Part shown: in pieces, positions 1 through 64,000 of the stretch | Layout of the letters: each line of letters opens with the position of its first letter | How positions within the stretch are numbered: the first letter of the stretch is position 1 | From: Limnospira fusiformis SAG 85.79 | Lineage (GTDB): Bacteria > Cyanobacteriota > Cyanobacteriia > Cyanobacteriales > Microcoleaceae | Direction of reading: 5' to 3' | Assembly: GCF_012516315.1 (NCBI RefSeq) | Contig: NZ_CP051185.1 | Coordinates: 2,035,403-2,099,402 of the forward strand | Length of the DNA stretch: 64,000 nucleotides | The notes under the pieces: generated by a model | The model's input: only the letters and a program-made list of their open reading frames with translations | What the model was told of the DNA's origin: nothing | The model's database searches: none | Translations under genes and position numbers: made by a program

Positions 1-1065
1 GGCGGGGATGAATTTGCGGTAATGATGCCGAATATCCAGAATATTGACCAGGCAATCGCCATGGCAAATAAACTGCAAAAAGCTCTCGCCGCGCCCTTTT
101 ATCTCAACGGTCAACAGGTATATACCACCATCAGTATTGGCATTGCATATAGTAACCAAAATCAAGATTTAGTTGCCCATGATTTATTGAGAGATGCCCA
201 TACAGCCATGTATCGCGCCAAGGCTTTGGGAAACAGTCGTTATCAGGTGTATATCTCCACCATGAAATCTCATGCTTTGCAGCAGTTACAACTAGAAGCC
301 GACCTGAGAGAAGCCATTAAAAATCAAGAATTTCAACTGTATTATCAGCCGATTATCAATTTAAAAACTAATCAGATCGCTGGTTTTGAAGCCTTAGTGC
401 GTTGGATATCTCCCCAGCGGGGGTTTGTGTCTCCTGGGGAATTTATCCCAGTTTCTGAAGAGAGTGGTTTAATTATTCCCTTGGGGGAGTGGATTTTATT
501 AGAAGGCTGTCGTCAGTTGGCAATCTGGAATCAAAAATATTGCCAAAATGACCCTTTTATGTTAAGCATAAATCTGTCAACCCGTCAATTTTCCCAAGTT
601 AACTTGATTGAATGTGTCGATCAGATTTTGACTCAGACTGGGGTTGACCGCAGTTGTATTAAATTAGAAATTACCGAGAGTGCAATTATGGATGATGTCG
701 ATGAGGCGATCGCACTATTAGAAAGATTAAAAGCCCTAGGTATTAAACTGAGTATGGATGATTTCGGCACTGGTTATTCATCCCTCAGTTATTTGCATCG
801 CTTTCCCATAGATACTCTCAAAGTTGATCAATCCTTTGTGCGTCGGATGGATGACAGCCAGCAAAATACAGAGATTGTCAAAACTATTATTATGTTAGGG
901 CATAACTTAAATATGGATATCGTCGCGGAAGGTATAGAAATCGAAGGTAATGTCCAGACTTTGAAAAACCTAAATTGCGAATACGGACAAGGGTATTTTT
1001 TCTCCAAACCTTTGCCGGTCACAGCCTTGGAAGACCTGTTAAATAAGACCCTGTATCAATCATGA
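1..1065 (+). CDS. GGDEF-EAL cyclic-di-GMP enzyme, 3' part
   Basis: The reading frame is open from base 1 and the first five residues are the GGDEF active-site motif, so the 5' part lies outside the window. The C-terminal EAL domain should hydrolyse cyclic di-GMP: the EAL signature is at nt 388-396, followed by the SINLS, EITES, DDFGTGYSSL, KVDQSF and AEGIE motifs, all with the expected metal and catalytic residues. Both catalytic motifs look intact, so synthesis, hydrolysis or both are possible. Sensor domains upstream cannot be seen. The last 372 bp are duplicated at 3127-3498. The stop is TGA at 1063-1065. Confidence 0.93.
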   Translation, partial: GGDEFAVMMPNIQNIDQAIAMANKLQKALAAPFYLNGQQVYTTISIGIAYSNQNQDLVAHDLLRDAHTAMYRAKALGNSRYQVYISTMKSHALQQLQLEADLREAIKNQEFQLYYQPIINLKTNQIAGFEALVRWISPQRGFVSPGEFIPVSEESGLIIPLGEWILLEGCRQLAIWNQKYCQNDPFMLSINLSTRQFSQVNLIECVDQILTQTGVDRSCIKLEITESAIMDDVDEAIALLERLKALGIKLSMDDFGTGYSSLSYLHRFPIDTLKVDQSFVRRMDDSQQNTEIVKTIIMLGHNLNMDIVAEGIEIEGNVQTLKNLNCEYGQGYFFSKPLPVTALEDLLNKTLYQS

Positions 1066-1066
1066 A
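695..1066 (+). repeat. Direct repeat copy 1 (EAL gene 3' end)
   Basis: This 372-bp stretch recurs in the same orientation at 3127-3498 (offset 2432) with about three mismatches. It is the parent copy, lying inside the intact EAL gene. The two copies bracket about 2.06 kb of gene debris. Confidence 0.95.
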
Positions 1067-1078
1067 CTTAACCATAAT

Positions 1079-1389
1079 TTAAGAATGACGCTTGCGGAAC
1101 AGACCAAAACCCAAGATCCCCAAAACTAAGAAGCCGATCGCGCTATTAGGTTCCGGTATACTCACCTGGTAACCCATCAGGTTATTGGCAGTTAAATCAC
1201 CTTCTCCATTGAAATTCATCCACCAGCGGAAGCGGTTATTAGCAGCATTTTGGTTAGCCGCAGAAGGTAAACGCAAATATCTGCACCCCCTCTAGGTTGA
1301 GTCTGGTTTTGATTGCCAAATATGGTATCCAAATTAGTGATCTTCACATCCCAACCCAATATATCCATTAATTGGCGATCGCCATACCA
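1079..1389 (-). pseudogene. PEP-CTERM protein C-terminal remnant, frameshifted
   Basis: The last 25 residues form a classic PEP-CTERM sorting signal: a PEP motif, a hydrophobic stretch (IGFLVLGILGFGLF) and a basic RKRHS tail. Such tails direct secreted proteins to exosortase. Upstream coding continues in another frame (LGWDVKITNLDTIFG then TQPRGGAD, near 1290-1389), so a frameshift near 1276-1285 separates the two parts. No start codon or N-terminal region is present. The fragment is a decayed 3' end of a secreted protein gene, convergent with the EAL gene. Confidence 0.7.
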
Positions 1390-1417
1390 CCCCCTCGAAT
1401 GATGGCATATATGCTAT

Positions 1418-1588
1418 CATTTGATTGAGTTAGCGATCGCCGGCAATGGCGAGGCAATTGTCACCCAGAATGTTAAAGAGTTTCAGCAGCGCGAACTCAT
1501 CTTTCCCCAGCTTTCTATTATTTCCCCTGAAGCATTGATTAGGGAGTCAGTACAATATGGCAACTTTAACGATTCGTTTACCCGATGA
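1418..1588 (+). pseudogene. PIN-domain toxin C-terminal remnant
   Basis: One frame reads HLIELAIAGNGEAIVTQNVK, then EF...LSIISPEALIRES, ending at TGA 1586-1588. This matches the C-terminal third of VapC-like PIN toxins, which carry ELA, a conserved IVT-N-KDF segment and a closing L-I-SPEEFL. The N-terminal catalytic acidic residues are missing, and an in-frame TGA lies just upstream at 1400-1402. It overlaps the downstream RHH antitoxin start by 32 bases, the usual toxin-then-antitoxin layout for this cyanobacterial type. It is probably a dead toxin. The family call is by motif recall only. Confidence 0.6.
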
Positions 1589-1787
1589 AAAACATTCTCG
1601 CCTGAAAGCACTGGCTCAATCTCGTGGCATCATTGTGAATAAATTAATGGAAGAACTCTCGGCGCTTGCACTAGCTGAGTTTGATGATCAGACACGCTTT
1701 CAAGCCTTGGCAATGCCGGGTGATGTGGCGCGGGGGTTCGAGATTTTGGATCGGTTAGATGCTTTCAAGGCAACGACTTTGTTATAG
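1557..1787 (+). CDS. Ribbon-helix-helix antitoxin (CopG/HicB-like)
   Basis: A 76-residue protein. The N-terminus MATLTIRLPDEKHSRLKALA, with a following NKLMEEL helix, is a ribbon-helix-helix DNA-binding fold; these antitoxins bind their own promoter and neutralise a partner toxin through the C-terminal tail. The partner would be the PIN toxin whose remnant overlaps the start, so this antitoxin appears orphaned. A HigB-like toxin pseudogene begins three bases after the stop, but that toxin has its own antitoxin downstream. The ATG at 1557 fits the start of the RHH strand. Confidence 0.75.
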   Translation: MATLTIRLPDEKHSRLKALAQSRGIIVNKLMEELSALALAEFDDQTRFQALAMPGDVARGFEILDRLDAFKATTLL

Positions 1788-1790
1788 TTT

Positions 1791-2147
1791 ATGAAATGGA
1801 ATGTTATATTCGATCCCGATTTTAAGCTCTGGTTTTATCAACAGGAACAAGAACTTCAAGATGAAGTCTTTTCGGTTTTAATTCTGTTGATGGAATTCGG
1901 CCCGTCTTTGGGCAGACCGAGAGTTGATACTCTTAAAGGCTCTTCAATTAAGAATATGAAAGAGCTTCGCATTCAATATAAAGGAGAACCTTGGCGGATT
2001 TGATTTGCGTTCGATACCGAACGACAAGCTATTTTACTGGTTGGTGGCAACAAAACGGGTAACAAGCGATGGTACAAGGAAAATATTCCTATAGCAGAGC
2101 GACGTTATGAACACTATCTTGAACAACTGAAGCAGGAAGAACAATGA
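1791..2147 (+). pseudogene. HigB/RelE-like toxin interrupted by an in-frame TGA
   Basis: The frame reads 70 codons to a TGA at 2001-2003 (after EPWRI), then continues without another stop for 47 codons (FAFDTERQAILLVGGNKTG to EQLKQEEQ) to TGA 2145-2147. Together, about 118 residues match the Gp49/HigB family of RelE-like mRNA interferases, including the typical K-LR..YKGEPWRI-FAFD core and LVGGNKTG-KRWY segment. The stop removes the C-terminal half with the catalytic strand, so the product should be inactive. The true end overlaps the next start by ATGA, a coupled toxin-antitoxin arrangement. Confidence 0.8.
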
Positions 2148-2455
2148 AAGACTATACAACCTTATCATCAGAGTTAGCCAAACTTTCTCCAGAACGACAG
2201 GAACGGATTAAAGCTAGAGCGGATCAAATTTATCTTGAAGAATTGACTTTCAAGTATCTGCAAGAGAAGTTAGGATTGTCTGAAGACGAGTTGGAGCAAT
2301 ATTTTACTGAATCGGATCTCGGAAAAGCAAAACTGGAAAGTCGGGAATGTCTGGACTTACATACACTTCACGAGGTGGTCAGTGCATTAGGGGGAACTCT
2401 GGAAATTACGATCAAAATTCCCCAGAAAGAGCCTTTTGTTCTGATCGGCGAATAG
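2144..2455 (+). CDS. HigA-like antitoxin (XRE-type)
   Basis: A 103-residue protein starting within the stop of the HigB-like toxin (ATGA overlap). It has a helical N-terminus (ELAKLSPERQERIKARADQI), a short helix-turn-helix-like region (LQEKLGLSEDELEQYF) and a C-terminal LHEVVSALGGTLEITIKIP segment. That tail matches the cyanobacterial HigA group, where an ALGG-LE strand follows the DNA-binding domain. In most relatives the recognition helix reads V-KLE-R; here it is ESDLGKAKLESR, so DNA binding may be altered. The frame is intact although the toxin is broken. Confidence 0.75.
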   Translation: MKDYTTLSSELAKLSPERQERIKARADQIYLEELTFKYLQEKLGLSEDELEQYFTESDLGKAKLESRECLDLHTLHEVVSALGGTLEITIKIPQKEPFVLIGE

Positions 2456-2477
2456 TAGAAACTAGAGCAGATAAACC

Positions 2478-2514
2478 GTAGGGTGGGCAATGCGGTGGGA
2501 AATGCCCACTCTAC
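2478..2514. terminator. Intergenic hairpin
   Basis: GTAGGGTGGGCA (2478-2489) pairs with TGCCCACTCTAC (2503-2514), with one A/G mismatch. It sits between two convergent reading frames and includes the stop of the sulfotransferase remnant. There is no clear T-run, so it could be a dispersed repeat acting as a stem rather than a canonical terminator. Confidence 0.55.
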
Positions 2515-2951
2515 CAGTTAAATTTTTGTCTGAGATAATCTTCAAGCTGTTGGTTATACGGTCGAAAATATTTTGTAAGCTGTTGATGTAACTGTCGGCT
2601 AATGGCGTTGTATTTTCGAGGATTAAGATTGCGATATTCCGGTAAGGGGTGATGTTCCAGACCTAAAAAGTTGTAAATCTGTTGCATAGTGGCGGGGGAA
2701 TTTTGAAATAAGTCTTCGCTGGGAAGGACGAGAATCTGTTCTCTGGGAAACTGCTCAAACCACTGGGGGAGATAGCGGATATACTGACTAAAGGCTAAGT
2801 GATGAGCTAAGTTTAAACTGATGTCAGTTTGATCAATTGCCTGTTGTTTCAGTAAACATTGCAGCCAGCTAACTCCTGTTGGTAAGGCAGTATAAGTTTG
2901 TTCGGAAATGGCGGGATTTAACGCACCGATTAGGGAGATTCTTGTATTCAT
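2511..2951 (-). pseudogene. Sulfotransferase, C-terminal half only
   Basis: About 146 codons on the minus strand resemble the C-terminal half of PAPS-dependent sulfotransferases: an FSQYIRYLPQWFEQFPREQILVL-like block, then the SEDLFQNSPATMQQIYNFLGL region that contacts the nucleotide 3'-phosphate in the family. The N-terminal P-loop-like PAPS-binding motif is missing; full-length relatives are about twice as long. The apparent ATG at 2951 lies within the joint to a group II intron-protein fragment and is probably fortuitous. No function is expected. Confidence 0.7.
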
Positions 2952-2955
2952 CCTT

Positions 2956-3126
2956 TCCGCCTTGGCTTCGAGGTATAATGTGGTCTACCTCAACTAAATC
3001 TGATGGGGTAAAGTATTGCCCGCACCAGTTACACTTGCCTTTTTGCGTATTGAGTAATTTGGCTACCCTGTTAGGCGTGTCAATTGCTTGTCCTTTTCTG
3101 GTTGCCCAGTAAGTCCAATTTCGGTC
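2956..3126 (-). pseudogene. Group II intron-encoded protein, HNH-domain remnant
   Basis: About 57 codons (DRNWTYWATRKG, then KGKCNWCGQYFTPSDLVEVD and HIIPRSQGGKDEYKNL) match the C-terminal end of group II intron reverse transcriptase/maturases, where a CxxC zinc pair and an HH..SGGK HNH nuclease motif follow the D domain. The reverse transcriptase is missing. The fragment is cut on the right by the duplicated EAL segment (from 3127) and on the left by the sulfotransferase remnant near 2950. It shows that a mobile ORF-bearing intron was once here. Confidence 0.75.
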
Positions 3127-3498
3127 ATGTCGATGAGGCGATCGCACTATTAGAAAGATTAAAAGCCCTAGGTATTAAACTGAGTATGGATGATTTCGGC
3201 ACTGGTTATTCATCCCTCAGTTATTTGCATCGCTTTCCCATAGATACTCTCAAAGTTGATCAATCCTTTGTGCGTCGGATGGATGACAGCCAGCAAAATA
3301 CAGAGATTGTCAAAACTATTATTATGTTAGGGCATAACTTAAATATGGATATCGTCGCGGAAGGTATAGAAACCGAAGGTAATGTCCAGACTTTGAAAAA
3401 CCTAAATTGCGAATACGGACAAGGGTATTTTTTCTCCAAACCTTTGCCGGTCACAGCCTTGGAAGACCTGTTAAATAGGACGCTGTATCAATCATGAA
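3127..3498 (+). repeat. Direct repeat copy 2; EAL-domain 3' fragment
   Basis: This is a second copy of 695-1066 in the same orientation. It encodes the final 123 residues of the EAL domain and keeps the stop TGA (3495-3497), but lacks the EAL motif and the first half of the domain, so no active enzyme is expected. The right joint (3498) is five bases from a right-end relic of an IS607-type element. Confidence 0.93.
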
Positions 3499-3503
3499 AC
3501 GAA

Positions 3504-3566
3504 AACAGGTAATGGTGCTATCGTTGCATTATCCGGAACCGAAAAAATGTCGCGTAAATGTATCAG
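3504..3566 (+). mobile_element. Solo right end of an IS607-type element
   Basis: This stretch aligns with the 3' end of tnpB plus the right end of the element at 13310-13376: both share GGTAAT-GTGCTATCGT, GCATT-TCCGG and a final ATGTCGCGTAAATGTATCAG. Only the terminal 63 bp remain here. The region corresponds to the part of tnpB elements that usually specifies the guide RNA scaffold. Confidence 0.75.
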
Positions 3567-3574
3567 TAGAGAAC

Positions 3575-3778
3575 TTAGTTGACACTCCCCTCCCTGCCTA
3601 AAGGGGAGGGGATTCTTGATTCATAGACCCAACTGGCTTTGACAGGATTGCAAAAGCCAGAGTAATGGTCGAATCTCAGTCGCACGTTTGCTACGCAACG
3701 TTTCACGAACGGGTCTACGACCCTTCGCGCTTGCCCTAGCGTACACAAGGCTTCCTTGAGGATGTTGATCGCAGCATT
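3575..3778 (-). pseudogene. tnpB C-terminal remnant (IS200/IS605-type)
   Basis: The minus strand reads NAAINILKEALCTLGQARRV, then KASWVYESRIPSPLGREGS, to a TAA at 3575-3577. NAAINIL is the block that follows the third RuvC aspartate in TnpB nucleases, and the KASWV-ESRIP tail is common to cyanobacterial copies. Everything upstream of the last RuvC block is missing. The terminal CCCCTCCC/GGGGAGGGG inverted repeat at about 3587-3612 is the usual hairpin at such element ends; comparable ends occur at 32314-32353 and 32689-32732. Confidence 0.7.
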
Positions 3779-3786
3779 CCAAATTA

Positions 3787-3978
3787 GTCACCACCCGCCG
3801 AAAATCCCAGAGTCCCATATCCGGCACGGTTGCTCAGGAAGCCTTGAGCCGAAATCGCTTTGTGGAAATGGCGCTCGGACAAAAACTAGCGGGTTCCGGT
3901 CGTTTGTTGGACAATACCCAAGTGGCGATCGCCCATCCTGACACTTTTCTAGGACAACTGGAATTGTCAAACGGGTAG
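3787..3978 (+). pseudogene. Unidentified gene 3' remnant
   Basis: A plus-strand frame without its own start runs to TAG 3976-3978 and reads TVAQEALSRNRFVEMALGQK, then LAGSGRLLDNTQVAIAHPDT. It is protein-like in composition and contains a GCGATCGC site, but I do not recognise the family. It abuts the tnpB remnant, which may have truncated it. Confidence 0.3.
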
Positions 3979-3996
3979 GCAATGCCCTCCCTCCTA

Positions 3997-4614
3997 CTAC
4001 GACTTACCCCAAACTCGACGCAAATCTAATACAAAACCAGGTAACAGGTTCTCTCCGGATAACTCAGTTGGATTGGATAGCATTTCTACGTCCGAATCGG
4101 CTCGATAAACTTCTACTATTCGACGTTGCGGGTCGATTAACCACCCCAATTTTGCGCCATTTTCTAGATACTCTTGCATTTTTTCTGGCAGCGATTTTAG
4201 AGTATCCGAATCAGAACGTAACTCTACGACAAAATCCGGACAAATCTCTGGAAAAGTTTTCTTTTGTTCCTGGCTTAGTGCATCCCAACGGTCTTGACTC
4301 ACCCAACAGGCATCGGGAGAACGATTTGCCCCATTGGGTAAAATAAACCCCGTGTTACAGTCGAATGCTTTCCCTTGTTGATAATTTTCGTACCAACAAT
4401 ACAATTGCCCAATGATACTAAAATTACGTTCTCCGGTTTCCCAACCCGTTGGTGGATTCACAATTAACTCTCCTGTGGCGGTTCTCTCCAGTTGTAATTC
4501 TCGATTACTGGCGGCTAGGGCGGCAAATTGTTCTTGGGTGACGTGAAGTTTCAGGGTTTTGGGGTATGCCAGCAATAGGGTATCGGTTTCCGATGTTTGA
4601 GGGGTCTGTACCAT
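3997..4614 (-). CDS. Uma2 family protein (DUF820, PD-(D/E)XK-like)
   Basis: A 205-residue member of the Uma2 family, which is greatly expanded in cyanobacteria and has a restriction-endonuclease-like fold; the cellular role is unknown. Visible hallmarks are the N-terminal ELIVNPPTG-ETGERN block, the RSPDACWV segment, the core CPDFVVELRS with its acidic residue, the KMQEYLENGAKLGWLIDP helix-strand and the C-terminal LLPGFVLDL. Length and motifs look intact. It is a lone gene, divergent from the exoprotein relic. Confidence 0.88.
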   Translation of the reverse strand: MVQTPQTSETDTLLLAYPKTLKLHVTQEQFAALAASNRELQLERTATGELIVNPPTGWETGERNFSIIGQLYCWYENYQQGKAFDCNTGFILPNGANRSPDACWVSQDRWDALSQEQKKTFPEICPDFVVELRSDSDTLKSLPEKMQEYLENGAKLGWLIDPQRRIVEVYRADSDVEMLSNPTELSGENLLPGFVLDLRRVWGKS

Positions 4615-4728
4615 TTTGACTTCTCCGATGTAGAGATAGGCTAGTTAAATTTTAGGCGATCGCCCCCACTCCCTCTACCGACATCAGCCGCGATCGCCTC
4701 TAACCCAAGCAACACCGGCTTCAACCCC

Positions 4729-6072
4729 GTGGTTTCCGGTGCGGGGGCTCGAACTCTTTGCCGGTCATCTACGACCGGCGAACTGGATTCTACAGGTCAA
4801 GCTGGTGATATCACTATCAATACTAATCAATTAACTATTTCCGGTGATGGGGCGACTATTTTCAGTGCTACACAAGGTAGCGGTCAAGCGGGGAATATTA
4901 GCATTCAAACCCGACAACTACAAGTTAATAATGGCGCTCAAATAGTTGCCACTACTCTCGGTGACGGACTAGGCGGAAATATTGACCTTTTGGCTGAGTC
5001 TATCCAGTTAGTCGGAACTTCCCCCACTAGGGAAAATCCCAGCGGCTTATTGACTTCTACGGGAACCCCAGACCGGTTTGGTCAAGGAACCGCACCCGCC
5101 GGAAATATCCAAGTAAGAACTGGACAATTACAAATTTTAGACGGCGCTCGCATTTCCGCATCTAGTCAAAATCAAGGGTTAGGAGGAAGCCTGAATATTA
5201 TCGCTTCCCAAGGGGTAGAATTTACCGGAACTTCACCGGATGGCTTTTTCCGTAGCGGCTTATTTGCGGAAAGTCGCAGTGAAGGAGAAGGGGGAAATAT
5301 TCACCTCAGCGCGCCGAATGTGCGACTAGACAATGGCGGGACTATTACCACGGAAACAGCATCTAATAATGGGGGTAATATCAGTTTGGCGATCGCCGAT
5401 ACCATCACCCTCCGTCGCCAAAGTAGCATATCAGCCACCGCAGGTAGAAATAGCGGTCAAGGTGATGGCGGAAACATCGATCTAAACACCAAGTATCTAT
5501 TTGCTATCCCCGTGGAAAATAGCGATATAACCGCCAATGCTTTTTTCGGAACTGGGGGTAATATTACCATCACAGCTAGGGGGATTTTTGGCATTGAGTT
5601 TCGCCCAGAATTAACTCCCTTGAGTGATATTACCGTTAGTTCCGCCTTTGGGGTTGATGGGGTAGTGACAATTAATAATCCCGACGCTGACCCCAGTCAA
5701 GGACTGTTTTAACTACCCACCAGACCCATTGATGCGTCTCGGTTAGTCATTCTTAGTTGTTTACCGGGGTCGGATAATAATCAATTTATTGTCACCGGAC
5801 GCGGCGGTTTACCACCCAACCCCACCACCATACACACCGGAGAAACTCCCCTAGAAGATTTGGGTAATATAACTTTAGAATCATCAAATCTACAAGGTAG
5901 TGCTACAATTTACCAAGATTTTCCCACAGTAGGCAATTCTAGCCTAGTTGAGGCTCAAGGGTTAGTGGTGCATTCTGATGGTCGAGTTAGTTTAATTGCG
6001 CGTAGTCCTCATTCTTCCTCGCCTTCTATTCCCTGGCTGAACCCTCAATGTCGTCCTACTGTAATTCCCTAA
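4729..6072 (+). pseudogene. Filamentous-hemagglutinin-like exoprotein (TpsA), truncated and interrupted
   Basis: The frame encodes beta-helix repeats such as GNISIQTRQLQVNNGAQIVA and GGNIDLLAESIQL, typical of two-partner-secretion exoproteins that build long extracellular beta-helices. The N-terminal signal peptide and hemagglutination secretion domain are missing. A TAA at 5710-5712 interrupts the frame, after which the family's C-terminal region continues without shift (LPTRPIDASRLV, then GRGGLPPNP, then PLEDLG) to TAA 6070-6072. It stands just upstream of a TPR-CHAT gene, a pairing I recall in cyanobacteria. Both partners are damaged here. Confidence 0.82.
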
Positions 6073-6090
6073 TCGTGTTGTGCCAATTCT

Positions 6091-8530
6091 ATGAAATATC
6101 CTAGGCGTTTGACTTTTACCCTGCTGATTTTCTTGGGTTTATTGATTAGCCTGCTGTTAGCAGATACGATCTGGAAACCGGGTTTAACCGAAATTGTACC
6201 CACTAAACAGACTCCCATAATTAGCCAAGCCTCCCAGGGGTTACAGGAGGAACAACGGGGACGCGATCGCTATCGACAGGGGGATTTTCAGGAGGCGATC
6301 GCTATTTGGGAGTCCGTCGCGCAAACCTACGGAAACGAAGGATATTTCATAGCCCAAGCGCGGGTTCTTAGTAACCTATCTCTGGCTTATCAACACCTGG
6401 GAAAATGGCAACTAGCCACCGAAGCGATCGCGCGCAGTATCGCGTTATTAGAGAATGCCGGACTCTCTGGCTTATCTGTTTTCGCCCAAGCCATGAATAC
6501 CCAAGGTCAATTATATCTGGCGACAGGAAACCCAGAAGCCGCCTTTAGTGCTTGGGAAACCGCCGAAGAGTTATATCATCGCGATCGGCAGGAAATGGGA
6601 GTGTTTAAAGCCAGAATTAATCAAGCCACAGCCCTACAGCAACTGGGATTATATCGCCGCGCTTCTTTACTGTTAGCCGATATTAACAACAATCTCCAGC
6701 AGCAAGAAACCTCCCCCGAAAAAGCGATCGTCCTCATTCGACTCGGCAACCTACTTAGTACCCTCAGCCGTTTTAATGAAGCCCAATCAATCCTACAAGA
6801 GGGTTTAACTATAGCCACCAATTTAAACCTAAACTCCGAACAAGTTACCGCCCTCATTGGTTTGGGAAATGTCGCCAAAAACCGTAAAGATTATACCACA
6901 GCTTTAGACTATTATCAACAAGCCCTAAATAGATCTCCTTCTCCTCAACAGCAGGCGGTTATAGAACTCGCTAAATTAAGTTTATTTGCTGAAAATCAAC
7001 AATGGCAAGCCTTTAGTCAACTATTACCCCGCACCAAATATAACCTAAATCAGTTACCATCAAACCAGACAACTATCTATTATCGTCTGAACCTAGGAAA
7101 GCATTGGTCAGCCTTTCACCAAGCACAAAATCCCCAATCATCTTGGCAGGATATTCTGGAACTGTATACCCAAGCCACTCAAGAGGCGATCGACCTAGGA
7201 GACCAACGCGCACAAGCCTTTGGGTTAGGTTATATAGCCAGTGTTTATGAACAAACCCAACAATGGCAAATTGCCCCAAATATCACCCAAAATGCCTTAA
7301 TCTTGAGTCAACAAATTAAAGCCCCAGATATTTCCTACTTATGGTTATGGCAATTAGGTCGCATTCAACAGGCACAAGGAAAACCAGAAAAAGCCATATA
7401 TTCCTACTTGGAAGCCGTCAACCTCATTGGCTCCCTAAGTCAAGATATCGCATCCGTCGGTCGAGAGTTTCAGTTTTCTTTTCAAAATAGTATTGAACCC
7501 GTATATCGAGAATTAGTATCCTTACTATTAGAAACCACACCGCCGGGTAATTCTATCAGTCAGAATAACTTATCCCAAGCTATTAATGTAATCGAGTCTT
7601 TAAAAGTTGCCGAATTAGATAAGTTTTTTAGGGCTGATTGTGTAGATATTGTCACTAGAAAAATAGATGAAATAGACCCCAGCGCCGCCGTTATCTATCC
7701 CATCATCTTAAAAGATAATCTTCATGTGATTGTCAGTAAACCCAATCAACCCCTAGTTCATCATCAAATTAATGTCAGCCAAACCGAAGTAGAAGCCACC
7801 ATTAAACAACTCTCTGAAGCATTAGTTATTCGCAGCCGCCGCGATTTTTATGAACCAGGACAAAAACTCTATAATTGGGTAATTCGACCCATCGCTGAGG
7901 AAATTAATCCCGAACAAATTAAAACCCTTGTTTTTGTCCCTGATGGTTCCTTCCGTAATATCCCCATGGCAACCCTTTATGATGGCGAAAAATATCTCAT
8001 AGAGACCTATAGTATTGCCATTACTCCCGGCTTACAACTACTATCCGATAAATCCATCAAACAGCTAGATTTAAAAGTTCTAGCCGGGGGATTAACCGAA
8101 GAAAGATATGGCTTTAGTCCTCTGATTTATGTAGCCGACGAAATCGCCACTATTCAATCAGAAACAGCCAGCAAAGTCCTACTTAATCAAGATTTCACCA
8201 ATCAATTAATCCGCCAAAAGCTAGAATTAACTAACTACCCAATCGTTCATTTTGCTACCCACGATCAATTTAGTTCTCAGCTAGATGAGACATTTATTTT
8301 GGCTTGGGATGGCAGTTAAAGCCGGATCCCGCAGTACAGTTGGCACTCTCTGGTCAGTGAATGACCAAGCCAGCAGTGAGTTAATGAGTCAATTCTACAG
8401 ATTTTTAAACCAAAAGCAATTAAACAAGTCCGAAGCACTCAGGGAAGCGCAATTAAAACTCTTAAACACTTCCTTGTTCCGCCATCCCTTTTATTGGAGT
8501 CCCTATATTTTAGTCGGTAATTGGTTATAA
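6091..8530 (+). pseudogene. TPR-CHAT protease, catalytic-cysteine segment deleted and frameshifted
   Basis: It begins with a signal-anchor-like N-terminus (LTFTLLIFLGLLISLLLADT), then tetratricopeptide-like helices (about 50-480) and a CHAT domain (caspase-like protease). The catalytic histidine block VHFATHDQF is present (His 724), but the reading frame ends at residue 742 after FILAWDG. The remaining CHAT C-terminus (VKAGSRSTVGTLWSVNDQ to the end) is in another frame, 8285-8530. The segment between, which in relatives carries the SACQT catalytic-cysteine motif, is missing. The joint TTGGCTTGGGATGGCAG suggests deletion between short matching GGGATGGC-like stretches. No peptidase activity is expected. 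Confidence 0.85.
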
Positions 8531-8596
8531 ACATTTCTCCCCACTGATGGTATAATCATCTAACACCGATGTTGACCAAACACCTGGCTAAGACCC

Positions 8597-9760
8597 ATGA
8601 CCACCTCAACCGCTAAAACAACCTTTATCGACCTATTTTCCGGAGCCGGAGGGATGTCCTGTGGCTTGGAAATGGCAGGTTTTGAATGTTTGTTAGGTGT
8701 CGATTTCGATAAATCTGCGATCCAAACCTTTCAAAATAATCACCCTCAAGCGGAAACAATTTGTGGCGACCTGCGGGAGATTTCTACCGAGCAAATTAGG
8801 GAATTAATTGGCGATCGCCATATTAACTTAATTTGTGGAGGTCCCCCCTGTCAAGGTTTTTCCACCATTGGGAGTAACAATAATCTGGATAAACGCAATT
8901 TTTTATTTTTAGAATTTCTACGGTTTGTTGAACAACTTAAACCCGACTATATCATCATTGAAAACGTCACGGGTTTATTATCCCGAAAAAACGAAAACAC
9001 CCTCACATCAATTTTAACTTGTCTACAGAATATCGGATATACTGTTGATGTCCGGGTCCTATCTGCTCATCATTACGGAGTCCCCGAAAAACGCAGGCGC
9101 ACCATTTTTTTAGGTAATCGTTTCGGCGTACCCAATTTATATCCATCCCCACAATTTCAAGATAATGAACCGGATTTAGACTTTCTTCCTGCTGCTAAAA
9201 CCGTAGGATTTGCTTGGGAAAATTGGTTAGAATACCAGGGAAAAACGTACAACCACGACCTCAGCACCGCCCAAATTCCCAATCATTTAGAACGTCAAAG
9301 AATCCAGCATATTCCCGAAGGTAAAGGCGTTCGTTATCAACCAGACCAACAAGCTTATTTGCCCCCCGAATTATGGTATGATATAGATTGGGAAAAGCTG
9401 CGAGAATCCCGATTTAGGGAAACCAAACTTAAACGCCTAGCGCGAGATAGTTATTCTCCCACCATCAACACCAGTCGCACCACTTACTATCACCCCACAG
9501 AAAACCGTTATCTGACCCCCAGGGAAGCCGCAGCCATTCAGTCTTTCCCCCCCAATTTCATCTTTTACGGAACCGTTACCCAACAGTGGCGACAAATTGG
9601 CAATGCTGTTCCCCCTTTATTAGCCAAAGCATTAGGGAAAGCCATGTCAAAATTAGATTTAAAATTAGATAACTCCCAAAACTCAGGAGATAGTCTGAAT
9701 ACAGAATCAGGTATTGAGCAAATTAGAGCTAATGCCTTTAATTATAAAACCAGTGCCTGA
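8597..9760 (+). CDS. DNA cytosine-5 methyltransferase (orphan)
   Basis: A 387-residue C5-methyltransferase. Motif I DLFSGAGGM (12-20) binds S-adenosylmethionine, motif IV GGPPCQGFS holds the catalytic cysteine (Cys85), motif VI is ENV (122-124), motif VIII PEKRRR (163-168), and the C-terminal QIGNAVPPLLAKAL is motif X. The target-recognition region lies between about 190 and 300. No restriction endonuclease gene is adjacent, so it is probably a solitary enzyme. The recognition site cannot be read from sequence; one cyanobacterial relative methylates CGATCG, the core of HIP1, but that link is only a guess here. Confidence 0.92.
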   Translation: MTTSTAKTTFIDLFSGAGGMSCGLEMAGFECLLGVDFDKSAIQTFQNNHPQAETICGDLREISTEQIRELIGDRHINLICGGPPCQGFSTIGSNNNLDKRNFLFLEFLRFVEQLKPDYIIIENVTGLLSRKNENTLTSILTCLQNIGYTVDVRVLSAHHYGVPEKRRRTIFLGNRFGVPNLYPSPQFQDNEPDLDFLPAAKTVGFAWENWLEYQGKTYNHDLSTAQIPNHLERQRIQHIPEGKGVRYQPDQQAYLPPELWYDIDWEKLRESRFRETKLKRLARDSYSPTINTSRTTYYHPTENRYLTPREAAAIQSFPPNFIFYGTVTQQWRQIGNAVPPLLAKALGKAMSKLDLKLDNSQNSGDSLNTESGIEQIRANAFNYKTSA

Positions 9761-9789
9761 GCTTAAAAATTATCGGGTTATTTGACAGA

Positions 9790-9814
9790 TAGGGTACTAA
9801 GTCTTAGTACCCTA
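9790..9814. terminator. Perfect 10-bp hairpin between convergent genes
   Basis: TAGGGTACTA (9790-9799), loop AGTCT, TAGTACCCTA (9805-9814). It lies between the stops of the methyltransferase (+) and the PIN/TRAM gene (-), so it can serve both transcripts. No strong T-run follows on either strand. Confidence 0.7.
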
Positions 9815-9822
9815 CTGTTAGA

Positions 9823-10920
9823 CTAAGCCATCACAGAATGTTCTGGACGGGCGAAAATCATGCGGCCGGCCGAAGTTTGCAGAGAACTGGTGACAACTAC
9901 CCGCAGTTGGTCGCCGAGGTATTCGCTACCCGATTCTACCACAACCATCGTGCCATCCTCAAGATACCCAATTCCTTGGGAAGGTTCTTTACCCTCCTTG
10001 CGGATTTTCAATTCCAGAATATCCCCAGGTAAATAGGACGGACGCACCGCCTGGGTGAGATCATTAATATTCAGCACTGGAACCTGTTGGACGGTTGCCA
10101 CTTTAGACAAATTGTAATCATTAGTCAGCAGAAACCCATTAATTTCTTGAGCAAACCGCACTAATTTCGCGTCTACAGTGGCAATATCCTCATAGTCCGC
10201 CGAGTGAATTTGAATTCGTTCTGGGTATTCTTCCCGGATACGGTTAAGGATATCAAGTCCCCGTCGTCCCCGCGCCCGTTTTTGATCATTAGCAGCATCA
10301 GCTACCAATTGCAATTCTTGCAGAATAAACTGAGGCACGAGAATTTTACCTTCCAGAAATCCAGTTTCTAGTAGAGGTTCAATGCGACCATCAATGATGC
10401 AACTGGTATCGAGAACTTTGGTATGAGCAGATTTGAGAGTTCCCTCAGCCAGTAGTGTAGTTTCCAAACTATTGGGGTTGATTAGCTGTAGAAAAGCCCG
10501 TCCATGGGTATCAGCCAGGTTAACCCCAGTGTAGCCAAATAGAACACTACATAACACAGCCCCCAGGGGTTTGATAAAGCCAACCTCTTTAGGAATGGGT
10601 AACAAAAAGAGGGGAGCGAGCATGAGGTTAGCAATCAGTAAACCGATTACCATACCAATAGAACGGGTGAGTAATACCTCAAGAGGCATTTGGCGGATTT
10701 GTTCCTCGACCCGGTGATAAGTGGTTTGTACGACTAAACCGATTACCATACCAATTAGGCCAGTAAAAGCGGCGGTGACAGACCGTAATCCCTCAATATT
10801 AGTTACCTGTTCTAGGACACTGCTGGGAAGCAGTTCTATCCCGTAAAAGCCGGTTCCGGCTCCTGCTATGATAAATAAAATGATAATGGTGGCATCTAGC
10901 ATAGTTCTGGAGAATCCCAA
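9823..10920 (-). CDS. PIN/TRAM domain membrane protein
   Basis: A 365-residue protein with four predicted hydrophobic segments in the first 135 residues, then a PIN nuclease domain (VLDTSCIIDGRIEPLLETGF at about 168, then LQELQLVADAAN, TVDAKLVRFA and LTNDYNL) and a C-terminal TRAM-like RNA-binding barrel (ILELKIRKEGKEPSQGIGYL and following). The acidic PIN residues are present, so it may be a membrane-anchored ribonuclease; the YacL-type family is conserved in cyanobacteria and Gram-positives with no clear role. The start ATG at 10920 precedes the first membrane segment. Confidence 0.88.
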   Translation of the reverse strand: MGFSRTMLDATIIILFIIAGAGTGFYGIELLPSSVLEQVTNIEGLRSVTAAFTGLIGMVIGLVVQTTYHRVEEQIRQMPLEVLLTRSIGMVIGLLIANLMLAPLFLLPIPKEVGFIKPLGAVLCSVLFGYTGVNLADTHGRAFLQLINPNSLETTLLAEGTLKSAHTKVLDTSCIIDGRIEPLLETGFLEGKILVPQFILQELQLVADAANDQKRARGRRGLDILNRIREEYPERIQIHSADYEDIATVDAKLVRFAQEINGFLLTNDYNLSKVATVQQVPVLNINDLTQAVRPSYLPGDILELKIRKEGKEPSQGIGYLEDGTMVVVESGSEYLGDQLRVVVTSSLQTSAGRMIFARPEHSVMA

Positions 10921-11654
10921 TTAAATCTCAATTCCCCTAGAGGGATTGAGTGGTTTTGTATTTTGCTTAATTATATCTTTCACTGGCTAACCGATTTAGT
11001 TGTGGGTAATTTCGGTAATCACGACTGGTCTGGGGGTGTTAGTGGTTTTCCTGTCTGAGGTTTCGGGTGTTGATAAATTCCTATATTGGTTGATTGGAGG
11101 CGGATTGAGGCTGGTTGAGGCGTAACAATTATTTTATAAATTGCTAGAATTAGATCAGAGTCCAGCTAAAGAAGTGTCACTGTCAGCACCCCCGGCTGAA
11201 GCACGGGGGCTTCGTGCCCCCCTTTCAGGTAGCTGACCAGCTATAGCCTTAACTGGCTCCGTGAGCGAGCAAGAGTTAAAGTTCCTACCCTGGAATGCGT
11301 GCTAGTTCCAGGCCCTAGAACCGAATCGTTAAACATCTCTAAGGGGTTAAGGACGTGCGATTTGGATAGTACCGACTCTGAACATTGGCGTTCGCGCAGC
11401 GTGCGCGTTAGCGCAAGCGCAAACATTACCCCGCAAGGGAGTCGGAGCCAACCATAGCTCCATGGAGGGGCAACCATACCCCTCCACCCCGCAAGGGGGT
11501 GCTGGCGGCTAAAGCCACTTGAGTCGGTTTTCCTCTCCGTGATAAATCACGGAGCTTCCAACCCTCCCAGGAGTTTTACGTGAGGAACAATAACTAGAGG
11601 CAGTCGAGAGCATGATTTAATCACAAATTAGGTTAATATTTTAGGGCAATACGG
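10921..11654. other. Non-coding stretch with IS-like hairpins
   Basis: I see no convincing gene here. Hairpins are at 11189-11209 (CCCCCG/CGGGGG), about 11487-11503 (CACCCC/GGGGTG) and 11535-11554 (CTCCGTGAT, loop AA, ATCACGGAG, perfect). A run of GCGTTCGCGCAGCGTGCGCG followed by CGCAAGCG-type repeats is at about 11388-11420. The hairpins resemble ends of TnpB-type elements, so this is probably the eroded non-coding part of a further element to the left of the IS607-type copy. Confidence 0.5.
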
Positions 11655-11660
11655 TATAAT
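11655..11660 (+). promoter_or_regulatory. Possible -10 box for the IS607-type element
   Basis: TATAAT at 11655-11660, about 27 bases before the first TnpA codons. The -35 position 17 bases upstream (GTTAAT) is weak. Confidence 0.4.
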
Positions 11661-11686
11661 AAGCGAGAAGAGTTGAGGATAAACCT

Positions 11687-12346
11687 ATTGCCAAATATGT
11701 CAAACCCAAGGAAGCCGCCCAAATCCTTGGAGTCCATGAAAGAACACTCCGCAGATGGGACGACAATGGCTCAATCGAGACCATCAGAACCCCCGCTGGG
11801 CAACGACGATACAACGTTGAGTGATATACTGCTGCCAAATCAGGCAGTGACAAACGCAAAGTCGTTATCTATGCCAGAGTTAGTAGCCGCGCCCAGCAGT
11901 CCGACCTCAACCGACAGGTGGCCGCACTGTCCAACCTCTACCCCGAAGCAGAAGTCGTCTCAGAAATCGAAGGCGGGCTCAACTTCAAGGGAAAGAAAAT
12001 GCTGGCTTTACTGGGACATCATTTGTCAGGAGATGTCGGCATGGTTGTCGTTGCCCACCCAGACCGATTGGCAATATGGGGATTTGACTTGTTTCGATGG
12101 CTCTGTGAGCAAAACAGGTGCTCACTCATGGTTCTCAACGAGACAAGTCTCAGTCCAGAACGAGAAATGGTTGAGGACATCCTCGCCATCCTCCACTGCT
12201 TCAGTTCCCGATTATACGGAGTGCGTAAATACAAAACTCAGGTCAAAGAAGATCCGGATTTACCCCAGCCCCGAGCTAAATCAAGTCTGGCGCAAATGGT
12301 TGGCCGCTTGTCGGTATTGCTACAACCAAGCAATTGCATTATCTAG
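11687..12346 (+). pseudogene. tnpA: IS607-type TnpA serine recombinase with in-frame TGA
   Basis: The frame encodes a MerR-like DNA-binding N-terminus (AKYVKPKEAAQILGVHERTL then RRWDDNGSIETIRTPAGQRR), then a serine recombinase domain (VVIYARVSSRAQQSDLNRQV with the catalytic serine; VAHPDRLAIWGF with a conserved arginine; LSPEREMVEDIL). A TGA follows YNVE at about 11819-11821 and separates the two domains; the ORF resuming at 11918 lacks the catalytic serine region. No ATG precedes the first domain in frame, so the start is also uncertain. In intact elements this protein transposes the element. Confidence 0.8.
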
Positions 12347-13367
12347 GAGTGGTAAACGACTAAGCAAACTGAAATTACGCAACGAAGTGATGCAGAGCGA
12401 CTTGCCTGCATGGGTCAAAGAAACACCCGGCTATATTCGGCAGAATGCTATCTTTGATGCCTATCTCGCCTTTTCAGCCAGTCCTGGCGCAAGGTTTAGG
12501 AGCTGTCGGGATAGTTCTCAAGCGATTAAGTTTAACGATGCTAATTTCTCTTCAGGGAGTTGGTATCCAAGACTCACGAAAGGATGAACTTTCATGGTTT
12601 CCGAAGCTATCCCTAAAACTTGCGGGCAAGGGACTCAGTTGGTGTTTACCAAAGGTCGATGGTTGGCGATTTTCCCTGAACCAGTTGCCGTTACCCCAAC
12701 TGACGCTACTGGCGTGATTGCATTAGACCCGGGTGTGCGAACTTTCATAACTGGGTTTGATGGCTCTCGGTTTCTGGAATTGGGCTCCGGGGATATTGGA
12801 GGCATTACTAGGCTATGTCAACATTTGGATGATTTGATGAGCCGAATCGCCAAGGAACCCTGTCGTTCAAGAAGGCGACGGATGAGGCAAGCGGCTCAAC
12901 GAATGAGAACCAAAATCCGCAATCTAGTGGATGAGGCCCACAAACAAATTGCTCACTACTTGACTCATAACTACAGTATAATTTTTCTGCCGACCTTCGA
13001 GACTTCCAACATGGTTGCCAAGGTGAAGCGTCTAATCAAATCCAAGACTGCCCGCACCATGCTGACATGGGCGCATTATCGATTCAAACTAACCCTGAGA
13101 CATCAAGGGGAAATAACTGGAACCACAGTTGTAGATGTGACGGAAGAATACACCAGCAAAACCTGTACTCACTGTGGTCATGTGCATTCCCAGCTAGGTG
13201 GCTCAAAAGTGTTCCGATGTCCGGAGTGCGGGTTCACTCTACCACGGGACTGGAACGGTGCTTTTGGAATCTTTCTAAAAGCTTTGCGGGATACCGCCTC
13301 TGTTACCTTAACGGGTAATAGTGCTATCGTCGCATTGTCCGGCAATAGCCGGATAAATGTCGCGTAA
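12225..13367 (+). pseudogene. tnpB: tnpB RNA-guided nuclease of IS607-type element, one nonsense codon
   Basis: It overlaps the 3' end of tnpA in another frame. The N-terminal part reads KIRIYPSPELNQVWRKWLAA. A TGA at 12585-12587 interrupts it and the same frame continues (VSEAIPKTCGQGTQLVF and on). Visible are RuvC-I (ALDPGVRTF, Asp), RuvC-II (LPTFETSNM, Glu), the zinc finger (CTHCG, then CPECG) and RuvC-III (LPRDWNGAFGI, Asp). All catalytic residues remain but the nonsense codon removes about the first third. An internal start at 12594 could still give a 257-residue C-terminal protein. No clear start codon is seen; coding sense begins near 12225. Confidence 0.82.
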
Positions 13368-13376
13368 ATGTATCAG
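13310..13376 (+). mobile_element. IS607-type right end / likely guide-RNA scaffold region
   Basis: This is the end of tnpB plus a few bases, with a short hairpin CCGGCAATAGCCGG (about 13339-13352). It matches the solo remnant 3504-3566, which defines the conserved terminal sequence up to TATCAG. In tnpB elements the guide RNA derives from this part. Confidence 0.6.
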
Positions 13377-13388
13377 GATCACTAACCG

Positions 13389-13700
13389 ATGTTAGAACTG
13401 ATGGAAACATTCCATTTGTGGGAATACCAACTGAGAATTTATCGAGTTTTTCAGGAATATCGGATTGAACTTTGCCGTCAGGGTAGATATTACCTGCATC
13501 AAAAATCGTTTTCTGATTTAGATAACTGTGTACTCTGGGCTTGGTTGGAATTGACCGATCGCCTTGAAACATCACTGACAGAAGATGAATGGGTAGCCCT
13601 GTCTCAGGGTATTACCCATTCACAAAACTATATACAATGGCTGAATATAAGTCAACCCCCACAAGCGCAGGCTAAATCATCAGTTGCTGCTGCTATCTGA
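13389..13700 (+). CDS. Hypothetical protein
   Basis: A 103-residue protein rich in aromatic residues (METFHLWEYQLRIYRVFQEY, then LDNCVLWAWLELTDRLE), predicted mostly helical, with no signal peptide or membrane segment. I do not recognise the family. Its ATG is 13 bases after the IS607-type right end, so its native promoter may be displaced, and the 3' end overlaps that of ictB by 21 bases in convergent orientation. Composition and codon use look like real coding sequence. Confidence 0.55.
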   Translation: MLELMETFHLWEYQLRIYRVFQEYRIELCRQGRYYLHQKSFSDLDNCVLWAWLELTDRLETSLTEDEWVALSQGITHSQNYIQWLNISQPPQAQAKSSVAAAI

Positions 13701-15116
13701 ATTAACACCCTGGCTATTAGGTAGATAGTAACTAGCAATCAGTGCCACCATTAACCACCAAAGAGTATTAACTTGGGGACGATACAACACTGTATCAAAC
13801 AGACCATGGGCTAACATTCCGGCTAAAGTGGCGATCGCAGCTATTAACCAGAAACCATTAGGATCTTCCCACTCTCGTAGCCTTTTAAGTTGTAGCCATC
13901 CTTGGTTAAAAGTCACCGTCAGCAACCACAAGAAGGCGGTTAACCCTACAAACCCAGTTTCTACGATAACCTCTAAGATGACAGAATAGGCACTCAAAGC
14001 AGAGTATCGGGGGCGCATATATAACGGATAAACCTGATTAAAAGCATTATTACCAGGTCCAATTCCCAATATAGGGCGATCGCGGATCATCTCTATGACC
14101 GCCGCCCAAACATTAATGCGGAAATTATTACTACTATCACCACGTCCCGCAAAGATAGTGGCGACGCGATCGCGCACTGGTGGCACAATGACTATGGCTA
14201 ACACCAGCAACGCCGCCAAGCCACCGACACCAATAGGAACAGCCCATTTTTGCCAAAAAGGTGGGAAATATTGGCTAATCCAGTACAGCAGCAAAACGGC
14301 AAAAGTAAACAATAACGCCACAAACCCCAGCCATCCCCCACGGCTAAAGGTTAGGACCAAACACACAGAATTGACGACAGCCATAGTAATTGCCAACAAT
14401 TTCGGCATCACGCCGCGCCAAACCAAAATCGCCCCGAGACTCAATCCGACGGCTGGGATGAGATAGCCAGCGAGTAAATTAGGATTACCCAAGTAACTGT
14501 AAATTCTGGTGATATTAGCTTGGGCTGATGTAGGGTCCACCCAAGTAGCTAAAGCCTTAGTACCAAAAAACCATTGCCGCATCCCATAAACCCCGACAAT
14601 CAGGGTAATATGCAGATAGAAGCCGATAAAAAGCGATCGCAAACGAGGCGATCGGAAAACCCGCGCCATCAGGAAAAATAGGACTAAGTAAAGAGTCAAG
14701 CGCACCCAACCATTAAAGGCGGCCTGTTTGACGGGAGATAGGGATGTAGCGATCGTGGCAATTCCCCAATACAACAATACCAACAGGTGAATAGGGGTAA
14801 ATGCCACTTGTGAGGGTTCATCACTAAGGGTCAGCAGAACCCAAAAGCCACCACAGGCGATCAGCAAAACTCCAATCAAAGCGGTATTAACAAAAGGCGC
14901 TAACCCAAACACCGCAGCCACCAACAGGGCTCCAATTAATTCTCCCCATTCCATGAACCAGCTTCCCTGTCGCCACGATCGCAAACTCCCACTAATGCGA
15001 TAGAGTAGACTTCCTCCCCGCCACTGGTAGAGCCTCAGATTCCGCAAAGTAATAGACTGCCAAATTGATGCCACACTGGTCATGATCGTAAAATTCGATA
15101 AGTTTGCCTCGGTCAT
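13680..15116 (-). CDS. ictB: IctB-type polytopic membrane protein (O-antigen ligase-like)
   Basis: A 478-residue protein with about ten hydrophobic segments and a long periplasmic-type loop (residues about 290-400) containing FRINVWAAVIEMI, then GIGPGNNAFNQVYPLYMRPR, the hallmark of the O-antigen ligase/WzyC superfamily. IctB was named for an effect on inorganic carbon accumulation in Synechococcus, though its transport role is disputed. Two ATGs are possible; the second, 11 residues on (MTSVASIWQSITL), matches IctB N-termini better from memory. It stands upstream of no clear partner and is convergent with the 103-residue ORF. Confidence 0.85.
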   Translation of the reverse strand: MTEANLSNFTIMTSVASIWQSITLRNLRLYQWRGGSLLYRISGSLRSWRQGSWFMEWGELIGALLVAAVFGLAPFVNTALIGVLLIACGGFWVLLTLSDEPSQVAFTPIHLLVLLYWGIATIATSLSPVKQAAFNGWVRLTLYLVLFFLMARVFRSPRLRSLFIGFYLHITLIVGVYGMRQWFFGTKALATWVDPTSAQANITRIYSYLGNPNLLAGYLIPAVGLSLGAILVWRGVMPKLLAITMAVVNSVCLVLTFSRGGWLGFVALLFTFAVLLLYWISQYFPPFWQKWAVPIGVGGLAALLVLAIVIVPPVRDRVATIFAGRGDSSNNFRINVWAAVIEMIRDRPILGIGPGNNAFNQVYPLYMRPRYSALSAYSVILEVIVETGFVGLTAFLWLLTVTFNQGWLQLKRLREWEDPNGFWLIAAIATLAGMLAHGLFDTVLYRPQVNTLWWLMVALIASYYLPNSQGVNSDSSSN

Positions 15117-15178
15117 CGAGTACGGGGCGCGCCCAGGAAACCCGAAACCATCAAATAGCGCGATCGCACTTTCCCATT

Positions 15179-16024
15179 TTAGGCTGGACGATAAATCGCA
15201 TCTGCCACCCGCGCCACATCTACCAGTTGTGGCACATCATGTATTCTGAGAATATCAGCAGAATTAGCGATCGCAGCCACACAAGCCGCCGCCGTCCCCC
15301 AGACACGCCCTTGAGGATGAGGCTTGTCAAGAATCTTACCAATAAAACTCTTACGGGAGGGTCCCACCAATAGCGGACAATCGAGATCCTTCAATAGGGG
15401 CAATTCTCGCAGAATCTGCAAATTTTGCTCTAATGTTTTGGCAAAACCAATCCCAGGGTCAACAATCATGTACTCTGCTGGAATTCCCGCCGCCATTCCC
15501 GCGGCCAGACGTTCCGCCAAAAACCCTTTAATTTCCCCCATCAAATCCCCATAATCCGTCAAAGTTTGCATAGTTTGGGGAGTACCCCGTAGGTGCATTA
15601 ACACCACTGGAACCCCCAAATCAGCCACCACTGATAGCATATCCGGGTCATATATCCCCCCAGAGATATCATTAATAATATCTGCCCCACAGCCCACTGC
15701 TGCCTCAGCAACCGCCGCCCGGGTCGTATCCACAGATATCACCATATCCCCCAGTTGTCGCAAACCCGCCACCACTGGAAGCACCCGTTCAAGTTCCGTT
15801 TCCAGAGACACCACCTCAGCCCCAGGACGGGTAGACACCCCTCCCACATCAATAATATCCGCCCCCGCCCGAACCATATCACCCGCCCGGACCAGGGCAG
15901 CATCTAGGGAATCGAACGCCCCGCCATCACTAAAGCTATCCGGCGTTACATTCAAAATCCCCATCAAATAAGTACGGCTTCCCCAATCAAAGGAATGACC
16001 CCGAATCGTGATTGGTTTAATCAT
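15179..16024 (-). CDS. folP: Dihydropteroate synthase
   Basis: It condenses pterin pyrophosphate with p-aminobenzoate in folate synthesis. Motifs are LMGILNVTPDSFSDGG (pterin-binding N-terminal signature), ADIIDVGGVSTRPGAE (second signature), DIINDISGG, VVLMHLRGTPQTMQ, IVDPGIGFAKT and a final IRIHDV. I set the start at ATG 16022-16024 (MIKPITIRG), because the longer frame to 16132 runs into tpiA. Only 10 bases separate it from the tpiA stop, so the two are probably one transcript with tpiA first. Confidence 0.95.
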   Translation of the reverse strand: MIKPITIRGHSFDWGSRTYLMGILNVTPDSFSDGGAFDSLDAALVRAGDMVRAGADIIDVGGVSTRPGAEVVSLETELERVLPVVAGLRQLGDMVISVDTTRAAVAEAAVGCGADIINDISGGIYDPDMLSVVADLGVPVVLMHLRGTPQTMQTLTDYGDLMGEIKGFLAERLAAGMAAGIPAEYMIVDPGIGFAKTLEQNLQILRELPLLKDLDCPLLVGPSRKSFIGKILDKPHPQGRVWGTAAACVAAIANSADILRIHDVPQLVDVARVADAIYRPA

Positions 16025-16034
16025 CGCCAACCTA

Positions 16035-16760
16035 TCAACGATAATTGACAATGCGGCTAAAACTATCCGGCTGCAAACTAGCCCCCCCGACCAAAGCACC
16101 GTCAATTTCCGACTGTGCCATAATTTCATCAATATTATCCGGCTTCACAGAACCGCCATATTGAATCGTCACGTTAGGATTACTCAATTTGCTACGGATG
16201 AGACCAATTACCCGATTAGCCTCCTCAGATTCGCAGGTGTCCCCGGTTCCAATCGCCCAAATCGGTTCGTATGCGATTACCAGGTTATTCTGATCTACAT
16301 CTACCAGACCCTGTTCTAATTGGGAAAAAATATGAGATTCCGTCTCTCCCGCATCCCGCTGTTCCTTAGTTTCTCCCACGCACAAAATCGGAGTTAGACC
16401 GTGGTTTTGAGCCGCTTTCAGGCGCAGGTTAACTGTTTCGTTGGTTTCGCCAAAATATTGGCGACGTTCACTGTGACCTATGACCACAAACCGCACACCA
16501 ATTTCCACTAGCATCGGGGGTGAGATTTCTCCAGTATAAGCCCCGGAATCTTCCCAGTGAACATTTTGCGCCCCTAGGCGTACCCGTGAACCATGCAAAC
16601 TTTTGGACATCACACCCAAATCAGTGAAGGGGACACACAAAACCACTTCCCGATCTTCTGGGGTGTCCTCCAATTCCATCACAAACCCTTTCAGAAACTC
16701 CTGGGCTTCTGCTTGGGTTTTATACATTTTCCAGTTTCCGGCAATAATGATTTTTCTCAC
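16035..16760 (-). CDS. tpiA: Triosephosphate isomerase
   Basis: It interconverts dihydroxyacetone phosphate and glyceraldehyde 3-phosphate in glycolysis and the Calvin cycle. Visible are [12 protein letters not shown] (catalytic Lys), VIGHSERR (catalytic His), [13 protein letters not shown] (catalytic Glu), [11 protein letters not shown] and [13 protein letters not shown] at 16758-16760 ([11 protein letters not shown]) gives the normal N-terminus; the longer frame to 16799 adds 13 unrelated residues. It leads into folP. Confidence 0.95.
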
Positions 16761-16854
16761 TTTTGGACCAATAAACCTCAAAAAACAATCAAAAGCCAAC
16801 CCCTAGTTTAAAGGCTAGTGGGGTCATTTTGAGCAAATACTACCAGCGGTTTTA

Positions 16855-17040
16855 CTACTGACCAAACTCAAGGCGTGCTTGTTCTACCAATTCCACTGTC
16901 ACCTCTTCCTGGTCGGCTTCCCTGGCTAGTTGCTCAATCCTCTGTCTGGCTTGACCTCGGACGAAGTAGGGAATATTCTTGAGTTTGGCTGTGGCTTCTG
17001 GCTGCCACTTTAAATTGTTGATGTAGTCGGAATTGGACAT
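16855..17040 (-). CDS. PCP-reductase-like small protein
   Basis: A 61-residue protein (from ATG 17038-17040). The core [20 protein letters not shown], then [12 protein letters not shown] and [13 protein letters not shown], is the small domain found at the C-terminus of the light-independent protochlorophyllide reductase B subunit (ChlB) and as free-standing proteins in cyanobacteria. The function of the free form is unknown; the domain is a compact helical bundle. A longer start adds only five residues. Confidence 0.8.
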
Positions 17041-17075
17041 AGCAAGTTCTGGCAACTGTTACCTAATTTTTTAGC

Positions 17076-17981
17076 TTATGCGACTTCTAGGGCTTTGAGC
17101 AAACTCCTAATTACGCCAATGGTTACGCCGGGTAATTCTAACTGCGGCGTTAGTCCTACGTCCTCGAGTTTTTGGAAAATTCGCACGGCCACGGGATTCA
17201 GATTGGCTAATCTTTCTCCCATCTCTGGACTGGTAAATTGGCTTTTTTCACCCCAAATCATGGCGGTGGGAGTGGTTAATTGGGGTATATATAACGATAA
17301 ATCAAAGCATAAATCCCCTCGCACAAATGATAAAGCTGCATATTCGGCGTTAGGCTCTAGGGCGGATTCGAGATAGGCTTCGACGATTTCGTTATAAATT
17401 CGAGAGGGACGCGCAAATTGACGCTGCTCTAAAAAACTGCGAATTCCGATGGGGTTGGCTACGGCGGTGGCGTACAGAATTTGGTCTAAAATTGGGGTTT
17501 TGACAATTTGAGCAAATAAACTGTTAATATAATTTTGCCCAAAGTCCGATAAGCCGGAGGGGGTTGTGAGAATTAGCCCTTTGAATAATTCCGGTTTTTC
17601 GATCGCTACTCGCACGGTTAGGGCGGCGGTTACTGAGGAGGCGATCGCCATAATCGGTTCCTCGCAGGTGGCTTCTATGAATTCGGCGATCGTAGTTATA
17701 TAATCCTCTGGGGTATAATCACGCGCCGGGTGTTCCGAACGTCCCCAACCTATCAGATCTGGCGCCAGAATTTTATAATCGGCTGCAAAGGCTGGATAGA
17801 CTTTAGACCATTCATAAGCAGAAGAACCGCCCCCAAAACCATGCAAAAACAATAAAGACGGCTTTTTTTCGGCTTCCTTGTCTTCCGAGCTTATCCAGGG
17901 GCTTGTGGTAGCCGTATAATACACCATTCTACCTAGAGACGTAACTATCGAATCTGGCGTAAATCCAAGGGAATAAAACAT
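17076..17981 (-). CDS. Alpha/beta hydrolase-fold protein with degenerate catalytic triad
   Basis: The fold is clear: LLFLHGFGGGSSAYEW (oxyanion-hole region), ILAPDLIGWGRSEHP, the nucleophile-elbow equivalent IMAIASSVTAALTVR and AMIWGEKSQFTSPEMGERL. The elbow lacks both glycines of GxSxG. The block normally carrying the catalytic histidine (GHxPxxExP) reads VGLTPQLELP, so Leu replaces His. Hydrolase activity is therefore doubtful; it may be a non-enzymatic member or use different residues. Start ATG 17979-17981 has AGGAG eight bases upstream; the longer frame to 18029 has none. Confidence 0.82.
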   Translation of the reverse strand: MFYSLGFTPDSIVTSLGRMVYYTATTSPWISSEDKEAEKKPSLLFLHGFGGGSSAYEWSKVYPAFAADYKILAPDLIGWGRSEHPARDYTPEDYITTIAEFIEATCEEPIMAIASSVTAALTVRVAIEKPELFKGLILTTPSGLSDFGQNYINSLFAQIVKTPILDQILYATAVANPIGIRSFLEQRQFARPSRIYNEIVEAYLESALEPNAEYAALSFVRGDLCFDLSLYIPQLTTPTAMIWGEKSQFTSPEMGERLANLNPVAVRIFQKLEDVGLTPQLELPGVTIGVIRSLLKALEVA

Positions 17982-18383
17982 TTTTAAAACTCCTTTAATT
18001 TTGGTTTTTTGCGAATATATCATGCCCATTAAATTGCCTTAATTGGACTATTCCGGTTGCTGAAAATTCCGGTTATATAACAGTGGATAAAATCGCGATA
18101 ATGGGTAAATTGGCACTTTACCTCATCCCAGAGTGACTTTTGACTGTTATAATTCAGTGATGGGTAACACCCCTCACGGCTCTTAGCCCTCAGTGTACTG
18201 TCTTTAACTGTCCAGTGACCGGGTAATCAATGGGCCTAATTCCATGATGTTTTTTCCAAAATCTCCTGATTGGGGCTTGTCGTTCCTGAAAGCATGGCTA
18301 AGGGTATTTATTTAGCATCTAACCAACACAGATAGAACAGTCCCCGGTTGTCGGCTATAGCAGTAACAAAACCCTCAATTTCA
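17982..18383. promoter_or_regulatory. Intergenic region between divergent genes
   Basis: About 400 bp without a gene. A TATAAT box is at 18148-18153 (after TTTTGACTGT), reading towards the hypothetical gene at 18384; its -35 is weak. No riboswitch or strong hairpin is evident. Confidence 0.35.
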
Positions 18384-19049
18384 ATGCTGTCGAGGAATTT
18401 AGTTATGAGCATTTCTATGGTAGAGGATTTTAGCCCAATGGTGGCTCAGGAAGTGACTCGAATGCAGAATCACATCGGAAAATTAGACTCTAGCAAGCGA
18501 AAAGAAAAAACATCGGAACTGGTAGTTCATCCCGTGGGTACAGACTCACCGGGTTCTAGGGACAGGGCTAAATCTTCCGGGTCTGCTGACTATGAAAAAT
18601 TGCCACAGTTGTCGCCCTCGACTCGCATTCGGTTAGCATTGGAAAAATTACAGGGATTTGAGAAAGTAGAGGAGCAATTCCAGCATTGGGGTATTAAATT
18701 TCATAATGCGATCGCCCTTCAACCCTCTAATCCGCGATTTGGCATTGAACCTGGGGTAACAGTTCTCATGGGCGCACCCAAGGGCGGCGCACTAGAAGTG
18801 ACATTTTCCCACGCGGTGCGCCAAGTTTGGGCTAGGGTGACAAGTTCTCGACATACGGTGATGTCAGCCTTTGATGAAAATGGCCAATTACTGGCCACAG
18901 ATGAGATCAAGGTTAATAAACCTAGTGATTCGATTGGGTCTGTATTACCGAACGCCGAATTAACCGTAACGGCGAAGAATATATCTAAAATTACCTTCTA
19001 CACTTTTGATGCACAGTTAATTGTGGATCACCTCAAGGTTGAATTTTAA
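18384..19049 (+). CDS. Hypothetical protein
   Basis: A 221-residue protein (start ATG 18384; a TTG 36 bases upstream is possible). The first 80 residues look disordered and rich in Ser/Lys/Asp. The C-terminal half (HWGIKFHNAIALQPSNPRFG, then ALEVTFSHAVRQVWARVTSS, then VMSAFDENGQLLATDEIKV) alternates like a beta-sandwich, as in carbohydrate-binding or adhesion-like jelly rolls. There is no signal peptide or membrane segment. I cannot name a family; it looks like a conserved cyanobacterial protein. Confidence 0.7.
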   Translation: MLSRNLVMSISMVEDFSPMVAQEVTRMQNHIGKLDSSKRKEKTSELVVHPVGTDSPGSRDRAKSSGSADYEKLPQLSPSTRIRLALEKLQGFEKVEEQFQHWGIKFHNAIALQPSNPRFGIEPGVTVLMGAPKGGALEVTFSHAVRQVWARVTSSRHTVMSAFDENGQLLATDEIKVNKPSDSIGSVLPNAELTVTAKNISKITFYTFDAQLIVDHLKVEF

Positions 19050-19063
19050 CTGGTTTTGGGTAT

Positions 19064-19231
19064 ATGGGGCGATCGCACTATGGGGAATCTGAGCAACTAT
19101 CGCAAAAGGTGCTACAAATTTTGCTAAGATGATGGCAGTTGGGTGGGAAACCATTAGCAATTCCTGACCTGGCGTACTTGGCTTGGTTTGATAACTTAGC
19201 CACAAAAATCGGATTACACAACCAAGGCTGA
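19064..19231 (+). pseudogene. Possible small gene remnant with internal TGA
   Basis: A frame from ATG 19064 reads MGRSHYGESEQLSQKVLQIL to a TGA at 19130-19132, then continues protein-like (WQLGGKPLAIPDLAYLAWFD, then NLATKIGLHNQG) to TGA 19229-19231. The family is unknown. It could be chance; the sequence after the stop looks the more genuine. Confidence 0.25.
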
Positions 19232-19278
19232 GTCAAAAGAAGCCATAAACCGCCTAGCTGAATCTTCCAAAAAAACCC

Positions 19279-20163
19279 ATGTCCAGCACAAAACACCAAT
19301 TTACGGTTCACTTTTGGGGCGTTCGAGGAAGTATTTCCTGTCCGGGAACGACAACAGTTCGATATGGTGGGAACACCCCCTGTGTTGAGATGCGGGTGGG
19401 GTCGCAACGATTGATTTTTGACGGTGGGACAGGCTTACGGGTCCTGGGACAAGCATTATTAGCAGAAATGCCAGTAACCGCTCATATGTTCTTTACCCAT
19501 TCTCACTGGGACCATATCCAAGGCTTCCCCTTTTTTGCTCCAGCCTTTGTTCCCATCAATACGTTTAACATTTATGGAGCGATCGCACCTAATGGTTCCA
19601 CAATTGAGCAGCGCCTCAACGACCAGATGCTTCACCCTAACTTCCCAGTTCCTTTACAGGTAATGGGAGCTAAACTTAACTTTATTGATCTCACTATAGG
19701 CGAGTCAATTTACCTCGAAGATGATCTAGTCATTGAAACGGCTTTACTCAATCATCCGGGGGAAGCCGTGGGATATCGCGTCAGTTGGAAAGGCTACACC
19801 ACCGCCTATGTCACCGATACCGAGCATTTTCCAGATCGTCTTGATGAAAATGTACTCAAGTTAGCCCGCAATGCTAATGTACTGATTTATGATGCCACCT
19901 ATACCGATGAGGAGTATTACTCGCCTAAGTCTAGTAAGGTAGGTTGGGGACATTCTACCTGGCAGGAAGCGGTGAAGGTCGCTCAGGCTGCGGGAGTTCA
20001 AAAATTGGTGATTTTTCACCATGACCCACTACACAACGATGATTTCATGGATAAAATAGGTGAAAACGTGGCTGATGCCTTTCCTAATAGTTTAATCGCC
20101 CGCGAGGGTTTATCCCTACAGTTGATTCCGCCGTTAAAGAATATTGCCACCAGTGAAAAGTGA
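19279..20163 (+). CDS. MBL-fold metallohydrolase
   Basis: A 294-residue metallo-beta-lactamase-fold enzyme. Metal ligands are in THSHWDHIQGFPFF (HxHxDH), NHPGEAVGYR (His), VTDTEH (Asp) and IFHHDP (His). The N-terminal FWGVRGSISCPG and RYGGNTPCVEMR are typical of the group related to RNase Z and phosphodiesterase-like proteins in cyanobacteria; the substrate is unknown. There is no signal peptide, so it is likely cytoplasmic. Start ATG 19279; an IS element begins soon after the stop. Confidence 0.88.
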   Translation: MSSTKHQFTVHFWGVRGSISCPGTTTVRYGGNTPCVEMRVGSQRLIFDGGTGLRVLGQALLAEMPVTAHMFFTHSHWDHIQGFPFFAPAFVPINTFNIYGAIAPNGSTIEQRLNDQMLHPNFPVPLQVMGAKLNFIDLTIGESIYLEDDLVIETALLNHPGEAVGYRVSWKGYTTAYVTDTEHFPDRLDENVLKLARNANVLIYDATYTDEEYYSPKSSKVGWGHSTWQEAVKVAQAAGVQKLVIFHHDPLHNDDFMDKIGENVADAFPNSLIAREGLSLQLIPPLKNIATSEK

Positions 20164-20224
20164 AATTTTCAATAGCCCCCGCCTACTTCTTGAGGTGGGA
20201 GCAAGAATTTAATCCAAGATTTGC

Positions 20225-20252
20225 TTTACATCTTAGGACAATAAGGTACAAT
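20225..20252 (+). promoter_or_regulatory. Likely promoter of the tnpB/intron unit
   Basis: TTTACA (20225-20230), 16-base spacer, TACAAT (20247-20252). It is about 110 bases upstream of the tnpB ATG, in the non-coding left part of the element. Confidence 0.5.
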
Positions 20253-20360
20253 ACCCCCAAAGATTCGCAACTCAATAATGAGTATACGGTCAAACCCCAG
20301 ACCATGCCAAATTTCCCTGACGACATACTCATCAAGTCGGATTCATGGTAAAATCCAATC

Positions 20361-22371
20361 ATGGTGCGAGACGTTTAGGAGTCAAATAAGGCTGCAATGC
20401 CTGAAATAACCTCCTAGTGGGACTTTCACCCCTTGGTGAAATATAAGGGACTCGTACCCTGACCATCCCATAACTGTTTATATGTCCCAACGTTTGGTAT
20501 AGAAATATACAAAACAAGGCAGGGAACTCAAGGTCAAAACGCCCAACTGGAAATATTAATGATTCCTTAACAATTGCGTTGAGAGTAACGGCGATAGCCA
20601 CCCCCAGTTTTGGGAATCATAACCCCAGGATTGAAGCGGGGAACGGAAGGCGTGAAGTAGAACCTACTACCAAATGCGACCACTGCCAACCATCCATGAT
20701 TAGGGAAACCGAATGTCCGGCTTGAACCATCGTAATGATTTAGCAGCGAAACAGGTTGATACGCTGCGTTCAAAAGAGCAAGGGGAAAAGTAGGGTAATC
20801 ATGACATCACCTACACAGACTTTTAAAAGTACCCCGGTGGAGAGGACAAATCTAAAGATGGAATGCCCGTATAAACGGAACGTTTAAACCCCTTTTAGGC
20901 TCTCAAGTGGCAGGATGTACCTGCGGAGTAGTGAAAGTGTAAGCGTATACCTTTAAGGGGAAAGGATGTGACTGAAAGCCAATGCCTAACTGTAATGGTT
21001 AGGATATGCCCACTAGTCACGGTGTGGATATAGAGACTGCGACAATTAGGAGTGTTTACGACGAAAGCGAGTTTAAACACTACGATGTTGTATTTAGCTC
21101 CAAAAGTTGAAATCACAAAAGCAGGGAGTCGTTACCCTGTTCCCGATGTCAAAAGGGGTATCCACATCAGGAGCCGTGTGATGTGAAAGTATCAAGCACG
21201 GTTTTGAATTGGAGTTGGGGAAGGCGACTTCCCTTTCGACCATAACCCTTACAAAGCTTTCCGGACAAAACTAAAACTCAATGACCGTCAAGCCACCTTG
21301 ATGGCCAAACACGCCGGTTATGCTCGGTTCGTGTTTAATTGGGGATTACACTTATGGAGGTCAGCTTATGAAGAGGGACTCAAGCCTAATATCAACTCCA
21401 TTAAAAAGGTTTTTACTAATTATGTGAAACCTCAATATCCTTGGATGTCCGAATTGTCTTCTAAAGTTTATCAATATGCCTTCATTAATCTAGGGGATGC
21501 CTTTAAGCGCTTCTTCAAGGGAATAAGCAGTTATCCTAAATTTAAGAAGAAAGGCCACCATGATAGCTTTACCCTTGACAATTCCGGAAAGCCATTCAAG
21601 TTGTCAGGAACTCGCCATAAGCTGCCTTTTGTGGGCTGGGTTTCTACATTTGAGGCACAACCCGAAAGTTGGGTTAAGAAAGTCACTATAGCCCGCCAAG
21701 CAGGGGACTGGTATATGAGCTTTTTCGTAGAAATCACACCAGAAATTACACCGAAATATCGAGAGAGAATCGGGGTAGACCTAGGAATTAACAATTGGGC
21801 GACTTGCTCCGATGGGACCCAATTCTCTAATCCCAAGGCTTATAAAGCAGCGACCAAAAAACTAGCCAGATTACAACGTCATTTAAGTCGCAAAGTCAAA
21901 GGCTCAAAAAATCGGGCCAAATGTCTCTTAAAAGTTAAAAAGCTACATCAAAGAGTCGCTAATATTCGCCGTGACACCATTCATAAAATCACTACTTTTT
22001 TGGCTAAAAACCACAGCCAAGTAGTCATTGAAGATTTGAATGTGTCAGGTATGCTGAAAAATCATGGTTTGGCGGGTTCTATCGCTGATGCTTCATTTTA
22101 TGAGTTCCGTCGTCAACTAGGTTACAAGGCAGAACGTTATGGTTCAAAGTTGATTATTGCCGATAGATTTTATCCATCCAGTCAACTGTGTTCTAATTGC
22201 GGTTATCGTCAAAAAATGCCCCTAGTCCGTCGGACTTTTGAATGTCCAAACTGTGGCCTGAAGATTGATAGAGATTTGAACGCCAGTATAAATTTAGAAA
22301 AATCGCCTGGTTCCGACGATTACACTTGTGGACGGGGTGCTGCCGACAGTCCCGGACGAAGCCAGAAATAA
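20361..22371 (+). CDS. tnpB: TnpB RNA-guided nuclease, gene split by a group II intron
   Basis: Exon 1 is just ATG (20361-20363) and exon 2 is 21244-22371; removing 20364-21243 gives MNPYKAFRTKLKLNDRQATL then MAKHAGYARFVFNWGL, a normal TnpB N-terminus. Without splicing, an internal ATG at 21298 or 21301 could give 357 residues. Motifs: RuvC-I GVDLGINNWATCSDG (Asp), RuvC-II VVIEDLNVSGM (Glu), zinc finger CSNCGYR then CPNCG, RuvC-III DRDLNASINL (Asp). All catalytic residues are intact. TnpB cuts DNA at sites set by a guide RNA from the element's 3' end. No tnpA (Y1 transposase) accompanies it. A small CCGG hairpin follows the stop (about 22381-22396). Confidence 0.85.
20364..21243 (+). mobile_element. 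ORF-less group II intron inside tnpB
   Basis: It begins GTGCGAG (group II 5' consensus) and ends CGACCAT. Domain V is at 21171-21205: GAGCCGTG, a bulged stem capped by GAAA, and CACGGTTTT. A domain VI-like stem (TTGGAG...CGAC) follows up to 21240. Length 880 nt; there is no reverse transcriptase frame, so it would need a maturase in trans. The exon bases AATCATG (20357-20363) are exactly complementary to CATGATT at 20695-20701, a fitting EBS1; AATCC (20352-20356) pairs with GGATT at 20628-20632, a possible EBS2. The junction ATG|AAC restores the tnpB frame. Confidence 0.82.
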
Positions 22372-22533
22372 ACATCAATATCCGGCTATGTCCGGTTTTG
22401 TTTAAGTTTTATAGAGCAGCCATTGAATTAGTTGGGCGCACCTCCACCCTAAAGAGACAGAGCCACCAAACTCCCGTGTGATCACCGATCCATCCCCACA
22501 GTAAAAGACGGTGGGGAATTCCGGCGATCCGTG

Positions 22534-24552
22534 TTAATTAAACGGTTCGATAGTCGCAGTAACACCCCGTTGGCGCAATTGTTGTAATAACCTATTCGCC
22601 TCGTGTTGGCTGCGGAAGGCTCCAGCTTGGATAAGCGATCGCCCATTAATCACCGTCGTAAAGGCTTGGGGAACCAGCGATCGCACTCTTTGCAGAATTT
22701 GACTGCTAGTATCATTCACCACCACTCTATATCGCAACCCCAATATACCCGCCGTAGTTGCAGGCGCAAGACCTGCCGTTACTTGGCTTGGTAGTTGTCC
22801 TCCCCCAGTACCAATAGGAATATTACCACCAGGAACCCGGAGAATATCAGACGAAGCTGGTGGCGGTGGGGATGTAATCGTAGATTGTCTTTGGGGTGGT
22901 GGTACCGGGATATAAACTGTTTGGGAGTTTTCTTCAGGATTAGAGGCACTGGTCACAGCCCGTCTCACCAGAGACAGCAACAGCGAGCCGGTAGACGGGT
23001 TTTCCGCCGCCGTCTGGAGCCTCACTGGTGGAGGTGGGGAACCCGCTGCTACAGGGGCAGATATCACCTGCTGAGGACGTTCTGGCGGCGGTACCGGAAT
23101 TACAATCGCCTCCGAGTCATCCACAGGAATGGGAGGCGGTGCGGTGTTTGAAAGTGGAGTCACATTAGACTCAGGTAGATAAATAGGTAACGAAGCCGCT
23201 TGATTAATGGGGGAAATTGACGAAGAATGATTTTGACCACCCTCCTCAGTAGAACTTCCCATAATGCGATTAGCGATCGCAGAAGGCCCAGCCCCACTCT
23301 GGTAACTACCCGCCAACTCTACAGAGCCAGCATTTTTAGTCATAGCCAACTCATTACCGTAGGCAAGAATCGTTAAACCCTTAGTACCATTGTTCACATC
23401 ATAGCGGCCATTATTGCGGATCACATTCTCTCCCGGTTCCGTTGGCGTTCCCAAATCCGGCAAAGATTGAGCAATAACCACAATACCATCACGCTCATTT
23501 TGTTCGATATAGTTATTGCGTAGTACCGGACGAGCGCTCGATTGAATCACTATGCCATCACGATTATAGGCAATTCGATTACCCACGACAAACGGCTCTG
23601 ACTGTTGGGCGATATTAATACCAAAACCAGTGTTTTCAAAATCATTATCGCGGATTTCCGGCTTAGATGAACCATAGACAGTAATGCCATTCGCTCCATT
23701 ATTAGCAAAACTGTTTTGTTGAACTAAAGGCGCACTGGTTCCCACCACAGAAATACCATCATGAATATTGCCCGTAAAGGTATTATTAGATACAACCATC
23801 GAGCTAGATTCAATCCATAAACCATAACCGCGCGGGTGAGGATTAGTCACAGTTACCCCACTTAACCGGGCTGCATTCGCTCCCACAATAGCTACATTCT
23901 GGTTAGCAAAAACCCGACTGCTAAACACTCCCCCGCCATAAATAACCACATCCTGACCCTTATTCTCGGTATTACCCTGAATTGTAATATTAGGTTTAAG
24001 TATTAAGGGGAACGCCTCTCCCGTCTCGACGCTATAGGTTCCTGGTGCTAATAAAATAGCCGTATTCGGGGGGGCGACTCTCAAGGCTTGGGTTATGCTT
24101 CTCAGCGGTGAAGCCTGTGTACCTTCCCCAGAGTCGTTTCCCGTAGATGAACTCACATAAATTACATTGACTGAATTGGGAGCGGCGGAAGGTGTTTGAG
24201 CCAGTAGTAGGGGCGGGTGTATATAGTTGGCTGGTGTCTCCGATAGTTGCTCTCTGCACCCGTCTCTACAGGGGGTAGCGAATGCGGCTGATGCGATTCC
24301 CACTAATCCCACACTGGAGACTATAATCATTAAAATCAGCTTTAGAGATAACCAAGCTGTTTTAGGCCTAGGTGAACCTAGGGGAAAGAGAGGGCGGGGT
24401 AGCAGCTTCAGATCGCTGCTAGTTAAGTTCCCATCATAGGCTGACGAGGGTGAGTTCAGGGAACTGTTGGGCTGGGTGTCTGTCAATGAAAAAGCCTCGG
24501 GTGAGGTTTGCTTTTTAGGATATTGACAGTTGCGGGGGGATTTAGAACTCAC
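22534..24552 (-). CDS. Secreted right-handed beta-helix protein (DUF1565) with C-terminal SPOR domain
   Basis: 672 residues. A cytoplasmic N-terminus of about 70 residues leads into a hydrophobic segment (LILMIIVSSVGLVGIASAAFA) ending in a signal-peptidase-like AFA site. A DUF1565 domain follows (VIYVSSSTGNDSGEGTQASP, LRSITQALRVAPPNTAILLA), then beta-helix coils (GISVVGTSAPLVQQNSFANN, GITVYGSSKPEIRDNDF and so on; about 200-400). A proline-rich linker (about 440-590) ends in a SPOR domain (VINGRSLIQAGAFRSQHEAN, RLLQQLRQRGVTATIEPFN) that in the family binds denuded peptidoglycan. It is probably a periplasmic or surface protein acting at the wall. The start could also be internal. Confidence 0.85.
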   Translation of the reverse strand: MSSKSPRNCQYPKKQTSPEAFSLTDTQPNSSLNSPSSAYDGNLTSSDLKLLPRPLFPLGSPRPKTAWLSLKLILMIIVSSVGLVGIASAAFATPCRDGCREQLSETPANYIHPPLLLAQTPSAAPNSVNVIYVSSSTGNDSGEGTQASPLRSITQALRVAPPNTAILLAPGTYSVETGEAFPLILKPNITIQGNTENKGQDVVIYGGGVFSSRVFANQNVAIVGANAARLSGVTVTNPHPRGYGLWIESSSMVVSNNTFTGNIHDGISVVGTSAPLVQQNSFANNGANGITVYGSSKPEIRDNDFENTGFGINIAQQSEPFVVGNRIAYNRDGIVIQSSARPVLRNNYIEQNERDGIVVIAQSLPDLGTPTEPGENVIRNNGRYDVNNGTKGLTILAYGNELAMTKNAGSVELAGSYQSGAGPSAIANRIMGSSTEEGGQNHSSSISPINQAASLPIYLPESNVTPLSNTAPPPIPVDDSEAIVIPVPPPERPQQVISAPVAAGSPPPPVRLQTAAENPSTGSLLLSLVRRAVTSASNPEENSQTVYIPVPPPQRQSTITSPPPPASSDILRVPGGNIPIGTGGGQLPSQVTAGLAPATTAGILGLRYRVVVNDTSSQILQRVRSLVPQAFTTVINGRSLIQAGAFRSQHEANRLLQQLRQRGVTATIEPFN

Positions 24553-24768
24553 GGCAAAACTCCGACAAACTGTAATATTAATTGGGAAAATTAATCTATT
24601 TTGGTCCAGTATCCCCTATTATGGCAACACCTGGTTTTTTTATATGATTAATTTTCGTAATGGTGGTTCCGCCCACGGCTAAAGAAAATCTGATATATTA
24701 ACCTGCGCCGTGGTTGATCATGATTGGGCTTGATTATTTGGCTTGATGGAGTTGGTGAGGAGATTTCG

Positions 24769-25866
24769 ATGGGCGATTTGAATCATAAGACTAAACTGGG
24801 ACAACCAGCACTTTATCGGATTTTAGATGCCAACTTAGACCGGGCGCGGGAGGGTATCCGAACTATTGAGGAATGGTTTAGGTTTGGCTTGGATAATTCG
24901 GAAATGGCTGCGGAGTGCAAGAATTTGCGACAGCAACTGGCACAGTGGCACAGTAATGAGTTGCGGATGTCCCGGGATACTACCACGGATGTGGGTACTC
25001 AGTTGAGTCATCCCTCGGAGGAAAACCGAGAAAGTCTCGAACAGGTGATACAGGTCAATTTTTGCCGGGTAGAGGAGGCTTTGCGAGTCCTGGAGGAATA
25101 TGGTAAGGTTTACCATCCCAATATGGGGGCGGCGGTTAAGCAGATGCGCTACCGGGTCTATACCCTGGAAAGTAATTTACTCGCCTACGGACGACATCAG
25201 AAGCTACAAAGGGCGAATTTGTATTTGGTGACTTCTCCCTCGGAAAGGTTGATGTCAGTGGTAGAGGCGGCTTTACAAGGGGGATTAAAGGTGGTTCAGT
25301 ATCGCGATAAGGATACTGATGATCATCAGCGTTGGAAAAATGCCCGCCAGCTTTGTCAGCTTTGCCACCGTTATAATGCCCTGTTTTTGGTTAATGACCG
25401 GGTGGATATTGCGATCGCTGTTAATGCTGATGGGGTACATTTGGGACAGCAGGACTTACCTATTGCTGTGGCTAAACAGCTTTTGGGTCCTCAAAAAATT
25501 GTCGGTAAATCAACTACTAATCCCGAAGAGATGAAATTGGCGATCGCTGAGGGGGCCGATTATATTGGGGTCGGTCCGGTTTATGCTACTCCCACTAAGC
25601 CTGATAAGCAGGCGGCGGGTTTGGAATATGTACGCCATGCGACTCGTCATGCTTCGGTTCCCTGGTTTGCGATCGGCGGCATTAATATGAACAATTTTGA
25701 TGATGTTTTGATGGCTGGGGCGACTAGGGTGGCTGTGGTTCGATCTTTGATGCAGGCGGAACAACCTACTCTGGTAACTCAATATTTCCTCTCCCAGTTT
25801 ACCCGTGTTCAAACTTTACGCGATCGCCAGATTGTACCCGAAAATACTCCGGCAGATTTTTCCTGA
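24769..25866 (+). CDS. thiE: Thiamine-phosphate synthase with N-terminal extension
   Basis: 365 residues. The C-terminal two-thirds is a ThiE barrel that joins the pyrimidine and thiazole halves of thiamine: LYLVTSPSERL, VVQYRDKDTD, LFLVNDRVDIAIAVNADGVH, LGQQDLPIAVA, IGVGPVYATPTKPDKQ and WFAIGGI. The N-terminal 150 residues (RILDANLDRAREGIRTIEEW, RVEEALRVLEEYGKV) form the helical domain found in many cyanobacterial ThiE proteins, of unclear role. Start ATG 24769 has GAGGAG about seven bases upstream; the longer TTG-start frame is unlikely. I find no TPP riboswitch upstream. Confidence 0.93.
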   Translation: MGDLNHKTKLGQPALYRILDANLDRAREGIRTIEEWFRFGLDNSEMAAECKNLRQQLAQWHSNELRMSRDTTTDVGTQLSHPSEENRESLEQVIQVNFCRVEEALRVLEEYGKVYHPNMGAAVKQMRYRVYTLESNLLAYGRHQKLQRANLYLVTSPSERLMSVVEAALQGGLKVVQYRDKDTDDHQRWKNARQLCQLCHRYNALFLVNDRVDIAIAVNADGVHLGQQDLPIAVAKQLLGPQKIVGKSTTNPEEMKLAIAEGADYIGVGPVYATPTKPDKQAAGLEYVRHATRHASVPWFAIGGINMNNFDDVLMAGATRVAVVRSLMQAEQPTLVTQYFLSQFTRVQTLRDRQIVPENTPADFS

Positions 25867-25984
25867 CCTGCTAGGGCGCTTGCCTTAATCATCGATAATT
25901 GAGCCTTGGGGGGCGAGGTGGTTGGTAGATGCGATCATAATATCGTCCCCATATCTGTGACGGCGAGTCCTGTCTCCCATCCGG

Positions 25985-26986
25985 TTAAACACCATAATAG
26001 GATTTATACCAAGCCACAAATTTTTCTACTCCCACCTCTATGGGTGTACTTGGTTTAAATCCTACATCTGCTATCAATGAATCTACATTAGCATAGGTAA
26101 TCGGCACATCTCCCGGCTGCATGGGAAGCAGATTTTTCTGGGCTTTTTTGCCTAAGACATTTTCCAGGACTTCAATCAAATACAGTAAATTCACCGGCTT
26201 ATTATTACCGATATTATAAATTTGATAGGGTGCCGTAGTTTTAACTCCCTGAATTTCCGCTTGATTGCTTCCCGGTTGTGGAATCTTATCAATTACCCTA
26301 ATTACCCCTTCCACCACATCATCAACATAGGTAAAATCTCGCTGCATATTACCATAGTTAAATACCGGAATCGCTTGGTCGGCTAAGATGGCTTTCGTAA
26401 AAATAAACATCGCCATATCAGGACGATACCAAGGACCATAAACCGTAAAAAATCGTAATCCCGTCGTGGGAATATTATACAGGTGACTGTAGCTATGAGC
26501 CATCAATTCATTAGCTTTCTTAGTCGCAGCATACAGACTAACTGGATAATCTACATAATCACCTACCGAAAAAGGTACAGTTTTATTGGAACCATAAACC
26601 GAACTAGAAGACGCAAAAACCAAGTGTGGGATTTGATGATGACGACAGCCTTCTAAAACATTGATAAACCCCACTAAATTACTATCAATATAAGCGTAGG
26701 GATTTTGCAGAGAGTAACGGACTCCGGCTTGGGCGGCGAGGTGGGCTACTGCCTCAAATTGGTGTTCGGAAAACAGTTTTTTGATGCCGACTTTATCGTA
26801 TAAATCTAGTTTATAAAACGTAAATTTTTCTAAGGGGGTAAGTTGAGCGATGCGGTCTTCTTTTAAAGATACTGCATAATAATCATTGAGATTATCAATA
26901 CCAATGACTGTATCCCCCCTTTTCAATAGATGTTGACACAGATGAAATCCAATAAATCCCGCCGCACCAGTTACTAATATTTTCAC
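25985..26986 (-). CDS. NAD-dependent epimerase, UDP-glucuronate 4-epimerase type
   Basis: A 333-residue extended short-chain dehydrogenase. It has GAAGFIGFHLCQHLL (NAD-binding GxxGxxG), VIGIDNLNDYYAVSLKEDR, the catalytic SSSSVYG and YAATK (YxxxK), and RFFTVYGPWYRPDMA, which with DNLNDYY is characteristic of UDP-glucuronate 4-epimerases of capsule synthesis. The likely product is UDP-galacturonate for surface polysaccharide. It is a single gene with its own upstream region; rfbB at 30.2 kb is functionally related but not linked. Confidence 0.9.
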   Translation of the reverse strand: MKILVTGAAGFIGFHLCQHLLKRGDTVIGIDNLNDYYAVSLKEDRIAQLTPLEKFTFYKLDLYDKVGIKKLFSEHQFEAVAHLAAQAGVRYSLQNPYAYIDSNLVGFINVLEGCRHHQIPHLVFASSSSVYGSNKTVPFSVGDYVDYPVSLYAATKKANELMAHSYSHLYNIPTTGLRFFTVYGPWYRPDMAMFIFTKAILADQAIPVFNYGNMQRDFTYVDDVVEGVIRVIDKIPQPGSNQAEIQGVKTTAPYQIYNIGNNKPVNLLYLIEVLENVLGKKAQKNLLPMQPGDVPITYANVDSLIADVGFKPSTPIEVGVEKFVAWYKSYYGV

Positions 26987-27155
26987 GGTTTGCTCTCCTC
27001 ATTTATATGGGGGTATTTAGATTATTACAGATAGTCTGTGCTACTATTCGTGGGGGTTAGACAACGGATTTAACAATCAATTTATGGGGGGATTTTAGGC
27101 GATCGCATATCGTAGCCTCGATTATTTGAGGGCTAGTCAATAATTACCACAAGAT

Positions 27156-27181
27156 ACCCACCCGACTACTGTTAGGTGGGT
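27156..27181 (-). terminator. Hairpin downstream of the 165-residue gene
   Basis: ACCCACC (27156-27162) pairs with GGTGGGT (27175-27181), loop of 12. It lies about 50 bases after the stop of the minus-strand gene at 27231. There is no strong T-run. Confidence 0.5.
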
Positions 27182-27230
27182 TCGGAGTCATCAATCAGTT
27201 GAGAGTTGAAACTTGCAACCAACAATTGAT

Positions 27231-27728
27231 TTAGTCTAAATATCCCATCAATAGATCAGGATCATCAATGTCATTAGAAGCAATGGGACGGTTCATCACC
27301 ATCGAAGAAATTTGTAGTTCAGTGGCTGAAACCGGACGGTTAGCCATAGAACCAGTAGGATTTTCCGATTGAATAAAAGTTACTGAAGCTGCATGAACAG
27401 CCTTCCCAATAGGGCGTTTGGCGGTTAACATTCCCGCTATTTCAAATTGGTTGTGTCCCACCGGACGATGATTAACGATCGCCGACGGTTCTGGCGATAC
27501 TTGAATTTGAGTGGGTGCTGAATTACCTTCTGTCGAACTTGATTTACTAGCCACGTCTAATTTCTCCTTGAGAGTATCTGATTCAGGTACATTATCAGCC
27601 GCTTCTGTTTCAGCTTCATCGGCTGGAGTCACTTGATTTTGAGGCTGATTATCTGTATCCTTTCTTGTATTGCTACGGGTTCGTCTACTTGTGTTCCTCC
27701 TATTTGAACTAGAAGAGTTAACCACCAT
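27231..27728 (-). CDS. Hypothetical protein with N/H/K-RP(I/V) repeats
   Basis: 165 residues. The N-terminal half is disordered, with a basic start (SSNRRNTSRRTRSNTRKD) and an acidic middle. The C-terminal half holds four imperfect repeats of about 20-30 residues: NHRPVGHNQFEIAG, AKRPIGKAVHAASV, ANRPVSATELQISS and MNRPIASNDI. There is no signal peptide or membrane segment. I do not recognise the family; the repeats look like short binding motifs on a flexible scaffold. It has good coding character and a hairpin after the stop. Confidence 0.7.
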   Translation of the reverse strand: MVVNSSSSNRRNTSRRTRSNTRKDTDNQPQNQVTPADEAETEAADNVPESDTLKEKLDVASKSSSTEGNSAPTQIQVSPEPSAIVNHRPVGHNQFEIAGMLTAKRPIGKAVHAASVTFIQSENPTGSMANRPVSATELQISSMVMNRPIASNDIDDPDLLMGYLD

Positions 27729-28166
27729 AGTTAAATACCTTGTTTATCAAATGGAACTAACCCGCTGCCTCATGCTAAAATTGCCCGGGCAACTTAGTCC
27801 CTAATCTTAATTCTAGCGTTTGATGTTCCCTAATTACAGCCCCATTTGGGGGGATGCCGGGACTTAAAAATCTCACCACAGGTGTTATTATTGTAAAATC
27901 TATCCGTGCCTTTAGTAAAGAAGATTTAACAAAAAATAACTTTTTGCCATCATAAGTAATAAAAATAAACAATCCACACCTATAGCCTGTGGCCAGAGTC
28001 CCCGGCTCATCCCCCAAATCTAACGGCTCACCGGAATTCACCAAAATTCCCGAAATTCAATGGTGGTAACTCCCCTACATTAGGGGTGGCAAATCTACAC
28101 TTTCATGGGGCGGGATAATTTGTCAAGCTAGAATCATCAACAGATTCGATATGGTGTGGCCCAGAC
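27729..28166. other. Intergenic region between divergent genes
   Basis: About 440 bp. A minus-strand frame (27775-28044, 89 codons) lacks family resemblance and I do not count it as a gene. The region presumably holds the promoters for both flanking genes; no clear box was found. Confidence 0.3.
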
Positions 28167-28472
28167 ATGAAAAATATTGTGCAGTCCTTTTATCTCTGGT
28201 ATCGGCAAACCTTGCGCCATGCGAAATATCGCTGGCTGCTAATTGGTGGGACTCTGATTTATCTGATATCGCCGATTGATATTGCGCCTGATTTTATTCC
28301 GGTGATTGGATGGATAGATGATGGTATTATTGCCACGATGCTGGTAACAGAAGTTTCTGCCTTGGTTCTGGAAAAAATAAAGAAACGCAAGGCTGATGAA
28401 AGTACCTCAGAAGTTGGGGAAGCAACTGATGTTCAAGCATCAGTGGTGGATGTAGCGGCACAGGAGTTTTAA
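28167..28472 (+). CDS. YkvA family membrane protein (DUF1232)
   Basis: 101 residues. The DUF1232 core [20 protein letters not shown], then [18 protein letters not shown], is complete: one or two hydrophobic helices around a conserved SPIDIxPDFIP motif. The function is unknown; relatives are small inner-membrane proteins. The C-terminal tail is charged. Its stop overlaps the end of hrcA by four bases in convergent orientation. Confidence 0.85.
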
Positions 28473-29539
28473 CTAAGGGCTTCGGACAGGTAATTAGCGG
28501 TCGCTTCCACAAGAGCGATCGCATTTTCGTAGACCATGCGAGTAGGTCCCAATATACCCACACTACCAATAGGCTGGGAATTTTGGCGATATTGAGCCGA
28601 GATGAGGGTGCAACTGCGGATGGGTTCGAGGGGATTTTCCGAACCAATGCGGATGTTTACCTGTTGGGAAGATTCTGGGGTAGCAAAAATGAGGGGCCAG
28701 AGTTGTTCCTGTTCATCTTCGAGCAGATGTAGAATAGTTTGGACTTGCTGAAGTTGTGAAAATTCGGGCAGTCGTAGGACTTCGGAAACACCGCTAACCT
28801 GAATCCTAGTATATTCTGGAGTTTGGTGGCGATCGCCTAAGCTCTTGAGCAACTGTTCGATAAAATTACTATATTGCTGAAAGTCTTGATCTATCTCAGT
28901 CCAGTCTAAAGTTGACAATTCAGCCAAAGCTAGTCCCCTAAGTTGGTGATTGAGAAAATTAGAGAGAATCTGTAATTCCTGTTCTAATATTTCGGTATCG
29001 TCGCCGATATCCTCAACTCCCGGGGCAATTTCCATCAAAATGGACTGGGTTTGATAGGTATGAGTCACCACAACTACCATAATTTTTCCTGAGCCCATAG
29101 GAACCAGTTGCAAATGTTGGAGCCTTTCGGTCTTGGTTTGTGGCATAGTAATCAGGGAAATATAGCCACTGAGGGTAGAAAGAATTTGGGCTGCACCTCG
29201 TAGCACAGCCTCCAAACTACAACTATCAAAATTTAGCTGTTCCCGTAGGAGTCTAGCGACTTCCTTAGCCAGAGTATCAGAGGGAGTCATCAGGCGATCG
29301 ACATAAATCCTATAGCCAGAATCAGAAGGTACTCGTCCGGCGGAAGTATAAGGTTGATAGAGTAGTCCGGCTTTTTCCAAGGCTCCCATACCATTGCGGA
29401 TAGTAGCGGGACTGACATTAAGATTATACTCTTGGGCTAAGGATTTTGAGCCAACAGGTTCTGCTGTCGCGATATAGTGGCGAACAGTTGCCCAGAGAAT
29501 TTGTTGTTGTCGTGCGGTTAACTTGGATTGAACAAACAT
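28469..29539 (-). CDS. hrcA: Heat-shock repressor HrcA
   Basis: 356 residues. The N-terminal winged helix ([54 protein letters not shown]) and the following [10 protein letters not shown]-like block ([20 protein letters not shown]) are diagnostic. The C-terminal GAF-like region ends with [20 protein letters not shown]. HrcA represses groE/dnaK-type genes by binding CIRCE, with GroEL as co-factor. I see no CIRCE element upstream, so no autoregulation is evident. Confidence 0.95.
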
Positions 29540-29749
29540 TGCACTAAAATTCAGTTACCGAACAATTGTTAAGATTCAAGCTCTGCACATACCTTGACAC
29601 ACTTTATGATAAATCGCTAGGGAATAGAAAACAGAGGGGCGAAACTTTCCGGCTACAAGTCAAGAGTTGAACACCTGACCCTTTGCCCGAAAGCCTCACC
29701 CCTAGGGGAAAGGTAGTCTAAACTGTTGGTTTCTGATTAACCTAGGGAC

Positions 29750-30094
29750 TTACCAGCCTTTTTCAGCTTGGTCTACAACATAAGCAGCAACGTCTTCGAT
29801 CTGCTTGGGAGAGAGTCGGCCATTAAATGCAGGCATGGCGTTTTTACCATTAGTGACTTGGTAAGCCACGGAGGCCACTGCATCCTCATCAAATCCTTTC
29901 AGATATTTAGCCAAATCAGACTTGCTGAGGGTTTTGTTGGCAACAATCACATTGCGTCCGCCCATGTGGCAGGCTGCACAGTTAGCAGAAAAAACAGAAG
30001 CGCCAGCGGCAGCATCTGCAGCCAAAGCGGGACGTGGCAGTGCAAAGGTCAACAGAGCCACACAGAGTAAAATAACTGACAGCAGCTTTTTCAA
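29750..30094 (-). CDS. petJ: Cytochrome c6 precursor
   Basis: A soluble thylakoid-lumen electron carrier from cytochrome b6f to photosystem I or cytochrome oxidase. The signal peptide [20 protein letters not shown] ends at ALA, giving a mature protein starting [20 protein letters not shown]. The heme site is CAACH; the axial Met is in NAMPAFNG; the C-terminus is AEKGW. I set the start at TTG (30092-30094, KKLLSVI) because AGGAGA lies about seven bases upstream; the longer frame to 30139 adds 15 unlikely residues. The mature sequence is nearly that of Spirulina cytochrome c6, from memory. Confidence 0.95.
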
Positions 30095-30227
30095 AATCGT
30101 TCTCCTCTTCTTTAGGTTAAACAGACAGTTAAATGTCAACGGGTTTTATTTTACCGGAGTCTGCCCACTCCAGAAAACTGATCAACTGTTTTTTGTTTAA
30201 GATAGATGGGGGTTAACAATGGTGGGA

Positions 30228-31346
30228 CTAGGCGTAAACCTGTCGATAGTAGGCTTGGTACTCTTCGGATAGTAATGGTTCCCACCAATGGCGATGGGTA
30301 AGATACCAGCCAACGGTCTGCCGTAACCCTTCTTCTACGGTGACTAGGGGAGCCCATCCTAACTGGGTTTTTAGCTTGCTGGAATTGATCGCATAACGGC
30401 GATCGTGGCCGGGTCTATCTTTAACAAAGGTGATCAGATCCATGGAGGGTTTGACGGGTAGGTGGTGGGAGGCTAGTTCGTCCATGAACCGACACAGCAT
30501 CTTCACCAGGTCTAAATTGGTTACCTCGTTATTCCCTCCAATATTATAGGTTTCTCCGGGTTTACCTCGGTGAATGACTACATCGAGGGCGCGACAGTGG
30601 TCTAGTACATATAGCCAGTCTCGCACATTTTGCCCATCTCCATATATGGGGAGGGGTTTACCCAACAGGATATTAATACACATCAGGGGGATGAGTTTTT
30701 CTGGATAGTGATAGGGGCCGTAATTATTGGAACAATTGGTGATGATGGTGGGTAGGTTGTAGGTGTGATAGTAGGCGCGCACTAGATGATCGCTACCAGC
30801 TTTTGAGGCAGAATAGGGACTGTTGGGGGTGTAGGGGGTGGTTTCGGTAAAGGGAGGATCTTCGGGGCCGAGACTGCCATATACTTCGTCTGTGGAGACG
30901 TGCAGAAAACGGTAATGATCAGGCTGTTGGTGCTGGTTCCAATAGTGTCTAAAGGCTTCTAATAGGGTTAGGGTTCCGACAACGTTGGTTTGAATGAAGG
31001 CATCGGGACCGAGAATTGAGCGATCGACATGGGACTCGGCGGCAAAGTGGGCAATGGTGTCGATCGCCTCTTCTTCTAGTAATTTGTCAATTAAAGTGCG
31101 ATCGCAGATATTACCTTCGACAAACTTAAACTGTTCCCGGTCTTCTAAGGTGGCTAGGTTCTGGCGGTTTCCGGCGTAGGTGAGGGCATCTAAAACGACG
31201 ATACGATCTTCTGGGTAAGCATTGCACCAGTGGTGGACAAAATTTGAACCAATGAACCCCGCCCCCCCAGTGACTAGAACCCGACGAGGATACAAATTTT
31301 CACTACTATCGTAGCTATATTGAACTGCCAAAGTGTTTTCCTCCAA
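30228..31346 (-). CDS. rfbB: dTDP-glucose 4,6-dehydratase
   Basis: 372 residues. It converts dTDP-glucose to the 4-keto-6-deoxy sugar on the way to rhamnose. Motifs: [18 protein letters not shown] (NAD-binding), [24 protein letters not shown] (catalytic Thr/Asp/Glu), [12 protein letters not shown] (YxxxK), [18 protein letters not shown] and [19 protein letters not shown]. The rest of the rhamnose pathway (rfbA, C, D) is not in the window. About 15 residues precede the Rossmann fold; a later start is possible. Confidence 0.95.
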
Positions 31347-31459
31347 ACAGTCTTCTGGACTGGCGCTAACTGATCACTAAGTATATTTTGATTGATGGCA
31401 ACTATTGTATCTTGAACCTAGTGGTTAACCAAAGCTGGCCAATATATCTTATTACTCGG

Positions 31460-32272
31460 TTATTCAATGCCTGTTGATTTATCGATGTTTTCCTGGGTCT
31501 CGGCTTCTCTTTGGCGATCGCCCATAGACTGCCACAGGGAAAAGGCCTGATTTAAATAATCTAGGGCCTGTTGTCTGTCCCCTAAAGCTAAGTGGGCTAG
31601 ACCAATATTATTGAGGGTTTGCGCTTCCCCTGATAGATATCCCACGGATTGAGAAATCGATAAAGCCCGCTGGTAATACTCCAAACCACCAGAGATTTCC
31701 CCTAGGTTTACATAAACCTCACCGATCTCATTAAGTATATTAACTTTCCGATAAGGTTCCCCTATTTCGTCAAAGATAGATAGGGCTTGCTGGTAATAAT
31801 CTAAGGCTGTGGTAGTTTCCTCCATGCTTAGGTGAACCTGACCAATACTTTGCAAAGTGTTAGCTTTACCAAACCCAGGGGGTAGCCTTTGTTCCTCTGG
31901 CGAATCGATTATATCCCACATTGACAGGGCTTGATTTAAATAATCCAGGGCGGGTTGATTTTCTCCTAATTCCGAGTAAGCGGAACCTATAGCGGTCATA
32001 GTGGCAGCGATCGCAAAAGAATCCCCGATTTGGTCTAATAAGGGCATCACCTCTTTAAATTTAGCGATCGCCTCCCGCAATGCGGATGGTGTTCCCTGTT
32101 TGGTCAGGAAAATAGCTTCTTGAAATAATTGGTTGGCCTGGTCCTGTGGGTTCTCCTGAGCCACCAACCTTGGTAACCGAATAGATAGGATTTCCGATGC
32201 GGAGGCGGTTAGTCCCGGTAAAACTAACCCTGCTATCAGCCCCATTGCCAAAACCCGAGTCAAATTAATCAT
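31460..32272 (-). CDS. Secreted TPR-repeat protein
   Basis: 270 residues from ATG 32270-32272, which has a GGGGGA-type ribosome site and a signal-peptide-like N-terminus (INLTRVLAMGLIAGLVLPGL, then TASA). Tetratricopeptide repeats fill about 95-265 (for example ALDYYQQALSIFDEIGEPYR, ALDYLNQAFSLWQSMGDRQR), the kind used for protein interactions. It is probably periplasmic, partner unknown. The frame stays open upstream to 32428 and beyond, but that part is the tail of a tnpB relic, not the native N-terminus. Confidence 0.85.
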   Translation of the reverse strand: MINLTRVLAMGLIAGLVLPGLTASASEILSIRLPRLVAQENPQDQANQLFQEAIFLTKQGTPSALREAIAKFKEVMPLLDQIGDSFAIAATMTAIGSAYSELGENQPALDYLNQALSMWDIIDSPEEQRLPPGFGKANTLQSIGQVHLSMEETTTALDYYQQALSIFDEIGEPYRKVNILNEIGEVYVNLGEISGGLEYYQRALSISQSVGYLSGEAQTLNNIGLAHLALGDRQQALDYLNQAFSLWQSMGDRQREAETQENIDKSTGIE

Positions 32273-32274
32273 AA

Positions 32275-32461
32275 TTTCGTCCCCCTCCCCTATCAATTTT
32301 TTGCCATCATATCTTGACATACTCCCCTGTTTAGAAAAGGGGGGATTCTCCGGTAAAACAGCAACCGCAGGCTTAACCCGTCTCACGTCGCCTTCCCGGT
32401 GCGCCGTTGATATCCCAACCGCTTTCATGTTTTTACTGCCATTGTGATCACGGTCGATCAG
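32275..32461 (-). pseudogene. tnpB C-terminal remnant, in frame with the TPR gene
   Basis: The minus strand reads LIDRDHNGSKNMKAVGISTA, the third RuvC motif (DRD-N) and following helix of TnpB, then HREGDVRRVKPAVAVLPENP and FSKQGSMSRYD, a tail common in cyanobacterial tnpB copies. The upstream nuclease is missing. The terminal TTGACATACTCCCC...GGGGGGATTCT stem (32314-32353) is the element end. There is no stop before the TPR gene's ATG, so the relic and the TPR gene share one open frame. Confidence 0.7.
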
Positions 32462-32811
32462 GTTTGCTCAGGACGGAAAAGGCCAAAGCGCGAGTCATAA
32501 GACAGTGAAATACTCAAACCAGATTAGATGGTTGAAAGCTAGGGTGACGATCGCCACAATTATATAAACTTCAACCCTACCCCATGTCTCCAGCATAGAT
32601 GGTCCGTGATTCAAAATGCTTGTGGAGACGATCTGGCGGGGGTTCAACAATTAACTTTGTTGGCTCTAGTTAAAAGTCGGTGAATTAAGAATCCCCGGTT
32701 ATAATCTTTGATTTAACGAGGGAGTGTCAATTAAGATATAAGATATCCTAAAAGTTCCCATTCAGCCTGGGAGTTTGACAAGTAAGTGGTGTCAGGAGAG
32801 GAGATCTGTCA
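32462..32811. other. Non-coding region with an inverted element end
   Basis: No gene seen. AGAATCCCC...GAGGGAGTGTCAATT at 32689-32732 is an element-end sequence in the opposite orientation to 32314-32353, so the two ends bracket about 420 bp of relic. GGAGAGGAG just before 32812 is the ribosome site of the next gene. Confidence 0.5.
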
Positions 32812-34659
32812 GTGAGTCAGCAAGAAATTCTTAGGTCTGCCTATCAGGGAGATCCAAAAGCGATCGCTATTTTACTCAACCAAGCCTTGAAACCTAAACA
32901 GGTGCAAGCACATCTCACTCTGGAATATAATCATCTCTATATTAGCCTAGAGTCCCCCACAATTCCCGACCAAGCTGCATCTGTCCGTGTCATTCACAAG
33001 GGATTAATGCGTCTTGAGCCTCCATCTATCTGGTGTGTTACGATCGCGGCACAATTAGGCGATGATCAGCACCCAGCTTGGATTGAGACTCTGGTACTAA
33101 AGTCGCCGCCTGTGGTGGTTAACCAGGTTAGCCCTAAAAATGCTCCGGTTTCTGACCCTAAACCTCCTCAAAAAACTAAGCGATCGCCTTTACCTAAGAA
33201 TCAGAAAAAAACTCAGACTTCTGCGCCACCTAAAACCAAGAAGAAAACCAAAAAAGTGGCGACGGCTTCCCCAGTAGTATCTCAGATGGCTACTTCGGAA
33301 ATTGCGCCTAATTCGGCAAGTTCGGCAACTACTAAAACCCAGAGAGTTAAAGTTGGACGGCTCAAATCTTTGTCTTTAGTGGGTTATATGACTCTGGCGA
33401 TTTTGCCTTTGTCTGGGTTAATTGTCGGTGCTAAATGGGATAGAGTTTCGGCATCTTTGGCGACTATCCCACCGACTTTGGCGACAGCTTCTCAAGCGGT
33501 GCTGGAACAACTCCCCCAATTACCTAATTTCTCATTTGGATCTAATTCTGAAAATCCCCCGATGGAAGTTGATCCATTGCTGACTCAGGCAACTATTGAA
33601 CAGATCCGAAATATATCTGAGTTGACTATTTCATCACTACGGAATCCCATTGATCCTGATATGCGGATTACGATTAAATCGGTGGGTGATATTATTCCGG
33701 GAAGCAATTATCCTTACAATAAATTACATCCCAACAAGCAGGTATTATTTGCGGGGGTTAAACCAGCTTTACAAGATGCTGATATAGTCTTTGGTAATTT
33801 TGAAAGTACCCTAACTAACTATCCTAATAGCGCTAAAAATGTGGGTCGTGGTATGGTGTTTGCGTTTCGGACACCGCCGGAATATGCGGCACTTTTAAGG
33901 GAGGCAGGATTTGATATTTTGAGTGTAGCGAATAATCACTCGTTTGATTTTTTTGAAACTGGCTTTAAAGATACGATCGCTAATATTGAAAAAGCGGGAA
34001 TGAAGGCGGTCGGCAAAAAAGGTCAGATTGTCTATCATGAGGTGAGGGGTGTAAATGTGGCATTTATCGGCTTTAGTTATTTTAATTATCATAATAATAT
34101 GAATGATTTGGAAGCGTCGCAAGCCTTGATTAAGGAAGCGGCGGAAAATGCTGATATTGTGGTGGTTTCTGTACACGCGGGGGCGGAAGGTACTAGGGCT
34201 TTACGCATTCAGAATAGAACCGAATATTTTTATGGGGAAAATCGCGGTAATAAGGTATTATTTGCACGCACAATGATTGATGCTGGGGCGGATTTGGTGT
34301 TAGGACATGGCCCCCATGTGCCGAGGGCTTTGGAATTATATAATGGTAAGTTAATTGCTTATTCTTTGGGTAATTTTTTGGGATATCGCACTTTATCAAC
34401 TCGCGCGGAATTGGGATATTCTCTAGTTTTGGAAACTCAACTTGATGTCATGGGTAATTTTGTCGAGGGTAGAATTATTCCGGTTCATCTTGATGGCCAA
34501 GGGATTCCGTCTCTGGATAATTCTTTGCGGACTGTGGGGTTAATGCGACGTTTAACTAAAAGTGATTTTCCTGATACTCCTTTGGAAATTGATGCTCAGG
34601 GTAATATTTTCGTGTCTCAACCACAACCGGAAACCTCAACGGCGATCGCTCCTGAATAA
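32812..34659 (+). CDS. CapA-family protein with cytoplasmic extension and membrane anchor
   Basis: 615 residues from GTG, with GGAGAGGAG upstream. Residues 1-100 form a small domain (SAYQGDPKAIAILLNQALKP, then VQAHLTLEYNHLYISLES) seen at the N-terminus of various cyanobacterial membrane proteins. A Lys/Pro-rich linker leads to one membrane helix (about 190-212, LSLVGYMTLAILPLSGLIVG). The C-terminal CapA/PgsA domain (about 285-600) has the metallophosphatase-like motifs VGDIIPG, FGNFESTLT, VANNHSFDF, VSVHAGAEGTR, LGHGPHVPRALE and YSLGNFLG. CapA is needed for poly-gamma-glutamate export in Bacillus; there are no capB/capC here, so a role on that polymer is unproven. Confidence 0.87.
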   Translation: MSQQEILRSAYQGDPKAIAILLNQALKPKQVQAHLTLEYNHLYISLESPTIPDQAASVRVIHKGLMRLEPPSIWCVTIAAQLGDDQHPAWIETLVLKSPPVVVNQVSPKNAPVSDPKPPQKTKRSPLPKNQKKTQTSAPPKTKKKTKKVATASPVVSQMATSEIAPNSASSATTKTQRVKVGRLKSLSLVGYMTLAILPLSGLIVGAKWDRVSASLATIPPTLATASQAVLEQLPQLPNFSFGSNSENPPMEVDPLLTQATIEQIRNISELTISSLRNPIDPDMRITIKSVGDIIPGSNYPYNKLHPNKQVLFAGVKPALQDADIVFGNFESTLTNYPNSAKNVGRGMVFAFRTPPEYAALLREAGFDILSVANNHSFDFFETGFKDTIANIEKAGMKAVGKKGQIVYHEVRGVNVAFIGFSYFNYHNNMNDLEASQALIKEAAENADIVVVSVHAGAEGTRALRIQNRTEYFYGENRGNKVLFARTMIDAGADLVLGHGPHVPRALELYNGKLIAYSLGNFLGYRTLSTRAELGYSLVLETQLDVMGNFVEGRIIPVHLDGQGIPSLDNSLRTVGLMRRLTKSDFPDTPLEIDAQGNIFVSQPQPETSTAIAPE

Positions 34660-34733
34660 AAGCTAAATTGCTAAAAGTTGGGTTTTATATTATACTACGG
34701 TGTGGCTGTTGTTTGGGAAATTGGCATAAGACT

Positions 34734-35156
34734 ATGAACTCGGAAAATTTGGTGGTTGAACCTATTTATATTGTGGTGATTGCGTCTACGATATTCTCGA
34801 TTATCTTGGGTCTGATTTTTAAGGATATGCTAGAATATCAGGTGGCAGTTTGGCGACAGGATGACCGGAAAAATAGGATTAACTATAAAACTCCTAACGC
34901 TAAGGTGGCTTATGTCGCTATGTCGCTTTGTGTGTTTGTGGCTGTGTCTTCCAGTTTGCTGGTGTTTATTCCGATTTACTGGTTGGCTACTTTGGGGGGG
35001 GCTATTGTGGTTTTTCCTACGGCTTTATTGATTTGGCTACAGTTGGGATCAATGCTGAATCTTTGGGAAGATAAAGGGGATGAGGCGATTGATTTGGATA
35101 GGTTTTTTGAAGGCGATCGCGAAAAAATTACCGGATCGAAAAGTGACCAATCATAG
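34734..35156 (+). CDS. Hypothetical membrane protein
   Basis: 140 residues from ATG 34734 (the frame extends 66 bases further up, without a good start). Three hydrophobic segments: YIVVIASTIFSIILGLIF, YVAMSLCVFVAVSSSLLVFI and LATLGGAIVVFPTALLIWLQ, with an acidic cytosolic-type tail. No family recognised. It follows the CapA-like gene by 74 bases on the same strand and may be co-transcribed. Confidence 0.65.
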   Translation: MNSENLVVEPIYIVVIASTIFSIILGLIFKDMLEYQVAVWRQDDRKNRINYKTPNAKVAYVAMSLCVFVAVSSSLLVFIPIYWLATLGGAIVVFPTALLIWLQLGSMLNLWEDKGDEAIDLDRFFEGDREKITGSKSDQS

Positions 35157-35178
35157 TTAACATAGATACTCAGTAAAA

Positions 35179-35373
35179 ATGGGCAGAAAAGCTAAACTTA
35201 AACATCTGCGAAAGCAACAACAGACTAATCCGACTGCGGACACCCAAAACAGTGGAGAAGTGGAGGCTGATCCGACTCATTTTGTGGATGAACTTAAACA
35301 CCAGGGCTATGATCTGAAAGTGAGCGATCGCTGTCCAGAAATTCCTGAAAAAATTGTCAACCCGCAAATTTAG
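35179..35373 (+). CDS. Small hypothetical protein
   Basis: 64 residues with a strongly basic start (MGRKAKLKHLRKQQQ), then an acidic and polar stretch (GEVEADPTHFVDELKHQGYD) and an IPEKIVNPQI end. It has no membrane segment. It resembles the small, basic-start conserved proteins seen in cyanobacteria, but I cannot name a family. It is 22 bases after the membrane protein and 5 bases before the HAD gene, so probably part of the same unit. Confidence 0.6.
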   Translation: MGRKAKLKHLRKQQQTNPTADTQNSGEVEADPTHFVDELKHQGYDLKVSDRCPEIPEKIVNPQI

Positions 35374-35378
35374 CACTG

Positions 35379-36146
35379 ATGAGTCATCTAAAAGCAATCA
35401 TTTTTGATGTGGATGGGACCCTCGCTGAAACGGAAAGGGATGGTCACAGATTAGCCTTTAATCAAACATTTGCTGAAGCGGGTTTAGATTGGGATTGGTC
35501 TATTGAATTATATGGGGAATTGTTGAGGGTTTCGGGGGGTAAGGAGCGTATAGATTATTATATCAAACGCTACCATCCTAATGGTCAACCCCCCAATAAT
35601 TTGGATGAGTGGATCGCGAAACTTCACCAAGCTAAAACTCGCCACTATCGGGAGTTATTAGCCAAGGGAGATATTCCCCTGCGTCCTGGGGTGAAGCGAT
35701 TAATCACGGAGGCTCTGGGGGAGGGGGTCAGATTGGCGATCGCTACTACCAGCGCCTTTCCTAATGCGATCGCACTTTTGGAAGAAACCTTAAACCCCCA
35801 TTGGTTTGAAGTAATTGCGGCTGGAGATATTGTCCCCCACAAAAAACCCGCCCCAGATATCTATAATTATGCATTAGAAAAATTGGGTTTGACTGCATCG
35901 GATTGTCTGGCGATCGAAGACTCCCGACAGGGGTTACTGGCGGCGCGAGGAGTGGGGTTAACCACGATTATTACTGTAAATAATTATACAAAAAACGAAG
36001 ATTTTGAGGGTGCTGCCTTGGTGATCAATCATTTGGGGGAACCGGATCTTTCCTGTGAAGCGATCGCCTCTACAGCCTTGAATAGCGGTTATATCACCCT
36101 AGATTTATTAAGACATATCCACCAAATATCAACAGGTGTTATATAA
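35379..36146 (+). CDS. HAD-family phosphatase, CbbY-like
   Basis: 255 residues. Motif I IFDVDGTLAETERDGHR has the nucleophile Asp and general acid Asp; motif II is ATTSAFPNA; motif III is PHKKPAPDIY (Lys); motif IV is CLAIEDSRQGLLAA. The helical cap domain sits between motifs I and II. The cap sequence GLDWDWSIELYGELLRVSGG and KERIDYY is that of CbbY, which in autotrophs removes xylulose-1,5-bisphosphate, a Rubisco inhibitor. The exact substrate is inferred from that resemblance. Confidence 0.88.
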   Translation: MSHLKAIIFDVDGTLAETERDGHRLAFNQTFAEAGLDWDWSIELYGELLRVSGGKERIDYYIKRYHPNGQPPNNLDEWIAKLHQAKTRHYRELLAKGDIPLRPGVKRLITEALGEGVRLAIATTSAFPNAIALLEETLNPHWFEVIAAGDIVPHKKPAPDIYNYALEKLGLTASDCLAIEDSRQGLLAARGVGLTTIITVNNYTKNEDFEGAALVINHLGEPDLSCEAIASTALNSGYITLDLLRHIHQISTGVI

Positions 36147-36199
36147 TAGCGACCAGTTTAATCGAAATATCCCTGGTGGCTTTGTAATTGGCAAGTTCT

Positions 36200-36388
36200 A
36201 TGTCAGATTTTCCCATTGACCCCAATCTTTATTTGTTGCTGAGTGGCCACTGTTTGATTGGAGGGGTAGCGGCGGCGATCGCCTTCCAAAAAGGTCGTCG
36301 CCTCGGTGTTTGGTTAATTTTAGGACTAATAGGAGGGACGGCGGCTTTAGTCGCATCACTACTACTGAAACCAACTAAACCTAGTTAA
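36200..36388 (+). CDS. Small hypothetical membrane protein
   Basis: 62 residues from ATG 36200 (a TTG 12 bases earlier is possible). Two hydrophobic stretches, LYLLLSGHCLIGGVAAAIAF and LGVWLILGLIGGTAALVASL, are joined by a basic QKGRR turn, consistent with a helical hairpin in the membrane. No family recognised. It stands alone between the HAD gene and the chemoreceptor. Confidence 0.6.
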   Translation: MSDFPIDPNLYLLLSGHCLIGGVAAAIAFQKGRRLGVWLILGLIGGTAALVASLLLKPTKPS

Positions 36389-36472
36389 TAGCTATAACTA
36401 ATCAACTTAACAGTAAGGCATCTGAAGCCCTCCCCAAGCATTTCATCTATTTATTAATGGGGTAATTAAGTC

Positions 36473-37933
36473 ATGCTGAAAAGCCTTTGGAGTCTATTTT
36501 CTTTCCAACAAGGTAGCCTGCGCCAAAGAATTTTTAGGGGTTATCTGATTCCCTTAGTCCTATTTTTAATAGTTGCTGGCTTGGTCTATTTTATCGGTGT
36601 TCAGCCTGTCCAACAACAAATCAAAAATGTGGACAAAATTTATGGGGAAATTGAAGAGGTTAATAATCTAGCATTTAGCATTGTAGCAATGCAGCGGGCG
36701 GCTAGGGGCTATATTTTAGGTAGAGACTTGAGAGAGTTGGAGGAGTACGAAGAATGGGATACCCTCTTTTATGAACAATCGGAAAATTTGCGTAGTAGAA
36801 TTCAAGAAACGGAACAGCGCCAAACATTAAATCGGATAATTAATATTGGTGATCAGGTTAATGAGTTCGATCGCCGTTTGATTTCCTACGTCCAATTAGG
36901 AAGACCAGAAAAAGTGACTGAGGTCTTACAACAAGCCGAAAATCAAGCCATTACAGAACAGTTAGAACAATTGGTGAGAGGTTTTGAGGCGACCAAGCGA
37001 CAGCAACTTAATGACCAACAAAATCGGCAAATTAACCTATTAAGATGGCTGACAATTTTAATATTTGGCAGTACAGCCATTGGTGCGGTAGTTATCCTAA
37101 CTATTGGCTTGGGAATTTCGGCTACTATTGACCGCGAAACGGCGCAAATTTCTAACTCTTCTAAGGAAATTACTAGCGCATTGGAGGAACAGGAACGCAG
37201 CTTAGGAGTTCAGGCGAGTTCAGTTAATGAAACTACGACGACTATTGATGAGTTAAATGCGGCAGTCCAGAACTCTACAGAACAGGCGAAAATTGCTACT
37301 GATGAAGCTCATCGCGCTTTGCTTTTGTCGGAAAAAGGTAGTGCGGCGGTTCAACAAACTTTGGATAGAATGGAAACACTGCGACAAACAGTAGAAGCGA
37401 TCGCTAATCGTAGCCTAGAATTAAGTGAGAAATCCCTACAGATTAATAATATTGCTCAGTCAGTGAGTAACCTAGCTTATCAAACCAATTTACTAGCCTT
37501 AAATGCTTCTGTGGAAGCGGTGCGCGCGGGACAACAGGGGTTGGGTTTTGGGGTGGTGGCGGTGGAAATCCGTAAATTAGCCGATCGCAGTAAACAGTCA
37601 GCCGCAGAAATTAATACCCTGGTTTTGGATATTCAAAATGCTATTAACACCACGGTAAAAGTCACCGAATCAGGCAAATTAAGCGTTAGTGAAAGTGTGA
37701 AATCTGCTCACAATATGTCTAGTTCTTTTGCGGGTGTATCCCAAGCATTTCATCAGGTGTATCTCAATAATCAAACTATTGCGAGAACCGCAGAACAGCA
37801 ATTACTGGCTCTACAGCAGGTCAGCGAAGCCATGAATAGTCTTAATCAGGTTGCTCGTGAAAATGCGGAGAGTATTGCCTTGTTAAGAACCAATACTCAA
37901 CGACTCAATGAATCTCTGATTAATTTACGGTAA
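36473..37933 (+). CDS. Methyl-accepting chemotaxis protein
   Basis: 486 residues. Membrane helix 1 is YLIPLVLFLIVAGLVYFIGV (about 23-42); an extracytoplasmic helical sensor follows (VNNLAFSIVAMQRAARGYIL; CHASE3-like, about 45-185); helix 2 is about 193-215. The cytoplasmic signalling hairpin has the conserved tip LALNASVEAVRAGQQGLGFG then VVAVEIRKLADRSKQSAAEI. No HAMP domain is obvious between helix 2 and the signalling part. It should control a CheA kinase, governing gliding or phototaxis-type motility. A substrate-binding lipoprotein gene starts 19 bases after it. Confidence 0.9.
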   Translation: MLKSLWSLFSFQQGSLRQRIFRGYLIPLVLFLIVAGLVYFIGVQPVQQQIKNVDKIYGEIEEVNNLAFSIVAMQRAARGYILGRDLRELEEYEEWDTLFYEQSENLRSRIQETEQRQTLNRIINIGDQVNEFDRRLISYVQLGRPEKVTEVLQQAENQAITEQLEQLVRGFEATKRQQLNDQQNRQINLLRWLTILIFGSTAIGAVVILTIGLGISATIDRETAQISNSSKEITSALEEQERSLGVQASSVNETTTTIDELNAAVQNSTEQAKIATDEAHRALLLSEKGSAAVQQTLDRMETLRQTVEAIANRSLELSEKSLQINNIAQSVSNLAYQTNLLALNASVEAVRAGQQGLGFGVVAVEIRKLADRSKQSAAEINTLVLDIQNAINTTVKVTESGKLSVSESVKSAHNMSSSFAGVSQAFHQVYLNNQTIARTAEQQLLALQQVSEAMNSLNQVARENAESIALLRTNTQRLNESLINLR

Positions 37934-37952
37934 AATTTAGAGTAAATCTATC

Positions 37953-39320
37953 ATGAAAACTCCTAATAAATTCAGCAAATACCTTGACAGAATCCCGCAA
38001 ATGTGCTATAAATGTGGTCGATTTCATGATGTAAATTCGGACAGTCAGGATTTATCGGTCAATCTCAGCGACGCGGTAACTAAGGGATTAAATCATCCCC
38101 GAATGTTGTCTAAAAACTCCATCAGACGGCGACAGTTTTTGTTAGGACTAGCAGGGACATCAGCTTTGGGAGTTCTCAGCAATTGTGCGGCATCTCCAGA
38201 CGCCAACTCTCAAGGTAATTCGTCGGGTGTTATGCTGGAAAAAACTCAGCTAAGAATTGGTTTTTTGCCGATCGCCTGTGCTACGCCTATTCTGATTTGT
38301 GAATCTTTAAACCTCTATGAAAAATATGGTTTAGATGTAGAACTGGTGAAAATGAATAGCTGGGAGCAAATCCGAGAGAGTGCGATCGCCGGAGAACTTG
38401 ACGCTTATCATATGCTCTCCCCCATGCCGATCGCCATTAGTTTAGGGTTAGAATCTCGTCGATTTCCCATCAGACTTGCTAGTATTGAAAACATCAATGG
38501 TAGTGCGATTACGGTAGCCATCAAACATCGAGAAAAAGTCAAAACCGCCGAAGATTTTAAAGGATTTAGGATTGCTATTCCTTTCAATCACTCAATGCAC
38601 AATCTCCTACTCAGGTATTATCTGGCTAATAGCAAAGTTCACCCAGATCGGGATGTAGAATTAGTGGTTACACCGCCGCCCAATATGCTGAACAGGTTAA
38701 GAAGTGGCGAAATTGATGCTATAGTGGCTCCTGAACCTTTTAACCAAATAGCAATTAATCAAGGTCTGGGTTTTATTCATCTTTTAACTAGAGACCTGTG
38801 GCCGGGTCATCCCTGCTGTTCTTTCACTACTTCTCAGGAATGGATCGACCGTTATCCTAACACCTTCCGTGCTATAAATAAAGCAATCATTGAGGGTTCC
38901 TATTATGCCAGCCAAAGTCAGAACCGCACAGACGTAGCGCGGCGACTAGCACAGTTACAATATCTGGATGCGTCGGAAGATGTGCTGCGACAGGTAATGA
39001 CCGGACAGTTTGTTAACCGCTTAGGTGAATCTCTGAATATTCCCGATCGCATTGATTTTGACCCTTACCCGTGGAAAAGTTTTTCCTACTGGATTACTTC
39101 ACAATTTGAACGCTGGGGATATGCTCCCATGGGAAGCCTTAATCATGAAGCGATCGCCGCCAATATTTTTCTAACTGGACTCGCACGCCAAATGGCTAAA
39201 CAGTTAGGTCAGCAACCCCCTACCATCACCCTCCGCTATGAATCCTTAAAATTTGATACTTTCGACCCCAGTGAACCGGAAAACTATGCCATACAACAGA
39301 TTGAAAAGTTTGGTTTTTAA
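37953..39320 (+). CDS. NrtA/CmpA-like substrate-binding lipoprotein
   Basis: 455 residues. It begins with an unusual 60-residue leader containing MCYKCGRFHD, then a twin-arginine-type signal (SIRRRQFLLGLAGTSALGVL) ending in a lipobox-like LSNC. The mature part is a type-II binding protein close to the nitrate/bicarbonate receptors: IGFLPIACATPILICESLNL, IAGELDAYHMLSPMPIAISL, IVAPEPFNQIAI and WPGHPCCSFT. It has no ABC permease or ATPase neighbours; the gene next door encodes a chemoreceptor, so it may deliver a ligand to that sensor. A later start (MLSKNSIRRRQF) would remove the odd leader. Confidence 0.85.
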   Translation: MKTPNKFSKYLDRIPQMCYKCGRFHDVNSDSQDLSVNLSDAVTKGLNHPRMLSKNSIRRRQFLLGLAGTSALGVLSNCAASPDANSQGNSSGVMLEKTQLRIGFLPIACATPILICESLNLYEKYGLDVELVKMNSWEQIRESAIAGELDAYHMLSPMPIAISLGLESRRFPIRLASIENINGSAITVAIKHREKVKTAEDFKGFRIAIPFNHSMHNLLLRYYLANSKVHPDRDVELVVTPPPNMLNRLRSGEIDAIVAPEPFNQIAINQGLGFIHLLTRDLWPGHPCCSFTTSQEWIDRYPNTFRAINKAIIEGSYYASQSQNRTDVARRLAQLQYLDASEDVLRQVMTGQFVNRLGESLNIPDRIDFDPYPWKSFSYWITSQFERWGYAPMGSLNHEAIAANIFLTGLARQMAKQLGQQPPTITLRYESLKFDTFDPSEPENYAIQQIEKFGF

Positions 39321-39351
39321 TGGCAATTGACCCACCAGAAAAGGGTAGCGT

Positions 39352-39614
39352 CAGAAATCCTGAATCATCATGAATATATGAGGGGGGAAGACTGACGCAC
39401 CAGAAATTTGTAGGGTGTGTCAGAAATCCTGAATCATCATGAATATATGAGGGGGGAAGACTGACGCACCAGAAATTTGTAGGGTGTGTCAGAAATCCTG
39501 AATCATCATGAATATATGAGGGGGGAAGACTGACGCACCAGAAATTTGTAGGGTGTGTCAGAAATCCTGAATCATCATGAATATATGAGGGGGGAAGACT
39601 GACGCACCAGAAAT
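39352..39614. repeat. 69-bp tandem repeat, four copies
   Basis: Copies start at 39352, 39421, 39490 and 39559, the last partial. Each unit carries GTGTGTCAG near one end and CTGACGCAC near the other, which pair with one G-T wobble, enclosing AATCATCATGAATATATGAG. The copies are virtually identical apart from the first left flank (GGGTAGCGTCAG). The array fills the gap between the binding-protein gene and the end of murE. Confidence 0.93.
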
Positions 39615-39618
39615 CAAG

Positions 39619-41115
39619 TTAAGAATACTTATTTGTTAAGGCATCTCGCGCTTGTTCGCGGTCATCAAAATGCACTTTTTCCGTGCCAATAATTTGATAA
39701 TCTTCGTGACCTTTCCCAGCAATTAAGACACCATCGCCGGGTTGAGCCTCGTCGATAGCGGTGCGAATAGCTTTAGCCCGATCGCCAATTACTATAGGTT
39801 TAACATCAGCCGGAATTCCCGCGAGAATATCTTGCAAAATGCGGTCAGGATCTTCGGTGCGGGGATTATCGGATGTGACTACGGCTAAATCGGATAAATC
39901 TGCCGCAATTTTACCCATTTTCGGGCGTTTAGTGCGATCGCGATCGCCCCCACACCCAAACACGCAAATCATCCGACCGGGAATAAACGGACGGGAGGCT
40001 TTCAGTAGATTTTCCAAACTATCAGGAGTATGGGCATAATCAACAATGACCGTAATATCCTGCTCTGGGGAAAGCTGGACCCTTTCCATGCGACCAGGAA
40101 CGCCGCCAAAGGCTGGTAGAGAGTCCACCATAGCCGACAAATCCAAACCGAGGGCTAAACCCGCCCCCAGGGCTGCCAATAGGTTAGAGAGGTTATATTG
40201 ACCGACTAAGGGTAGGGAAAATGAAGCCGATCCCATGGGGGTATGGAGAACTCCCTTAATACCTGTGGGTTGATAAACGAGGCTATCTGCCCATATATCG
40301 GCGCTGGGGTCACTGACGCTATAACTCCAAAAGCGATCGCTCCCCAACCGTGCCATCAACTTTTTACCATAGTCATCATCAGCATTAATAATCGCCTTAC
40401 CCTGGAGATAATCATCACTAAATAGCAACGCTTTCGCCTCAAAGTAATCATCCATGGTGGGATGATAGTCTAGGTGGTCCTGAGTCAAATTAGTAAATAC
40501 TGCCACCCGAAACGGACACCCCAAAACCCGGCCCTGGTGTAAAGCATGGGAGCTAACTTCCATGACCCCAAATTGGCAGCCTGCACCTACTGCGTCAGCT
40601 AATTGGTGTTGAAGTTCCACCGCAAAGGGGGTAGTATGAACAGCGACTTCTTGAAACCCCGGCCAACGGGTGTAAAGGGTTCCCAGTAAGGCTGTAGGTT
40701 GGTCAAGGTTGCTGAGGAGAAATTCGATCAGGTGAGTGGTGGTGGTTTTGCCATTGGTTCCGGTCACCCCCACTAATTTGAGGGTTTGGGCGGGATGGTT
40801 ATAAAATGCTGTGGCTATCTCAGCGCAGGCTGTGGTCATGTCGGCGGCGGGAATGACACAGGGAATGGTATCAGAGTCTGTCTCTGGTGGGGTATTGCTG
40901 GCTGCGGACTGGGAAACTATGGCGGCTACCGCACCGGAGGCGATCGCACTTGGCCAAAAATCCCCTCCATCAACTCTTGTTCCCGGCATTCCTAAAAACA
41001 GATCCCCTGGCTTACAGGCGTGGGAGTTAGTCGCCAAGCCTGTGATTTCCATGTCTAAGGCGGGGTGATACTCTGGGGGTAGTAAGTTGGGGTTGAGTAA
41101 ATCTTTGAGTTTCAC
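39619..41115 (-). CDS. murE: UDP-MurNAc-L-Ala-D-Glu:meso-diaminopimelate ligase
   Basis: 498 residues. It adds meso-diaminopimelate to the peptidoglycan precursor in the cytoplasm. The P-loop is GVTGTNGKTTTTHLIEFLLS; the substrate-recognition signature SDNPRTEDP is specific for diaminopimelate rather than lysine; HTPDSLENLL and GKGHEDYQIIG are family blocks. Length is normal. The stop falls five bases from the 69-bp repeat array. Confidence 0.95.
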   Translation of the reverse strand: MKLKDLLNPNLLPPEYHPALDMEITGLATNSHACKPGDLFLGMPGTRVDGGDFWPSAIASGAVAAIVSQSAASNTPPETDSDTIPCVIPAADMTTACAEIATAFYNHPAQTLKLVGVTGTNGKTTTTHLIEFLLSNLDQPTALLGTLYTRWPGFQEVAVHTTPFAVELQHQLADAVGAGCQFGVMEVSSHALHQGRVLGCPFRVAVFTNLTQDHLDYHPTMDDYFEAKALLFSDDYLQGKAIINADDDYGKKLMARLGSDRFWSYSVSDPSADIWADSLVYQPTGIKGVLHTPMGSASFSLPLVGQYNLSNLLAALGAGLALGLDLSAMVDSLPAFGGVPGRMERVQLSPEQDITVIVDYAHTPDSLENLLKASRPFIPGRMICVFGCGGDRDRTKRPKMGKIAADLSDLAVVTSDNPRTEDPDRILQDILAGIPADVKPIVIGDRAKAIRTAIDEAQPGDGVLIAGKGHEDYQIIGTEKVHFDDREQARDALTNKYS

Positions 41116-41160
41116 GGGTCAAACTTCTGCCAATTTGATGATTATTGTTAATCTAATGTT

Positions 41161-41436
41161 TTACCAATATTTTTGTAGGATTTGTTCCAACTGGTAGGCG
41201 GAAATACGGGGAGATGGTCTGGGGATGGGTTCTTCGGTCAGGCTGCGATCGCCACATTTATACAGGACTGGGACTTCGTATTGATAGAGTGCATACCAGT
41301 CGGGTCGGGTGGTGATGTCCCTAACTTCCAGGTCAAACTGACAGGGACTATTGCTATCTGCTTGAATTTCTTCCAGTTTCTCCTGGAGGTTTTCGCACAA
41401 ATGACAGCCAGGTTTACTATAAAGTATGAGTTTCAT
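41161..41436 (-). CDS. Glutaredoxin-like thioredoxin-fold protein
   Basis: 91 residues. LILYSKPGCHLCENLQEKLE has a CxxC active site on a thioredoxin fold, and YALYQYEVPVLYKCGDRSLT holds the cis-proline VPV. It belongs to the DUF836/glutaredoxin 2-like group, common in cyanobacteria next to unrelated genes. A disulfide-exchange role is likely; the partner is unknown. A further Cys (YKCG) lies after the VPV loop. It sits 45 bases upstream of murE on the same strand and may be co-transcribed. Confidence 0.85.
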   Translation of the reverse strand: MKLILYSKPGCHLCENLQEKLEEIQADSNSPCQFDLEVRDITTRPDWYALYQYEVPVLYKCGDRSLTEEPIPRPSPRISAYQLEQILQKYW

Positions 41437-41494
41437 TGAGGACTAAAGTTCCGGGTTCAATCTATTTATTGGGGTTAGTTATCGAAGATGATAG

Positions 41495-43453
41495 TTAACT
41501 GGCAACTCGTTGGATATCTCCGGTGGGAATAGAGGCGATTAGTCGGCGGGTATATTCCTGTTGAGGATGGCGATAAATCTCCTCTGAGTCTCCGATTTCC
41601 TCGATTTTGCCTTGGTTCATGACTACAATGCGATCGCTCATAAATTTAACCACACTCAAATCATGGGAGATAAAGATATATGTTAGCTCAAACTCCCTTT
41701 GTAGCTCCCTCAGCAGGTTTAACACCTGGGCTTGTACAGAAACATCCAAAGCTGACACCGACTCGTCACAGATGATAAATTTGGGGTTTAAAGCCAGAGA
41801 CCTAGCAATACAAATCCGTTGTCTTTGTCCTCCCGAAAACTCGTGGGGATAGCGTCTCATAAAATCCGGGTTCAGTCCGACTCTTTCTAATAAATAAGCA
41901 GTGCGATCGCGCCTTTGTTTATAGTTCCCGACCGAGTGAATTAACAGGGGTTCCATCACCGCATCCCCAATGGTTAAACGGGGGTCAAGGGAACTAAACG
42001 GGTCTTGGAACACAATTTGCATCTCCCGCCGCACCCACTTCATTTTTTGCTGAAATTCCCGGCGTTGGCGATAGTCTTTTAAACGATTAATCCAAGGACC
42101 AGAAGGCTGATAATTTGTAATATCTTCCCCAGCAAAAATCACCCGACCGCTATGGGGGAGAATCAGTTGTAAAATCGCCCTAGATAGGGTACTTTTCCCG
42201 CAGCCAGACTCTCCCACCAATCCTAATGTTTCTCCGGGGAATACATCAAAAGACACATCATCAACTGCCATAAATAGTCTTTGAGTACCTCCTAACACCC
42301 CAGGAATTTTAAATCCTACTCGCAAATTTTGCACCGATAACAACGGCGAATTATCCGGGTTGCTGGGAACCTTCTCGGCTGTCTCCCGCGTCTCATTAGC
42401 GAGGTTTTCCTGAGAGTCAATGCCTCTAATTTTTGTGCCAGATTCCGTGCTGACAACTTCCATAAAATCCGCAATCGTGGGCAGTTTTGCCCCCCGTCGG
42501 GTTTCCAATGTGGGACGACAAGCCAGCAATCCCTTGGTGTAGGGATGTTGGGGGTTATTAAACAGTTGATGAATCGGGTTTAATTCCACGATTTTACCCT
42601 GATACATCACCGCGACTGTATCGGCAATTTCGGCAATAACTCCGAAATCGTGGGTAATGAAAATTATCGACATTCCTCGGCGATCGCGTAATTCTCGCAG
42701 CAGGTCTAAAATAGTCGCTTGTACTGTCACATCCAAAGCCGTCGTCGGTTCATCAGCAATCAATAATGTGGGATTGCAGGAAATAGCCATCGCAATCATT
42801 ACCCGTTGCAGTTGCCCCCCAGAGAGTTCGTGAGGATAGCGATCGAGAAATGCTCGTTTTTGGTCATTTATCCGAGTTTGCCACTCCCGCTGTGAGGGTG
42901 GGTTATTAATATCATCATTATTCGGGGGAGTTTCTAACTGTAGTTGCTTGAGGATTTGCTCATCACTAGGTAACAGTTTGACTTCCTGCAATAAACTCGT
43001 CGCTTTCCATAATCCTTCACGGGGGGTAATATCCTGATGCTGTCGGATAGCTTCTATCAGTTGAAAACCAATCGTATAAACCGGGTTGAGGGAACTCATC
43101 GGTTCCTGAAATATCATAGAGATTTCACCGCCGCGAAATTGCTGCTTTTGAGATTCTGGCAGTTGTAGTAAATCGATCGCTCCTTCTGTGCTATCATTGT
43201 TGTGATCAGCTTCATCCGCCTGGGGGTTTCCTGGCCGAAACCAGATTTCTCCCCCCACTTGAGATGTAGCCGGGGACAGCAACCCCATAATTGCTAAAGA
43301 CGTGACAGATTTTCCTGACCCGGACTCCCCAACAATTCCTAGGGTCTGTCCGGGTTTGACCTGAAAGGAAATCTGATCGACCGCGCGCGTGATTCTCTGG
43401 TCAGATTTAAACTGAACCTGTAGGTTTTTGACATCAAGGACAAAATCTGGCAT
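41495..43453 (-). CDS. Double ABC ATPase of the dipeptide/oligopeptide (GsiA-like) family
   Basis: 652 residues with two complete nucleotide-binding domains. First: GESGSGKSVTSLAIM (Walker A), HELSGGQLQRVMIAMAI (signature), LLIADEPTTALDVT (Walker B) and ITHDFG. Second: GESGCGKSTLSRAIL, HEFSGGQRQRICIARSL, IICDESVSALDVSVQ and ISHDLS. In each, the extra C-terminal segment (LFNNPQHPYTKGLL; YRHPQQEYTRRLI) is the oligopeptide-transport extension. The matching permeases and binding protein are not in the window, so the substrate (peptides or nickel-like) is unknown. Confidence 0.93.
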   Translation of the reverse strand: MPDFVLDVKNLQVQFKSDQRITRAVDQISFQVKPGQTLGIVGESGSGKSVTSLAIMGLLSPATSQVGGEIWFRPGNPQADEADHNNDSTEGAIDLLQLPESQKQQFRGGEISMIFQEPMSSLNPVYTIGFQLIEAIRQHQDITPREGLWKATSLLQEVKLLPSDEQILKQLQLETPPNNDDINNPPSQREWQTRINDQKRAFLDRYPHELSGGQLQRVMIAMAISCNPTLLIADEPTTALDVTVQATILDLLRELRDRRGMSIIFITHDFGVIAEIADTVAVMYQGKIVELNPIHQLFNNPQHPYTKGLLACRPTLETRRGAKLPTIADFMEVVSTESGTKIRGIDSQENLANETRETAEKVPSNPDNSPLLSVQNLRVGFKIPGVLGGTQRLFMAVDDVSFDVFPGETLGLVGESGCGKSTLSRAILQLILPHSGRVIFAGEDITNYQPSGPWINRLKDYRQRREFQQKMKWVRREMQIVFQDPFSSLDPRLTIGDAVMEPLLIHSVGNYKQRRDRTAYLLERVGLNPDFMRRYPHEFSGGQRQRICIARSLALNPKFIICDESVSALDVSVQAQVLNLLRELQREFELTYIFISHDLSVVKFMSDRIVVMNQGKIEEIGDSEEIYRHPQQEYTRRLIASIPTGDIQRVAS

Positions 43454-43593
43454 AGCTAGGGGGAGTTTTCAGGACTTGCGGGAAATTTCCCCGATTTTAG
43501 CAGAATTGTTAAGAACTCTCACCGAACCCCATCATAAAGCACCGATTAGGGTAAAATAAATGCCGATTGTTCAGCCCAGGTGAAGATGCTCCC

Positions 43594-44151
43594 ATGATTT
43601 CGAGTAACGACTTTCGCACAGGTGTCAGTATTGAATTAGACGGAACTGTGTGGCGGGTGGTAGAATTCCTCCACGTTAAGCCAGGAAAGGGTTCCGCCTT
43701 TGTCCGCACCAAACTAAAAAACGCACAGACGGGTAACGTCATGGAACGGACATTCCGGGCTGGGGAGACAGTTCCCCAGGCGAACCTGGAGAAAAAGACC
43801 ATGCAACATACCTATAAAGATGGTGATGATTATGTGTTCATGGACATGGACACCTTCGAGGAAGCTCACCTAACTCCTGATCAGATTGGTAATGGGGTTA
43901 AATACCTGATCGAAGGTATGGAAGTTAATGTACTCTACTGGAATGACCAAGTGCTAGAGGTGGAACTTCCCAACTCCGTTAGCCTAGAAGTGACGGAAAC
44001 AGATCCAGGAGTTAAAGGCGATACCGCGACGGGTGGCACGAAACCAGCTACCCTACAAACAGGCGCAACTGTGATGGTTCCTCTGTTTATTTCTGTGGGT
44101 GAGCGTATTCGCATCGATACCCGCAACGATAGTTATCAGGGTCGCGATTAA
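43594..44151 (+). CDS. efp: Translation elongation factor P
   Basis: 185 residues from ATG 43594. EF-P relieves ribosome stalling at polyproline. The domain I loop [17 protein letters not shown] has Lys at the modification position, followed by the OB-fold domains ([14 protein letters not shown], then [20 protein letters not shown]). The ending [16 protein letters not shown] is typical. It leads into accB 92 bases downstream, the usual cyanobacterial order. A longer start at 43567 adds nine residues without a family match. Confidence 0.95.
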
Positions 44152-44243
44152 TGCTTCCAGTGTTAACCAAATTTCTGGGTAACATGATATGGGCGATCGC
44201 CCATAATTTTCGACAATGTTATTTTTAGGGAGATATACCAACT

Positions 44244-44780
44244 GTGCAACTAGATCTCAACCAGCTTCGAGAACTGCTGGCTGACATCGATAAAACTAAT
44301 ATTTCCGAACTGACGCTCAAAAGTAGTGATTTTGAGTTGATGGTACGCAAAGGTGGCAGTTCTATCGATCGCCCTCTATCTTCTGTTGATGTCGCCCTCA
44401 GTGGTGGGTTTCCTAGTGCGGAGTTGGTGTCGCCTCCAGGGACGGTTTCTACTGGCGATCGCTTATCAGAATCAACCGCCACCAGCACCCAGACTACTGC
44501 CGCCACAGGAAAGGTCTCTAGTCCGGTTGACGCTAAATGGGTAGAGGTAACATCCCCCATGGTGGGAACTTTTTACCGTTCTCCGGCTCCTGATGAGCCG
44601 CCATTTGTGGATAATGGCGATCGAGTCACTAACGGTCAAACTGTCTGTATCATCGAAGCCATGAAGCTGATGAATGAAATTGAGGCTGAGGTTTCTGGTC
44701 AAGTTATGGAAATTTTGGTAGCTAATGGCGCACCTGTGGAATATGGACAACCCCTGATGCGAATCGACCCCGACAATTAA
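44244..44780 (+). CDS. accB: Biotin carboxyl carrier protein of acetyl-CoA carboxylase
   Basis: 178 residues from GTG 44244. An N-terminal helical part ([20 protein letters not shown]) is followed by a Ser/Thr/Ala-rich linker and the biotinyl domain ([20 protein letters not shown]) with the biotinylated lysine in [15 protein letters not shown]. It carries the carboxyl group for the first step of fatty acid synthesis. It follows efp on the same strand. The stop TAA lies within an AT-rich heptamer array. Confidence 0.95.
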
Positions 44781-44808
44781 TAATTAATAATTAATAATTA
44801 ATAATTAT
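44775..44808. repeat. AT-rich heptanucleotide array (TAATAAT-type), left
   Basis: TTAATAA-type units repeated about four to five times directly over the accB stop. A matching inverted array borders the other end of the 93-bp repeat block at about 45950-45981. Confidence 0.8.
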
Positions 44809-44860
44809 CATCCTCGTAGGGTGAGTCAGAGGGATCACCTATCGGGTGAACGGCACAGAG

Positions 44861-45958
44861 GTCAAGAAACCCGGTTTCTCAAAGAAACCGGGTTTCTCAT
44901 GGGCAGAAAATTGACGGCGGAACCCACCCCGACAATGAATAATTATCGCCGTGGTCAAGAAACCCGGTTTCTCAAATAAACCGGGTTTCTCATGATAAAG
45001 GGTGGGAGGCGCGCCCCGACAATGAATAATTATCGCCGTGGTCAAGAAACCCGGTTTCTCAAATAAACCGGGTTTCTCATGGGCAGAAAATTGACGGCGG
45101 AACCCACCCCGACAATGAATAATTATCGCCGTGGTCAAGAAACCCGGTTTCTCAAAGAAACCGGGTTTCTCATGGGCAGAAAATTGACAGCGGAACCCAC
45201 CCCGACAATTATTAATTATCGCCGTGGTCAAGAAACCCGGTTTCTCAAATAAACCGGGTTTCTCATGGGCAGAAAATTGACAGCGGAACCCACCCCGACA
45301 ATTATTAATTATCGCCGTGGTCAAGAAACCCGGTTTCTCAAATAAACCGGGTTTCTCATGGGCAGAAAATTGACAGCGGAACCCACCCCGACAATTATTA
45401 ATTATCGCCGTGGTCAAGAAACCCGGTTTCTCAAAGAAACCGGGTTTCTCATGGGCAGAAAATTGACAGCGGAACCCACCCCGACAATTATTAATTATCG
45501 CCGTGGTCAAGAAACCCGGTTTCTCAAAGAAACCGGGTTTCTCATGGGCAGAAAATTGACAGCGGAACCCACCCCGACAATTATTAATTATCGCCGTGGT
45601 CAAGAAACCCGGTTTCTCAAATAAACCGGGTTTCTCATGGGCAGAAAATTGACAGCGGAACCCACCCCGACAATTATTAATTATCGCCGTGGTCAAGAAA
45701 CCCGGTTTCTCAAATAAACCGGGTTTCTCATGGGCAGAAAATTGACAGCGGAACCCACCCCGACAATTATTAATTATCGCCGTGGTCAAGAAACCCGGTT
45801 TCTCAAAGAAACCGGGTTTCTCATGGGCAGAAAATTGACAGCGGAACCCACCCCGACAATTATTAATTATCGCCGTGGTCAAGAAACCCGGTTTCTCAAA
45901 TAAACCGGGTTTCTCATGGGCAGAAAATTGACAGCGGAACCCACCCCGACAATTATTA
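44861..45958. repeat. 93-bp tandem hairpin array, twelve copies
   Basis: Units start (GTCAAG) at 44861, 44954, 45041, 45134, 45227, 45320, 45413, 45506, 45599, 45692, 45785 and 45878; all are spaced 93 bp except one of 87 bp. Each holds GAAACCCGGTTTC, a short loop (CAAA or CAAATAA type), then GAAACCGGGTTTC, a perfect 13-bp stem. The connecting part reads GGGCAGAAAATTGAC. The first units differ slightly (GACGGCGG against GACAGCGG; one has GATAAAGGGTGGGAGGCGCG). Since 93 is divisible by 3, long frames stay open on both strands by periodicity alone. Confidence 0.95.
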
Positions 45959-45981
45959 ATTATTAATTATTAATTATTAAG
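45950..45981. repeat. AT-rich heptanucleotide array (TTATTAA-type), right
   Basis: About four ATTATTA-type units bound the hairpin array on the right. They run into the last codons of the aspartoacylase gene, supplying its final Leu-Ile-Ile-Asn-Asn and stop. Confidence 0.8.
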
Positions 45982-46877
45982 GTTTGGGGTTCGGTGAAAA
46001 TCATGGCGATCGCTTTTTCGTAGTAGGCTGCCTCATTGATAAAAATCGGCCAGACGGGGGTTTCTCCCTGGTAATAAATGGTGGTTCCGTCAAACTGTAA
46101 AAACATCGGATCGCCCGGGTTTAGCTGTTGATAATCCCTCCCCTGTAGTTGTGGGTGAATCATGGCGGCGAGTTCCCCCGTCGCCGTGCGGGGATAGTCT
46201 ATCTGTTTGATAAACTGGTATATGGTGAGAGTGCGATCGCTGTGGATAATCTCCCCCCGATTATACTTTTCTATGTAGTCTAAAATCGCATAAATCACCT
46301 TTTCCGCTTTCAGAAATAATGCCGCATCTAACATCCCTGGCGCAATGGGTCCGACTTCGATGGAAAATCCGTAATTAGACAAAGATTTGAGGGAGGGGTT
46401 TGCCGGTTCCGATTCAGATTCGATCCAACTGTAGATATTTATTTCGGGAAAAATGCTTTTTAAATAGGCGGTAACTTGGCGATTAAAAGCATTATTTTTT
46501 ACCCAAATTAAGGTTAATCCCATGTGGGCGGTGCTGCTGTGTAAATCAATGATGGTATCAACAGGAGATGGGCTTTGGGGTCCCCACTGGCTGGCTATCC
46601 ATTGCGATCGCTGAATTTCATAAATATCAGAATTGGGATGTTCTAAATCTTCCCGCCGAAAACAGCGGTTTAAATCACGATCAACATAGCGACGATTAAT
46701 TTCCCAGGCGCGGGGATTAGCTAATAGTGTGAAAGTCTCAAAATTAGAACGCCGCAATAATTCAGGCGATCGCTCAAATTTCTTAATCAAATAAACTCCC
46801 GTCCATTCATTGCCATGAGTGCCACCCACAATGGCAACTCGTTTGATTTTACCATGATTTTCTGCTGTTAATCCCAT
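45963..46877 (-). CDS. Aspartoacylase-like zinc carboxypeptidase-fold amidohydrolase
   Basis: 304 residues, of the AspA/AstE family that hydrolyses N-acyl amino acids such as N-acetylaspartate. Zinc ligands are in VGGTHGNEWTG (His, Glu) and IIDLHSSTAHMG (His); DLNRCFR and SIEVGPIAPGMLDA (catalytic Glu) are family blocks. The last five codons (LIINN) come from the AT-rich heptamer repeat, suggesting that the original C-terminus has been altered. The physiological substrate in cyanobacteria is not known. Confidence 0.9.
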   Translation of the reverse strand: MGLTAENHGKIKRVAIVGGTHGNEWTGVYLIKKFERSPELLRRSNFETFTLLANPRAWEINRRYVDRDLNRCFRREDLEHPNSDIYEIQRSQWIASQWGPQSPSPVDTIIDLHSSTAHMGLTLIWVKNNAFNRQVTAYLKSIFPEINIYSWIESESEPANPSLKSLSNYGFSIEVGPIAPGMLDAALFLKAEKVIYAILDYIEKYNRGEIIHSDRTLTIYQFIKQIDYPRTATGELAAMIHPQLQGRDYQQLNPGDPMFLQFDGTTIYYQGETPVWPIFINEAAYYEKAIAMIFTEPQTLIINN

Positions 46878-46965
46878 GAGATATTATGCCCAATTAATCA
46901 ATTGATGATGGATAGTTAATAAGTTGGCTGACCGGGAACACCCCAAACCGGACAACCTCCATCAA

Positions 46966-48195
46966 TTAAACAATCTCCGAAAAGTTGCCAGTGGGGCGGT
47001 ATCCTGGAAATACCTGCCCTAACTGAGAAGCAGTTAACCCAAACTGAGAAGTTAAAATCGGGCTAATCACATCTCGAAAATCCGTCGTCACAGCCAGATC
47101 CCGTCCCTCGTATAACTCGGAGTCAGACAAACCTGGCCAACTCCCATAAACGCGACCACCACGCACGGAACCACCCAAAACCCATAAAACATTACCACGT
47201 CCGTGATCAGTGCCGCCATTGCCATTTTCTCGCACTGTGCGACCAAATTCTGACATCACCACAATAGTGGTATTGCTATAAACGGAACCCAGCCTATCCA
47301 CTAGCGCCACCAAGCCCTCCCCTAACCTTTCCAGACGGTTCGCCATTAACCCCCGACTTGAACCCTGGTTAACATGGGTATCCCATCCCCCAACATCGAG
47401 AAATGCTAATCTAATCTGTGGGTCACGCACTACCAAAGTCGCTAATTGTTGAGCATTCCCAGCTAAACCAGCAGGTAGAGGCGCACCATTATTCGCGGCG
47501 ACCATTTCCGCCTCTAATTCCCTAATGAGTTGATCGCGGGCGCTTCTACCTTCCTGATAAGCCACGCTGAGGGGGTCATTATTGGCATAGAGTCGGTCAA
47601 AGGTGGCTCGCACCTGATCGCGATCTATGGGCATTTGGCGGGAGGCATTGCGACCTAGGGAGATATTGCTAACTGGCTGAGAACCTGATAGAATGGCAGA
47701 TATCGACTGACCGACACTCACCGCATCTACGGGGTTTTGTCCTGGTAACAAGCCCAGTAGGCGGTTCATCCAACCGTCGGGGGTTCTTTTATTTCCTGGT
47801 GTACCCACTTCCATATAGTGTTGAGCCTCAAAGTGAGACCGGGTGGGGTCAGGAGAACCGCAGGCGTGAACAAAAGCTAAACTTCCTTGGTTCCATAGCG
47901 GAAGCAGGGAGTTTAGGCTGGGGTGTAAGCCAAAGTGTTGGTCTAGCTTAATTGCGCCTCCCTCCTGTTGGGGTCGGGGAATGGCGATCGCTGGTCTAGC
48001 CTGATAATAGTCACTGTCGCCATAGGGGACAACTACATTTAATCCGTCAATTCCTCCCCGCAAAAATAGGACGATTAACCTTTTGGGGTTAGGGGTGGTG
48101 GCGGCACTTCTGGCGATCCAACCGTAGCTTCCTAATGTGGCGATCGTGGCGGCGCACAATTGAGCGCCAAAAGTTAAAAATTGTCGTCTTCGCAT
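46966..48195 (-). CDS. DUF1501 protein with Tat signal
   Basis: 409 residues. MRRRQFLTFGAQLCAATIAT is a twin-arginine signal, so the protein is exported folded. The body is DUF1501, a sulfatase-like alkaline-phosphatase-fold family: LIVLFLRGGIDGLNVVVPYG, HPSLNSLLPLWNQGSLAFVH, SRSHFEAQHYMEVG-like, DVGGWDTHVNQG, VVMSEFGRTVRENGNGGTDH and GRGNVLWVLGG. Its function is unknown; it is often paired with DUF1800, which is absent here. The N-terminus and length are complete. Confidence 0.88.
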   Translation of the reverse strand: MRRRQFLTFGAQLCAATIATLGSYGWIARSAATTPNPKRLIVLFLRGGIDGLNVVVPYGDSDYYQARPAIAIPRPQQEGGAIKLDQHFGLHPSLNSLLPLWNQGSLAFVHACGSPDPTRSHFEAQHYMEVGTPGNKRTPDGWMNRLLGLLPGQNPVDAVSVGQSISAILSGSQPVSNISLGRNASRQMPIDRDQVRATFDRLYANNDPLSVAYQEGRSARDQLIRELEAEMVAANNGAPLPAGLAGNAQQLATLVVRDPQIRLAFLDVGGWDTHVNQGSSRGLMANRLERLGEGLVALVDRLGSVYSNTTIVVMSEFGRTVRENGNGGTDHGRGNVLWVLGGSVRGGRVYGSWPGLSDSELYEGRDLAVTTDFRDVISPILTSQFGLTASQLGQVFPGYRPTGNFSEIV

Positions 48196-48217
48196 ATTGA
48201 CGGCTTCCTATCTATCG

Positions 48218-48441
48218 GCTGATTAATTTCCCACACTGCTATTTTAAGTTAAGTTTTCCCGGTTGTGGGAAAATCAACCGCAAGTCTAGTCTGGTTAATG
48301 AGGCTGATAGGGAAATTGGCTTAGTCTTTGCTGATTAATTTCCCATACTGCTATTTTAAGTTAAGTTTTCCCGGTTGTGGGAAAATCAACCGCAAGTCTA
48401 GTCTGGTTAATGAGGCTGATAGGGAAATTGGCTTAGTCTTT
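48218..48441. repeat. 112-bp tandem duplication
   Basis: 48218-48329 is repeated at 48330-48441 with one visible difference (CCCACACTG against CCCATACTG). Each copy has the hairpin TTTTCCC-GGTTGT-GGGAAAA. It lies between the DUF1501 start and the kinase stop, both on the minus strand. Confidence 0.9.
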
Positions 48442-48516
48442 ACCGCCATTGCTGTTTGTACCTAATACTTACTTAGATGTATGTGGGTGGGGTACTTACC
48501 GGATTATATCATACTC

Positions 48517-49920
48517 CTAAATCAAAGGTAAGACTATCTCAAATTCGGTGCCGATACCGGGGGTGGAAAGGAGATGCAAACAACCACCATGTTTCTCGTA
48601 AATAATTTGATGACTAATTGCTAGTCCTAAACCTGTACCTTTTTCGGCGGACTTGGTAGTGAAAAAGTTATCGAAAATCCGGTTTTGGATTTCTTTGGGG
48701 ATACCAGGGCCATTGTCGGTAATCCGAATCACAATATATTGGCTATTCGGTGTTAATGGGTCTTCTGATGATTCTGTATTTTGGGGATATTCTGGGTTAT
48801 TTTTTGGGGGAATTATGAGCGATCGCAATTGGGAAGGACAACTATCCGCTACATGGGTGGAAATCCAGATTTTGGCAGTATTAGGGCTATGATTGGCGGT
48901 TTCTTCTAAAGCATCGATCGCATTAGCCAACAGATTCATAAATACTTGACTAAGCAGCCCAGAATAACCCAAAAACTTGGGTAAATTCCCATAGCTTTTA
49001 ATGACATCAATCCCAACTTTTAGGCGGTTTTTTAGAATAATTAGGGTACTGTCTAAACATTCATGAATATCTGTCTCCCGCCTTTGTTTATTCTCCATGT
49101 GGGAAAAGGTGCGTAAACTGTTGACTAGGTGCTTCAACTGTTCAGAAGAAACTTGAATACTTTTGAGCATTTGCAAGCCATCATTTTTGAGGAATTCCCA
49201 ATCAATATCTTCTTTTAACTCTTCAATACTTGGTCGGGGAGTAATTAATTCCTGTTCGTAGGCGTTAATTAACTGCATAATATCTTCATAATACTGAGTT
49301 AAACAGTGAGTATTTCCGACAATGCAGCCTACAGGATTACGGATTTCGTGAGCCACTCCCGCGACCATTTGACCTAGACTTGCTAACTTTTCAGTTTGCA
49401 TTAATTGGGACTGGGTTTGTTCTTGTAATAATTCGGTGGCTAGTTGATGAATAAAAGACTGAAAAATCAATAGTTGTTGGGTATCTAATAGCCGATAATC
49501 AGTCTCGGAAATTTGCACAATAATTGGCTCATAAATTTGTTCAGGCGATCGCATAATAGCCAGCCGTGCTGCATCAACTATCAGAGTATCTCCGGGAAGT
49601 ATTAATAACTCCACCTGAGACAATTTATAGAGGGCTCGAATAGACCTAGGTAAAAACAGTTCCCGACCATAAGGACGACTGAGATGCTCCAAAAAACGCC
49701 GCCGGGAAATCATGCCAATAAACTGGCTATCATGGTTTAAAATAACTCCGGGGATAGTGGGGTTAGTTTCAAACATTTTCGCCAACACCATTCCCACTTG
49801 ATCTAGATCTACTTGAAAGTCATACAGAGACAATTCTTGTAGGGTAGACTCTAAGCGCAAATTGCTACGTGAAAACACCGATGCAGACCGAGGGGTGCAA
49901 TCTTCAATACAAACGTTCAT
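48517..49920 (-). CDS. Sensor histidine kinase with N-terminal CBS-like region
   Basis: 467 residues from ATG 49918-49920 (a TTG 15 bases up is possible). The N-terminus has two CBS-like segments (LDQVGMVLAKMFETNPTIPG, VILNHDSQFIGMISRRRFLE; then PGDTLIVDAARLAI). HisKA: LGQMVAGVAHEIRNPVGCIV, His near residue 191. ATPase: N box NLLANAIDALEE, G1 RITDNGPGIP, G2 GTGLGLAISHQII. There is no membrane segment, so it is cytoplasmic and probably senses a nucleotide or an internal signal. No response regulator is adjacent. Confidence 0.9.
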   Translation of the reverse strand: MNVCIEDCTPRSASVFSRSNLRLESTLQELSLYDFQVDLDQVGMVLAKMFETNPTIPGVILNHDSQFIGMISRRRFLEHLSRPYGRELFLPRSIRALYKLSQVELLILPGDTLIVDAARLAIMRSPEQIYEPIIVQISETDYRLLDTQQLLIFQSFIHQLATELLQEQTQSQLMQTEKLASLGQMVAGVAHEIRNPVGCIVGNTHCLTQYYEDIMQLINAYEQELITPRPSIEELKEDIDWEFLKNDGLQMLKSIQVSSEQLKHLVNSLRTFSHMENKQRRETDIHECLDSTLIILKNRLKVGIDVIKSYGNLPKFLGYSGLLSQVFMNLLANAIDALEETANHSPNTAKIWISTHVADSCPSQLRSLIIPPKNNPEYPQNTESSEDPLTPNSQYIVIRITDNGPGIPKEIQNRIFDNFFTTKSAEKGTGLGLAISHQIIYEKHGGCLHLLSTPGIGTEFEIVLPLI

Positions 49921-49935
49921 GACTAATTTTTTCAA

Positions 49936-50327
49936 CCTAACTCATTGTACGATGTTTTGCGGTTAACCTTCTGTAGATGCTAGTCTCCATTTATCAGTCT
50001 ATCATGGTTTAATGCTCTGACCAGGAATTTAGCCAAAATTAACCATATCTTAATTAATGTTTAACCTTATATGGGCTAGTTATGGCATTGATTATATGTA
50101 CCGTAAATTTCCTTGATCCCAGATAAGGAATTGACTAATCTTATGGGTTGTATATGTAATTAACAACCCCGTCGGAGAGGGGGGCAGAACCCGCGCCTAC
50201 ATGATATCCGTCGCCTTCACCCCAACCTCTGTCTCAAATAGTCAGATAGGGCGAGGGAAGTTTAGATGTACATCGCCAATGGCTATATAATTAGAAAAGA
50301 CAGTATATATATCAAGGTATCTAACCC
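49936..50327. promoter_or_regulatory. Intergenic region; possible pncB promoter
   Basis: About 390 bp without a gene between divergent kinase and pncB. A TATAAT box at 50286-50291 lies about 37 bases before the pncB ATG; its -35 is weak. No riboswitch recognised. Confidence 0.4.
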
Positions 50328-51704
50328 ATGGACTTTGCATCAGAAGACCGTGCTATGTCTTTAAGTCCTGATGAGTATAGCTTACTAACAGATCTGTATC
50401 AATTAACAATGACAGCCTGTTATGTGGGGGAAGGAATTGAGAATAAACCCGCCAGTTTTGAACTGTTCACCAGAAAGTTACCGGATCACTTTGGTTACTT
50501 AATAGCTATGGGTTTAACCCAGGCATTAGACTATTTGGCAAACCTCAAGTTTAACTCATCTCAAATTGAACAACTGCAATCATTGGGAATTTTCAGCCAT
50601 GTTAATAATCGCTTTTGGTCGGTGTTAGCCGAAGCCAAATTTAGCGGGAATGTGTGGGCTGTCCCGGAAGGTACGGCGGTATTTGCGAATGAACCAATCT
50701 TGCGAATTGAGGCTCCTTTATGGCAAGCTCAAATTGTAGAAACTTACCTTTTAAATACCATAAATTATCAAACTTTAATTGCTACCAAAGCAGCCAGAAT
50801 GCGCGATGCAGCGGGACCTGATGCGAAATTATTGGAGTTTGGAACTCGGCGGGCTTTTAGTCCCCAAGCATCTTTGTGGGCGGCGCGGGCGGCTTTGGGG
50901 GCGGGTTTTGATGGTACTTCTAATGTGTTGGCGGCTTTGAAATTAGGTAGAAAACCAAGGGGAACAATGGCTCATGCTTTGGTAATGGCGATCGCTGCTA
51001 TTGATGAAAATGAAGATGCGGCTTTTGAGGCTTTTCACCATTATTTCCCCGGCGCACCTTTGTTAATTGATACCTATGACACGGTGAAAGCAGCACAACG
51101 GTTAGCTGAACAGGTCAAAGCTGGAAAAATTCAGGTGCAGGGGGTAAGATTAGACTCTGGAGATATGGTAGAATTATCTAAACAAGTGCGATCGCTATTA
51201 CCAGAGGTGGAAATTTTTGCTAGTGGGGATATTGACGAGGTAGAAATTGCTCGTTTAAAAGGGGCTGAGGCTCCTATTAATGGCTACGGAATAGGGACTA
51301 AACTGGTGAGTGGAACTCCGGTTAATGGAGTTTATAAGCTGGTAGAAATTGATGGTATTCCGGTGATGAAAGAGTCTAGTAGTAAGGTGACTTATCCGGG
51401 ACGTAAGCAAATTTATCGGCTCATGGAAGGGGGTAAAATGAAAGGCGATCGCCTCTGTTTAATGGACGAAAGCGAGAGTATTAATCCATCATCTATCGGC
51501 TTATTGCAATTGGTCATGAAAGACGGAAAACTGGTCAATCAGCCAGAGCCTTTAGCCGCCATTGCTGAACGCACCGCCGCCTCGGTTGCCAGTCTTCCCC
51601 CAGAATATCGTAGGTTTGATCATCCGATTTTCCCGACCCTTGAAATTTCCGAAGAATTGGCAAATTTGAGGCAAAAAGTTAGCAAGTCAATTGAGGTAAA
51701 ATAA
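50328..51704 (+). CDS. pncB: Nicotinate phosphoribosyltransferase
   Basis: 458 residues. It makes nicotinate mononucleotide from nicotinate and PRPP in NAD salvage. Motifs: LLTDLYQLTMTACY, FELFTRKLPDHFGYLIAMGL, LLEFGTRRAFSPQASLWAAR (phosphate/PRPP region), FDGTSNVLAA, GTMAHALVMA (active-site His), LDSGDMVELSKQVR and GYGIGTKLVSGTPVNGVYKL. Its stop TAA overlaps the next start (TAATG), so ADP-ribosylglycohydrolase translation is probably coupled. ATG 50328 gives 14 residues before the conserved region; a later ATG (MSLSPDEY) is also possible. Confidence 0.95.
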   Translation: MDFASEDRAMSLSPDEYSLLTDLYQLTMTACYVGEGIENKPASFELFTRKLPDHFGYLIAMGLTQALDYLANLKFNSSQIEQLQSLGIFSHVNNRFWSVLAEAKFSGNVWAVPEGTAVFANEPILRIEAPLWQAQIVETYLLNTINYQTLIATKAARMRDAAGPDAKLLEFGTRRAFSPQASLWAARAALGAGFDGTSNVLAALKLGRKPRGTMAHALVMAIAAIDENEDAAFEAFHHYFPGAPLLIDTYDTVKAAQRLAEQVKAGKIQVQGVRLDSGDMVELSKQVRSLLPEVEIFASGDIDEVEIARLKGAEAPINGYGIGTKLVSGTPVNGVYKLVEIDGIPVMKESSSKVTYPGRKQIYRLMEGGKMKGDRLCLMDESESINPSSIGLLQLVMKDGKLVNQPEPLAAIAERTAASVASLPPEYRRFDHPIFPTLEISEELANLRQKVSKSIEVK

Positions 51705-52645
51705 TGCAATATTCTCCAGTTTTGTCTGGTTTAATGGGAGTCTGTGTAGGCGATGCTCTGGGAGTTCCGGTAGAATTTAATAGCCGCAGTGATTGTCAAG
51801 AAAAACCGATAACAACTATGGTCGGCTATGGTACTTACCATCAACCCGCAGGAACTTGGTCTGATGATAGTTCTCTGACTTTTTGTTTGGCTGAAAGTCT
51901 CTGTAATGGCTATAATTTGCATGAGATAGCTAAGGCTTTTTGTAAGTGGATTTATGAGGGTTACTGGACACCTTATGGTAATGCGTTTGATATTGGTGGG
52001 ACTACTTACAGGGCGATTAGTAGATTGCGTGAAGGGGTGGAACCTATAGCAGCAGGAGGAACAGATATTCGTGATAATGGGAATGGCTCGTTAATGCGAA
52101 TTTTACCTTTAGCTTATGGTTATAAGTCCCTGGAATTTCCCGAATTAATTAAACGGGTTCACGACTGTTCTCGCCTTACCCATGGTCATCCGCGATCGCA
52201 AATGGCTTGTGGTATTTACATTAGTATTGCTGTGTGTTTATTACAGGGTATGGATATCAAAACCGCCTATATTGAAGGACTTAAAGCGGTTGAAGCTATT
52301 TATACTAAACCACCCTTTAAGTCGGAATTACCAGAGTTTAAACGAGTGTGGACTGGTGAAATTGAAAGTTTACCGGAAAATGCGATCGCCTCTGATGGTT
52401 ATGTAGTTCATACCTTAGAAGCATCTCTGTGGTGTCTATTAAAGACTTCTTCCTATGCTGAAGCTGTCCTAACAGCAGTTAATTTAGGTTCTGATACCGA
52501 TACGACTGGCGCGGTTACAGGAGGTCTAGCAGGGATTTATTATGGTTTTGAACAAATACCTTCCGAGTGGGTAAAGGCGATCGCGCGTCGAGAGGATATC
52601 ATCGATTTAGCTAACCGTCTAGCTAAAGCCACAGAAAATAGTTAA
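51704..52645 (+). CDS. ADP-ribosylglycohydrolase (DraG family)
   Basis: 313 residues. Metal-binding motifs: GVCVGDALGVPVEFNSR, GTWSDDSSLTFCLAESL (Ser-Asp-Asp), DNGNGSLMRILPLAYG, and the C-terminal LGSDTDTTGAVTGGLAGIYY (Asp-x-Asp). The family removes ADP-ribose from proteins or cleaves ADP-ribosylated small molecules; DraG reactivates nitrogenase reductase in some bacteria. It overlaps pncB by one base (TAATG), which ties it to NAD metabolism, since ADP-ribose comes from NAD. Whether the substrate is protein or metabolite cannot be told. Confidence 0.92.
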   Translation: MQYSPVLSGLMGVCVGDALGVPVEFNSRSDCQEKPITTMVGYGTYHQPAGTWSDDSSLTFCLAESLCNGYNLHEIAKAFCKWIYEGYWTPYGNAFDIGGTTYRAISRLREGVEPIAAGGTDIRDNGNGSLMRILPLAYGYKSLEFPELIKRVHDCSRLTHGHPRSQMACGIYISIAVCLLQGMDIKTAYIEGLKAVEAIYTKPPFKSELPEFKRVWTGEIESLPENAIASDGYVVHTLEASLWCLLKTSSYAEAVLTAVNLGSDTDTTGAVTGGLAGIYYGFEQIPSEWVKAIARREDIIDLANRLAKATENS

Positions 52646-52728
52646 TTTTTGAGTCAAATAACCCTAGAGATTTAACCCATTTTTGGGGTTAATTAACCGG
52701 GGAGGTGGTTGGGTAACTAGATGAATGG

Positions 52729-53922
52729 TCAATCATCTAATTGGCTTAATGAATTGAGGATGGATAATCCAGGCGCATTAATAACCCTAACACCTGGGGG
52801 TAAACTGACCAAATCCGAAAAATAGCCCCCTTCATTTATCGCAATCAAAAACATAACTAAAGCATTCTTATTTTTTGAGGCGTTATAGAGATAGTTAGCC
52901 GCCTCAACTATAGTCTCATGATTACGTTGAACCCTAACCGGAATAGGACAACCATTAACATCAGACCTAAGAATTGCATCAATTCCTTTATTTCTGTGAA
53001 CCACAGCAAAATCTAATCCCCATAGTAGTCCTAACACACTTTCATCAACATTTTTGTAAGAATCGCGACCTTTAGTGAGTAGATTAGAATTAGTTTTAAT
53101 CGGGTCACTCAAACGTTTTTTAGTTAATTCGACAGCATCAGTAGATATATCAATTCCCACAGAATTTCGTCCGAGTAAACTAGCCGCCACCAAAGTGGTA
53201 CCGCTACCACAGAAAGGATCTAAAATCAAATCACCTTCATTGGTAGCTATCTTAATAATTTGTTCCAGTAAAAGCAGCGGTTTTTGGGTAGGATAACCGA
53301 CCCTTTCTTTAGCTTTAGGATTCAAATAGGGTATTTCCCAAACATCACTAAGAGGAACCCCTTTCTTACCGCCACTAGGGATAATATTACCATCTAGGTC
53401 TTTGTCATAAATAGACTTGCCATATTCATCTCGTTTTCGGCGCTGGAGAATTTGATCTACGTTGGTAGTTTCCGAATATTCGCCATAAATAAAATTAAAT
53501 GTATAATCATCAGATTTGGTATAGTAAAAAATAGTTTGATGTGCTGGTAGCAAGGCTTTCTGGGAATTAGACCAGCGTTTATAGTGCCAAATAATTTCAG
53601 AGCGAAACATTTGCGGACTAAAAACATCATCCAACAACAATCTAATCAGGTGTGAAGCATGGCGATCGCAATGAACAAAAATAGACCCAGATGGCGACAA
53701 AATTCGCCACATTTCTTGCAAACGTTGATAGATAAAATTCCCATATTCTTGATGAGAAGACCACAAATCTTGAAAAGAAAACTCTTTGCGGCTATCTCTA
53801 GTTGTTAATTTATGGGTTTTTTGCGAAAAAAATGGCGGGTCAAGATAGATTAAATCAATGCTATCTTTCTCCCAAGTGCTGATGATATTAAGGCAATCAC
53901 CTTGATAAACTAATGCACTCAT
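52729..53922 (-). CDS. Beta-class DNA N6/N4 methyltransferase with C-terminal extra domain
   Basis: 397 residues. Motif IV LIYLDPPFFSQKTHKLTTRD (DPPF) comes first and motif I LILDPFCGSGTTLVAASLLG (SAM binding) later (about 230-250), the beta-class order. The target region lies between. The last 120 residues (DFAVVHRNKGIDAILRSDVN, PIPVRVQRNHETIVEAANYL and on) resemble a small restriction-enzyme-like or sensing domain, found fused to similar cyanobacterial enzymes. No separate endonuclease gene is adjacent. DPPF rather than DPPY or SPPY leaves A versus C undetermined. Confidence 0.88.
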   Translation of the reverse strand: MSALVYQGDCLNIISTWEKDSIDLIYLDPPFFSQKTHKLTTRDSRKEFSFQDLWSSHQEYGNFIYQRLQEMWRILSPSGSIFVHCDRHASHLIRLLLDDVFSPQMFRSEIIWHYKRWSNSQKALLPAHQTIFYYTKSDDYTFNFIYGEYSETTNVDQILQRRKRDEYGKSIYDKDLDGNIIPSGGKKGVPLSDVWEIPYLNPKAKERVGYPTQKPLLLLEQIIKIATNEGDLILDPFCGSGTTLVAASLLGRNSVGIDISTDAVELTKKRLSDPIKTNSNLLTKGRDSYKNVDESVLGLLWGLDFAVVHRNKGIDAILRSDVNGCPIPVRVQRNHETIVEAANYLYNASKNKNALVMFLIAINEGGYFSDLVSLPPGVRVINAPGLSILNSLSQLDD

Positions 53923-54032
53923 AGTTAATTACTCAATATTTTCTAGAAACAGTAAGGGCGGGTTATGCGAGACTGCTCAACCCACCCTAGTAGCTTAATC
54001 TGCTAACTTAATCTGCTAATTGTTCAGGGAAA

Positions 54033-55049
54033 TTATGGCTTTTCCTTCTCCAAACTTTGGACAGACTCAATGAGCGATCGCACTGTTTTAGTTCCCTCAG
54101 AAGGTTCAAAACCAAACGGAAACTTACCCCGTAAAAGCATCCGAACACCCAAAGGACCAATACTGAGAATACCTCGGACATCTCGTAAGTAGTTACCCAC
54201 AACCATTAAGCCAAATTTACGCTCATCAACCCATCCCCCTTGCTTCACCAGTTCAACCATAACCTTACGGTGGCGCACAGGACGACTATCAGATGGCTGC
54301 TTACGTTCTAATATTTCATGCTTAATCTTACCAATTTGGTCCATAGGAGCCACCTCCATCGGACAAACTGTATTGCAGTTGTAGCAACGGGTACAGCCCC
54401 AAACTCCCTGAATATCCTGGTTATACTGTTCTAAACGTTCCTCAGTGCGTGCGTCACGAGAATCAGCAACCATTCTCTGAGCCTTAGCCAGGGCGTGAGG
54501 ACCGACAAAAGCCGGGTTAACCTCTTTGGCATTGCATTCAGAATAACAAGCGCCACAGAGGATACAATTGCCATTTTGATTCAAACTTTCCCTTTCTTCG
54601 GGAGTCTGGAGAAACTCCCGCTCAGGAATTTTACGCGCCTGTGTACTAACATAAGGTTCCACCGCTTCCAGGTTATCCCAGAATTGGGTCATATCCACCA
54701 CTAGGTCTTTGATTACAGGCATATTACCCATGGGCGCAATGGTTAATACAGGAATCTCATCGCCGCCTGTATAACTTGAATTAGCAGCAGCAATGTCTTG
54801 TAGGCGTTTGACTTCACTGGCCACATTTTCTTTACAAGCTAGGGCGGCGCGACCATTAATCCTCATTGAACAACTACCGCAGATGGTATTTCGGCAGTTT
54901 TTGCGAAAGGCTAAAGTGCCGTCAAGTTCCCATTTGATCCGATTTAGACTATCTAAAATAGTAGTAGCTGGATCAACATCTAGCTGATAACTTTGCACTT
55001 GCGGCGCGCTTGAAGCAGTTTGCCGGATAATATTAAATTGAACTTTCAT
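54033..55049 (-). CDS. sdhB: Succinate dehydrogenase/fumarate reductase iron-sulfur subunit
   Basis: 338 residues, longer than the about 240 of E. coli SdhB, as in cyanobacteria. 2Fe-2S ligands: CRNTICGSCSMRINGRAALA; 4Fe-4S: CILCGACYSECNAKEV; third cluster: CTRCYNCNTVCP. The C-terminal extension (about 240-338) has LVKQGGWVDERKFGLMVVGN and GPLGVRMLLRGKFPFGFEPS. It passes electrons from succinate to the plastoquinone pool at the thylakoid or plasma membrane. sdhA is not in the window. Confidence 0.94.
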   Translation of the reverse strand: MKVQFNIIRQTASSAPQVQSYQLDVDPATTILDSLNRIKWELDGTLAFRKNCRNTICGSCSMRINGRAALACKENVASEVKRLQDIAAANSSYTGGDEIPVLTIAPMGNMPVIKDLVVDMTQFWDNLEAVEPYVSTQARKIPEREFLQTPEERESLNQNGNCILCGACYSECNAKEVNPAFVGPHALAKAQRMVADSRDARTEERLEQYNQDIQGVWGCTRCYNCNTVCPMEVAPMDQIGKIKHEILERKQPSDSRPVRHRKVMVELVKQGGWVDERKFGLMVVGNYLRDVRGILSIGPLGVRMLLRGKFPFGFEPSEGTKTVRSLIESVQSLEKEKP

Positions 55050-55081
55050 TTGCTCAAACCAAGGTCTGTCCCTATTATAAA

Positions 55082-55474
55082 TCAGGTTTCGTCTTCATAC
55101 TCAACCCAGGAATTGGCTGTTTCGGAAACCATGACTTTTAGCTGTACTCCCTCTGGGACTCGCTTTTTGGTTTCATCATAGATAAATTTGGCAATCATTT
55201 CGGCGGTGGTTTCGTAGTTGGGGGGTAATATTTCATTGAGAAGACCGTGATCAAGTCCGCCTTTGCTGACATCTTTCTTGGCCCATCGCAGGCTGCGGAA
55301 ATCGGCAACCATCACCGGGTGGGGACAAAATTCGGATCCGTGCAGTTGGTTTGATGTGGCTTCTACTCGGACTTTATAGGTGTGTCCGTGGAGGCGACCA
55401 CAGGGGCCGTTGTAATCTTTGATATAGTGGGCGCTATCGAATGTAAATTCGGTTGTTAGTTTCCATTTAGACAT
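55082..55474 (-). CDS. queD: 6-carboxytetrahydropterin synthase (QueD-like)
   Basis: 130 residues from ATG 55472-55474. Family motifs: TFDSAHYIKDYNGPCGRLHG (His and Cys), HTYKVRVEA (Zn His), MVADFRSLR, GLDHGLLNEILP and PTAEMIA-like TTAEMIAKFIY, EVMVSETANSW-like VMVSETANSWVEYED. The enzyme forms the pterin precursor of queuosine. A TTG start at 55510 would add 12 residues with no family match. It lies upstream of sdhB on the same strand, 33 bases away. Confidence 0.92.
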   Translation of the reverse strand: MSKWKLTTEFTFDSAHYIKDYNGPCGRLHGHTYKVRVEATSNQLHGSEFCPHPVMVADFRSLRWAKKDVSKGGLDHGLLNEILPPNYETTAEMIAKFIYDETKKRVPEGVQLKVMVSETANSWVEYEDET

Positions 55475-55526
55475 GGGTGGCTGACCTGTGGTTTTGGTAA
55501 CTGTTGACAATTAGCAAAAAATTGGG

Positions 55527-56093
55527 ATGACTGATACGGGAAGATTAATTTTAGTAACTGGTCCGGTGCGATCGGGTAAAAGTGAGTGGGCGGAAAATTG
55601 GGCGGAAAATTACGCTAGAAATTACCGCAAGTCGGTGATTTATATAGCCACATCTGGTTTTGATGATGACGATCGCGAATGGTGCGATCGCATTCAAAAA
55701 CATCGCGATCGTCGCCCTTCCGATTGGACAACTTTAGAGGTTCCCATCACATTATCAACTACTTTAGCATCTGTGGCAACGGCGGATAATTGTATTTTAG
55801 TAGATTCTCTGGGGACTTGGTTGGCTAATTTATTGGACTGGGAAGAATCACAATGGGAACAGGCGGTTACGGAGTTATTACAGGTTTTATTAACCGTCAC
55901 TGGACCCGTGATTTTAGTGGCTGAGGAAGTCGGTTGGGGGTTGGTTCCCCCTTATCCCTTGGGCCGCCTTTTTCGCGATCGGCTAGGGGGTTTAGTCCGA
56001 CTGCTGGGGACTCATGCTGATTCCGTTTATTTAGTTACTGGGGGTTATGCGTTAGACTTAACTCGCTTAGGTGTCAAAATATCCCCTGATTAA
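55527..56093 (+). CDS. cobU: Adenosylcobinamide kinase/guanylyltransferase
   Basis: 188 residues. LILVTGPVRSGKSEWAENWA is a P-loop of the CobU type; VIYIATSGFDDDDREWCDRI has the substrate-binding loop, and QKHRDRRPSDWTTLEVP contains the His that takes GMP in family members. The C-terminal EVGWGLVPPYPLGRLFRDRL matches too. It phosphorylates and GDP-activates cobinamide in cobalamin nucleotide-loop assembly. No other cob gene and no cobalamin riboswitch are near. It starts 53 bases from queD, divergent. Confidence 0.93.
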   Translation: MTDTGRLILVTGPVRSGKSEWAENWAENYARNYRKSVIYIATSGFDDDDREWCDRIQKHRDRRPSDWTTLEVPITLSTTLASVATADNCILVDSLGTWLANLLDWEESQWEQAVTELLQVLLTVTGPVILVAEEVGWGLVPPYPLGRLFRDRLGGLVRLLGTHADSVYLVTGGYALDLTRLGVKISPD

Positions 56094-56096
56094 TAA

Positions 56097-58157
56097 CTAA
56101 AGTCTCTTGAATTTTTGCACTTCCGCGAAATCTTTTTCCAAATTCCGTTGGCTAGATTGATATTGGTCTTTTTGCATCCGCAACTCTAACTGATGTTTTT
56201 CGCTATTTAGTAAATAAGCATTATAGCACTCATTAACCGCCTCTAAATCATCTCTAATTCTTCTTTCCTCCTGTTCTAAAGCATAGCCCATATTTTGGAC
56301 AATATTATTGCTGATATTTTTAATGAAAGATTGATAATAGCTATTCATATCTTTCTTGAGTTTTTCAGTATTATCTTGAATTTTCGCGGTTTTATCTTGA
56401 TGATAAGATATCAGCGTAGTCACCATAAAAATAGGTAACAATATCGCCACTATCCTACCTTTGACATCCCCACCCGCTGGAATAAATAAACTACCCATCA
56501 GCATAATAGTTCCCACACCAGATATCACCTGACCTTTCAGATTTTTAAATAAATAACCGAACAAACTCGGTTGTTTATATCGACTCTCAAAAGTTGGCTC
56601 AATCACAGAAGCCTGTAATATGCTTCTAAAATCTATATCTTCTGGGGGGTGAAATAGGGATTCCGACCATGATAAATTAGGCACAAAGTTCAGGATATCA
56701 TAGATACGTTTTAGCAGCCCATTTAAACCATCACCGCCATAAAAATTACCAATTCTTTGCCATTCTTCAGAAGACCATTTGATCAACTCTGTTTGACAAA
56801 CATGAATGGCTTTTAAGTGCAGATAGTGACCCGTAGCATTAGGATTATCTCCTGCTTGTAGTCGGACATATAAATATGCGCCCCGCTGGACTCCGCTGGA
56901 TTTTAAATCATCAGTAAACTGCTGAATTTTATAGAATAAACTACTTTTCCGAAACTCATCTAATAAATTATTTTTTGATTGATTGAGGTCATTTTTAAGC
57001 ATTCGGAAAAACTTATCTTTCTCATCTCCAGCTTTTTTTAAAGCCTTTTTCATATCATCTTTTAAATCATTAGCCTGTAAAAGACTAAGCTGTGCTTCCA
57101 TTTGTTGACAGCTCTGTTTAACTGCCTCAATTTCTCGTTCTAAAACCTGTTCGATCGCCTCTAGTTTTTCAAGAATATTTTGGCTGAAGCGTTTTAATAA
57201 TAATTTTTCTCCCTGATTGGCTGCCAGTTTTTCTAAAAAATCATAATGTTTATCTAGTTTCTGCTTCACTTCTGCTTCAATATTTCCGGGATTATATGCT
57301 GCCAAATCTCCTGGCAAATCGATTACCTCAACGCCAGGATATTCGGTATTTAAACTGTTATATATATCCTCAAATTTTTGACAGTCTAAAATTACAAATA
57401 TATGCTCTATTTGGTTTTTAATTGCTTGCTGAATTGCCGACTTATGACTCTCTATATGCTGTTCCTCATCAATGATTATATATAGTATATCCGCATCAGT
57501 TAACGCCTTGGCGCTGGCTCCATTGCTGATTGATGAATTAACTGGCTGTGATGCTTGTAGATGTAAAGCAATACAGCCTGTAATTGGTATTGCAGAACCC
57601 AAAAAAATCGACTCATCAGCAGTTAATAAATGATGATTGTCTAGCGGCGTATTATTAATAAAACTGCCATTGGTACTGTTCAGATCGTTAATTTCCCAGC
57701 CGCGAATATTACCGTTAACAATGGGTTTAATTTCCGCGTGTTTGTTACTAATTAAATGATACTCATTGGGAATTTTTACCCGACAACTACGATGGCGACC
57801 CACTTGGATAATCTCATGTTCCGAAAGAGGATAACGCTGGATTTCTGACCCGCTTAATCCATCAACAATAATTAATTCTGGAGATAACTGGGGTTGGGTT
57901 TGGCTGATTACCTGAGTTTCCCATTCATAGGATTCTAACAAATTAGGGCGATCGCTTAATAGATTGTCAAAACTCTCGCCTATCTCCGGGGAACTACTAA
58001 CAATTTTACCTCTCAGTTTTCCGCTGTTTAACTCAGACTCTAGCTGTTCCAGGGTTTGGGCAATTTCCAGATAAGCCGGGTCTCGGTCACTTCTCAACCC
58101 CAAAAATCTGTGAATTTCCTGTATTCTAGTCGCGATTTTATCAGTTTTTAAAGACAT
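56097..58157 (-). CDS. FHA domain-coiled coil-membrane protein
   Basis: 686 residues. The FHA domain (about 105-195) has IQVGRHRSCRVKIPNEYHLI then SNKHAEIKP and WEINDLNSTNGSFINN, the GR..S..H and N-G-F-N residues needed to bind phosphothreonine. A receiver-like or GTPase-like alpha/beta part follows (DILYIIIDEEQHIESHKSAI, IEHIFVILDCQKFEDIY; about 220-290), then coiled coil (about 310-400), a mixed domain (about 410-540), two adjacent hydrophobic helices (ISGVGTIMLMGSLFIPAG, GRIVAILLPIFMVTTLISYH) and a C-terminal coiled coil. I do not know a characterised homologue. It is the last gene of a three-gene FHA run. Confidence 0.75.
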   Translation of the reverse strand: MSLKTDKIATRIQEIHRFLGLRSDRDPAYLEIAQTLEQLESELNSGKLRGKIVSSSPEIGESFDNLLSDRPNLLESYEWETQVISQTQPQLSPELIIVDGLSGSEIQRYPLSEHEIIQVGRHRSCRVKIPNEYHLISNKHAEIKPIVNGNIRGWEINDLNSTNGSFINNTPLDNHHLLTADESIFLGSAIPITGCIALHLQASQPVNSSISNGASAKALTDADILYIIIDEEQHIESHKSAIQQAIKNQIEHIFVILDCQKFEDIYNSLNTEYPGVEVIDLPGDLAAYNPGNIEAEVKQKLDKHYDFLEKLAANQGEKLLLKRFSQNILEKLEAIEQVLEREIEAVKQSCQQMEAQLSLLQANDLKDDMKKALKKAGDEKDKFFRMLKNDLNQSKNNLLDEFRKSSLFYKIQQFTDDLKSSGVQRGAYLYVRLQAGDNPNATGHYLHLKAIHVCQTELIKWSSEEWQRIGNFYGGDGLNGLLKRIYDILNFVPNLSWSESLFHPPEDIDFRSILQASVIEPTFESRYKQPSLFGYLFKNLKGQVISGVGTIMLMGSLFIPAGGDVKGRIVAILLPIFMVTTLISYHQDKTAKIQDNTEKLKKDMNSYYQSFIKNISNNIVQNMGYALEQEERRIRDDLEAVNECYNAYLLNSEKHQLELRMQKDQYQSSQRNLEKDFAEVQKFKRL

Positions 58158-58193
58158 AATCGAATCCCCAAAACTTAACTTTAATTTAGCCTA

Positions 58194-59708
58194 TTACCAC
58201 AGCAGAGGACCTTCTACCTGCTCAGGAATTGCTGATGGTGTTGCTGGAGGTGGTGGAACATCTCCCGTGGTTGCGGGTGGCTGATTGGTTTGTTCTGGCT
58301 GTGGCTGATTGGTTTGTTCTGGCTGTGGCTGTGGCTGCGGCTGTGGCTGTGGCTGCGGCTGTGGCTGTGGCTGTGGCTCTGGCTGTGGCTGTGGCTGATT
58401 GGTTTGTCGTTGCGCTTCTTGCTTGGCGGCTTCTGCTTCTCGCTTGGCGGCTTCTGCTTCTCGCTTGGCGGCTTCCGCTAGTCTCCTCGCTTCTGCTGCT
58501 TCCGCATTCAGCCTTTCTTGGCGCTGTTGTTCCGCAATGCGTCTTTCTTCCTCCCGTTTCTGATCATTAGCGCGATCGATAATTGGTTGCACTTTTTGTT
58601 TCCAATATTCGCTATCTTGTCGCGGTGATTCCCCCAATAATGCTACCCTTTCCGTTTCTGCGATCGCCTCCCTCCAAGCCTCTCGGTTCAACGCCTGTCT
58701 CGCATTTTCTAGGTAATTCTCATTCCGATTCCACTCCTGCTCCCATTGGGAAAGTTCTTGCTTAACTCTGGCGGCGTTGGGACTCGTTTCGGGGATAGCT
58801 TCAGCAATTTTTACCGCCTGCTGATAATTACCTTGGCGATATTGTTCCTGCGCTAATTCCTCCATCCGTTGAGATGCTTGCTTAAAGAAATTTTGCGCTT
58901 CTGAGTAGGAAGAAGTATTTTCGGGAACCTGTAAAGCCATATCGATCGCACCCCGCCAAGAACCCGCTTCCGCTAAACTATTCGCCTGTTTCATTAACAC
59001 CGCCGCATGACCATCCTCACAACTTTTTAACAGTCTTGTTAACTCGGATTTTAATACAGGTGTCATCCCGGTAGTTGTCGGTTCTATGGTTAATGCCGTT
59101 TTACAAGTCTCATAAGACTCCTGGGATGCTACCATATTACCCTGTTGATGATAACTAGCTCCCTGGTCTAGTGCTTGTTCCGCCTCCGCGATCGCATTTC
59201 TGATCGGTGCAGCAGCCTGCCATTTATACACCCAAAATCCTCCCCATCCCAAGCCGATCATTAATACCACTCCACCCAACCAGGGTAATGCTTTCTTAAC
59301 CGGAGAAACTGGCGGCGGTGGTGGCGGTTCCGGTGGTGGTGGCGGTAGTTCTAACCCTCCCGACACTGGCTGGGTTCCAGCGGCGATCGCTGTGACTTTA
59401 AAATCTATATTTCCTAACTGAATATGGCTGCCATTATTTAGGGGTTCCTCACCCACAGGTAGCAATTTACCATCTACAATTGGCGGGTTACTTTCCCGTA
59501 GCGATCGTAGATAAAATTGGTGATTCTCTGGACTAAAAAAAATTTCGATATGTAGACCGGATACCGTCTGATCCACGCACACTAAATCACAGCGACTCCC
59601 ATCTCTACCTATACGGAAAACTCCCGGATGTTTGCTGGGTTGGTTGGCTCGAATACTGGCGCTATTCAACCTTCCCTCTTCTGCCCACTCTAAGGTTAGT
59701 TCAGCCAT
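58194..59708 (-). CDS. FHA domain-membrane-TPR-like protein
   Basis: 504 residues. The N-terminal FHA domain (about 20-110) has FRIGRDGSRCDLVCVDQTVS, GLHIEIFFS and LRESNPPIVDGKLLPVG; the usual asparagine in the N-G motif is modified (NPPIVDG). A proline linker (about 120-135) and one membrane helix (LPWLGGVVLMIGLGWGGFWV, about 140-160) follow. Helical TPR-like repeats fill about 170-370 (AEQALDQGASYHQQGNMVAS, AVKIAEAIPETS), then an alanine-lysine-glutamate coiled coil (REAEAAKREAEAAKQEA) and a PQPQP-rich tail. FHA inside and repeats outside would make it a transmembrane adaptor. It is 37 bases upstream of the coiled-coil FHA gene. Confidence 0.75.
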   Translation of the reverse strand: MAELTLEWAEEGRLNSASIRANQPSKHPGVFRIGRDGSRCDLVCVDQTVSGLHIEIFFSPENHQFYLRSLRESNPPIVDGKLLPVGEEPLNNGSHIQLGNIDFKVTAIAAGTQPVSGGLELPPPPPEPPPPPPVSPVKKALPWLGGVVLMIGLGWGGFWVYKWQAAAPIRNAIAEAEQALDQGASYHQQGNMVASQESYETCKTALTIEPTTTGMTPVLKSELTRLLKSCEDGHAAVLMKQANSLAEAGSWRGAIDMALQVPENTSSYSEAQNFFKQASQRMEELAQEQYRQGNYQQAVKIAEAIPETSPNAARVKQELSQWEQEWNRNENYLENARQALNREAWREAIAETERVALLGESPRQDSEYWKQKVQPIIDRANDQKREEERRIAEQQRQERLNAEAAEARRLAEAAKREAEAAKREAEAAKQEAQRQTNQPQPQPEPQPQPQPQPQPQPQPQPQPEQTNQPQPEQTNQPPATTGDVPPPPATPSAIPEQVEGPLLW

Positions 59709-59800
59709 GAATCTGCCGCCTGCTATTATACTGGAAACTCTCTACTCCATTTTAGTAGATATTCCCTGGATTGGGTTAATCTTTTAACATTTTGTAAATC

Positions 59801-61381
59801 TTAGATACACCAAATTTTGATCTGATTGTCTTCACTACCACTAGCTAGATTTTGTCCATCGGGACTAATGGCGATCGCTCCTACTTGCCAACTATAACCG
59901 GAAATAGTGCGGATTTCTGTCTGCGTTTCCCATTGCCAAACTTTCACCGTTTTATCATCAATTCCAGCAATTAAAATTTTGCCATCTGGACTAAACATCA
60001 GAGCATTAATCGCCGTTTTACCACCCTCAATAGTCAAAATTTCCTCCCCTGTTTTTACCTGCCATAGTTTAATGGTTTTATCTCCACTACCACTGGCGAT
60101 AATTTCACTATTAGGACTGATGGATAAGGCAGTTATAGCTAATCTGTGTCCTGATATATTGAGCGTTTCTAAACCAGTTTCGCGGCTCCATAATTTCACG
60201 GTTTTATCACCACCGCCACTGGCGATAATTTCACCATTCGGCGCAAAAGCAATAGCATTAACTGCCATTTTATGACCCGCTAAGGATTGGATTTCTTCTC
60301 CTGTATTAATATCCCAAAGTTTGATGGTTTTATCTTGGCTACCACTAGCTATAATTTGACCGTCGGGACTGAAAGCAACCGCATTAACTCCTGATCTGTG
60401 TCCCTCAAATGTGCGGATCTCTTCTCCATTACTCAGGTTCCAAAGTTTAACGGTTTTGTCAGCACTCGCACTGGCTAACATTTTACCATCTCCACTGAAA
60501 GCAACCGATCGCACAGAGTTAGAATGTCCCCCTAAAGTTCGGATATCCGCTTCTGGGTTCAGAGTCCACAAACTTCGACCCGGTGCTGATATTTCCCCTG
60601 CTTGTATCCCGAAAATCTTACTCTGACTCTTTTCGTCTTCCCCTTCTGACTCCGCTACAGGTTCGGGTTCTGACTCCGCTACAGGTTCGGGTTCTGACTC
60701 CGCTACAGGTTCGGGTTCTGACTCCGCTACAGGTTCGGGTTCCGACTCCGCTACAGGTTCGGGTTCTGACTCAATTATGGGTTCGGGTTCTGACTCAATT
60801 ATGGGTTCGGGTTCTGACTCAATTATCGGTTCGGGTTCTGACTCAATTATGGGTTCGGGTTCTGACTCAATTATCGGTTCGGGTTCTGACTCAATTATGG
60901 GTTCGGGTTCTGACTCAATTATCGGTTCGGGTTCTGACTCAATTATCGGTTCGGGTTCCGACTCAATTATCGGTTCCGCAATGGGTGGGAGAGAATTATC
61001 AGAAGTTGGCGGCTGAGGCTTGGTTTGATATTCAAATACAAATTCGGGTCCATCCTCACTAAGTTTAATGCGATCGCCTGCTTGGAGGGGATGATTTACC
61101 GCCATACGCACACCATTAATAAAAGTGCCATTGACACTATTAAGATCCTCAATTTCCCACAGTTCTACAGAACCTTCTAATACTGGCTTAATTTTGGCGT
61201 GATACCGCGATACCATTGTATATTGAAGAGAATCAACTACAATATGAGCATCTTTACCACGACCCAAAATAACTTCTTTAGCCGCAGATAAATCATACTG
61301 AAACACAGGATGATCTGGTTTTTTATTACCGGGAATACACAATTTAATGACAGCACATTTGTTTAGGTTAGATTCAGACAT
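59801..61381 (-). CDS. FHA-WD40 protein with Glu-Pro repeat linker
   Basis: 526 residues from ATG 61379-61381 (the frame opens six codons earlier). FHA (about 35-105): [30 protein letters not shown] and [19 protein letters not shown], a complete phosphothreonine-binding set. The linker has 14 tandem octapeptides (nine EPIIESEP, five EPVAESEP; 24-bp DNA repeat at about 60640-60975). Six WD40 repeats follow ([38 protein letters not shown] and so on). It reads as a soluble scaffold joining a phosphoprotein to another partner. It heads the FHA run and faces the coiled-coil operon. Confidence 0.82.
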
Positions 61382-61700
61382 ATCGACTAATCCAATCAAC
61401 TATTATAATAATTTTTGGGGGGTTATGTTTGGGGGGGTTATGCACAATATAGGGTGTCCGCTCCCTGATTAAGTTAAGTTATCTGAATATATTATGATCG
61501 ATTTTGCCTCCCTCGTCAATTCTAAAAAAAACCTAAATTTTCCGACCAAAACTCGATAAATATGGTAATGAAACAAACCCGCCCTGATTTATATAAAAAA
61601 TTGTAACGTAATTGTGGGCATCTCAGTGTGAGTTAGCATATAATAAAAGCACGGCAATTTTCTCAACCCATCCCCATCATTAAATTGGGAGGACGTTAGT
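61382..61700. promoter_or_regulatory. Divergent promoter region between the FHA and coiled-coil genes
   Basis: About 320 bp. Towards the coiled-coil genes: TATAAT at 61639-61644, weak -35, and a strong GGGAGG ribosome site at about 61687. An AT-rich stretch is at 61540-61610. No clear box seen towards the FHA genes. Confidence 0.45.
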
Positions 61701-62600
61701 ATGGCAGATATTGCAACCATTGAAGATTTAATCGAACAGAATGAGGCGAGAACCCAAGCCTTATCTGAAGAAGTAGATCGAGCTATGATCAGTGTCACTC
61801 TGGTTGAGCAGTTTCTGACAGCGATCGATAATAACTTAACCGTCGCTGGCGACACCGCTAAGGCTCAATTTGAAACGATGCTCGCTGCTCTCAACAGCAC
61901 GGACGAAGCCATAGAGAGTGAACTAGAAACGGCGAAAGAAAACCTCAGCAGTCTCCAGGAAAAAATTAGCGAAGTTGATGAAAAAGTAGAATCTACTTTA
62001 GCGGAGATTAAAGCTAAGTTAGATGAGTTAAAAAGCCACGCAGCCGAGATATTATCAGATTTAGAGTCGGAGGCTGAGTCAACAAATTCGGGGTTATTGG
62101 AACTTTCCCAACAGGTGGAAACATCAGAGGCGGAAACCCAGACCCAAAGTGAAACGGCTAAAGCTAATGTGGAGGAATTTCGCAATAAAATAGAACAATT
62201 GCAGGAGGGTTTTAATAGTCAAAAAAACAGCCTTTTTGAGCAATTCGAGGCTTTACAAGGTGAAATTGAGGCTAAAATTGAACAAATTGCCTCGGATTTT
62301 GAGACATTGCGATCGGAAAGCAATAACCAAAAATCCGAGATGGAAAATGCCTTAGACACGGCTTCGGAAGACGCTATCAATACGATAACTAATAAATTTG
62401 TGGATGAGGCGAAAAGTCAGCTTTTAGGAAGTGCAGAATCTCTGAGTGAGGCTCTCAGTGCTTTAGGAGAAGCTGGAGAGAAATCCGAGGAAATGTTAGA
62501 CGGACAATTGGGGGATATTATCGATAATATTAATAATGTGGTGGACGCGGTGCGACCGGTTTTAGATGTGTTGTCAAGAGTTAGAGATTTATTAGGTTAA
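61701..62600 (+). CDS. Acidic helical coiled-coil protein 1
   Basis: 299 residues with no cysteine, no signal peptide and almost continuous heptad-rich helix (ALSEEVDRAMISVTLVEQFL, ETAKENLSSLQEKISEVDEK, EEFRNKIEQLQEGFNSQKNS and so on). It is strongly acidic and rich in Glu, Ser, Ala and Gln. The C-terminal 40 residues are less charged (LGDIIDNINNVVDAVRPVLD, VLSRVRDLLG). The composition resembles the cytoplasmic rod of chemoreceptors, but the signature signalling tip is absent. Function unknown. First gene of a run with 18 and about 50 base gaps, facing the FHA genes. Confidence 0.7.
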   Translation: MADIATIEDLIEQNEARTQALSEEVDRAMISVTLVEQFLTAIDNNLTVAGDTAKAQFETMLAALNSTDEAIESELETAKENLSSLQEKISEVDEKVESTLAEIKAKLDELKSHAAEILSDLESEAESTNSGLLELSQQVETSEAETQTQSETAKANVEEFRNKIEQLQEGFNSQKNSLFEQFEALQGEIEAKIEQIASDFETLRSESNNQKSEMENALDTASEDAINTITNKFVDEAKSQLLGSAESLSEALSALGEAGEKSEEMLDGQLGDIIDNINNVVDAVRPVLDVLSRVRDLLG

Positions 62601-62618
62601 TTTTAGGGAGTTAAGACC

Positions 62619-63617
62619 ATGGCGATCGCTGAAGATTTTGGTCAATCATTAGAAGAATCGGCTGAGAATTTAACCAACTTGTTAAATGTCTTAGATCAAG
62701 CCTATGATCAACTTGATCAACTCTGTGAACAATTGGAAGGGGAGAGTGACGACCTGGAAGAAACCCCAGAAATTGTCGAAACCTCATTTTCTAATTTGGT
62801 GGAAACCCTAGAAACTGAAGAGTCTAATGTTACCTCGGCTCAAGAGGAGTTGATTTCGGCCTTAGAAGAACTACTACAAAGTATTTCTGATGCTGAAGGT
62901 AGCCTAGATGAAACCTCAGCCAATATCGAAGAAAATTACAGCACATTTGAATCTGAGTTAGATAATGATATCGCGGAAATGGATGGGGATATGGATGAAA
63001 CCAAATCCACATTTGAGGAACTCAAAGACAGCTTCGAGCAACTAACAGAAGCGATAAATCAAGCCATGGAAACCACTATCGGGGTGTTTGAAACCTTGGG
63101 TGATGCGATATCGGATCTTGAGGAACGAGTGACAACCAATCAGGAAGAAACAGAAGGTAATTTTGAGGGTTTAGTTACGGAAATTTCCGATAATCATAGG
63201 GACTCGTTAGAATCATTGTTGGGAAACTTTAGCCAATTTTTGGCTCAAGATAAATTATCAGAAATTACTGATGATTTTAGTAATTTTAAGGGGGTTTTGA
63301 CGGATGTATATAACACCCTTGGTAGTCAAGCGGCGGCAGTAGCCGATAATCTTCAAGAAAGGGGAAGCGCAATTTTTGAGAATGTCAAAGATTATGCTGA
63401 GGACTCGCTCAAGGACAATTTAGAGGATTCCTTTAAAGATGCTATTGATGATGTGGTCTCGGATATGATTCAAGAGGTAGGAGAAAATATGGTTATGATG
63501 AAAGTGGGAGCGACCGTTACTTCATCACTAACTCCGATTTTACCGCAAATTGTAGCAGCTAAGGTCGCCACCGGAACTATCAAACAAGTTTTGAGTTTGG
63601 GAGGCATTTTATCTTGA
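62619..63617 (+). CDS. Acidic helical coiled-coil protein 2 with hydrophobic tail
   Basis: 332 residues with one cysteine (near residue 36), highly acidic (Asp/Glu-rich), with long helices (NLLNVLDQAYDQLDQLCEQL, EELISALEELLQSISDAEGS, FEELKDSFEQLTEAINQAME and so on). The last 40 residues turn hydrophobic (MMKVGATVTSSLTPILPQIV, AAKVATGTIKQVLSLGGILS) and could insert in or bind a membrane. This differs from protein 1. AGGGAG precedes the ATG. No homologue comes to mind. The pair could form a mixed helical bundle, but this is conjecture. Confidence 0.7.
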   Translation: MAIAEDFGQSLEESAENLTNLLNVLDQAYDQLDQLCEQLEGESDDLEETPEIVETSFSNLVETLETEESNVTSAQEELISALEELLQSISDAEGSLDETSANIEENYSTFESELDNDIAEMDGDMDETKSTFEELKDSFEQLTEAINQAMETTIGVFETLGDAISDLEERVTTNQEETEGNFEGLVTEISDNHRDSLESLLGNFSQFLAQDKLSEITDDFSNFKGVLTDVYNTLGSQAAAVADNLQERGSAIFENVKDYAEDSLKDNLEDSFKDAIDDVVSDMIQEVGENMVMMKVGATVTSSLTPILPQIVAAKVATGTIKQVLSLGGILS

Positions 63618-63670
63618 GTTTGACGGTTGAATGCTGCTTGTGCTTATTCAAATATTAAGGAAAAGTGACA

Positions 63671-64000
63671 ATGGAAGAAGTTTATAATTCTTTGGCTCAA
63701 ATGTCTTCGGTAGCACCGGATAAATTAAATAGTTTAATTGGGGGAGCTACAGAAATTAAAGATGCGGTGCGTGTCCTCGAGTCTAATGTTGAAGAAAAAC
63801 AGGGTTTAATTGAGGCTTTGATGGAGCAAATAGCTGATGCTTTGAATGAATTTCAGCAGGAGGTTGGGGAACAACAAACGGAAATAGAAAGTGAGGTTGA
63901 GGAAACTAATAATATTGCGGAAAGTTGGCAAGAAATTATCAGTGATGCTCAACAACAATTAAGCTCGGAAATGCAGACGGCTCAGGAAAAATTAATCGCT
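63671..64000 (+). CDS. Acidic helical coiled-coil protein 3, partial
   Basis: It opens at ATG 63671 (AAGGAA about 11 bases upstream) and runs off the window, 110 codons visible. It begins EEVYNSLAQMSSVAPDKLNS then LIGGATEIKDAVRVLESNVE, then Glu/Gln-rich helix (EFQQEVGEQQTEIESEVEET, IISDAQQQLSSEMQTAQEKL). Style and composition match proteins 1 and 2, so the run holds at least three members. The opening differs, so these are not simple duplicates. Confidence 0.65.
   Translation, partial: MEEVYNSLAQMSSVAPDKLNSLIGGATEIKDAVRVLESNVEEKQGLIEALMEQIADALNEFQQEVGEQQTEIESEVEETNNIAESWQEIISDAQQQLSSEMQTAQEKLIA

Follow-up and report, generated by a model that had tools for sequence, protein, structure and literature searches.

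A twelve-unit hairpin array beyond accB in Limnospira fusiformis SAG 85.79: probable amplification of a RAYT-linked, REPIN-like repeat

Between accB and a convergent aspartoacylase-type gene of Limnospira fusiformis SAG 85.79 there is a tandem array of twelve closely similar units. In our judgment the array has quite likely arisen by local tandem multiplication of an intergenic repeat of mosaic structure, with a core that is a REPIN-like hairpin (B) belonging to a RAYT-linked family of 15-3-15 geometry. B itself is most likely a mobile-type element resembling REPINs, and not a gene. RAYTs are widespread single-strand DNA transposases, and we know of no established role that they play for the host.

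The process that we propose has three steps. The RAYT would bind B and spread it at a low rate via single-stranded hairpins. A copy of B would have entered, or recombined with, the A, C and heptamer repeats already lying beyond accB, and slippage or unequal recombination would then have multiplied the hairpin together with its flank into twelve units. Movement of B by a RAYT is suggested by their association and by published work on other REPINs; neither an empty-site pair nor an excision product was seen. Amplification of hairpin plus flank is suggested by the pattern of the units, and by the Pseudomonas REPIN clusters that are described in a section of PMC3116915 as copied with their flanks.

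The array, its neighbors and the sister genome

We analyzed a window of 64,000 nucleotides from the SAG 85.79 genome, which comprises 6,423,694 bases in one contig. Tandem repeat finding (TRF) and comparison of the units place the array at 44861 to 45970, with units starting at 44861, 44954, 45041, 45134, 45227, 45320, 45413, 45506, 45599, 45692, 45785 and 45878. Eleven units are 93 bp in length and that at 44954 is 87 bp, giving start-to-start spacings of 93, 87 and then nine times 93. TRF itself reports a repeat at 44860-45963 with a period of 93, 11.9 copies, 96% matches and a score of 2012. The initial annotation of this DNA, made from the letters alone, had described twelve units of 93-bp period with a single unit of 87 bp, and this is borne out.

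Each unit is a mosaic of the 33-bp hairpin B, half of a palindrome C and an AT heptamer. B comprises AGAAACCCGGTTTCT and its reverse complement separated by a 3-nt gap, that is 15-bp arms and a 3-nt loop. Unit comparison, folding and a scan for 15-3-15 hairpins locate twelve copies between 44865 and 45914, starting at 44865, 44958, 45045, 45138, 45231, 45324, 45417, 45510, 45603, 45696, 45789 and 45882. With up to one mismatch allowed the scan finds twelve such hairpins in the window, and none in each of five mononucleotide shuffles. Four hairpins folded in isolation gave -19 to -25 kcal/mol (z -5.3 to -7.1), and 0/200 shuffles folded as well. A stem of 13 bp had been proposed for the whole array. 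This applies to seven units, in which a G-to-T change shortens the stem to 13 bp and widens the loop to 7 nt, but not to units 1, 4, 7, 8 and 11, which have the full 15-bp stem and 3-nt loop.

From unit 1 to unit 12 the state of that one hairpin base is G T T G T T G G T T G T, and the order looks like growth by copied blocks of one to three units each. Units 1-3 have older variants in common and units 4-12 are alike. Together with the block-like G/T pattern, this upholds in outline the order of expansion that had been read from the first copies. Tandem repeats are prone to miscounting, and we used a single assembly of SAG 85.79. That the number of units is an artefact of assembly is nevertheless very improbable, as the diagnostic bases differ among units in an ordered fashion, and the published genome of the same 6,423,694 length is stated in the assembly details of PMC8085491 to derive from reads over 35 kb at 114x with Illumina polishing.

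The neighbors on either side are as initially annotated, confirmed by open reading frames and Pfam. To the left is accB (biotin carboxyl carrier protein, 178 aa; 44244-44780, plus strand; PF00364, E 2.8e-24), and to the right, convergent with it, the aspartoacylase-type gene (304 aa; 45963-46877, minus strand; PF24827, E 6.3e-36). The AT heptamer arrays said to flank the hairpins are present in the TRF output. The left array (AATTAAT, 4.7 copies, 44775-44807) overlaps the accB stop, and the right array (AATTATT, 4.3 copies) lies at 45951-45980. The end of the aspartoacylase gene (IINN and stop, 45963-45980) lies inside the right array, and growth of the repeat can therefore alter the C terminus of the protein.

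Between the left heptamers and the first unit is the left half of an A-type palindrome (44813-44855, plus strand), with GTAG at 44816-44819 followed by GGTGAGTCAG. This half is 93% identical to L002:2485-2527 of the sister genome PCC 9108, and resembles sequences at the loci L046, L038, L033 and L042. The spacers carry the remainder of the mosaic. That at 45264-45323, for example, consists of a half of the C-type palindrome (GAAAATTGACAGCGGAACCCACCCCGACAATT) and one AT heptamer, and has 88-90% identity with stretches at L033, L038, L034, L042 and L041. Unit comparison shows the spacer of the 87-bp unit 2 (unit 44954-45040), at 44991-45044, to be divergent.

We compared the orthologous accB site in one genome, Arthrospira sp. 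PCC 9108 (G001, CP066886.1), where the DNA of accB is 96% identical. There accB is followed first by a 135-aa gene, then by an A palindrome in full and lastly by C-type palindromes in an array whose spacers resemble those of the window array; there is no B. As the window retains the left half of A, and a half of C in its units, A and C material was probably present at the site beforehand, and from these sequences the two lineages have probably amplified different mosaics. The 135-aa gene (L002:2084-2488) has no match in SAG 85.79, has a match in 9/13 genomes searched, and belongs to no Pfam family on searching. AT heptamers occupy the gap that corresponds to it in the window (44781-44812); going by position only, the array and the absence of the gene may be causally connected.

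A second array lies within the window at 39342-39614 (69 bp x 3.9 copies), built of an A-type palindrome (GGTGTGTCAG ... CTGACGCACC, following GTAG). Further tandem repeats at 58277-58502 and 60644-60976 have periods of 6, 21, 24 and 42 bp and up to 14 copies; since these are all multiples of 3 they are perhaps coding. A tRNA scan found none. The 16 Rfam matches at E <=1 (best 0.00017) are miRNA-type families placed on the palindromes, far under gathering scores, and we attribute them to chance.

RAYT genes and the dispersal of 15-3-15 hairpins

A search for the unit elsewhere in the genome had been suggested, and the hairpin proves to be dispersed. The B pattern has 188 forward matches in SAG 85.79, at no fewer than 15 loci when places listed within 5 kb are taken together, compared with 2 matches in PCC 9108; since most copies are tandem, 188 versus 2 overstates the number of separate insertions. 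The pattern is present in 11 of the 386 cyanobacterial genomes drawn. The B arrays across SAG 85.79 have differing periods and companion repeats. At 10 of the 15 loci listed B is abutted by GTCA (or TGAC on the opposite side), which may be a guide sequence or may merely reflect descent from one longer element. GTAG is absent from the foot of B at the 15 SAG 85.79 loci listed, and abuts none of 49 hairpins of other genera listed (up to six per locus).

The genome contains a RAYT gene that lies between B repeats, with copies on both sides (191 aa; L083/L126). Its protein matches NF047646 with 81.6 bits (cut-off 80) and PF01797 with 37.8 bits, and aligns with PDB 4er8 (TnpArep), which we take to be the E. 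coli TnpArep protein, at E 2.4e-7. The gene is of low copy number, having one close match in its own genome. The second match (E 6.4e-11) is a distinct gene at L084, a third RAYT-type gene that is also found at L088. Around the L084 gene lie a GTAGGTTGGGTG-type repeat and long frames built of that repeat.

A search for Y1 transposases returned short IS200-type genes and longer RAYT-type genes, and the latter are found with different palindromes. B is on both sides of the genes at L083 (that of SAG 85.79), L086 (PCC 9108), L103, L116 and L121. C is on both sides at L082, L085, L117, L122 and L125, and A at L087 (PCC 9108). L122 has in addition a single distant B site, and a gene of 145 aa (L112) has C sites too. 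The L087 gene has no counterpart in SAG 85.79 among the 8 matches from that genome listed. At one IS200-type locus (L102) there is a lone B half-site more than 1 kb away. The proteins flanked by B and those flanked by C fall into two distinct clades (support 100/100 and 100/97) in a tree built from 23 rows picked by hand, which carries long-branch warnings.

The PCC 9108 orthologue of the B-RAYT has its frame broken by a 1-nt deletion, and B is rare in that genome, this being one comparison. The second RAYT-type gene, between C palindromes, is at L082 in SAG 85.79 and L085 in PCC 9108. The PCC 9108 gene contains an in-frame TAG, yet C arrays are abundant at the accB site. Thus repeats need not be few where the RAYT is broken.

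Proteins matching the B-RAYT occur in 46/386 genomes at E <=1e-10. Below 1e-40 there are 28 matches in 26 genomes, and we examined one locus per genome (26/28). NHYH is present at 26/26 of these loci and YxxxNP at 24/26, the other two being truncated. A 15-3-15 hairpin with up to 2 mismatches lies within 700 bp of the RAYT gene at 20/26 loci (21 before a HIP1-like match at L127 was dropped), and on both sides at 15/26. The same scan finds the hairpin at 0/29 IS200-type loci, representing 26 distinct places (L067/L096, L077/L097 and L078/L093 were refetched), and at 0/28 accB-region loci. The scan is post hoc, designed after a shared-hairpin test (stems >=11, no mismatch) that gave 11/26 loci against 0/29 and 0/28, and was applied equally to the controls. 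Among perfect hairpins with arms of at least 11 and loops of 3-9 nt, 49/60 are exactly 15-3-15. Six of the 26 loci have no genuine 15-3-15 hairpin (L127, L129-L131, L132 and L149). B half-sites are found on both sides at L127 and L129-L131, on one side at L132, and not at L149.

The arm sequence changes between lineages. AGAAACCCGGTTTCT is that of SAG 85.79 and G239, AGATCCCCGACTTCT or AGATCCCGGACTTCT that of family f18 and G037, AGAAAGCGGGTTTCT that of f7, AGGGGACGCACCCTT that of G198 and AGAAACCGGGTGTCT that of G321. Distance between arms follows distance between proteins (Mantel rho 0.73, n=20, 0/5000 permutations, kinship ignored), although shared descent alone could be the source of such co-variation. 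Palindromes outside the RAYT locus occur in 22/26 genomes with the RAYT against 28/360 others (Fisher 2.5e-18, kinship ignored). Both palindrome patterns were chosen after inspecting RAYT flanks, and copies at the RAYT locus were for that reason excluded from this count. Within family f18 the median number of palindrome copies is 24.5 for the 12 genomes that have the RAYT and 5.5 for the 30 that lack it (p 1.6e-4, kinship ignored).

B might instead spread without the RAYT, through slippage, gene conversion or another transposase, the RAYT genes merely sitting in intergenic regions that are rich in repeats. The 28 of 360 genomes that have palindromes and lack this RAYT would fit such a route, as would the tandem disposition of most B copies and the genome G031, which has B and no match to a Y1 transposase. 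We nonetheless consider RAYT-free spread to be unlikely, given that RAYT genes are bordered on both sides by palindromes that differ from clade to clade, that none of the 29 IS200-type loci has a 15-3-15 hairpin, and that the arms differ in step with the RAYT protein. G031 may have lost its partner, or B may have reached it by an alternative route.

Coding and transcription

The array is traversed by open frames on both strands, as the initial annotation had pointed out: one of 347 aa on the minus strand (44839-45882) and one of 88 aa on the plus strand (45358-45624). Both exist in the list of open reading frames, but the coding reading attached to them gains no support from the periods of other arrays or from any credible family match. 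The 88-aa frame matches 0 Pfam families. On the 347-aa frame the matches to Toxin_20 and other Pfam families are artefacts of the repeat, in that no stretch passes alone.

Translation of a 31-residue repeat from the minus strand might be suspected from the 347 open codons, and from the fact that all twelve periods are multiples of 3. Taking the hairpin-bearing row for each array (137 at L045, for example, versus a top-scoring 144), the period is divisible by 3 in just 4/14 other hairpin arrays of SAG 85.79, approximately the level of chance; 15 loci were fetched, of which L035 yielded no array. No ORF of at least 90 aa spans any of the 15 fetched loci, and PCC 9108 carries a different array at the orthologous site. 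With no family match having a passing stretch in Pfam, a gene for a repeat protein is scarcely credible here. The open frames are incidental, and the array encodes no protein.

It had also been suggested that the array stops transcription from both sides. In such a scheme it would end or protect the convergent transcripts of accB and the aspartoacylase gene, and selection would keep the number of units. The hairpins are strong, the neighbors converge, and a hairpin array is also present here in PCC 9108. Weak terminator-like sites, 13 in all and each on the minus strand, are found in addition within the spacers of 11/12 units, compared with 3.8 +/- 1.9 in shuffles. Against this, no T run follows the 33-bp hairpins, the terminator-like sites are confined to one strand, and the contexts of the other arrays, called from the longest ORFs, are co-directional in 7 cases, convergent in 3, divergent in 2 and unclear in 3. 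A two-sided barrier maintained by selection is therefore doubtful, although a role in transcription could coexist with a REPIN origin, and an influence of the array on the RNA ends of its neighbors is possible. At the accB site the array itself is probably without function.

Promoter-like sequences are also found in the array. Nine units between 45184 and 45956 contain TTGACA-17-AATTAT (10 of 12) on the plus strand, and the region has 18 promoter-like sites against 5.0 in shuffles. These are probably a by-product of the repeat.

Relation to known repeat systems

B has the structural features of a REPIN, being an inverted-repeat hairpin in many, mostly intergenic, copies that flanks its own RAYT. 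It shares with the REPINs described by Bertels and Rainey in 2011, in the sections of PMC3116915 devoted to them, the pairing of two inverted short repeats in one hairpin, the many copies, the copies beside a RAYT gene and the tandem clusters copied with flanking DNA. The greater number of copies where the RAYT is present parallels the report, in the E. coli part of PMC8049555, of more REPINs in genomes with a RAYT. Two properties distinguish the present elements: a constant 3 nt separates the two inverted 15-mers, and several arm sequences, all of 15-3-15 size, occur within a single cyanobacterial clade. REPINs beside a RAYT were reported for Nostoc punctiforme in 2011 (in a passage of PMC3116915), and part of what we describe may already be known, the two being compared here by description.

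The REPs tagged with GTAG or CGTC, in the account given within Di Nocera 2013 (PMC3733652), are likewise palindromes of 20-40 bp, occur in cyanobacteria too, form REPtrons around transposase genes and have clusters copied with their flanks. A and C start with GTAG and may be members of that group. B differs in having neither GTAG nor CGTC at its foot, and therefore falls outside the tagged super-families; the same account names untagged palindromes as an open question.

The motifs of the B-RAYT (NHYH, FQ and YIHLNP) match the row for TnpAY1 subclass 2.1 (RAYT group 1, TIRYT) in a table of Quentin 2018 (PMC6006769), in which the motif set is NH[YF]H, FQ and Y[IV]HLNP. The lines on this subclass report that automatic and manual searches found no REP-like sequences, and that the proteins have a C-terminal HTH domain. 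The B-RAYT differs in having palindromes on both sides. Pfam gave no hit to a C-terminal HTH, with Y1_Tnp alone in the 191 aa, and the protein is for this reason not filed as subclass 2.1.

The AT-rich tandem heptamer repeats of cyanobacteria are known as STRR. The ends of the array resemble them, the heptamer being here one module of the mosaic and not the array itself. Elhai in 2008 reportedly described small dispersed repeats of Nostoc, tiny elements of 21-27 nt often within heptamer repeats, for which a route through RNA is said to have been proposed with no transposase partner. B is similar in its small size and dispersal, and differs in its length of 33 bp and in having a RAYT partner. 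A literature search with four 14-nt stretches of two palindromes matched two papers, both of them, judging by title, unrelated animal work.

We regard it as an even call whether these elements make up a distinct class of untagged cyanobacterial REPINs. Such a class would have a rigid 15-3-15 hairpin, geometry and arm recognition in place of the GTAG guide, RAYTs of the NHYH/FQGR/YIH-NP type and lineage-specific arms. With the same even weighting, these RAYTs would belong to a group so far reported without REPs.

We take B to be REPIN-like and of a type that is poorly described so far. The B-RAYT clade, most of whose members lie beside a palindrome of fixed size with arms specific to each lineage, supplies a well-defined substrate on which cutting could be assayed. 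Many odd tandem repeats in this commercial spirulina genome also find an explanation, so that where strains differ in array size the difference could be interpreted as REPIN dynamics.
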